Part shown: positions 1 to 32,360 of the stretch, one piece after another
How positions within the stretch are numbered: position 1 is the first letter of the stretch
Layout of the letters: each line of letters opens with the position of its first letter
Assembly (NCBI GenBank): GCA_027071315.1
Contig: JALSUP010000078.1
Location: forward strand, 1-32,360
Direction of reading: 5' to 3'
Length of the DNA: 32,360 bases
Origin: Sulfurovum sp.
GTDB taxonomy: Bacteria > Campylobacterota > Campylobacteria > Campylobacterales > Sulfurovaceae
Program-made: the position numbers and the translations under genes
Notes under the pieces: generated by a model
What the model saw: the letters and a program-made list of their open reading frames with translations, nothing else
The model's database searches: none
Told to the model about the DNA's origin: nothing

Positions 1-138
1 TTAGGCTAAAAGTTCAAAATATGGAGTAAAATGATAAAATAACAACTTGAAGTATTTTTTTAAACACGAAATTTTACTACAGGATGGAACTGGTTACTTG
101 TGGTGGGTTAATTTGCAAGTGGCTCATATATGATTATA

Positions 139-1416
139 TTACTTTTTCCATAAATTCCATGGCATATCGACCACACGACTGCTCACAGACCATACCAGTA
201 TAAAAGTAAGGAAAAAAGAAACCACTGATGCATAAGCCGCACCGATCGCTCCGTATCTCTGAATGAGCATATAACTCATGACAATATGAAAAATACTTGT
301 TAACACAGTAACCATCGAAAGCAGATAGGTTTTTTTGACATAAAAAATGTAATTGACCACCATCAGATACATTCCCTGAAAGGCATAGGCTAAAGAGAGC
401 CAGTAAATATACTGTGAAGCCCCATGAAACTTATCACCCAGATAGTATGGTACCAGCCAAATGAAGAATGTCGCCAACACCATTGCCAGAGACAGGATAC
501 CCGCAAAATAGAGATAAGTGAACTTCACCACCGCTCTCTTGGCTTTCCAGTCATCCTCTTTTAACTGTTCGTAAAGATGCGGCATATAGGCGTTGTTAAA
601 TGCTGTCGATAACACGCCTACCACCATACCGAACTGCAAGCCTATACTGTAAAGTCCGGTTTCACTCGCACCGATAAGCATGGTGATCAGCAATACATCC
701 GCACTGAAACGTATCCACAGTGCTGCCTGATGCGGTATCAGCGGGATACCAAAATGCAATAGTTCTTTCGTATAGATTTTCGAAATATTAAATTCGGCAT
801 ATCCTCTTTTAAAAATAAAGACCATACTCAAAGCCCCAAACAAAATAGTGGCTGTAGTGATCCCTATGACACGCCCTTCCCACCCGTAATGCAAGCCGAC
901 GATCAGCCATAAAGAGAGAAAAATATTGAAAATGGTTTGGGACACTTCATACAAGGCAAATGGTTTTGCTTTTTGTTGTGAACGCCAGAGTGAGAGGTTG
1001 ATGGCAGTGATCATCTGCATCCATGCCATAATGGCTGCAATATAGAACCACATTGCCGGCAGTTTAAGTTTTTCGACCAGGTAAGGTTCCAGGAAAAAAA
1101 GAACAAGTAACACCACCGTCGTAGTGAAGATCAAGATGTTAAATGCATTCCCGATATACTTTTTTAACTCTTCTCTGCTTAAGTGAAAAAATGAAACCCC
1201 TACTGCACCTGCAACACTCATGCCCACAAAAATGGAGATGACACCAAAGACAGCATTATAGGTAGAAATCATCCCATAGTCCACTGGCGTAAGGTAGCGG
1301 GTAAGTACCGGCAGCAGTAAAAAAGGGATACCGCTGTTGATCACCTGCAACAGTGTATAAATGAAAACATTCTGAAGAAGTTTCGACGGATGCAGGAAAA
1401 AAGATAAAAACTTCAT
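139..1416 (-). CDS. Wzx-type oligosaccharide flippase
   Basis: Polytopic inner-membrane protein of 425 residues with about 12-14 hydrophobic segments. The N-terminal part reads like the polysaccharide-biosynthesis/MATE-like flippase fold (PF01943 type), for example the LLPVLTRYLTPVDYGMIS segment near residues 35-55. Such proteins move undecaprenyl-linked sugar units across the inner membrane. It is the last gene of the minus-strand run that starts with the nonulosonate genes, although 266 bases separate it from the cytidylyltransferase, so it may also have its own promoter. The job inferred from context is export of a nonulosonate-containing glycan. The start is an ATG with only a weak GGA-type ribosome site. 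Family assignment is fairly sure; the exported glycan is unknown. Confidence 0.85.
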   Translation of the reverse strand: MKFLSFFLHPSKLLQNVFIYTLLQVINSGIPFLLLPVLTRYLTPVDYGMISTYNAVFGVISIFVGMSVAGAVGVSFFHLSREELKKYIGNAFNILIFTTTVVLLVLFFLEPYLVEKLKLPAMWFYIAAIMAWMQMITAINLSLWRSQQKAKPFALYEVSQTIFNIFLSLWLIVGLHYGWEGRVIGITTATILFGALSMVFIFKRGYAEFNISKIYTKELLHFGIPLIPHQAALWIRFSADVLLITMLIGASETGLYSIGLQFGMVVGVLSTAFNNAYMPHLYEQLKEDDWKAKRAVVKFTYLYFAGILSLAMVLATFFIWLVPYYLGDKFHGASQYIYWLSLAYAFQGMYLMVVNYIFYVKKTYLLSMVTVLTSIFHIVMSYMLIQRYGAIGAAYASVVSFFLTFILVWSVSSRVVDMPWNLWKK

Positions 1417-1682
1417 CTATTATCCAAGGTCCGCTTAGCCATACGCATAAAGGTATGCCGAAGTTCAGTCCCGGTCAATACAATGATTTTCAAGACACAC
1501 CCCATCCAATAATGCTGTTCTGCTTTACCTGATTTATAGTAAATTGAAATTCGTTCGTTTTGTTCATATACGTGTATAGTTTCCTGTCATTTCATTTTCA
1601 AAGCATACATTGGTTCATGCCGCCGATTTCTATTATTATATCCGAGTCAACTAAGAAGAGAAATTTGGTCTGCACCTATTTT

Positions 1683-2375
1683 TTACTCTTCTTCACTTAC
1701 AAAATAGTGCAATACAGCAGCCACATCTTCCATCGTGTCAATATCCAGACTCTTCTCCCGACTCATTTCATAAGCAACTGTCCCCTCTTCACAGAAAAGC
1801 GAACCCGTTTTCTCGAACTCTGCGGTTTCTATGAGGTAGATGGCACCGTTTGGCATGAAGGTTTTGGGGAGGTCCTGACGACGCATGAAAGGGGTTTTGT
1901 TATCGACCAGACCTTCAAGTCTGCCCTCACTGTTCATTTTAAAGGCTTTATAGGGTGTGTGTTCCGGAGTATAGACGGAGATGAGTGCTTTTACCTGACT
2001 GCTTTTCAGTTGTGCTACCGCTGCGTCAATGTCCGCTGCGTCACGAAGCGGCGAGGTGGGTTGAAGCAACATGACATAGTCGTAGACATTTCCGCTTTTT
2101 CTCTCCCCTTCCAAAGCATGCAGTATGAGCCCTTCGGAACCTGCATTGTCTGTCGCCAGTGCATCCGGGCGTTTCAGTATTTCGGCACCATACTGTTTGG
2201 CTACCCGTAATATCTCCTCACCATCCGAAGAAACAAGGGTTTTGCTGATCTTTTTCGCAGCCAGGGCAGCGTCAATGCTCCAGGCTATAAGCGGTTTACC
2301 GGCAACATCCATAATGTTTTTCCCGGGTAAACCTTTTGAACCGCCGCGTGCCGGTATGACTGCCAGTATTTTCAT
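1683..2375 (-). CDS. neuA: CMP-nonulosonate cytidylyltransferase (NeuA/LegF-like)
   Basis: Activates a nonulosonic acid (sialic or legionaminic type) with CTP to give the CMP-sugar used by glycosyltransferases. Visible signatures are the N-terminal nucleotide loop IPARGGSKGLPGKNI, the LLQPTSPLR segment, and MPNGAIYLI near residue 180, in the usual order for the acylneuraminate cytidylyltransferase family (about 230 residues). I start it at the ATG giving MKILAVIPARGG rather than at an in-frame ATG 14 codons upstream: the shorter form begins exactly at the family motif and lies 2 bases after the NeuC stop, which suggests translational coupling. LegF and PseF enzymes share this fold, so the exact sugar is undecided. 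Confidence 0.88.
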   Translation of the reverse strand: MKILAVIPARGGSKGLPGKNIMDVAGKPLIAWSIDAALAAKKISKTLVSSDGEEILRVAKQYGAEILKRPDALATDNAGSEGLILHALEGERKSGNVYDYVMLLQPTSPLRDAADIDAAVAQLKSSQVKALISVYTPEHTPYKAFKMNSEGRLEGLVDNKTPFMRRQDLPKTFMPNGAIYLIETAEFEKTGSLFCEEGTVAYEMSREKSLDIDTMEDVAAVLHYFVSEEE

Positions 2376-2377
2376 CT

Positions 2378-3514
2378 CTATTGGTCCTGAAACTGTTTTT
2401 GGTGTGAAGTCTGCCAAAAAGATGCTTCCTGAAGGATCTCAAGAAAATGTTCAGCACTGTTTCCCTTACCAAAACTATTCTCTTCCATTTGCACCATGGT
2501 ATGATCTTTATGAGAAACGTGTGCAATGGCATTTAAAATGCTCTCTTTGCCATTTTCCACATGCACAATGTTCTCATCGGTCGAACGGTTTTTCTGCCGG
2601 TTGCCGATGTTGATGGAGGGCAGACCGTAAAAAGGAGCCTCTCTGATGCCCGCAGAGGAGTTGCCCAGCATGAACTCTGCATGTTTCATCAGGGTCAAAA
2701 ACTTCTCAAAACGCAGCGAGGGGAAAACACGTATACGTTCGAGACCTTCAAAACGTTTATACTCATTTAAAATGATCTCTGTTCCCGTATCGTTATTGGG
2801 GTAGATGACAATATAGTTCTTTTCAGATGCCAGTACAGCATCGACCACTGCTTTAATATGCTCCGACAATGCCCCTACCTCCGTAGTGACAGGGTGATAC
2901 ATCAGAATGACAAAGGGTTCAAAAGGAATGTCATAATAAGAGCGTACCCGTTCTATGCTTGGCAAAGCAGTGCTGCGCATAATGTCGAGGTCGGGCGAAC
3001 CGATGACAAAAACACTTTCTCTTCTCTCACCAAGCTGTACCAGACGTTTGGCTGCTTCCTCATTGGCAACAAGGTGCAGATGTGACATTTTGGAGACGGC
3101 ATGGCGGATGAGCTCATCGATGGTGCCCGAAAGCTCCCCGCCCTCTATATGTGCCACAAGTATGTTGTTCAGACTGCCTACAATAGCCCCTGCCATCGCC
3201 TCCACCCTGTCACCATGCACCACTACAAGATCAGGTTCGATCTCGTTTATATAATAAGAGAATCCTTCTATCGTTTTGGCAAGTGTTTGATCCATGTGTG
3301 AACTGTCTTCATGGTTAATGAACTGAAAAACATTCTCAAAGCCGCACTTATCTATCTCTACTGCTGTAAACCCATACTTTTTATTCATGTGCATACCCGT
3401 CACAAAGACATGGGTTTCAAAGACTTCACTCCCCTGAAGTATCTGTATCAGGGGTTTGATCTTTCCGAAATCTGCACGGGTTCCCGTCAAAAAAACGATC
3501 TTCTTCTTACTCAA
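2378..3514 (-). CDS. neuC: UDP-GlcNAc 2-epimerase, hydrolysing (NeuC/LegG-like)
   Basis: Hydrolysing sugar-nucleotide 2-epimerase that releases ManNAc, or a 6-deoxy diacetamido analogue, for the following synthase. Family motifs are [12 protein letters not shown] at the N-terminus, [10 protein letters not shown], the [13 protein letters not shown] segment, and the C-terminal [16 protein letters not shown]. The reading frame extends further upstream, but those codons lie inside neuB and precede the motif. A TTG start at 3514 gives [15 protein letters not shown], has a GGAG five bases before it, and overlaps the neuB stop. A 378-residue product matches the family. Expected to be cytoplasmic. 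NeuC and LegG cannot be told apart by eye. Confidence 0.85.
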
Positions 3515-4544
3515 AATCACTCCAACACACATGTGCGTCATTCTCAAGATCACGGACGGCTTTTTTCCCCAGAATATCATTATAGTTCTCAGCTAATATC
3601 TCTCCGGTACCCGGTCTCTTCACCCAGAGGTTATTCTTGCTGAGGACTTCACCTTTCTTAATAGGTTGGATCGTCACCACCGTTGCAAAAGCGAAATCGA
3701 TGGTCACCTGCTCCTCTTCCGCCGGTTCTTTTTTGCCGCCACGCATCAAGGCGATCTCCGCAGACCCCACAATGAGTTCTCGCATCGCTTCAGGATCCAT
3801 AGAGTTGACAATGTCCGGCCCATTGCGGTCCATACTGTCTGTAAAGTGTCGTTCAAGAATGGACGCCCCCAGTGCCGTTGCTGCAAAACATGCCAAATTC
3901 GAAGTCGTATGGTCCGAAAGTCCCACCACTGCATTTGGAAAAGCTTCCTGAAGTGCCTGCATACCCCCAAGGCGTACCAGTTCAGGTGGTGTCGGGTAGA
4001 GGTTGGTCGTATGAAGCAGCGCATAGGGAACGCCATAACGTTCAAGAATTTCAACCGTTTTACTGACACTCTCTATGGTATTCATCCCCGTAGAGACGAT
4101 CATCGGTTTTCCAAAAGCGGCAATGTGTTCAATGAGTGGGTAGTTATTACACTCACCCGAACCTATCTTATAGGCAGAAACACCCATTCGTTCAAGTCGA
4201 TCTGCTGCTGCACGTGAAAAAGGGGTAGAGATGAAGATCATCCCTTTGCTTTCAACATAAGCTTTTAATTTTGTTTCATCTGCTTCATCCAAGGCGCAGC
4301 GTTTCATGATCTCATAAATGGAAACATCTGCATTTCCAGGAATGACCTCTTTGGCCAGATGGCTCATCTCATCATCCACCACATGCGTCTGATGCTTTAC
4401 CATCTCCGCACCGGCACGGTGTGCGGCATCGACCATCTCGAACGCTACCTTCAACGAACCTTCATGGTTAATACCGATCTCGGCGATAACCAATGGTGGA
4501 TGCGCCTCACCCACTTTTCTCTTCTCTATTACTATTTCTTTCAT
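3507..4544 (-). CDS. neuB: Nonulosonate synthase (NeuB/LegI-like)
   Basis: Condenses phosphoenolpyruvate with ManNAc, or a 2,4-diacetamido analogue, to form the nine-carbon acid. The barrel shows [11 protein letters not shown] at the N-terminus, [33 protein letters not shown] and GLSDHTTS, then LERHFTDS. The last ~60 residues form the SAF (antifreeze-like) domain typical of NeuB ([20 protein letters not shown]). The ATG at 4544 has a GGAGG six bases upstream, so I prefer it over the ATG at 4562. It is the first gene of the minus-strand operon and overlaps neuC. A tyrosine-free metal site and substrate choice cannot be judged by eye. Confidence 0.9.
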
Positions 4545-4614
4545 GTTCTGCCTCCACATCACCCAAACCTAAAACGAAGATCAACTATAATCTCAATGAA
4601 TAAATTTAAAGAAG

Positions 4615-4620
4615 ATTATA
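4615..4620 (-). promoter_or_regulatory. Probable -10 box of the neuB operon
   Basis: A perfect TATAAT on the minus strand about 70 bases before the neuB start. No good -35 box is seen at the usual distance, as is common in Campylobacterota. A second, weaker TATAGT-like box lies closer to the gene. Confidence 0.45.
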
Positions 4621-4889
4621 CCTTCTCTTCTCTTACTGATGCTTGTTAACCATTGTAATCATAATGTATAAATATCTGTAAATAATCGGTAAATGGGTTA
4701 ATTTCACGCTTAACCTGCTGTTAATCTTTGTTAACTTTTCTATTTTTACTATAACAAAACCGCCAAAACAGGGCTCATTTTCAGTATGATATGTAAAAAT
4801 ATTAATCTTTTCACTGCCCGCTGTGGTCGATATATTGAGGATTTCGTTTAAAATCTGTTAATTATTTATTTATTTTTGTGTGAAAAACC
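4621..4889. other. AT-rich divergent intergenic region
   Basis: Lies between the neuB operon and the outer-membrane barrel gene and carries no gene. It contains several TTAAC-type motifs, including the inverted pair GGTTAA (4696-4701) and TTAACC (4710-4715) spaced by 8 bases, and further TTGTTAAC copies near 4644 and 4728. These could be regulator sites, but nothing in the window identifies a regulator. Confidence 0.3.
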
Positions 4890-4919
4890 TTGACAGAGGT
4901 CAAAATAAGATGTTATAAT
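4890..4919 (+). promoter_or_regulatory. Strong sigma70-type promoter of the barrel gene
   Basis: TTGACA at 4890-4895 and TATAAT at 4914-4919, 18 bases apart, with a TG one base before the -10 (extended -10). Both hexamers match consensus. An AAGGAG ribosome site at 4949-4954 precedes the ATG at 4960. This implies high expression. Confidence 0.85.
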
Positions 4920-4959
4920 ACGGCTGTAAACAAAAAAACACTTTTAACAAGGAGATATT

Positions 4960-5652
4960 ATGAAAAATATCGTTTTATCAGCAGTAGCTGTATTAGCAAT
5001 GAGTTCGTTCGCAGTAGCAGGAGGAGATATCGCTCCAGTAGAAGAGCCAGTAGTAGTACCTGAGCCAGTAATCACAGATTCTGGATTCTATCTTGGTCTT
5101 GCATATGGTTACCTAAATGCATCTTCAACAGATACATATACTCAAGACCTAGCAGATGGTGGTTCAGTAACAATTGAAGACAAGCTTATGGATGAAAGCT
5201 ATAGTGAGATCATGATCCAAGCTGGTTATAAATTCAACTCTTACGTGGCAGTTGAAGGTAGATACTGGTTTGGTATTTCTGATACAATTGATGATATCAA
5301 CTCACCTCTTAACGGTTTTGATAATAGTGTTGATGCATGGGGAATCTATGTTAAACCAATGTACCCAGTAACAGATGCATTTGACATCTATGCGCTACTT
5401 GGTTATGGTGCTGCTGAGTATGATCTTTCAGCTACTTCAGGAAGTACTACAATCAGAGCAAATACTGACACTCTTGATGGTTTCTCTTGGGGACTTGGTG
5501 CTGCATACTCATTCTCAGACAATGTAGCAATCTTTGTTGACTATGTATCTATCTATGATGATTCTACTGACTATGCAAGTACAGCATTTGGATCTGGTAC
5601 ATATGATGATTCAATCGACACTTGGAACTTCGGTGTAACTTACCAGTTCTAA
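4960..5652 (+). CDS. Outer-membrane beta-barrel protein
   Basis: A 230-residue exported protein with a signal peptide (hydrophobic to residue 20, cleavage after AVA), a short Pro/Glu/Val-rich linker (residues 24-38), then alternating aromatic/glycine strands such as FYLGLAYGYLNA, IMIQAGYKFN, IYALLGYGAAEYD and WGLGAAYSF. It ends in YQF, the terminal aromatic signal for BAM-dependent insertion. The length and strand pattern fit an 8-stranded OmpA/OmpW-like barrel (OMP_b-brl, PF13505 type) with no periplasmic OmpA domain. It is monocistronic, with a strong promoter and a following hairpin. The ligand or role is unknown. Confidence 0.85.
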   Translation: MKNIVLSAVAVLAMSSFAVAGGDIAPVEEPVVVPEPVITDSGFYLGLAYGYLNASSTDTYTQDLADGGSVTIEDKLMDESYSEIMIQAGYKFNSYVAVEGRYWFGISDTIDDINSPLNGFDNSVDAWGIYVKPMYPVTDAFDIYALLGYGAAEYDLSATSGSTTIRANTDTLDGFSWGLGAAYSFSDNVAIFVDYVSIYDDSTDYASTAFGSGTYDDSIDTWNFGVTYQF

Positions 5653-5663
5653 GACTACCTCTA

Positions 5664-5694
5664 CTAAGCCTTACGGCTTGGTGGAACCTTTTTT
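5664..5694 (+). terminator. Hairpin terminator after the barrel gene
   Basis: CTAAGCC (5664-5670), loop TTAC, GGCTTGG (5675-5681), a 7-bp stem with one G-U pair, then a T run at 5689-5694. The T run is a few bases away from the stem, so efficiency is uncertain. Confidence 0.55.
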
Positions 5695-5800
5695 AATCCC
5701 CTTTTATTTTTTCCCTATTTTTTCTTAATACTTTTTTCTTTTTCATTTCTATACTTTTATACGCTATATTTACAACAATCTGAAGTTGTTTAAAAGATTA

Positions 5801-5809
5801 TGATATAAT
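5801..5809 (+). promoter_or_regulatory. Extended -10 promoter abutting the 76-residue gene
   Basis: TGaTATAAT ends only 6 bases before the ATG at 5816. Transcription would start at or within a base or two of the start codon, giving a leaderless mRNA. No Shine-Dalgarno sequence precedes the ATG. Confidence 0.6.
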
Positions 5810-5815
5810 AATGTC

Positions 5816-6046
5816 ATGAGTAAAATAGATAAAGCAAAAGAATATATTGGTGTAATAAAAGTCTATATGGGGTTTTTATTGGCTTCACTTATGGCAACTA
5901 TCACCGGTACATCAAAACTCTACCTTTCGAATCATACCAATATTATGTTTTGGATAGGTGTGATTGCTATTATCTTGATTGCAATTTCTTTTTTACTACT
6001 AATGAAACATTTACATAAGAAAGTAAATGATCTGGAGGACTTATGA
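5816..6046 (+). CDS. Small two-helix membrane protein, unknown function
   Basis: A 76-residue protein with two hydrophobic helices, about residues 15-35 (VYMGFLLASLMATITG) and 43-63 (IMFWIGVIAIILIAISFLLL), a short polar hairpin between them and a charged C-tail (KHLHKKVNDLEDL). I do not recognise a family; the shape fits small inner-membrane accessory proteins or holin-like hairpins. The start is supported by an extended -10 box directly upstream and the lack of any later start with a ribosome site. Its stop overlaps the start of the next small gene (ATGA), so the two are probably co-translated. Confidence 0.65.
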   Translation: MSKIDKAKEYIGVIKVYMGFLLASLMATITGTSKLYLSNHTNIMFWIGVIAIILIAISFLLLMKHLHKKVNDLEDL

Positions 6047-6129
6047 TAGAAACTATTGCATTAGGCGTAGCACTAAGTATTGCCTTGGCAGTCATTGTCT
6101 ATGGTGCATATGAATTTTCAAGAGATTAA
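6043..6129 (+). CDS. 28-residue single-helix membrane microprotein
   Basis: A tiny frame, ATG at 6043 to TAA at 6127, encoding one hydrophobic helix (residues 5-22, IALGVALSIALAVIVYGA) followed by a short YEFSRD tail. A strong GGAGGA ribosome site at 6034-6039 sits 3 bases before the ATG, and the gene overlaps the upstream 76-residue gene by 4 bases. A good ribosome site plus stop-start overlap argues for real translation. It could be a small partner subunit of the upstream protein. No family recognised; too short for routine gene callers. Confidence 0.6.
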   Translation: MIETIALGVALSIALAVIVYGAYEFSRD

Positions 6130-6225
6130 ATGCATACATTGCCATGTTTAGATTATGTGTGAATTTTTGTTCCCTATGATATTGTCCTAAACAATGCCTA
6201 GACATCTATCGCAATTTAAATTCCC

Positions 6226-6249
6226 GTAGGGTGCGTTTCCCAACGCACC
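6226..6249 (+). repeat. REP palindrome A (GTAG-footed)
   Basis: GTAG (6226-6229), then GGTGCGTT, loop TCCC, AACGCACC: an 8-bp perfect stem. The GTAG foot is the hallmark of REP sequences handled by RAYT transposases. Left flank of the transposase gene. Confidence 0.85.
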
Positions 6250-6372
6250 TTTAATCGGCACACAAATATGTTTATATCCACAATCAAACATACATTTAAA
6301 ACATCCCGATCCGTTATTCACGATACATAAATATGACAATTTGACATATTTTTGAATTGTGTGGCACTTTGT

Positions 6373-6381
6373 TGTTATACT
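6373..6381 (+). promoter_or_regulatory. Extended -10 promoter of the transposase
   Basis: TGtTATACT ends 5 bases before the ATG at 6387. No ribosome site is present, so the message is probably leaderless. Confidence 0.45.
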
Positions 6382-6386
6382 TGAAT

Positions 6387-6845
6387 ATGGCAGATTATAA
6401 ACGACTTTTTTTAGCTGGCTACAGCTATTATTTTACTATTGTAACACATAGACGTGAGGAAATTCTTATTGACAATATAACATTGTTACGTGAAAGTTTT
6501 CAAGAAAGCAAATGTTATTATCGGTACAGCATCAATGCCATTGTGATTTTGCCAGATCATATTCATATGATCATTACACCTGAGCATGTAGAGGAATATC
6601 CTAAAATCATACATGCCATCAAATACAATTTCTCAAAACGATTTCATTCCTGTCACGAGGTAACACAATCTGGCAGTAGAGAAAAAAGAAAACTAAAACC
6701 TGTATGGCAAAAGAGATATTATGAACATACCATTAGAAATGAAAAAGATTATTTAAGGTGTCTGGAATACATTCAAAACAACCCTGTAAAACATCATTAC
6801 ACAGAGAATGAAGAGGGGTGGAAATACATCATGTTCAATCCATGA
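6387..6845 (+). CDS. REP-associated tyrosine transposase (RAYT, Y1_Tnp)
   Basis: A single-strand DNA nuclease of the IS200/IS605 TnpA relatives that act on REP palindromes. The 152-residue protein has the metal-binding HUH motif (DHIHMI, His58 and His60) and the RAYT-typical C-terminal block with YYEHTIRNEKDYLRCLEYIQNNPVKH split around residues 111-136; the catalytic tyrosine should be one of the tyrosines there. I start it at the ATG giving MADYKRLFLAGYSYYFT, 10 codons into the longer open frame, because family similarity begins there and the extended -10 box lies just before it. It sits between REP copies A and B in inverted orientation, the usual RAYT arrangement. It appears intact. Confidence 0.88.
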   Translation: MADYKRLFLAGYSYYFTIVTHRREEILIDNITLLRESFQESKCYYRYSINAIVILPDHIHMIITPEHVEEYPKIIHAIKYNFSKRFHSCHEVTQSGSREKRKLKPVWQKRYYEHTIRNEKDYLRCLEYIQNNPVKHHYTENEEGWKYIMFNP

Positions 6846-6871
6846 TTAATTATTTATATTTGGAAATTCTT

Positions 6872-6895
6872 GGTGCGTTGGGAAACGCACCCTAC
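6872..6895 (-). repeat. REP palindrome B (inverted)
   Basis: GGTGCGTT (6872-6879), loop GGGA, AACGCACC (6884-6891), then CTAC (6892-6895), so the GTAG foot lies on the minus strand. Stem identical to copy A. Right flank of the transposase gene. Confidence 0.85.
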
Positions 6896-6937
6896 AGCTT
6901 TTTCTTGCAAAAAGTATTCCCATTCATATTATTTTTC

Positions 6938-6961
6938 GTAGGGTGCGTTTCCCAACGCACC
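6938..6961 (+). repeat. REP palindrome C
   Basis: Identical to copy A: GTAG, GGTGCGTT, TCCC, AACGCACC. It faces copy B foot to foot across 42 bases, a BIME-like inverted pair downstream of hemC. Confidence 0.85.
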
Positions 6962-7033
6962 ACAAATATAATTGGTCACAAAAATATAAATTATGAACGG
7001 ATACCAAGACATTTATTACCGTGTATAACGGTT

Positions 7034-7987
7034 TTACAAACGTTCCGGCATCTCATCTTTAAAGGCGATCTCTTCTGCTTTTGCAAGCACTTCTATGGCA
7101 CCGTCCGCGATCATCTCTTCGGCGAGTTGAAGGCCGAGAAGGTCACATTCACTCAAGGGTGATGTGAGGGTGTGGTGCATGATGTTGGTACCGTCAGGGA
7201 AGCCGAGCATGGCTCTGACAGTAATGTTGTCACCCTCAGTCGTGGCATTGACAGCAACCGGTGCGGAACACCCGGCTCCGATGGCTGAGACAAAATCTCT
7301 TTCAAGTTTGGTGCAAATGAATGAATTTTCATCATTGAGAGTCATGGCTATTTCACGTACTCTGTCATTACTCGATACGATCTCTATGCCGAGTGCCGCC
7401 TGTCCCATAGGAGGGATGAAGAAGTCCAGTTTTTCTACATAAGGGATGTCTTTCAGCAGGTCAAGTCTGTAGAGACCGATATATGCCAGGATAATGGCAT
7501 CATACTGTCCCTCTTTGAGCTTTCTGAGTCTTGTGTTGACATTGCCTCTAAGCTCTTTGACTTTGAGGTCTGGACGCTTTTCCAGGAGCTGCATACGTCT
7601 TCTGAGACTGGTGGTTCCTACCGTGGCGCCTTTTGGGAGTTCGTCAAGACTTTTGTACGTGTGTGAAAGCAGGACATCTGACTGGTCCTGACGAGTCGTA
7701 ATGGCACAAAGCTCCAAGCCTTCAGGAATGTATGTCGGTACATCTTTTAAGGAGTGTACAGCCAAATGGGCATTGCCTTCAAGCATTTCGTCTTCAAGTT
7801 CTTTGGTGAAGTGCCCTTTCCCGCCTATGAGTGCCAGAGGCTTGTCAAGTATCTTGTCACCTCTTGAAGTGATCTCATTGAGTTCTACTGTGACTTCCGG
7901 GAAGCTTGTTTCAATACGTGCTTTAATGTGATAAGCTTGCCAGAGTGCGAGATTGCTTGCGCGTGTTGCGATGATAATTTTTTCCAA
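7034..7987 (-). CDS. hemC: Porphobilinogen deaminase (hydroxymethylbilane synthase)
   Basis: Polymerises four porphobilinogens to hydroxymethylbilane in haem and sirohaem synthesis. At 317 residues it is of normal length. Visible are ATRASNLALWQA at the N-terminus, HSLKDVP near residue 78, TTSLRRRMQLL near 126, RGNVNTRLRKL near 147, and GAGCSAPVA with Cys240 as the attachment site of the dipyrromethane cofactor. The start is TTG at 7987, preceded by a GGGGGA ribosome site at 7993-7998; there is no in-frame ATG at the conserved N-terminus. It closes the haem/quinone/tRNA run and lies 38 bases after the Dsb-like gene, with a REP hairpin between them. Confidence 0.95.
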   Translation of the reverse strand: MEKIIIATRASNLALWQAYHIKARIETSFPEVTVELNEITSRGDKILDKPLALIGGKGHFTKELEDEMLEGNAHLAVHSLKDVPTYIPEGLELCAITTRQDQSDVLLSHTYKSLDELPKGATVGTTSLRRRMQLLEKRPDLKVKELRGNVNTRLRKLKEGQYDAIILAYIGLYRLDLLKDIPYVEKLDFFIPPMGQAALGIEIVSSNDRVREIAMTLNDENSFICTKLERDFVSAIGAGCSAPVAVNATTEGDNITVRAMLGFPDGTNIMHHTLTSPLSECDLLGLQLAEEMIADGAIEVLAKAEEIAFKDEMPERL

Positions 7988-7999
7988 ATGTTTCCCCCT

Positions 8000-8021
8000 G
8001 GTGCGTGAATACGCACCCTAC
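8000..8021 (-). repeat. REP palindrome D beside the hemC ribosome site
   Basis: GGTGCGT (8000-8006), loop GAAT, ACGCACC (8011-8017), CTAC (8018-8021): a 7-bp stem with the GTAG foot on the minus strand. It differs from copies A-C in the loop and inner pair. It fills most of the space between the Dsb-like stop and the hemC ribosome site. Confidence 0.75.
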
Positions 8022-8025
8022 GTCT

Positions 8026-8859
8026 TTATTTTATAAGTTTTTTATACCCGTTTCTCATTTTGTCCCACTGTCCGTCTATGTAGACTGTAGGTGTACCGTT
8101 CACCATAAGTTTGGATGCTGCAAGTTCATCAGCTTTAATAGCATTTTTCACTTTCGCTGCATTGACTTCTGCTTCACTGACAGAGAAACCGGTGTGCTTC
8201 TTCACTGCTGCCAGGACCTTCTTCATGTTGGTCTCTCTCGGGTCAATTTTAAGCGAGTAGATCTTCTCAACCACATCAAGTTTTCCCTGCTCCTGAGCAA
8301 TATGCATCACACGGGTCAAAATACCTGATACAGGGTGAATTCTCAACAACGGCAGGTGATAATAGTAGACTGACAGCGTTTCAGGGTGTGCTTTTGCCGC
8401 TTTGAAAATGGCAGGCACCACTTCCTGACAAAATGGACACTGGGGATCAGAGAAAACCAGTATTTTATGTTTGGCATTTTTGTTACCAAAAAGCAAATGT
8501 GAGGCTTGGTACATACTGTCCGGAACCGTAGGTTTTATCTCATCTCTGTAGTCATTTCCTGTTCTTTGATTGACAAGGTGTCCTGTCATCAAACCATCTT
8601 TGACAAAAATAGTTTCAGGTGCATGGATCTCTTTACCCTGGTAGCTAAGATCCATTGTTGTTAAGAGAATACTCCATCCCGGCAGGTCTTTATGCGTTTT
8701 CGTTTCTATAAGGTTTACACCTTTGACGGTTACTTGAGGGTTTTTAACCACAGCTCTTTTTACATACTTTAAAAGTGCTTTACTATCGGGTACAGTACTG
8801 GCACTAAGGACGCAGGTTGCGATCAGTGTGCTCGTCAATAATTTCGACGTCAATGACAT
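8026..8859 (-). CDS. Periplasmic thioredoxin-fold thiol oxidoreductase (DsbC/DsbA-like)
   Basis: Exported disulfide-handling protein of 277 residues. It has an N-terminal signal peptide (KLLTSTLIATCVLSASTV), an extra N-terminal domain of about 100 residues, and then a thioredoxin fold with FSDPQCPFCQEV (active-site Cys141-Pro-Phe-Cys144) and the cis-proline loop NGTPTVY near the C-terminus. A separate N-terminal domain plus CxxC resembles the DsbC/DsbG isomerase layout, but the redox role cannot be decided by eye. I start it at the ATG at 8859, with AAGGAG six bases upstream; the ATG at 8865 lies too close to that site. Its first 56 bases overlap the 3' end of fxsA. Confidence 0.82.
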   Translation of the reverse strand: MSLTSKLLTSTLIATCVLSASTVPDSKALLKYVKRAVVKNPQVTVKGVNLIETKTHKDLPGWSILLTTMDLSYQGKEIHAPETIFVKDGLMTGHLVNQRTGNDYRDEIKPTVPDSMYQASHLLFGNKNAKHKILVFSDPQCPFCQEVVPAIFKAAKAHPETLSVYYYHLPLLRIHPVSGILTRVMHIAQEQGKLDVVEKIYSLKIDPRETNMKKVLAAVKKHTGFSVSEAEVNAAKVKNAIKADELAASKLMVNGTPTVYIDGQWDKMRNGYKKLIK

Positions 8860-9223
8860 TATCATCTCCTTGATTTGTTTTAAAATTGCTTTGTTCGGGT
8901 GTTATTTTAGCAACAAATTGTAAATACAATGTGTAAGCCAGTGCAGCCACACCCATAAGATCACTCAATACACCGGGAACAATGAGTAAAATAGACCCAA
9001 TAAAGTAGGCCATACTTGCATCCTGGAACTTTTTGAGGTTTAACTTCCCTCTCTGTACCGACTGCATCTGCCCCATAATGGCATGCGGTGAATTCTGTAA
9101 CAAGATCATACCCAGCACAGCCGATGAAACGATCCAGATAACAGACCAGAAAAAGCCTATGCTCTCTCCGGTCTTTAAAGACAGATACAGCTCCAAAAGA
9201 AAAAAGGGAATGGCTAAGAACAT
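8804..9223 (-). CDS. fxsA: FxsA-family inner-membrane protein
   Basis: A small polytopic membrane protein of 139 residues with four hydrophobic stretches: near 1-18, 22-45, the SMAYFIGSILLIVPGVLSD segment at about 70-88, and a following helix. The IVPGVLSDLMG motif is the FxsA signature (PF04186). The C-tail is acidic and cytoplasmic. In E. coli FxsA overproduction relieves F-plasmid exclusion of phage T7; its normal role is unknown. It starts 3 bases after the proS stop and is translationally linked to it. An FxsA-like gene next to proS is part of the cluster I recall from Campylobacter. Confidence 0.85.
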   Translation of the reverse strand: MFLAIPFFLLELYLSLKTGESIGFFWSVIWIVSSAVLGMILLQNSPHAIMGQMQSVQRGKLNLKKFQDASMAYFIGSILLIVPGVLSDLMGVAALAYTLYLQFVAKITPEQSNFKTNQGDDNVIDVEIIDEHTDRNLRP

Positions 9224-9226
9224 GGC

Positions 9227-10741
9227 TTAAAACCTCTCATTTAAAAGTGCTTCAATGGCAGAAGAGGAAACTTCCTCTTTAACCATGCCTTCACGTGTGA
9301 CAAACTCAACCAGATCGTCTGAAAGTTTTTTACCAATGACCACTGCATGTGGTATACCCAACAGTTCATAGTCTTTCATTTTGGCACCAAAACGGTCTTT
9401 TCTGTCATCTAAAAGGACATCGACTCCTTTGGCTTTCATTTGCTCATAGAGTTTTTCACCTAAAGCTACCTGTGCTTCATCCTTAATGTTGGAGACAAGA
9501 ATATGCAGGTCAAATGGTGCAGACTCTTTCGTCCAGACGCATCCTTTTTCATCATGGTGCTGTTCAATAATACCTGCAAGCAGACGAGAAACACCGATAC
9601 CGTAGGTCCCCATGACCATCGGCTGTGCTTTTCCGTTCTCATCAAGGAAGGTCGCACCCAGAGGTTCGGAGTACTGAGTACCCAGTTGGAATATGTGCCC
9701 GGCTTCGATCCCTTTGGTGTAACGCAGTTCTGCCCCACAATGGATACAGGCATCACCTTCCTGCACGGCTGAAATATCAGCATATTCAGGGTTGACATAT
9801 TCCGTACACTCTTTTAAAGTATTATCGATCACATGTCTGTCAGCATCAGCGGGACTTTCAACATCAACCAGATCATTTGCTTTGACAGCATTGCAGGCTT
9901 TGACCTCTTCCAGTACTTCTGACTCCGGCAGTACAAATGTCACTATTTCGCTGATACATTCATCGTAAAGTGCCTTCATGGTGATAACCTGTGTCTTTGT
10001 ATCAGTGGTAAATTCTTTTTCTTGACAAACCGCTGCCTCAATGTTGGCACCGTAATCACAGGCATCACAGACCACAATGGTATCTTCTCCGGAATCTGCC
10101 AGTACCATGAACTCTTTGGAACCTGAACCGCCGATGGCACCGGAGTCTGCATCGACCACTCTGAAGGCCAGTCCAAGTCTTGTAAAGATCTTTTTATATG
10201 TCTCTTCCATAAGGTCGAATTCACGTTTCATATCTTCTTCTGAGGCATGGAAACTGTAACCGTCTTTCATCAGAAATTCACGTCCGCGCATCAAGCCAAA
10301 ACGTGGTCTGATCTCATCACGGAACTTGAGGTTTATCTGGTAAAGGTTTAAAGGAAGCTGCTTGTAAGACTTCACGGTTTGTCTCACAAGGTTGACCATC
10401 ATCTCTTCATGTGTTGGCCCGAGAATGAAGTCATTGTTCTTTCTGTCTTTAAAACGTAAAAGTTCTTTCCCGTACTTTTCAAAACGGCCACTCTCCTGCC
10501 AGAGGGAAGCAGGCGTTACAAAACTCAAAGAGACTTCCTGGCATCCGGCTTTGTCGAGTTCATCTTTTACGACAGCACGTACTTTGTCCAGTACTTTTTT
10601 ACCAAGTGGTAAAAAGTTGTAGAGTCCGGAACCGCCGACAGATTGTATGAATCCTCCACGTATAAGGTAGATATGACTTGCTAGGGTTGCATCATTTGGG
10701 GTCTCTTTGGTCGTTGGGACCAGTAATCTTGAAAATCTCAC
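9227..10741 (-). CDS. proS: Prolyl-tRNA synthetase with shortened editing insertion
   Basis: Charges tRNA(Pro). Class II motifs are clear: motif 2 around [17 protein letters not shown] (residues 140-156), motif 3 [11 protein letters not shown] (378-388), and the anticodon-binding domain to the end. CxxC pairs at 225/228 and 332/335 bracket the insertion site. Bacterial-type enzymes usually have about 570 residues with a ~180-residue YbaK-like editing domain between motifs 2 and 3; here the protein is 504 residues and the insertion only about 95. A remnant of that domain is visible ([20 protein letters not shown]). The start is GTG, overlapping the hemA stop (GTGA). The synthetase call is certain; loss of editing is inferred. 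Confidence 0.95.
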
Positions 10742-12045
10742 GCGTTGTATCCTTTGGTGTGGTGGTCGTTCTTATACTGTTTGGCATCGATCATATCGGT
10801 ATCGATCTCAAACATTTGTTTAAATGACTCAATGCAGTTTGCATTCTCTTTGGCTGTTGAAGAGCGTCTGAGGTTTTGTGTCGGGTCATGCAGAAAACGG
10901 TTGAACATTTGCATGGCCATTTTTCTCATATTGTCTTCATATTCGGCAGGGACGAAGCCTTTTTTAATGGCACGCTGCATCTCTTTTTCAATAGAAGCCG
11001 CCGCATCTGTACGCATCTGCTTAATGACAGGCTCCACAGAGAGTGCTCTCAGCCAGGAGAAGTACTCCTCTTTGTAGTTCTGTACAATTTCATTGGCTCT
11101 CACTGCCTGCTCTTCACGCAAGGCATGGTTGTCATTGGAAATACTGCGCAGATCGTCAATACGGAAAAGCTGTAATTTTTCAATATCCATATCGTCAATA
11201 TCACGGGGGATCGCCATATCGAACCAGTGTCGCGGAAGTGTTTCATTCTCTATTAAGTCACGGGTGATCACAGGCTCGGGGGAAGAGGTGGCAGAAAAGA
11301 GCAGTCTGTAGCGGTTAATGTATTTGGGCAAAGTATCGATGGTGTCCGCTTTGACATTTTCACCCAGTGCATCTGCTGCTTCCTGTGTCTTTTCAAGGTT
11401 ACGTCCTATGAGTACGACATCACAGCCGACCCTAAGCAAATGTTTCGCTGCCAAAATGCCCATATCACCCGCACCGACCACAATGGCCATCATACCCTGC
11501 ATATTGTCACCCAGGATCTTATGTGCCTGAGAGACGGCTACGGAAGCAATGGAGATAGGATTTTGGGAAATGTTGGTCGCATTTCGTACCTCTGCGGCAC
11601 ATTTGATACCATACGAGAGTACACGGTTAAGTTTGCGTCCTGCTGTACCGTTCTGAAAAGAGAACTTGAACGCATCTTTCACCTGTCCGGTAATTTGAGA
11701 CTCACCGATAACAAGAGAGTCAAGAGAAGAGACCACAGAGAAGATGTGCTCAACGGCCTCTTCATCGTCTACACGTTTTGCGGTGGACTTAATTTCGTAA
11801 AAATTGATCTCACTCTTTTGGGAAATGAGTCCCAGTACGGCATGGTAAGAGGAAAAGTTGTCTCTTGTTGCCATGACAATGTCCACACGGTTACAGGTAG
11901 AGACAACAAACGCTTCATGTACGAATTCAAAACCTGTCAACTGGTCTAAAAATACTTTTTTCTCTTCGTCTGATGCAAATGCCAGCTTTTCACGCATGGC
12001 CTGTTCGCAGGTTTTGTGTGAAAAACTAATAACTTGATAATACAT
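10738..12045 (-). CDS. hemA: Glutamyl-tRNA reductase
   Basis: First committed step of C5-pathway haem synthesis: reduces Glu-tRNA to glutamate-1-semialdehyde. The catalytic cysteine is Cys51 in [22 protein letters not shown] starts near residue 114, the NADPH loop GAGDMG lies at 191-196, and the C-terminal dimerisation helices follow. The 435 residues are typical. The ATG shares one base with the TAA of the upstream polyprenyl synthase, and its TGA overlaps the GTG of proS, so the three are translationally coupled. hemA and hemC in one operon mark it as a haem-supply unit. Confidence 0.95.
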
Positions 12046-12941
12046 TAAAAATCCCTCTCTATCATCTCTCTGGCAATGCCTGACAGAGAAGGTTCACCGT
12101 GGGCATCCATGAGCGCAATGGCTTCATCTATGAGTACTTTGGCTTCCATGTAGGACTTTTCAACAATTTTATGTGCTTTCATCTGTCCGAGGATCCATGT
12201 CTGCTCTTCTTTGGAGAGTACTTTTCCGTGAAGTGCTTCGAGTTTCTCTTTCTCTTGGGCATTCAATACTTCATACAGGTAAATGTAAGGAAGCGTTGTC
12301 TTCCCTTCTACAAAATCATGCAGGGCCGGTTTCCCAAGTGTTTCAGCATCTGAAGTGATGTCTAAAATGTCATCGATCATTTGAAAGCCCAGACCGAGGT
12401 TACGACCATAAGTCATGTAGACCTCTTTTGGTTTTCCTGCCAACAAGGCAGCAGCACCGGCAGATGCTTCTATGAGTGAAGCCGTTTTCTGATAGATCAT
12501 TTCCAGGTAGACTTCTCTGTCCAAATTAAATGCGTTGGAGAGGGAAACATCTTTCAGTTCACCCAGACTGAGCTGGGTAACAGCATTGGAAACAGTCTTT
12601 GCCACGTCTGCAGAAATATTGTTTAATTCAAAGAAGCCTTTGGAGTAAAGAATATCGCCAAGCATAATGGCTGTTTTATTACCGTAGAGTGCATTGAGAG
12701 AAGGTTTTGAACGTCTTGTGTAGGCGTCGTCTATGACATCGTCGTGCAAAAGACTCGCTGCATGGATCATTTCAACCACTGCTGCGGTTTTAATGACAGA
12801 CAGGGAAGCGCCTGCGATCTTCAAAATAAGTTTGGCACGCAGTCTCTTTCCATGAGGCAACTTTGCATAAAGTGCTGTGACCTCTTTGTCATTTAACTCT
12901 GCAACGAACTGTTCTATTTTTCTCTCTACGGCACTTAACAT
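12045..12941 (-). CDS. ispB: Long-chain polyprenyl diphosphate synthase (quinone side chain)
   Basis: A trans-prenyltransferase of 298 residues. The first aspartate motif is DDVIDD (67-72) followed by RRSKPS, and the second is MIDDILD (189-194). Two features favour a long-chain (IspB-like) over a farnesyl-diphosphate (IspA-like) enzyme: the first motif has the two-residue spacing DDxxD, and the residue five before it is a small alanine (HAASLLHDD), leaving room for a long product. The expected product feeds menaquinone side-chain synthesis. First gene of the run with hemA and proS, with AGGAA before the ATG. Chain length cannot be read from sequence alone. Confidence 0.85.
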   Translation of the reverse strand: MLSAVERKIEQFVAELNDKEVTALYAKLPHGKRLRAKLILKIAGASLSVIKTAAVVEMIHAASLLHDDVIDDAYTRRSKPSLNALYGNKTAIMLGDILYSKGFFELNNISADVAKTVSNAVTQLSLGELKDVSLSNAFNLDREVYLEMIYQKTASLIEASAGAAALLAGKPKEVYMTYGRNLGLGFQMIDDILDITSDAETLGKPALHDFVEGKTTLPYIYLYEVLNAQEKEKLEALHGKVLSKEEQTWILGQMKAHKIVEKSYMEAKVLIDEAIALMDAHGEPSLSGIAREMIERDF

Positions 12942-13003
12942 CTATTTCCTACTGCTATTATATTTAAAGGAAAATATTATAACTAAAAATAGTTAATCTT
13001 CCT

Positions 13004-16000
13004 TTATTTTACAGGCTCCACTTTATAAATGACCGCATAGAGCAGCGGCACATAATAGAGGTTCAAGACCGTTGCCCAGGCAATACCGAATCCGAGTGAT
13101 ATGGCCATAGGCTGAATGATAAGAGCCTGCCCGCTGGCAAAAAAGATCATGGAGGAGAGTCCAAGCACCGTGGTGACGGAAGTGAGCAGTATAGGTCTGA
13201 GCCTGTGCCCTGCTTTGACCTTCATCTCTTTCTGGTCTTTTGACCCCTTGATGAAACTCAGCATAATGAGACCGTCATTGACGACGACCCCTGCCAGTCC
13301 TATCATCCCCATGACTCCCGGCATAGTAAGGTTAATACCCATCATATAGGTTCCTACCAATGCCCCGACAATAGAGAGCGGTATGGTCGAGACAATAATA
13401 AGCGGCAGTACCAGAGAGTTGAACATCCAGACCAGAGAGATGAAGATGAGGAAAATGGCGATCAGTGCTGCCTGAGACATCTCTTTTTGCATCTGTTTGT
13501 TCTCTTTCTCTTCCCCTTTAATGATGACGCGAATACCCTCTTTTTCAAACTTTTCAAGGAGAGGTTTGATCTTTTGCATCACTTCTGTAGCCAAGATGGT
13601 CTTGCTCTCCACTCTGGCGATCACCGTACGGACACGGTCTCCGTCTTCTTTGAAGATCTTGACATAGGACTTTTTATAGAAGAAGTCACAGACCTCATCG
13701 AGTCTTACAACCATTTTTCCGTCCGGTGTTGTCAGTTTGACAGACCGGATATCGAGATTTTCATCTTTGTCCGGGTCTTCAATACGTACACGTATCAACC
13801 CTTTGGCATCGAACATCTTTCCGTACTCCCCTTTAAGGAAAGAGCCTTTGAGAAGAGAGGTGACATACGCTTCGGAGAAGCCCAACATTTGACCATATTC
13901 ATTGACACGCAGTTTAAGCTCTTTGACCCCTTCGGTAGCATTGTCTGTCACATCGAACACACCTTCAATACCGGAGAGTGCTTTTTTCAGTTCCACAATG
14001 GCTGAAAGCTGCTTTTTTTCATCGAGGGTATTAAGCCCTATTTCAATGTCGTGTCCGACGATCCCTGTCTGGGGTACAAAGACGTTGATCTCTGAAAACA
14101 CTTTTTCTCCGGAAGGAAGTTTCATCTCTTTAAATGCTTTGACCACGTTATCCTGTGTCTCTTTTGCGATCTCCTGTGCTTTGTGTTCCCGTATCATATC
14201 GGAGCCGTCATATTCCAGAGAAAAGATAGGATTCAGGTAGCGGTCAAAAAAGTTTTCCGGTGCTTTTTCATGCAGGTTGATGAAAATATGGAAAAGGTTG
14301 TCTCCCGTTTCAAATGTCTGGTCTGAATTGAACAAGATACCAATGACGGAAGTGATGGAAGAGACTTCTCCCTTGCCTCCATGTGCTTTATAGTATGCCA
14401 GTAATCGCTCTTCTATCTCTGTGACTCTCTTTTCTGTGTCTTCAAGTTTGGAATTGACATCGACTTTTCCGTTCATATAAATTTGTGTAGAGTCAAATTC
14501 CGGGAAAAGCTTAAACTTTGTCAAGCCCAGCATTCCAACAGTTGAGAGGATGATAAAGCTCACCAAAAGAAAGAGTGAGCGTTTTTTTCTTTTGAGCAGT
14601 CTCGCCAGCAGTTTTTCATACTTGACATCCAGTTTCTGCCAAAAATCAGAACGGTCATGGTCGGACCTCGTGTCTTTCATGGAGAAAAACTCTTTAGAGT
14701 GAAGGGGCAGAAAATAAAAGGCTTCAAAGAGAGAAGAGAGCAGCAGAATGGAGATCATTACCGGCAGGACCTTCATGAACATACCCATCTCTCCGCTTAA
14801 AATGAGCAGAGGGAGGAAAGCAAAGACCGTTGTCAATGTGGCTGTCAATACCGCAGGGAACATTTCTACCGAACCGTCTATGGCTGCTTCTCTTGGAGAT
14901 TTTCCCATCTCCATATGCCGGTAAATGTTTTCTGCGACCACAATGGCTTCATCGACAAGCATTCCCAGTGCGATCAACGCACCCAGAAGTGTCAGCATGT
15001 TAAGGCTGTAGCCTATCATATCTGCTGCAATGAGGGTGATCATAAAAGAGGCCGGGATACCGATGGCAACCACAAGGGCAATTTTGTAATTGACAGACAT
15101 AAAGAGTGCCAAAAAGACCAGAATGAGTCCAAAAAGAATGTTGGAAGAGACAAGGTTCAATCTGTTCTTGATCCAGATGGAGGTATCGGTATAGGCTTCA
15201 AAGATCACATCATCATACTCTTTCTGTACCTCAGCAAGCATTTGCTTGATCTCTTTGCTCAGGGCAATGGCATTTCCCTGTTTTGTTTTGTTAATGTTAA
15301 TAGAGATATTCTGCACACCGTTAAAGTGGGAGATTTCATTACTCTCACTCAAACCGAACGCCACATGGGCTATGTCACCCAGTCTTACCCGTTTTCCGGA
15401 AACGCTAATGAGGGTCGACTCCAGGGCCTCTACATTTTTTTCACCATTGATGGTAGAGAGGTAGAGGTGATTGCCCTTCTGTTCTATGGTACCTATGGGG
15501 AAAATGGAACTCAAGGCTGAAATGGCTCTGTAGACAGCCTCTTTTGAGAGTCCGTAGGCAGAGAGTTTTTCATTGTCTATTTTAATGAGTACTTCATCGT
15601 CTGCATCACCGCGTATGGTAATGCCGCTTAAGTCTTTGTAGGAACTCAATTTGCTTTTAAGCATCTCCGCGACATCCAGAAGCCTTTTTTTAGGCACATC
15701 TCCTGAAATGGCAATAAGCAGAAGAGGGAAATCATGTACTGTGATCTTGGCAATGGGTTCATCCATATCCGCAGGCAGGTCACGTCTGACATTGGCGATG
15801 ACATCTTTGACATCAGAGAGTACCAGCTGGTTGTCCGAGCCTATTTTAACATCGGCTTTAATATTGAAGAAACCGTTTTGTATCACGGTATCAATGTTTT
15901 CGACTTCAGAGATGGTCTTGAGGTCATCTTCTATGTTTTTAACCGCCATTTTATCAAGTACATCGGCAGAAGCACCGGGGTAGCCCCCTGTAATGTTGAT

Positions 16001-16138
16001 CTGGTCGACGGTTGAGGGAGGAAAGATCTCTTTGGGAATATCCTGATAGGCAAAAATGGAGAGTACCAGCATAAAGACCATCAGAATATGGTTGATGATG
16101 GGTTTGTCTACAGCAAAGGTAATAAATTTTCTGATCAT
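13004..16138 (-). CDS. RND-family efflux permease (AcrB/HAE1-like)
   Basis: A large proton-driven inner-membrane exporter of 1044 residues with the RND layout: one N-terminal helix, a long periplasmic domain, helices 2-6, a second periplasmic domain, helices 8-12. The TM4 segment reads GALIALGMLVDEAIVVAEN; the acidic DE pair replaces the DD proton-relay pair of AcrB and is common in related exporters. The N-terminus has the usual FPPSTVDQINI and GGYPGASADVLD. No membrane-fusion or outer-membrane partner is adjacent. Its ATG overlaps the ftsL stop (ATGA), so it is co-expressed with cell-division genes. The substrate is unknown. Confidence 0.9.
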   Translation of the reverse strand: MIRKFITFAVDKPIINHILMVFMLVLSIFAYQDIPKEIFPPSTVDQINITGGYPGASADVLDKMAVKNIEDDLKTISEVENIDTVIQNGFFNIKADVKIGSDNQLVLSDVKDVIANVRRDLPADMDEPIAKITVHDFPLLLIAISGDVPKKRLLDVAEMLKSKLSSYKDLSGITIRGDADDEVLIKIDNEKLSAYGLSKEAVYRAISALSSIFPIGTIEQKGNHLYLSTINGEKNVEALESTLISVSGKRVRLGDIAHVAFGLSESNEISHFNGVQNISININKTKQGNAIALSKEIKQMLAEVQKEYDDVIFEAYTDTSIWIKNRLNLVSSNILFGLILVFLALFMSVNYKIALVVAIGIPASFMITLIAADMIGYSLNMLTLLGALIALGMLVDEAIVVAENIYRHMEMGKSPREAAIDGSVEMFPAVLTATLTTVFAFLPLLILSGEMGMFMKVLPVMISILLLSSLFEAFYFLPLHSKEFFSMKDTRSDHDRSDFWQKLDVKYEKLLARLLKRKKRSLFLLVSFIILSTVGMLGLTKFKLFPEFDSTQIYMNGKVDVNSKLEDTEKRVTEIEERLLAYYKAHGGKGEVSSITSVIGILFNSDQTFETGDNLFHIFINLHEKAPENFFDRYLNPIFSLEYDGSDMIREHKAQEIAKETQDNVVKAFKEMKLPSGEKVFSEINVFVPQTGIVGHDIEIGLNTLDEKKQLSAIVELKKALSGIEGVFDVTDNATEGVKELKLRVNEYGQMLGFSEAYVTSLLKGSFLKGEYGKMFDAKGLIRVRIEDPDKDENLDIRSVKLTTPDGKMVVRLDEVCDFFYKKSYVKIFKEDGDRVRTVIARVESKTILATEVMQKIKPLLEKFEKEGIRVIIKGEEKENKQMQKEMSQAALIAIFLIFISLVWMFNSLVLPLIIVSTIPLSIVGALVGTYMMGINLTMPGVMGMIGLAGVVVNDGLIMLSFIKGSKDQKEMKVKAGHRLRPILLTSVTTVLGLSSMIFFASGQALIIQPMAISLGFGIAWATVLNLYYVPLLYAVIYKVEPVK

Positions 16139-16416
16139 TCGTTATCCGTTTCGGAGATCTCAAAAATAGTGTCTGCCACCCTGTTTTTAAATTTCAATGC
16201 TTCAACATTCTGCTTTAAAATAATATTTTCCGCATTCAGGGCTTCCACTTCTCTCTGGATCTTATTGACCTTTTTACTCTCATAATAGATCTGGTTGCTC
16301 AAATAGATCTTGATCATCGTTAAGATCAGGATAATACTCATAGACATCAAAACCACAGAGACCATACCGAACGTAATGCCGTTGGGTGCTGCTTTTTTCT
16401 TTCTCTTTGCTGCCAC
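16135..16416 (-). CDS. ftsL: FtsL-like division protein
   Basis: A 93-residue bitopic protein: a basic cytoplasmic N-terminus (KRKKKA), one membrane helix at about residues 15-38, then a coiled coil (IYYESKKVNKIQREVEAL onward) with leucine/isoleucine heptads. This is the shape of FtsL/FtsB, which scaffold FtsQ and the septal synthase FtsW-FtsI. Its position directly after rsmH is the dcw-cluster position of ftsL, which supports the name because the sequence itself is poorly conserved. The start is GTG, 2 bases after the rsmH stop. Confidence 0.75.
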   Translation of the reverse strand: MAAKRKKKAAPNGITFGMVSVVLMSMSIILILTMIKIYLSNQIYYESKKVNKIQREVEALNAENIILKQNVEALKFKNRVADTIFEISETDNE

Positions 16417-16418
16417 TG

Positions 16419-17348
16419 CTATGCTCCGCTGTCTGACTTGAATCTGAACGATCTCAGTTTTGCCGAGCGGCTTCGGGGATTGATTTTTAATTCCTCTTTG
16501 CTGGCTGTCAAAGGCTTTTTAGACAGCGCTTTCCCAATGGCATGGTTTTTTCCACAGGTACAACGCATTGCCTGAGGGTCACAGATACATGCGGTACTCC
16601 ACTTCTTAAAACGGTTTTTAACCAAGCGGTCTTCTAAAGAATGAAAGGTAATGAGAGACACCACTTCACCTGCATAATGTGTGGCTTCCAGAGCATCCAA
16701 AAGTCCTTCTATCTCTCCGAGTTCATTGTTCACTTCTATACGGATGGCCTGAAACATCAGTGTTGCAGGGTGGATCTTTCCACCGGGAGGGATGACCGTT
16801 TTGGCGATTTCCGAAAGTGCTTTGGCACTCCTGATGGGTTCTTTGGCACGTGCCTGTATGACAGCACCTGCCAGTTTTCTGTAAGAGCGTACTTCACCGT
16901 AAGTGTCGAAGATGTACTCCAGTTGTGCCTGTGAATAGTCATTGACCACTTCATAGGCACTTAAAGGAGCAGAGGCATCCATACGCATGTCGAGTGTTTC
17001 CGAAGTAAAAGAGAAACCGCGTTCTTTCTTGTCAAGCTGCAGAGAGGAGACACCGAAGTCTGCCAGGAGTGCTGTGACGGGTGCTTCTACCAGGGTAGGC
17101 AGGACTGTTGCAAAGGTGCCTTTGTAGAGTGTGCTGCGTTCTGAAAAAGGGGCTAAACGTTCTTTTGAAAAAGCCAGGGCTTCATCATCTCTGTCAATAC
17201 CAATGTGTTTCAAATGGCTGTAGGCTTTCAGCATTTCAGAACTGTGTCCGGCATAGCCCAGCGTACAGTCGGCAAAATAGCCTTCGGGAACAGCAGAAAA
17301 ACTTTCTAAGACTTCATTCAGAAGTACGGGGATATGTGGTGTTTGCAC
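16419..17348 (-). CDS. rsmH: 16S rRNA (cytosine1402-N4)-methyltransferase
   Basis: RsmH (formerly MraW) methylates C1402 in the ribosomal decoding centre using S-adenosylmethionine. The N-terminal HIPVLLNEVLESF and the DCTLGYAGHS SAM loop are followed by GIDRDDEAL, LLADFGVSS, and SLITFHSLEDRLVKNRFK near the C-terminus, all typical. The 309 residues match the family. The start is GTG with AAGGAA shortly upstream. It heads the minus-strand rsmH-ftsL-RND operon and is divergent from the aldolase-like gene across 115 bases. Confidence 0.95.
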   Translation of the reverse strand: MQTPHIPVLLNEVLESFSAVPEGYFADCTLGYAGHSSEMLKAYSHLKHIGIDRDDEALAFSKERLAPFSERSTLYKGTFATVLPTLVEAPVTALLADFGVSSLQLDKKERGFSFTSETLDMRMDASAPLSAYEVVNDYSQAQLEYIFDTYGEVRSYRKLAGAVIQARAKEPIRSAKALSEIAKTVIPPGGKIHPATLMFQAIRIEVNNELGEIEGLLDALEATHYAGEVVSLITFHSLEDRLVKNRFKKWSTACICDPQAMRCTCGKNHAIGKALSKKPLTASKEELKINPRSRSAKLRSFRFKSDSGA

Positions 17349-17412
17349 TTGTTTCCTTATGTATCATTGATTTTTCATTACCAGTGTTTTATTTCTAGTT
17401 TCTAGTTTTTAC

Positions 17413-17421
17413 TGTTATAAT
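17413..17421 (+). promoter_or_regulatory. Extended -10 promoter of the aldolase-like/kefB pair
   Basis: TGtTATAAT with a perfect -10 hexamer at 17416-17421. No -35 match; a short direct repeat TTTCTAGTTTCTAG lies just upstream. The leader would be about 36 bases. Confidence 0.6.
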
Positions 17422-17463
17422 ACCAAAATAATACAAAATCTCGTAACCAAGGCTCAGAGACAC

Positions 17464-18036
17464 ATGGACAAGCACCTCATTGATGACATCAAACACATTT
17501 CTCTTTCACTTTTTCATAAAAACTTTTTTTCGGTTTACCATGGTTCCATCTCCGCAAGGATCGCTGCGAGTTCTTTCATCATCAACTCTGCCGATACGAT
17601 ACTGGATGAAATTACTGAAGATTCTCTGGTGAAACTTGACTGTCAAAAACGAGATTACCGCTGGAGTCTTGCCAATACGGATGCCCATATTCATGAGCTT
17701 ATTTACAAAACCATTCCCAATGCCAAGTTCGTCTCTTACACCATGCCGCCCTACGCCACCGCTTTTTCACTCAAACACGGAAAAGTCTCACCCCAAGACT
17801 ATTATGGTAAAAAAGTACTGGGAGAAGTATTGGTCTATGACCCCAAAAATATTGAAGACTGGATAGAACGTGCCCCCTATGAGATATACCAGTTTTTTGA
17901 AAAGAATGACACACACCTGCTTCTCATTAAAGGTTTTGGTGTCATCTGCTACGACCGTGATATCATTGAAATGGCAAAAAAGATCTCTATACTGGAAAAT
18001 TCATGCAGACTTTTGGCATTGAGTGCCAACCTCTAG
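17464..18036 (+). CDS. Class II aldolase/adducin-fold protein, probably non-catalytic
   Basis: A 190-residue protein that follows the class II aldolase (AraD/FucA) fold: GSISARIAASSFIIN near residue 28 stands for the GNxSxR phosphate loop, ITEDSLVKLD for the following strand, and DAHIHELIYKTIPNAKFVSY for the metal-site helix. In active family members the strand after that helix carries a His-x-His metal pair (VVHTHP-like). Here the place reads VSYTMPPYATAFSL, so both histidines are gone, and the phosphate loop has SIS in place of NIS. It may be a structural or regulatory relative, as in adducin. It lies 9 bases before kefB and is probably co-transcribed with it. Confidence 0.75.
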   Translation: MDKHLIDDIKHISLSLFHKNFFSVYHGSISARIAASSFIINSADTILDEITEDSLVKLDCQKRDYRWSLANTDAHIHELIYKTIPNAKFVSYTMPPYATAFSLKHGKVSPQDYYGKKVLGEVLVYDPKNIEDWIERAPYEIYQFFEKNDTHLLLIKGFGVICYDRDIIEMAKKISILENSCRLLALSANL

Positions 18037-18045
18037 GTAAGCCGC

Positions 18046-19656
18046 ATGCTTGAGATCATTGTTCTTACCCTCTTTATTGCAACCCTGACAAACCTCATAC
18101 TGGTACGTTTCCACATTCCCACCATCATTGGCTACATTGCCACGGGAATTATCATAAGCTACATTTTCCACTTCACACGGGCAACCCACTCCGAGGAACT
18201 GCAGATCATCGCTGAGTTCGGTATTGTCTTTCTTATGTTCACCATTGGTCTGGAGTTCTCCATACGCCACCTGGTCAAAATGCGCAAAGAAGTTTTTCTT
18301 TACGGGGGTTTACAGGTTGGTCTGAGTATGCTTGTTTTTTACCTCTTGGCACATTATCTCTTTGCTCAGGACTTTCAGTCTTCCATCATTATAGCTTCGG
18401 CACTGGCACTCTCTTCAACCGCCATTGTTTTAAAAATACTCAACTCCAACAGGGAGATAAACAAAGAGTACGGTAAACGCTCTTTGGGCATACTCATCTT
18501 TCAGGACATCATGGTCGTTCCTATCCTTCTCATGATCACCATACTCTCCGCAGACAATATTTCCATGGGGACGCTGCTCCTCAAAACAGCTTGGGATGCG
18601 GCCATCCTTTTTCTGGCACTCTGGGCATTCGGAAGATTTATACTCGAACCTTTCTTTAAAGAGGTCGTAAAGAGTGATTCAAACGAAATCTTCATCGGGT
18701 CTGTTCTTTTCATTGTGATGGGTGCTTCCACCTTGGCGCATTCACTGGGTTTTTCCTACTCCCTTGGTGCACTGATCGCCGGTATGATCATTGCGGAAAC
18801 ACACTACAAGCATCAGATAGAAGCCGACCTCATCCCCTTTAGGGACCTTCTTCTGGGTGTCTTTTTCATTACCGTAGGTATGCAGATCGATTTTACGCTC
18901 ATAGGAAAATACTATGTGACCATACTGGGTCTGCTGCTGCTCTTTACCGTTATCAAGATCGCTATTATCTATCTCCTGCTATTGACATCCTCCACAAAGC
19001 GCGTGGCACTCAAAACCGCCCTGGCACTTTTTCAGCTGGGTGAGTTTGGTCTGGTTGTCTTTGAGTTGGCAGGGGCCAAAGACCTTATTGATCCGACCAC
19101 TTCACAAATACTCATTGTGACCATCGCTATCTCTATGATCCTGACACCCTTTGTGCTTCGTCACATCTCTTCTCTGGCAGATCTCATACTGCGAGAGAGT
19201 GAAAATGTAGAGACAGCCGTTCCGATACAGCATACGATGCAAGACCATATTATCATTTTGGGCTATGGACGTTTAGGACGAAAAATTGCACAAAAGTTGG
19301 AAAACCGTGCCGTCTCCCATATTGCGGTCGACAACAACATCCATAATGTACAGGAGGGGCAGAAGAACGGCAAAGCAGTTATTTTCGGGAATGCCGCCAA
19401 TAAAAGTATTTTGGAGTCTCTCAACATCAAAGATGCGGCCGTTGTCATTGTGGCACTTGACAATGCTGAAAGACTGCACCTCATTTGTGATGTACTTTCC
19501 AAAGTGGCCACCAAAGCCAAAGTGGTCATTAAAGTAGACCGCTTTGCAGAGCAGGACATTCTCCATGAAGAGTTCCCGGCCTATGAAATACTCGTAGGTA
19601 CCGAGCAGATGGCAAGAGGTATGGTCGATTCTGTTCTAAAATGTAAGATGGCTTAA
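18046..19656 (+). CDS. kefB: KefB/CPA2-type cation:proton antiporter with TrkA-N domain
   Basis: Monovalent-cation (K+ or Na+)/H+ antiporter of 536 residues. The first ~380 residues are about 12 membrane helices of the Na_H_Exchanger fold, including FLMFTIGLEFS and SYSLGALIAGMIIAET. The C-terminal ~140 residues form a cytoplasmic TrkA-N (RCK) Rossmann domain, with IIILGYGRLGRKIA as the nucleotide loop and an acidic residue (VDNN) ending the second strand, which fits NAD(H) binding. It probably serves potassium or pH homeostasis and electrophile defence. It follows the aldolase-fold gene closely. No Kef ancillary (KefF/G) gene is near. Confidence 0.88.
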   Translation: MLEIIVLTLFIATLTNLILVRFHIPTIIGYIATGIIISYIFHFTRATHSEELQIIAEFGIVFLMFTIGLEFSIRHLVKMRKEVFLYGGLQVGLSMLVFYLLAHYLFAQDFQSSIIIASALALSSTAIVLKILNSNREINKEYGKRSLGILIFQDIMVVPILLMITILSADNISMGTLLLKTAWDAAILFLALWAFGRFILEPFFKEVVKSDSNEIFIGSVLFIVMGASTLAHSLGFSYSLGALIAGMIIAETHYKHQIEADLIPFRDLLLGVFFITVGMQIDFTLIGKYYVTILGLLLLFTVIKIAIIYLLLLTSSTKRVALKTALALFQLGEFGLVVFELAGAKDLIDPTTSQILIVTIAISMILTPFVLRHISSLADLILRESENVETAVPIQHTMQDHIIILGYGRLGRKIAQKLENRAVSHIAVDNNIHNVQEGQKNGKAVIFGNAANKSILESLNIKDAAVVIVALDNAERLHLICDVLSKVATKAKVVIKVDRFAEQDILHEEFPAYEILVGTEQMARGMVDSVLKCKMA

Positions 19657-19735
19657 ACGATTGGGGTCTCTTGATACTTTTGTAAAGTATGTTTTGTTAT
19701 ACTTTTGTCTTATAAAGTAACACAGGATATGATGC

Positions 19736-21202
19736 ATGAACCAGACAAAAAAAAGATTAAGTATTATCAACCTTGCGATATCGATGACCGATATTGAAAC
19801 CATCCAACTGCAAATACTCAAACTTGGTCTTTTGAAAACCGATGACAAAATACAGGAGATCATTGCTACCCTCTATGAAACCAATTATGCCAAAGCACAG
19901 TCTTTGATCATCGAATATATTGAAACGCCTCACCATGAAATTCTTCAGAGAACTTTTCAAAAAGAGAGTGAAAAGATACAGCGCCATAAAAAGAAGCTCG
20001 AAGAGGCACGCATAGAAGAGGAAAAAAGAGAACCCAAGTCAGAAAAAGAGCTTGTCTCCGAGTTTGACCTTTTTCATGCTGAACCTACAAGCTCTGCACC
20101 TGCTCCTGCTGAACGTACGGTCATAGACCTTGACGATATGATCAAAATGCATAACGCACACATGGAGAAAGCGGTAGAAGCAGACAGTAAAAATGGCGAT
20201 GAGGGTGACGTCAACTTTGACTCACTTCTCAACATCAAATCTGACGAGGTCATGCCTGACAACATCAGCATTGACATTGAAGCTGACAATGACTTTTGGA
20301 AACAGCCGGAAGACAAAGCGCCACTCTCTGAGAGCAGTGAAGAAGACAGCTTCTTCAATACGGAAAGCCCGGAAGAAACACCTGTCACCATGGATGAAAT
20401 ATTTGAAGAGAGACCTTTGGTAGATTCAGAAGAGGAAACGGTCACAGACGATGACATTTTTGAGCTTGCCCAGACACCCGCCGCACTCCCTGAAGAGAAG
20501 CAGGAAGAAAATACGGCAGAAGCGCTAGAAGCAGAGCAGGAGCAAGACATTTCTGAAGAAATTCCTGAATCAGAAAATGAAGAAGAGAGAGAGGAAGCGC
20601 TTCCAGAAACATCAGAAGAAAATCAAAATGAGAAACCGGAAGAAAACAAAGAAGAGCCTTATGAAGCACCGGAACGCTACAAAGCCATCACTTACATAGA
20701 TCAGAAATTTAAAAACATGCAGGTGCAGTACCCTACGGTTGATCCTGCTGAAGAGACTTTTGACTCCGTTACCCAGTGGCTTGTACAAATAGCAAATGAG
20801 GGGTATACAGAAAGTGATATTGAAGAGATACTCAAAAAGATAGATGATTTAAAAGAAGAGAACCGTCCAGAAGCGGGTCAACTGCTTCTCATTACTGCAG
20901 CGACAAAATCCAAGTATGCACAATTCAGACTTGCAAGAGCCCTCTTCAAAGGAGATATACTTGAAAAGAATCTGCCTGAAGCTTTTACCATCATCAACCG
21001 TCTGGCAGTCAACGATGACTACCCGGAAGCCATTTGTGACTTGGCACAGTTCTATGAGCACGGCGTAGGCATTGACAAAGACAAAAAGAAAGCCATTGCC
21101 TTCTACCTTCAAGCCAAAGAGCTTGGCATACAAAGAGCCGTGGCACATGTGGAACGTCTGAACAAAGAGAAAAAAGGACTTTTCTCTTTTCTTAAAGGCT
21201 AA
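19736..21202 (+). CDS. Sel1-repeat protein with long acidic linker
   Basis: A 488-residue protein in three parts. Residues 1-110 are helical and charged (TDIETIQLQILKLGLL and a Lys/Glu coiled coil). Residues 110-320 are low-complexity and very acidic, dominated by Glu, Asp, Ser and Pro. Residues 345-475 contain TPR/Sel1-like helices, with a Sel1 signature at AICDLAQFYEHGVGIDKDKK followed by AIAFYLQAKELG. No signal peptide is seen, so it is probably cytoplasmic. The C-terminal repeats suggest protein-protein contacts. I do not recognise a named family. An AGGA ribosome site lies 9 bases before the ATG; MTDIETIQ at residue 17 is an alternative start. Confidence 0.75.
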   Translation: MNQTKKRLSIINLAISMTDIETIQLQILKLGLLKTDDKIQEIIATLYETNYAKAQSLIIEYIETPHHEILQRTFQKESEKIQRHKKKLEEARIEEEKREPKSEKELVSEFDLFHAEPTSSAPAPAERTVIDLDDMIKMHNAHMEKAVEADSKNGDEGDVNFDSLLNIKSDEVMPDNISIDIEADNDFWKQPEDKAPLSESSEEDSFFNTESPEETPVTMDEIFEERPLVDSEEETVTDDDIFELAQTPAALPEEKQEENTAEALEAEQEQDISEEIPESENEEEREEALPETSEENQNEKPEENKEEPYEAPERYKAITYIDQKFKNMQVQYPTVDPAEETFDSVTQWLVQIANEGYTESDIEEILKKIDDLKEENRPEAGQLLLITAATKSKYAQFRLARALFKGDILEKNLPEAFTIINRLAVNDDYPEAICDLAQFYEHGVGIDKDKKKAIAFYLQAKELGIQRAVAHVERLNKEKKGLFSFLKG

Positions 21203-21210
21203 ACGCTTTT

Positions 21211-21242
21211 AGATCGGGCCTGTTTTACGGCCTGATCTTTTC
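21211..21242 (+). terminator. Rho-independent terminator after the Sel1 gene
   Basis: AGATCGGGCC (21211-21220), loop TGTTTTAC, GGCCTGATCT (21229-21238), a 10-bp stem with one G-U pair, followed by TTTT. The last codon and stop of the convergent bioA gene lie inside the hairpin. Confidence 0.8.
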
Positions 21243-22541
21243 GATCTTTTCAATACCCCGGTATGCCACGTCGATCATCTTATCTATCTCTTCATAGGTA
21301 ATGATGTACGGAGGCATAAAATAGATCACATTTCCAAGCGGTCTCAAGAGTACACCCTGCGTTAAAGCATATTCATAAATCTTTAAACCTATGCGTTCTT
21401 TGGCATCACAGCCTTGCAACTCAATAGCCGTGACCATTCCCTGCTGTCTTATCTCTTTGACGGAAGCAAAAGCAGAAAAACGTTCTGTCGCTTTTTTAAT
21501 GTAAGCTGCTTTCTTTTCATTACTGGCAATGACATCTTCTGTTTCAAAGATCTCCAGGGTTGCCAAAGCCGCAGCACAGGCCAGAGGGTTACCCGTGTAA
21601 GAGTGTGAATGTAAAAAAGCTTTGTATTCGTTGTAATCACAATAGAAAGCCCTGTAGATCTCATCTGTTGTCATGACCACGGAGAGAGGCAAATACCCTC
21701 CGGTCAATCCCTTAGAGAGTGTCATAAAGTCCGGAGAAACCTCCGTATGGTCAAAAGCGAACATTTTCCCTGTACGTCCAAAACCTGTCATGATTTCATC
21801 GGCGATCAGATGCACATCATACTTTTTTGTCAATACTCTTGCACCGTTCAAATACGCTGGATGATACATATGCATCCCCCCTGCACCCTGTATGAGAGGC
21901 TCTACAATGAGTGCTGCCACTTCATCTGCTTTGTCAACCAAGACGGCTTCCAATCCTTTTAAGGCTTCTTTGGCAGCTTCTATACTCTGGTCCTTGGGTA
22001 CAGGTACCTGCATATTGCCAATGAGCAGAGGAGCATAAGTCTCTTTGTACAGTGCCACATCACCCACAGAGAGTGCGCCAATGGTCTCACCATGGTACGA
22101 ATTGCTCAGTGAGAGGAACAGTGCTTTGCGCTTGCCTTCATTGAGGTGGTAGTGATAGCTCATTTTCAGAGCAGCTTCAACCGCTGAAGAGCCGTTGTCA
22201 ACATAAAAGACTTTTTTCAGTTCTGCGGGAGTGACTGCCACAAGTTTATGTGCCAGTTCTATGGCCGGTTCATGTGTAAACCCTGCCAAAAGTACATGCT
22301 CCAAAGTGTCAAGCTGGGTTTTTATGCGTGCATTGATGGCTTCATTGGCATGTCCGAAAAGATTGACCCACCAGGAACTCACGGCATCAATATAGCTGTT
22401 ACCTTCAAAATCGTACAGATAGACACCCTTACCGGACTTGATCGGCACAAGCGGGAGTGTTTCATGGTCCTTCATCTGTGTACAGGGATGCCAGATCACT
22501 TCAAGGTCTCGCTGCATCATTGCCGTATTTTTATTTATCAT
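21225..22541 (-). CDS. bioA: Adenosylmethionine-8-amino-7-oxononanoate aminotransferase
   Basis: PLP-dependent class III aminotransferase of biotin synthesis that converts KAPA to DAPA with S-adenosylmethionine as amino donor. It has WHPCTQMKDHE near residue 17 (a BioA-typical N-terminus), VSSWWVNLFGH near 54, NGSSAVEAALKM (116-127), ADEIMTGFGRTGKMFA with Asp248 binding the PLP ring nitrogen, and the lysine of LSKGLTGG (Lys277) for the Schiff base. The 438 residues are normal. GAGG precedes the ATG. No other bio genes are in the window. It is convergent with the Sel1 gene and divergent from the chaperone gene. Confidence 0.93.
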   Translation of the reverse strand: MINKNTAMMQRDLEVIWHPCTQMKDHETLPLVPIKSGKGVYLYDFEGNSYIDAVSSWWVNLFGHANEAINARIKTQLDTLEHVLLAGFTHEPAIELAHKLVAVTPAELKKVFYVDNGSSAVEAALKMSYHYHLNEGKRKALFLSLSNSYHGETIGALSVGDVALYKETYAPLLIGNMQVPVPKDQSIEAAKEALKGLEAVLVDKADEVAALIVEPLIQGAGGMHMYHPAYLNGARVLTKKYDVHLIADEIMTGFGRTGKMFAFDHTEVSPDFMTLSKGLTGGYLPLSVVMTTDEIYRAFYCDYNEYKAFLHSHSYTGNPLACAAALATLEIFETEDVIASNEKKAAYIKKATERFSAFASVKEIRQQGMVTAIELQGCDAKERIGLKIYEYALTQGVLLRPLGNVIYFMPPYIITYEEIDKMIDVAYRGIEKIEKIRP

Positions 22542-22623
22542 ATTTGAGCCTCTTCTGTGTCATGAACACAAGGTTATTTAGGTAAAATATTGTACAAATT
22601 TTTAGATTGAAGGCAGATGAAAT

Positions 22624-24099
22624 ATGATTAGTTGGATGCAGAAGCACAATAAATACCTGGTATGGACCATTTGGGTAGCGACCATCGCATTTATTGGTGC
22701 CGGTTTTGTGGGTTGGGGAAGTTATGACTTTGGAGCAAAAGCAGGAAATGTCGCAAAAGTGGGGAGCATAGAGATCCCGCAAACGAAACTCAATTCGGTT
22801 TACTCTGATATTTACGGTCAGGTCAATGCAAAAATGCAGGGACAGCTTGATGACAAGAAAGCCAAAGAGATGGGTCTTGTCCAACAGGCATTCTCACGTA
22901 TCAACACACAGGCAAAACTGTTGAACTTTGCCAAAGATGCTGGTATTATTGTTTCAGATGCGGAAATTGCCAAGACACTTGAAAGCATTCCCTCTTTTCA
23001 AAAAGACGGTATGTTCAACAAAGAGATCTACACCGGTTTCCTGAATGCCAGAAGAATGAAAGCCAGAGAGTTCGAAGCACAGCTTAAAGAAGAGCTGACC
23101 ATTACAAAGACCCTCGCACTTTTACAGGTCGATCCTCTTCCTCTGGAGATTGACACCATTGCAGCAGCCATGAATGTGGCAGATAAGATCGCCTACAAAG
23201 TACTCAGCAGCTCAGACGTGAACGTAAGCGTTGACGAGAGTAAGCTCAAAACATTCTGGGAGTCACAGAAAGAGAAGTTCATGACAGCCAAAATGTATGA
23301 ACTTGCGCTGCTCTGGACAAAGAGTGATGCCACAGCAGTCAGTGACGAAGAGATCAAAACCTTTTACAATACAAACTCTTTCAACTACACAGATGCAGAG
23401 GGAAAGCAGTTGTCACTTGAAGATGCCAAAGAGAAGGTCACTGCTGACCTGAAAGTCAAAAAAACAAAAAAAGCGGCACAGAAAGATTATATTGCTTTTA
23501 AAAAAGGCAAAACGGAAAGTACAGAAACACGTACACTCGGATTGAACGATGCCGTGTTGACAAAAGAGATCTGGGATGAGATCCAGCAAAAGAACCTGAA
23601 CGATATTCTTAAGCCAAAAGTCGTCGGTGACAAATATGCGACGGTAAAGATCGTTTCTATTACCGAACCGAGAGTCAAAACATTTGAAGAAGCCAAAGAA
23701 GAAGTCAGCCGACTCTATACGGTACATGCAAAAAAAGAGGCACTTTTAAAACTTGCTGATTCAACACTGAAAAACATCTCTGCAGACAATGCTGATGTCT
23801 CTGATTTTGTTTCATTGCAGACACGTGACAACTTAAAATCATTGAATTTACAAGAAAGTTTACAATTTTTACAAAAACTCTTTACATCTACAAAAGAAAA
23901 GGGTATTATTAGCGTATTAGATAAAGTGATAGTTTATAATATTATTGAGCAGAAGTTTCTGCCAATGGACAAGAATGAGAGTGACCTTTTAAAAGGAACT
24001 GTCAATCAGGTAAAACAAAACATATTTGAAGCCAACCTTATCAAGGCTTTAGACAAGAAATACCCTACAGAAGTTTACATGGAAGGACTCACAAATTGA
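22624..24099 (+). CDS. SurA_N/PpiD-like periplasmic folding factor
   Basis: Membrane-anchored periplasmic chaperone of 491 residues. A short cytoplasmic N-terminus and one membrane helix (about residues 12-31, with WTIWVATIAFIGAGFVGW) precede a SurA_N chaperone domain to about 175 (KVGSIEIPQTKLNSVY; GIIVSDAEIAKTLESIPSF; KDGMFNKEIYTGFL). The middle part corresponds to PpiD's parvulin region, but I cannot find a convincing parvulin signature (the GYHI-type end is absent), so isomerase activity is doubtful. From memory, Campylobacter has the same gene just before ftsA. Its TGA overlaps the ftsA TTG, so it is coupled to division genes. Confidence 0.85.
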   Translation: MISWMQKHNKYLVWTIWVATIAFIGAGFVGWGSYDFGAKAGNVAKVGSIEIPQTKLNSVYSDIYGQVNAKMQGQLDDKKAKEMGLVQQAFSRINTQAKLLNFAKDAGIIVSDAEIAKTLESIPSFQKDGMFNKEIYTGFLNARRMKAREFEAQLKEELTITKTLALLQVDPLPLEIDTIAAAMNVADKIAYKVLSSSDVNVSVDESKLKTFWESQKEKFMTAKMYELALLWTKSDATAVSDEEIKTFYNTNSFNYTDAEGKQLSLEDAKEKVTADLKVKKTKKAAQKDYIAFKKGKTESTETRTLGLNDAVLTKEIWDEIQQKNLNDILKPKVVGDKYATVKIVSITEPRVKTFEEAKEEVSRLYTVHAKKEALLKLADSTLKNISADNADVSDFVSLQTRDNLKSLNLQESLQFLQKLFTSTKEKGIISVLDKVIVYNIIEQKFLPMDKNESDLLKGTVNQVKQNIFEANLIKALDKKYPTEVYMEGLTN

Positions 24100-25481
24100 G
24101 TGATACAATTTTAGCGATAGATATCGGCTCCACAAAAATATGTGCTATCATAGCTGAAATTGACAACGGTAAAATTCAAGTACAGGGACACGGTATCGCC
24201 AAGTCCCAGGGCATCAAAAAAGGTGCCATCACCAACATTGAACTCTCATCCAAATCAATCAAAAAAGCGATCAATGATGCAAAACGTATTGCGGGCAGCA
24301 ATATTACTTCGGCAACAGTTTCCATCTCCAATGCGTATGCAAAGAGTTTGAACTCTACGGGTATTGTCAACATCCCGCATAAAGACATCTCCATTAAAGA
24401 GATCACCCGTGTCATGACAACAGCACTCTACAATGCCAACGTTCCCAATGAATATGAAGTCATTCATGTACTCCCTTATAACTTCAGAGTCGACGACCAG
24501 GACTATATAGAAGATCCTTTCGGCATGAATGCTTCCCGTCTGGAAGTCGATGTCAACATCATCATGACCCAGAAGTCAAATCTTTCAAACCTTAAAAAAG
24601 CCGTACGTTCTGCCGGTGTCGAAATAGACGGCATTGTACTCAGCGGGTACGCTTCCGCCATAGCCACTATGGATGAAGATGAAAAAGAACTCGGGGTGAC
24701 GGTCATTGACCTTGGCGGACAAACATCCAACCTTGTGGTACATACAGGCAACTCCATTCGTTACAATGATTTCCTTGGTGTGGGTTCAAACCATATTACC
24801 AATGACCTCTCAATGGCTTTACATACACCATTGCAAATAGCAGAAAATGTCAAAATACGTCATGGTAACCTCATAGAGACTTCCAATGAAGTCATTGAGC
24901 TGCCTATTATAGGCGACGAGAACAACCGTAATGGTGTCTCTTTGGAGATCGTCCATTCTGTCATCTTCTCTCGTGTAGAAGAGGCACTCATGATACTTGC
25001 AAAATCACTTGAAAAATCTGCCCTAAAAGAGCAGATCGGTGCAGGTGTTATTCTGACAGGTGGTATGACTAAGCTCAAAGGTATGAGAGAGCTTGCACAG
25101 TCTATCTTTTCCGGTATGCCTGTACGTATTGCCTACCCACGTGAAATAGAAGGTCTTTTTGATGAGCTGAAGGATCCGGCATGTTCTACTGTTGTCGGTC
25201 TTGTGCTTTACAGAGCCGGAGAGCATACACAGTATGAGATCAATTTCCAGCAAGAGTTGCTGCACTCCAAAGATTCACAGACAGACGACCTGACAGACAT
25301 AGACCTTGGTCGTGCGACTCAGCCTGTAAAAGAAGAACGTATAGAGAAGAGACCAAAAGCAAAACCAACGCCAAAGGAGGCAGAAGATTCAATCATATTT
25401 GATGAGCTGCCAGATCTTGGCAATGAAAGTAGTGGTAATCCGTTTAAAAAGTTGGCCAACTGGGCAAAGCAGCTTTTTTAG
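24096..25481 (+). CDS. ftsA: Cell division protein FtsA
   Basis: Actin-like protein that tethers FtsZ to the membrane and activates the divisome. It shows the phosphate-1 motif AIDIGSTKICAII at the N-terminus, the inserted 1C domain (ITNIELSSKSIKKAIND), phosphate-2 VIDLGGQTSNLVV near residue 206, and the adenosine motif VILTGGMTKLKGM near residue 320. The very C-terminus NPFKKLANWAKQLF is the amphipathic membrane-targeting helix, after a ~60-residue charged linker. The start is TTG, overlapping the upstream stop as TTGA, with GGAAGGA as a ribosome site 8 bases before; no ATG fits the conserved N-terminus. It may therefore depend on translation of the chaperone gene. Confidence 0.95.
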   Translation: MSDTILAIDIGSTKICAIIAEIDNGKIQVQGHGIAKSQGIKKGAITNIELSSKSIKKAINDAKRIAGSNITSATVSISNAYAKSLNSTGIVNIPHKDISIKEITRVMTTALYNANVPNEYEVIHVLPYNFRVDDQDYIEDPFGMNASRLEVDVNIIMTQKSNLSNLKKAVRSAGVEIDGIVLSGYASAIATMDEDEKELGVTVIDLGGQTSNLVVHTGNSIRYNDFLGVGSNHITNDLSMALHTPLQIAENVKIRHGNLIETSNEVIELPIIGDENNRNGVSLEIVHSVIFSRVEEALMILAKSLEKSALKEQIGAGVILTGGMTKLKGMRELAQSIFSGMPVRIAYPREIEGLFDELKDPACSTVVGLVLYRAGEHTQYEINFQQELLHSKDSQTDDLTDIDLGRATQPVKEERIEKRPKAKPTPKEAEDSIIFDELPDLGNESSGNPFKKLANWAKQLF

Positions 25482-25515
25482 CGTATTCAAATTTAACACA
25501 TAACAGGAGGAAGAA

Positions 25516-26667
25516 ATGGAAGAGTTCGAAATAGACATCGTTGAAGCAAGATGTCATACAAATGGTGCAAAGATCAAAGCAATTGGTGTAGGTGGCGGTG
25601 GTGGAAACATGATCAACCACATGATACAGGAAGGTATTAACAGTATTGACCTTATTGTCGCAAACACAGATGCTCAAGCATTAGATTCATCATTGGCACC
25701 CTTTAAAATGCAGCTTGGTATGAATGCAACCAGAGGTCTTGGAGCAGGAATGGTTCCGGACAAAGGGAGAGAAGCGGCATTAGAGAGTTTTGAAGACATT
25801 AAATCAATGCTTGAAGGTTCTGACATTGTCTTTATCTCTGCCGGTCTTGGCGGTGGTACAGGTACAGGTGCTGCACCTATTATTGCCCAGGCGGCAAAAG
25901 AGATCGGGGCATTGACTGTTTCTATTGTGACTTCTCCTTTTAAATTTGAAGGTAGAAAAAGAACAAAATTGGCAAAAGAGGGTTTAGAAGAACTTAAACG
26001 TGAATCTGACTCTATTATTGTGGTACCCAATGAAAAGCTTCTTTCTATTGTTGAGAAGAACCTTGGTATTAAAGAGAGTTTCAGAATGGTCGATGATATT
26101 CTAGCTCAAGCTGTTGGCGGTATTTCAAAAGTCATTCTTTCTCACGGAGAGAATGACATAAACCTTGACTTTGCCGATGTGAAAACTGTTATGGGTCACA
26201 GAGGACTTGCACTTATGGGTGCCGGTTACAGTACAGGAACCAATGCAGCCTATGATGCAGCCAAAGCAGCTATTGAGTCTCCATTGCTTGACAACATCTC
26301 TATTGACGGTGCGATGGGTGTACTTGTACACTTTGACATTCACCCGGATTATCCTATTATGGAGATCGGTGAAGCTATGAACATTGTTGAAGAGTCTGCA
26401 GATGAAGATGCCTCTGTGATCTTCGGTACGACTACCAATGAAAATATGGATATTGACGAAGTACGTATCACTATCGTGGCCACAGGTTTTGAAGACAAAA
26501 ATGCCATTGCTGAGCCGACGGTAAGAAAGCAGGCAACACTTCCCGATGCCAGTGCAACCACTATCCACACCCTTAGAGGGGCAGGTAAAATGGTCATGGG
26601 TGGAGACTACTCAGACCATGAAGATATTTTAGACGTTCCTACTTTCCTAAGAAAGCAAATGGATTAA
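25516..26667 (+). CDS. ftsZ: Cell division protein FtsZ
   Basis: Tubulin-like GTPase that forms the Z-ring. The G-loop region GVGGGGGNMINHM starts at residue 24, and the tubulin signature GGGTGTGAAPII lies at 112-123. The T7 region that would complete GTP hydrolysis in the next subunit reads NDINLDFADVKTVM. After a short linker the C-terminal peptide DILDVPTFLRKQMD matches the conserved tail that binds FtsA. The 383 residues are typical. A strong AGGAGG ribosome site at 25505-25510 precedes the ATG, unlike the weak TTG start of ftsA, which fits the usual excess of FtsZ over FtsA. Confidence 0.97.
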   Translation: MEEFEIDIVEARCHTNGAKIKAIGVGGGGGNMINHMIQEGINSIDLIVANTDAQALDSSLAPFKMQLGMNATRGLGAGMVPDKGREAALESFEDIKSMLEGSDIVFISAGLGGGTGTGAAPIIAQAAKEIGALTVSIVTSPFKFEGRKRTKLAKEGLEELKRESDSIIVVPNEKLLSIVEKNLGIKESFRMVDDILAQAVGGISKVILSHGENDINLDFADVKTVMGHRGLALMGAGYSTGTNAAYDAAKAAIESPLLDNISIDGAMGVLVHFDIHPDYPIMEIGEAMNIVEESADEDASVIFGTTTNENMDIDEVRITIVATGFEDKNAIAEPTVRKQATLPDASATTIHTLRGAGKMVMGGDYSDHEDILDVPTFLRKQMD

Positions 26668-26700
26668 TAAGCTAATAGATTAAGCTTAATCCTCCTTTTC

Positions 26701-26740
26701 AGACAAAGAGACTCTTCCCTCTTTGTCTACTTTATACTTT
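26701..26740 (+). terminator. ftsZ terminator hairpin
   Basis: AGACAAAGAG (26701-26710), 8-base loop, CTCTTTGTCT (26719-26728): a 10-bp perfect stem, followed by a T-rich but interrupted tail. A 14-base perfect palindrome GATTAAGCTTAATC (26678-26691) lies between the ftsZ stop and this hairpin. Confidence 0.65.
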
Positions 26741-26778
26741 CTCTTACGACACTACCCTCCTCAACTCACTCTATAAAT

Positions 26779-27050
26779 ATAGGGCACCTCCAATAATAGG
26801 TGATATCCAAAATGGGCTTTGCAAATGTAAGATTGTGCAAGAGATTTATGAGTCCTAGCCATAGCTAAGACGAAGTAAATATCTTGTGCAAGATTGCGTT
26901 TGCAAAGTCCACCCTGCGGGCATCTCTAGCTTTCGCCTATGCGTCGTTACTCTTTTTCACCTTAGCTAAGGCTAGGCTTTCAAAAGAGTGCCTAGCCTAG
27001 ACTAAAGCTAGAGATGTTGTGGGTATTACCTATTATTGGAGGTGCCCTAT
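26779..27050. mobile_element. 272-bp MITE-like element with 23-bp terminal inverted repeats
   Basis: Perfect 23-base inverted repeats at 26779-26801 and 27028-27050 (outer bases ATAGGGCACCTCC), with the similarity continuing imperfectly about 13 bases inwards. The ends read TA-GGGC and GCCC-TA, consistent with a TA target duplication as made by IS630/Tc1 or some IS5 relatives. There is no coding frame inside. Nested inverted repeats include CATCTCTAGCTTT (26921-26933) with AAAGCTAGAGATG (27004-27016), and ACTCTTTT (26949-26956) with AAAAGAGT (26982-26989), so much of the interior can fold. It lies between the ftsZ terminator and the lipoprotein promoter. Confidence 0.8.
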
Positions 27051-27060
27051 AGGATAATTT

Positions 27061-27069
27061 TGCTATGAT
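27061..27069 (+). promoter_or_regulatory. Extended -10 promoter of the lipoprotein operon
   Basis: TGcTATGAT, 29 bases before the ATG at 27099; an AGGG ribosome site is at 27088-27091. It begins only 10 bases after the end of the MITE-like element. Confidence 0.55.
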
Positions 27070-27098
27070 TAGTGAAAATTTTTCTTTAGGGACCAGGT

Positions 27099-27677
27099 AT
27101 GAAATATATTAAAAAACTCTCCACTATCACGGCGGCAACCGGCTTGGGTGCATTGCTTGTCACAGGTATGACAGGATGTGAAAACAGAACACAACAAACA
27201 CAGCAGCAGGCCAAAGGTGCCTTTGTCATCATTGAAGAGACAGCACCGGGTAAATACAAGATTAAAGATGAATTTCCTGCAGATGAAACACGCATTGTAC
27301 TAAAGCAGCTTGACGGTGTAGAGCGTGTCTTGACAAAAGAGGAGATGGACAAACTCGTCAAAGAGGAAGAAGCGAAAATAGACAACGGTACTTCTCCTCT
27401 CACACAGCAAAACCCTGAAGTCTCACAAGGTATGGGACTGGGTTCTGTTCTCCTTTCCAGTATTGCCGGAGCGATGATAGGTTCTTACATTGGTAACAAA
27501 CTCTTTGGAAACCAGAACTATCAGAACAACCGTAAAGCCGGGTACAAATCTCCTTCTACCTACTCAAGATCTCAAAAAAGTTTTTCTAAATCCAGAGCAA
27601 AAAGTACAAGTAAGCGTTCAGGGTTCTTTGGAAACAAAAAAAGCTCTGGAAAAAAAGGTGGATTCTTTGGAGGGTGA
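27099..27677 (+). CDS. UPF0323-family lipoprotein
   Basis: A 192-residue lipoprotein: signal peptide with lipobox MTGC (lipidated Cys27), a Gln-rich stretch, a compact domain at about 38-90 (GAFVIIEETAPGKYKIKDEF, LTKEEMDKLVKEEE), a glycine-zipper-like hydrophobic helix at about 107-130 (GSVLLSSIAGAMIGSYIGN), and a Ser/Lys/Arg/Gly-rich tail ending in repeated GFFGN/GFFGG units. This matches my memory of the Campylobacterota UPF0323 family. It is 3 bases upstream of the ATP-grasp gene, with that gene's ribosome site inside its last codons, so the two act together. The layout recalls E. coli YgiB beside YgiC. Function unknown. Confidence 0.85.
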   Translation: MKYIKKLSTITAATGLGALLVTGMTGCENRTQQTQQQAKGAFVIIEETAPGKYKIKDEFPADETRIVLKQLDGVERVLTKEEMDKLVKEEEAKIDNGTSPLTQQNPEVSQGMGLGSVLLSSIAGAMIGSYIGNKLFGNQNYQNNRKAGYKSPSTYSRSQKSFSKSRAKSTSKRSGFFGNKKSSGKKGGFFGG

Positions 27678-27680
27678 AGC

Positions 27681-28859
27681 ATGTTAAGTTTACAAAAAAC
27701 AAAAGCCCTCGACACTGATTATTTGGAATCTCTCGGCTTTGTATGGCACACAGATACAGATGAGACTTCTTACATTTCAAATGAACTTGTGGTCATCTCC
27801 GAAGCGGAAGCAGAAGCCTACTATGAAGCGACCAATACCCTCTACGATATGTATGTGGAAGCCGCAGAACATGTGGTAGAGAATAATCTCTTTCATGAGA
27901 TCGGTATTCCCTTTAATTTAATCGATGCCATCAAAGAGTCCTGGGAAAATGATGTCCACTGGCACCTCTACGGACGTTTTGATCTTGCAGGCGGTATTGA
28001 CGGTAAAGCCATCAAACTTTTAGAGTTCAATGCCGACACTCCGACTGCTCTCTTTGAAACAGCCATTGTACAATGGGCCATGCTCAAGCAGAACGGTCTG
28101 GAAGAAGAGAGTCAGTTCAATGCACTCTATGAATCCCTAGTTGACAACTTTAAAAGACTGGTCACATTGGAAGAAGATGTGTCCACTTTCGAAGAGCGTT
28201 ATGACGGCTGGAATTTCCTCTTCACTTCTGTACGAGGAAACTCTGAAGAGGAAAATACTGTCAGACTACTCCAGCATATTGCAACAGAAGCCGGTTTCAA
28301 CACCGAGTTTGCCTACATTGACGACATTGAATTCTCTGCTGAAGAGGGTATTTTCTACAATGATGTCAACTATGAACTCTGGTTCAAACTGATCCCCTGG
28401 GAAGACATTGCCCTGGAAGAGTCTGACCTTGCCATGCTCCTGAGTCACATCATCAAAAACCAGAAAGCCATCATTTTCAACCCTGCCTACACCCTGCTCT
28501 TCCAAAGCAAAGGATTGTTAAAAGTACTATGGGACCTCTACCCCAACCATCCCCTGCTCCTCGAAACATCCTTTGAACCTCTCGATGCCCAAAAACAGGT
28601 AGAAAAACCCATCTTCGGAAGAGAAGGCGGTTCCGTCACCATCATCAATGAGAACAATCACAAGGTAGAGTCAGTTGAAGGTGACTACGACAGCCACAAA
28701 ATGGTCTACCAAGCCTATACAGAGCTTCCAACAGATGCTGAAGGTCAATGTTATCAGGCAGGTGTATTTTACGCCTATGAGGCTTGTGGCTTAGGCTTTA
28801 GAAAAGGCGGGAAGATATTGGACAATATGTCGAAATTTGTGGGGCATGTTGTTAAATAG
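27681..28859 (+). CDS. Glutathionylspermidine-synthase-like ATP-grasp ligase (YgiC-type)
   Basis: A 392-residue ATP-grasp amide ligase of the GSP_synth family (PF03738). Visible are DLAGGIDGKAIKLLEFNADTP split around residues 100-115 (the EFNADTPT segment contributes to the active site), the WFKLIPWED region near 233, and PIFGREGGSV near 310, a glycine-rich ATP loop. It lacks the amidase domain of bifunctional E. coli Gsp, so it is a YgiC/YjfC-type stand-alone ligase; the true substrate is not known and need not be glutathione or spermidine. It is coupled to the upstream lipoprotein. The last 36 bases of the gene belong to a direct repeat that recurs downstream. Confidence 0.88.
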   Translation: MLSLQKTKALDTDYLESLGFVWHTDTDETSYISNELVVISEAEAEAYYEATNTLYDMYVEAAEHVVENNLFHEIGIPFNLIDAIKESWENDVHWHLYGRFDLAGGIDGKAIKLLEFNADTPTALFETAIVQWAMLKQNGLEEESQFNALYESLVDNFKRLVTLEEDVSTFEERYDGWNFLFTSVRGNSEEENTVRLLQHIATEAGFNTEFAYIDDIEFSAEEGIFYNDVNYELWFKLIPWEDIALEESDLAMLLSHIIKNQKAIIFNPAYTLLFQSKGLLKVLWDLYPNHPLLLETSFEPLDAQKQVEKPIFGREGGSVTIINENNHKVESVEGDYDSHKMVYQAYTELPTDAEGQCYQAGVFYAYEACGLGFRKGGKILDNMSKFVGHVVK

Positions 28860-28884
28860 GTTTACAATATAATATTTGGCATCC
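28824..28884 (+). repeat. 61-bp direct repeat, copy 1 (3' end of the ATP-grasp gene)
   Basis: Covers the last 12 codons, including the stop, plus 25 bases of downstream sequence. Identical base for base to 30850-30910, on the other side of the AbiE genes. A diverged copy is at 31401-31437. Confidence 0.95.
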
Positions 28885-28904
28885 TTAGGGTGGGATCTCC
28901 CATC
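28885..28904 (+). repeat. Diverged REP-like palindrome next to repeat copy 1
   Basis: TTAG foot, then GGTGGG, ATCT, CCCATC: a 6-bp stem with one G-U pair. It starts exactly where the 61-bp repeat ends. Weaker than REP copies A-D. Confidence 0.45.
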
Positions 28905-28949
28905 GCATAATATATATAAGATTTTGTTTTGACGGTGGATATATGACCA

Positions 28950-28960
28950 TGGGTATCAAT
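28950..28960. repeat. Left 11-bp inverted repeat of the AbiE cassette
   Basis: TGGGTATCAAT; its exact reverse complement ATTGATACCCA lies at 30787-30797 after the toxin gene, and a further 10-base copy is at 30774-30783. Confidence 0.5.
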
Positions 28961-28967
28961 CTCCCTA

Positions 28968-29052
28968 TTTAGTTCTAAAATATACAAATATATAAATTAA
29001 TACTTTAGTTATTTTAATTATTTAGAACTAAAATAGTGTAATTTGTTCTAAA
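28968..29052. promoter_or_regulatory. Probable AbiEi operator: inverted repeats before abiEi
   Basis: TTTAGTTCTAAA (28968-28979) and its exact reverse complement TTTAGAACTAAA (29021-29032), plus a third near-copy ATTTGTTCTAAA (29041-29052) just before the -10 box. Characterised AbiEi antitoxins repress their own promoter by binding inverted repeats upstream, so these are the expected sites. Confidence 0.75.
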
Positions 29053-29055
29053 ATG

Positions 29056-29064
29056 TGATAGAAT
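29056..29064 (+). promoter_or_regulatory. Extended -10 promoter of abiE
   Basis: TGaTAGAAT ends 7 bases before the abiEi ATG and directly follows the third operator copy. There is no ribosome site; a leaderless message is likely. Confidence 0.55.
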
Positions 29065-29071
29065 ATAAACT

Positions 29072-29833
29072 ATGAGTTTAGAAAAAAAGTTAAAATTAAA
29101 ACAACTATATCAATTGTTACCCGAAGGTGTCGTTGCACCAAGTACATGGCTTACTGCCAATGGATACTCTTCACAATTACTTTATATGTATGCAAAAAAT
29201 GGATGGCTTGCAAAACTTGGAAGAGGAGCATACATAAGACCTGCATCCATACTGGAGTGGAAAGGGGCAGTACTGGGACTGCAGAAACTTGCAGAACTGC
29301 CTTTTCATGTGGGAGGTCTTTCTGCACTGAATATATTGGGATATGCACACTATCTCCCTATAGGAGGAGAGAAGACCATCGCTCTGTATGGAAAGGGAAA
29401 ACCTCCTGCTTGGGTTAAACAGATAGGATCACTACCATTCATCTTTCACAAAAAACCTCTCTTTGGAGATTTGGGATTAAAAAAAGAGAATACATCCATA
29501 CGAGATTGGCAGATTACTGTCTCTTCTCCTGAAAGAGCCATACTTGAACTTCTCTATCAGATAGCCGACGAAGGAATCACTTTTCAGTTTGTTGCAGAGA
29601 TATTTGAAGGATTGACAACATTAAGTCCAAGGGTGCTAAATGAGTTACTTCAAAACTGTAACAGTAGAAAAATAAAACGATTATTTCTCTTCTTCGCCAA
29701 CTATTATAACTTTCCCTGGGCTAAACATATCAGTAAAGAGTTAGAGCTAGGGGCAGGCAAACTACAGATAGTAAAAGACGGAAACTATAATAAAACCTAT
29801 ATGATCACCGTACCAAAGGAATTTAATGCCTGA
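29072..29833 (+). CDS. abiEi: AbiEi-family type IV antitoxin
   Basis: A 253-residue antitoxin of the AbiE system. The N-terminal ~60 residues are a winged-helix DNA-binding domain (LYQLLPEGVVAPSTWLTANG, then YMYAKNGWLAKLGRGAYIR, the usual wing of AbiEi proteins). The following domain (GGLSALNILGYAHYLP; ITVSSPERAILELLYQ) is typical of AbiEi_3/AbiEi C-terminal regions. The protein is expected to repress its own operon and to neutralise the toxin without stable complex formation. It overlaps abiEii by 8 bases. The pair lies inside a block bounded by 61-bp direct repeats and is probably acquired. Confidence 0.88.
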   Translation: MSLEKKLKLKQLYQLLPEGVVAPSTWLTANGYSSQLLYMYAKNGWLAKLGRGAYIRPASILEWKGAVLGLQKLAELPFHVGGLSALNILGYAHYLPIGGEKTIALYGKGKPPAWVKQIGSLPFIFHKKPLFGDLGLKKENTSIRDWQITVSSPERAILELLYQIADEGITFQFVAEIFEGLTTLSPRVLNELLQNCNSRKIKRLFLFFANYYNFPWAKHISKELELGAGKLQIVKDGNYNKTYMITVPKEFNA

Positions 29834-30752
29834 CAGTTCAAATATTTACTACAAACAGGTTCAGCTACTTTTAGAAGTATTACCATATATCAACAATGAA
29901 GAGTGCTTTGCACTCAAAGGTGGGACAGCTATCAATATGTTTGTTAGAGACATGCCCAGACTCTCTGTAGATATTGACTTGATGTATTTGCCAGTTGAAG
30001 ACAGAACAAGCAGTCTAAAGCATATTGCGGAATCACTTGAGAGAATTGCAGAAGAGATTGAAAAAAGCCTGAGAAGTTCAAAAGTATATAGACTGGAACA
30101 AAGAGGTGACAGTACACTTTCTAAACTGCAAGTTGAAAAAGATGGTGTACGTATCAAAATAGAGACCTCCCCTGTTATGAGAGGAACGGTTAAAGAGCCA
30201 ACTGTAGAAATGGTCAGCCCTTCAGTTGAAGAAGCGTTTGGTTTTGCAGAGACATTGGTAGTGCATCATGATGATCTCTATGCAGGAAAAATATGTGCTA
30301 CACTTGACCGTCAGCATCCAAGAGATTTTTTTGATGTAAGAGGATTACTTGACAATGAAGGCATTAGTGACTCACTCATGGATGTGTTTATTGTTTATCT
30401 CATCAGCTCTAGTCAACCTATCTCCAAACTACTACAGCCTAACCTCATAGATATTAGCCATATCTTTGAAGAACAGTTTGTAGGTATGACTACAGAACCT
30501 ATAGAGTTAGCACTTTTGACAGAGACAAGAAAAGAACTGATAAAACTCCTGCATCAGAAATTAACGCAGAACCATAAAGCATTTTTACTTGGGTTCAAAA
30601 AAGGAGATCCTGACTGGGGTCTGTTACCGTTTAAAAATATTGATCAGCTTCCATCAGTAAAGTGGAAAATGCTTAATCTTCAGAAAATGAGTAAAGTGAA
30701 ACGTTTAGAGGCTTTTGAGAAGTTGGAACGTAGTTTGGGTACAAAATCGTAA
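29826..30752 (+). CDS. abiEii: AbiEii-family nucleotidyltransferase toxin
   Basis: A 308-residue toxin with the DNA polymerase beta-type nucleotidyltransferase fold (PF08843). Motif I is KGGTAINMF (Gly32-Gly33-Thr34) followed by LSVDIDL with the metal-binding pair Asp49/Asp51. The second conserved block is DDLYAGKICATLDRQHPRDFFDV near residues 148-170, read here in two parts: a conserved lysine and the RDFFD motif. All key residues are present, so the toxin should be active. AbiEii toxins stop growth, and some add nucleotides to tRNA; phage abortive infection is the best-known outcome. Start ATG lies inside the 3' end of abiEi. Confidence 0.9.
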   Translation: MPDSSNIYYKQVQLLLEVLPYINNEECFALKGGTAINMFVRDMPRLSVDIDLMYLPVEDRTSSLKHIAESLERIAEEIEKSLRSSKVYRLEQRGDSTLSKLQVEKDGVRIKIETSPVMRGTVKEPTVEMVSPSVEEAFGFAETLVVHHDDLYAGKICATLDRQHPRDFFDVRGLLDNEGISDSLMDVFIVYLISSSQPISKLLQPNLIDISHIFEEQFVGMTTEPIELALLTETRKELIKLLHQKLTQNHKAFLLGFKKGDPDWGLLPFKNIDQLPSVKWKMLNLQKMSKVKRLEAFEKLERSLGTKS

Positions 30753-30786
30753 AACCGGTACGAATTAAAGTAGATTGATACCCTTA

Positions 30787-30797
30787 ATTGATACCCA
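30787..30797. repeat. Right 11-bp inverted repeat of the AbiE cassette
   Basis: ATTGATACCCA, the exact reverse complement of 28950-28960. The direct copy ATTGATACCC at 30774-30783 lies 3 bases before it. Confidence 0.5.
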
Positions 30798-30849
30798 CTA
30801 TTTAATAAAGTACCATGTACACTTAAATACAGCATATTATAATTTAGAT

Positions 30850-30910
30850 AATATGTCGAAATTTGTGGGGCATGTTGTTAAATAGGTTTACAATATAATA
30901 TTTGGCATCC
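30850..30910 (+). repeat. 61-bp direct repeat, copy 2
   Basis: Identical to 28824-28884 although here it is non-coding; it repeats the end of the ATP-grasp gene, including its stop codon. With copy 1 it brackets the AbiE pair. Confidence 0.95.
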
Positions 30911-30936
30911 GTAGGATGCTGTGTCCCCACAGCACC
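30911..30936 (+). repeat. REP-like palindrome next to repeat copy 2
   Basis: GTAG (30911-30914), GATGCTGTG, loop TCCC, CACAGCACC: 8 of 9 pairs match. Same GTAG foot and TCCC loop as REP copies A and C but a different stem sequence. It starts at the first base after the 61-bp repeat. Confidence 0.75.
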
Positions 30937-30943
30937 AATCAAA

Positions 30944-31018
30944 TCAATCAAAGATTTTAAAATTCTTCCTGATTTCATCTATTTTTTTCCTACTCAGACC
31001 TATCTCTTTTGCAGTGTC
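30944..31018 (-). pseudogene. Remnant of a HipA-type toxin C-terminus
   Basis: Directly downstream of the HipB-like gene a short open stretch reads DTAKEIGLSRKKIDEI and then RKNFKIFD before a TGA. This resembles the last residues of HipA-family toxins (an A-x-E-[IL]-G-[IL]-S helix). The ATG overlapping the HipB stop, where hipA should begin, opens a frame that ends after 14 codons. The kinase body is absent, so I infer an internal deletion of hipA. The match is from memory of the family and short, so moderate confidence. Confidence 0.4.
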
Positions 31019-31040
31019 ACATTGCACCCTATGGCTGTTT

Positions 31041-31340
31041 TCATTTGCGCACCCGCTTACGAGACGGCTTTTGCTCTTTCAGTACCGCTCTCAGGTCAGT
31101 CATTTCTGTACTTTTAAACAGGCACGCCAGTTCATCCAAGCGAGAAAGTACACGCAGTATTTTCACCAAATAGACAAACGAAATAGTACCGCTACGTTCA
31201 AAAACTCTTACTGCACTTAAAGGCACAGCAGATCGTTCACTCAAGTCACTTTGTCTCAAGTCAAGCTCAATACGTGCATCTCTGGCACGTAAAGCAATCT
31301 GTTTTAGTATTTCACTGTCTGTCATAAGTGTTAAATTCAT
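31041..31340 (-). CDS. HipB-like XRE-family transcriptional regulator
   Basis: A 99-residue helix-turn-helix protein. The HTH spans about residues 15-62: DARIELDLRQSDLSERSAVP then LSAVRVFERSGTISF. The tail DLRAVLKEQKPSRKRVRK with a final basic RVRK is typical of HipB-like antitoxins encoded just before HipA kinases. Here no hipA follows; only a short C-terminal scrap is left. ATG at 31340 or 31325 are both possible. A perfect 12-bp palindrome lies just upstream and is the likely autoregulatory operator. It is probably an orphaned antitoxin that may still bind DNA. Confidence 0.75.
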   Translation of the reverse strand: MNLTLMTDSEILKQIALRARDARIELDLRQSDLSERSAVPLSAVRVFERSGTISFVYLVKILRVLSRLDELACLFKSTEMTDLRAVLKEQKPSRKRVRK

Positions 31341-31362
31341 AGTATTTAATCCAATATATGTA

Positions 31363-31392
31363 AGTTAAATGTTACTATATTAACATTTAACT
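31363..31392. promoter_or_regulatory. Palindromic operator of the HipB-like gene
   Basis: AGTTAAATGTTA (31363-31374), 6-base spacer CTATAT, TAACATTTAACT (31381-31392): perfect 12-bp inverted repeat 22 bases before the ATG, overlapping the likely promoter. A TGTTAAAT half-site recurs at the gene start. Confidence 0.75.
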
Positions 31393-31400
31393 ATAAATTT

Positions 31401-31437
31401 TAGATTATATATCTAAGTTTGTGGAGCATGTTGTTAA
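31401..31437 (+). repeat. Diverged third copy of the gene-end repeat
   Basis: Aligns with 30845-30881 with 32 of 37 bases identical, including the uninterrupted block GCATGTTGTTAA. It lies beyond the HipB-like gene, as copy 2 lies beyond AbiE. Confidence 0.75.
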
Positions 31438-31541
31438 CATAATAACCCTATTTGTAATTTACATAAGTAAAGGTGTGTTTATGGATTTGATCTATAAGAT
31501 GTTCTATACTGTGCCCAGTTTTATGGATCATTGCCCGATCA

Positions 31542-31604
31542 GAAGGTCAATCTATCAGGCAGGTGTTTCTTATGCGGCTTGTGGATTAGGCTTTAGAAAA
31601 GGTG
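31542..31604 (+). pseudogene. Fragment of a second ATP-grasp gene 3' end
   Basis: Aligns with 28739-28808 of the intact ATP-grasp gene (YQAGV..., then ACGLGFRKG), with a small gap of 6 bases, one single-base gap and scattered changes. The frame around it starts in unrelated sequence and shifts soon after, so it cannot make a working enzyme. A 71-codon open frame through it (31421-31636) is therefore not called as a gene. Confidence 0.8.
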
Positions 31605-31620
31605 AAACCTCCCACCTTTT
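31597..31620 (-). terminator. Hairpin after the terminal barrel gene
   Basis: AAAAGGTG (31597-31604), 8-base loop, CACCTTTT (31613-31620). Read on the minus strand it lies just past the stop at 31626 and ends in TTTTC. Its promoter-distal arm is part of the ATP-grasp fragment. Confidence 0.5.
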
Positions 31621-31625
31621 ATGCA

Positions 31626-32183
31626 TTAAAAGCTGAATCCAAGCCCAAAGTTAAATCCAGTTATATTGTCACCTCTGACGATATTGACATCAAACGTAAC
31701 TTCACTGACATACTTATTTAAAGTAGTGGTGCCCAGGTGAAAAGTGGTACCTAGAACATAAAAATTATCTGAGTCCAACGCATCTCTCATGTCACCGGAA
31801 ATCAACACATCAGAAGCATAGAACTCCAGTTTGAGAGGGAGATCAACGATCGAGGTGACAGTCGGAGTGATCACTCCCGCCTTCAGCTTTGAGATGGTGG
31901 AACTTGTATCAGAAATACTTGCATAAGGATCATCGATACTGGTATCAAAATATCGGATATCCGCACGTACATACGGTTTGTATTCATTGATCGTCGGATG
32001 ATAACCGATAGAACTTGAGAACTCATAGGTACTGAAGTGATTATTGCTGTTAAAGACATAGTCCAGGGCCCTGTCGACAGGGTCAGTAGAGACCAAAGGC
32101 TGTGGTGTATGGTAATCACTGTTCACTTTGGAGTAGACATAAGATCCGCCGATCATCATATCGGTATCAGTCAAAATATTCAT
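31626..32183 (-). CDS. Outer-membrane beta-barrel protein, 5' end truncated or frameshifted
   Basis: 185 residues rich in amphipathic strands (MMIGGSYVYSKVNSD, FEFSSSIGYH-like and KPYVRADIRYFDT segments) ending in NFGLGFSF, a terminal aromatic residue as in BAM substrates. There is no signal peptide at this ATG. The same frame stays open upstream to 32261 with barrel-like sequence (YALKLGGGIR before the Met) and is then closed by a TGA at 32262-32264. In another frame MKKLLMRRYLDLTV starts at 32293, which looks like the beginning of a signal peptide. A frameshift in the signal region is the simplest reading; a small or degenerate barrel is the alternative. Confidence 0.6.
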   Translation of the reverse strand: MNILTDTDMMIGGSYVYSKVNSDYHTPQPLVSTDPVDRALDYVFNSNNHFSTYEFSSSIGYHPTINEYKPYVRADIRYFDTSIDDPYASISDTSSTISKLKAGVITPTVTSIVDLPLKLEFYASDVLISGDMRDALDSDNFYVLGTTFHLGTTTLNKYVSEVTFDVNIVRGDNITGFNFGLGFSF

Positions 32184-32360
32184 ACGGATCCCGCCACCGA
32201 GTTTGAGGGCATATGTCCTGATCGCTATGTCATCTATTACGGCACTAACTAAACAGTCAAATCAAGATACCGCCGCATAAGCAATTTTTTCATGCTTAAA
32301 ATAGTTAGAAACCCTTTGAGGACTATTGCTTAACATTGTCATAAAATTCTCTGTATTTTT

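Follow-up and report, generated by a model that had tools for sequence, protein, structure and literature searches.

Non-autonomous miniature transposons (MITEs) are usually regarded as passive leftovers of a single insertion sequence (IS). Among the described examples, MITEAba12 is 113 bp in length, is flanked by 9-bp target-site duplications (TSDs), and has ISAba12 as its partner (PMC6382973). TIMEs, which are derived from Tn3, build mosaic non-autonomous transposons (PMC4133298).

The feature described below is located in a window of 32,360 nucleotides, the whole stretch of Sulfurovum sp. DNA that was analysed (contig JALSUP010000078.1). Judged from its sequence and that of its relatives, it is very probably a non-autonomous miniature transposon of the IS5 family. 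Searches of the literature on MITEs in Sulfurovum, Arcobacter, Sulfurimonas, or epsilonproteobacteria returned no description of the element; a mobile element that is apparently undescribed in the searched literature sits near many gene starts in Campylobacterota. With this element, one can ask experimentally if the interior of a MITE is functional in itself, and by what route a non-autonomous element switches partner transposase.

The element and its insertion site

The complete element has type A ends and occupies 266 bp (26782–27047, no strand assigned), as defined by its repeat structure, its TSDs, and 13 copies in the source genome. The initial annotation had described a 272-bp element with perfect 23-bp terminal inverted repeats (TIRs). 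That repeat is exact (26779–26801 against a mirror ending at 27050) and extends to 24 bp when positions 26778 and 27051 are included, but the outer TATA on each side (26778–26781 and 27048–27051, no strand assigned) is a 4-bp target duplication, as identified in the test for exact 4-bp identical flanks, and so the element proper is shorter. Because the 23-bp repeat takes in three TSD bases, the TIRs of the element are perfect over 20 bp; they continue imperfectly to approximately 31 bp. The left TIR (GGGCACCTCCAATAATAGGTGATATCC...) spans 26782–26812 on the + strand and was recognized from IS5-family ISs with the same ends, while the right TIR spans 27017–27047 on the − strand and was assigned from its inverted-repeat match to the left end. 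The expected lack of coding capacity was borne out, as the 266-bp element is free of overlap with any ORF of at least 80 aa. The element consequently has the TIRs, the absence of coding capacity, and the length (below approximately 600 bp) of a MITE.

The region between the TIRs is highly structured. Core hairpin 1 (26813–26911) is assigned to the + strand, since the + strand gives the more stable RNA fold for 115 of the 116 copies, and core hairpin 2 (26921–27016), an inverted relative of hairpin 1, is assigned to the − strand, which gives its more stable RNA fold for 102 of the 116. Folding places a junction mini-hairpin, CCC-TGC-GGG, between them (26912–26920, no strand assigned), and the same stem is present in other copies. 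The RNA minimum free energy of the element is −150.3 kcal/mol, versus −72.1 ± 4.6 kcal/mol for 200 shuffles (z = −16.9), and DNA folding gives z = −15.7 versus shuffles. The nested inverted repeats noticed initially are real, but rather than the several alternative folds envisaged there is one main fold, which runs from an outer stem through hairpin 1 and a 3-bp CCC-NNN-GGG stem to hairpin 2. A search of Rfam 15 with the element yielded chance-level matches only, with nothing above gathering, and the element was not placed in any known structured RNA family of that release.

The element is preceded by ftsZ (TIGR00065) and followed by genes for a 192-aa protein of family PRK04081 and a GSP_synth protein. 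The extended −10 of this lipoprotein/GSP_synth operon (TTGCTATGAT, 27060–27069, + strand) is outside the element, with its −10 hexamer TATGAT at 27064–27069. The element does precede the −10, as first described, but the gap is 12 bases after the TSD, or 13 bases after the end originally drawn, rather than 10. Upstream of the element, a terminator-like hairpin follows ftsZ (26701–26728, + strand).

The orthologous ftsZ-lipoprotein spacers of sister species, a comparison proposed in the initial annotation, lack the element in all 27 cases (116–226 bp, empty), supporting its insertion in the source lineage. These empty spacers share a conserved extended −10 close to TTTTGCTATGAT, which is therefore regarded as ancestral, and most of them have the ftsZ terminator-like hairpin, indicating that neither was brought by the element. 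The insertion replaced only the region upstream of the −10. It took place once the species had separated, immediately 5' to a conserved promoter in the spacer that separates ftsZ from the lipoprotein operon. Consequently, as far as the −10 is concerned, the data do not support the suggestion that the insert supplies promoter sequence, and a block by the insert to read-through from ftsZ is not needed. A locus-specific regulator of the lipoprotein operon (an attenuator, terminator, or upstream promoter element) might be considered for a strongly folded element located directly upstream of the −10. This reading is very unlikely, as the element is missing at 27 of 27 sister loci that retain the −10 and mostly the ftsZ terminator, and is also found at many unrelated loci.

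Copies, target duplications, and the IS5-type partner

At least 13 copies of the element are present in the source genome (78–100% identity), and matches occur in 43 of the 78 congeneric genomes, so the element is not a single copy conserved in place among relatives. Exactly 4 bp of identical flanking sequence were found for 45 of 91 copies with GG-type ends, versus 8.3 in shuffles, and matches of 3 or 5 bp were not enriched among these 91 copies. The most common TSDs are TAAA, TTTA, TTAA, and TATA. Copies of the GAACCC type (n = 20) also have 4-bp duplications (8 versus 2.8 expected). The copies are mainly intergenic, with a median distance of approximately 30 bp from gene starts or ends, and have no orientation bias relative to neighbouring genes (31:21, p = 0.21). 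No match to the element was found in the phage records searched, and the plasmid records gave one, from Sulfurovum mangrovi: a diverged, unannotated copy of the core (L376, NZ_CP087125.1 95719–95919) located between TCA-cycle genes on a 395-kb plasmid.

Autonomous IS5-family elements with GGGCACCTCTAA ends and 4-bp duplications are present in Sulfurimonas, Sulfurospirillum, and other bacteria, and the end consensus on elements with an IS5-type transposase is GGGCACCTCTAA(A/T)AA. These relatives were found in a genome contig collection through their similarity to a truncated transposase of the source genome. They are 1.0–1.35 kb in length, have the TIR GGGCACCTCTAAAAA, and come from Sulfurimonas, Sulfurospirillum, Ca. 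Ruthturnera, and a Ruminococcaceae MAG; an exact 4-bp TSD (e.g., TTAA, TAAA, TATA) flanks 6 of the 10 ISs with GGGCACCTCTAAAAA ends that were examined. Since the element has the same ends and the same TSD as these ISs, the family that was initially left unassigned is IS5. Full-length ISs with shared ends thus exist, in other genera, and together with the multiple copies, the empty orthologous sites, and the 4-bp TSDs they uphold the original MITE-like reading. The GGGCACCTCTAA end is an IS5-type transposase recognition end and, with the 4-bp T-W-W-A target duplication and the many dispersed copies, marks the element as mobile; it may have been moved in trans by an IS5-family transposase encoded at another site in the genome or otherwise supplied within the cell.

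The truncated transposase gene of the source genome is of the DDE_Tnp_1 (IS5) type, lacks its 5' portion, and has a downstream end (ATAGGGTTATTAGAGGTGCCC) that is a type C TIR. Its closest intact relative in the genus (79% identity) is a full-length homologue in genome G021 that matches NCBIfam IS5 (NF033581) and Pfam PF01609 and lacks the ends of the element. No intact autonomous IS with the ends of the element was found in the source genome assembly. Approximately 19 contigs of this assembly stop approximately 120 bp inside an IS-like repeat with the end GGGCACCTCTAAAAATACCCTCCC (e.g., L021, L026, L031, L036, and L042–L059), the body of which is missing from the assembly. This repeat is most simply explained as a collapsed multicopy IS, one that has probably expanded recently. 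No IS with the end GGGCACCTCTAAAAATACCC was found in 20 congeneric genomes or in viral contigs. For the GAACCC and TAGACTTCTT tips no partner IS came to light, and a search of lone TAGACTTCTT ends for ISs revealed no transposase. At another locus of the source genome (L096, contig C206), CTAGGGTTTTTAGAGGTGCCC comes after a partial gene for a different DDE transposase, and the near-identical locus L097 diverges at this point, which suggests that an IS inserted in or beside a type C element end.

The ends and duplications also bear on the possibility that the element is of the REP/BIME type and is moved by a RAYT (HUH) transposase, a reading that would account for an inverted, strand-polar pair of hairpins. 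The hairpins are approximately 100 nt rather than 20–40 nt, however, and lie inside DDE-type TIRs with exact 4-bp TSDs, a TIR and TSD combination common to the element and IS5-family ISs. Placement among REP, BIME, or REPIN elements was consequently rejected, and mobilization by a RAYT transposase is extremely improbable.

A conserved two-hairpin core with interchangeable tips

The core consists of an inverted pair of hairpins of approximately 100 nt around the CCC-NNN-GGG stem. A nucleotide search of 399 Campylobacterales genomes identified the core in 71 of them and in 26 of 87 genera, with some of the matches partial. With a covariance model of hairpin 1 run on 397 genomes of the phylum, 59 were positive, every one a member of Campylobacterales, from about nine families; covariance models run on loci from other phyla gave no match. 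At the present locus, model R2 matches 26813–26918 (118 bits) and model R1 matches 26912–27018 (115 bits), while R2 also cross-matches 26914–27016 on the − strand. Each hairpin model recognizes its counterpart as well, in reverse orientation, which gives the core the look of a single hairpin unit duplicated in inverted orientation.

Within the genus, one core of approximately 214 bp is combined with three kinds of ends: type A (GGGNACCTCTAATAATAGGTAATACC), type C (GGGCACCTCTAATAACCCTAGATACT), and type B ((T/A)GAACCCTCTGAATAACCTAGACATT). The core is carried by GGGCACC, GAACCC, TAGACTTCTT, and other ends, and the tips of divergent copies include TAGACTTCTTGCA, TAAGTCCTTAATCAAG, ACTGACCTTACGCAC, TAAGTAATGAGGCATAAA, and AAGTGCCTAACCAC. 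In a tree of 116 cores from which the ends were left out, type B copies are scattered; forcing their monophyly costs 133 log-likelihood units (AU p = 1e-8). Even if only supported branches are counted, the end type must have changed at least 4 times. On this tree, the tips have been exchanged repeatedly. Recombination within the core could blur the tree, yet would itself count as exchange. An inner arm, AAAACCC.TAAC..TCTCAG, is common to a copy with a GGGCAC tip (L357) and one with a TAGACTTC tip (L348), suggesting that only the outer dozen bases may be exchanged.

Several further loci illustrate the modularity of these elements. Core-less minis of 34–54 bp with the same tips exist. In the source genome, MITEs with GGGCACC ends have another interior (CCATTAAGCTAAGG ... 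GCGACTTTAGTCGC; L025, L033, and L062 on contigs C186, C72, and C84), and since the interiors differ, the same tips also carry other cores. Two loci have GGGCACC ends and only hairpin 1 of the core (L335 and L332, the latter cut by a contig end), which suggests that hairpins can be lost singly. At one orthologous site in two species (L103 in G004 and L108 in G002; flanks 94–95% identical), the arms enclose the core in opposite orientations, and the core itself is 98.5% identical. One ftsZ-lipoprotein spacer that is otherwise empty (L138, genome G049) holds AATTGAACCCTCTGACTATTAACC, a sequence resembling an isolated remnant of a type B end.

As a conserved core is found with several different tips across the order, tips and core evolve as separable modules. 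Copies resident in the same cell may exchange tips through recombination or gene conversion, with one arm then copied onto the other through the palindrome, a step that would also yield compensatory changes.

Such changes are abundant in the core. Both sides have changed in 36 of 70 core pairs (285 cells versus 53 in shuffles), a signal that disappears when the partners are shifted. Between families the helices are fully replaced, while certain letters persist, among them CNNNGTT / TGCC and TAAGATT-TGCAA in the internal loops and, in hairpin 2, C...GTT, TAGC...GCTA, and TGCC. Divergent copies retain the four-part fold and a span of 268–282 bp despite their different tips, and nearly all of them retain the opposite strand polarity of the two hairpins. 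In all three orthologous insertions compared, the element has changed less than its flanks (95.5% versus 86/79%, 96% versus 93/92%, and 98.5% versus 95/94% identity). The compensatory changes, conserved letters, polarity, and slow change fit selection on structure. These observations, including the constant span, would be expected if the core were a functional structured RNA or single-stranded DNA module (protein-bound, for instance) under selection in its own right, with transposon ends serving only for its spread. However, arm-to-arm repair also gives palindromes compensatory changes, and slower change is explicable by gene conversion among copies, so that these processes can produce the same signs as selection. 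Furthermore, the opposite strand preference of the two hairpins misfits a single RNA strand, weakening the RNA reading in particular, and the lack of an Rfam match, of retention at any single locus, and of orientation bias relative to genes also argues against such a module. It is a possibility to be taken seriously, if somewhat on the improbable side. That the core is a functional nucleic-acid cassette of Campylobacterales, repeatedly captured by the ends of different transposon families, with selection acting on the core and the tips interchangeable, is rather doubtful and is put forward tentatively. For the IS5-family MITE proposed here, the hairpins may have a role in transposition, may act as RNA, or may simply reflect passive palindrome repair.

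Comparison with known systems

The element is ordinary in kind, being an IS5-type MITE located upstream of an existing promoter; it is unusual in having an order-wide structured core with several tips. Its terminal sequence and 4-bp T/A-rich TSD are like those of IS5-family ISs with the TIR GGGCACCTCTAAAAA and an NF033581-type transposase, but it lacks a transposase, and its interior bears no relation to theirs. Similar to MITEAba12, it is short, non-coding, and present in many copies, with TIRs and a TSD common with an autonomous IS (PMC6382973). In contrast to MITEAba12, the element is 266 bp in length and has an elaborate, conserved two-hairpin core, on which several unrelated tips are found. 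Its modular, mosaic composition resembles that of the TIME-made mosaics (PMC4133298), while the exchange of tips on one small palindromic core sets it apart from the Tn3-derived TIMEs. Finally, the presence of two hairpins in inverted orientation recalls the REP, BIME, and REPIN elements (PMC2817692, PMC3116915), from which the element differs in its much larger hairpins, its DDE-type TIRs, and its 4-bp TSD.
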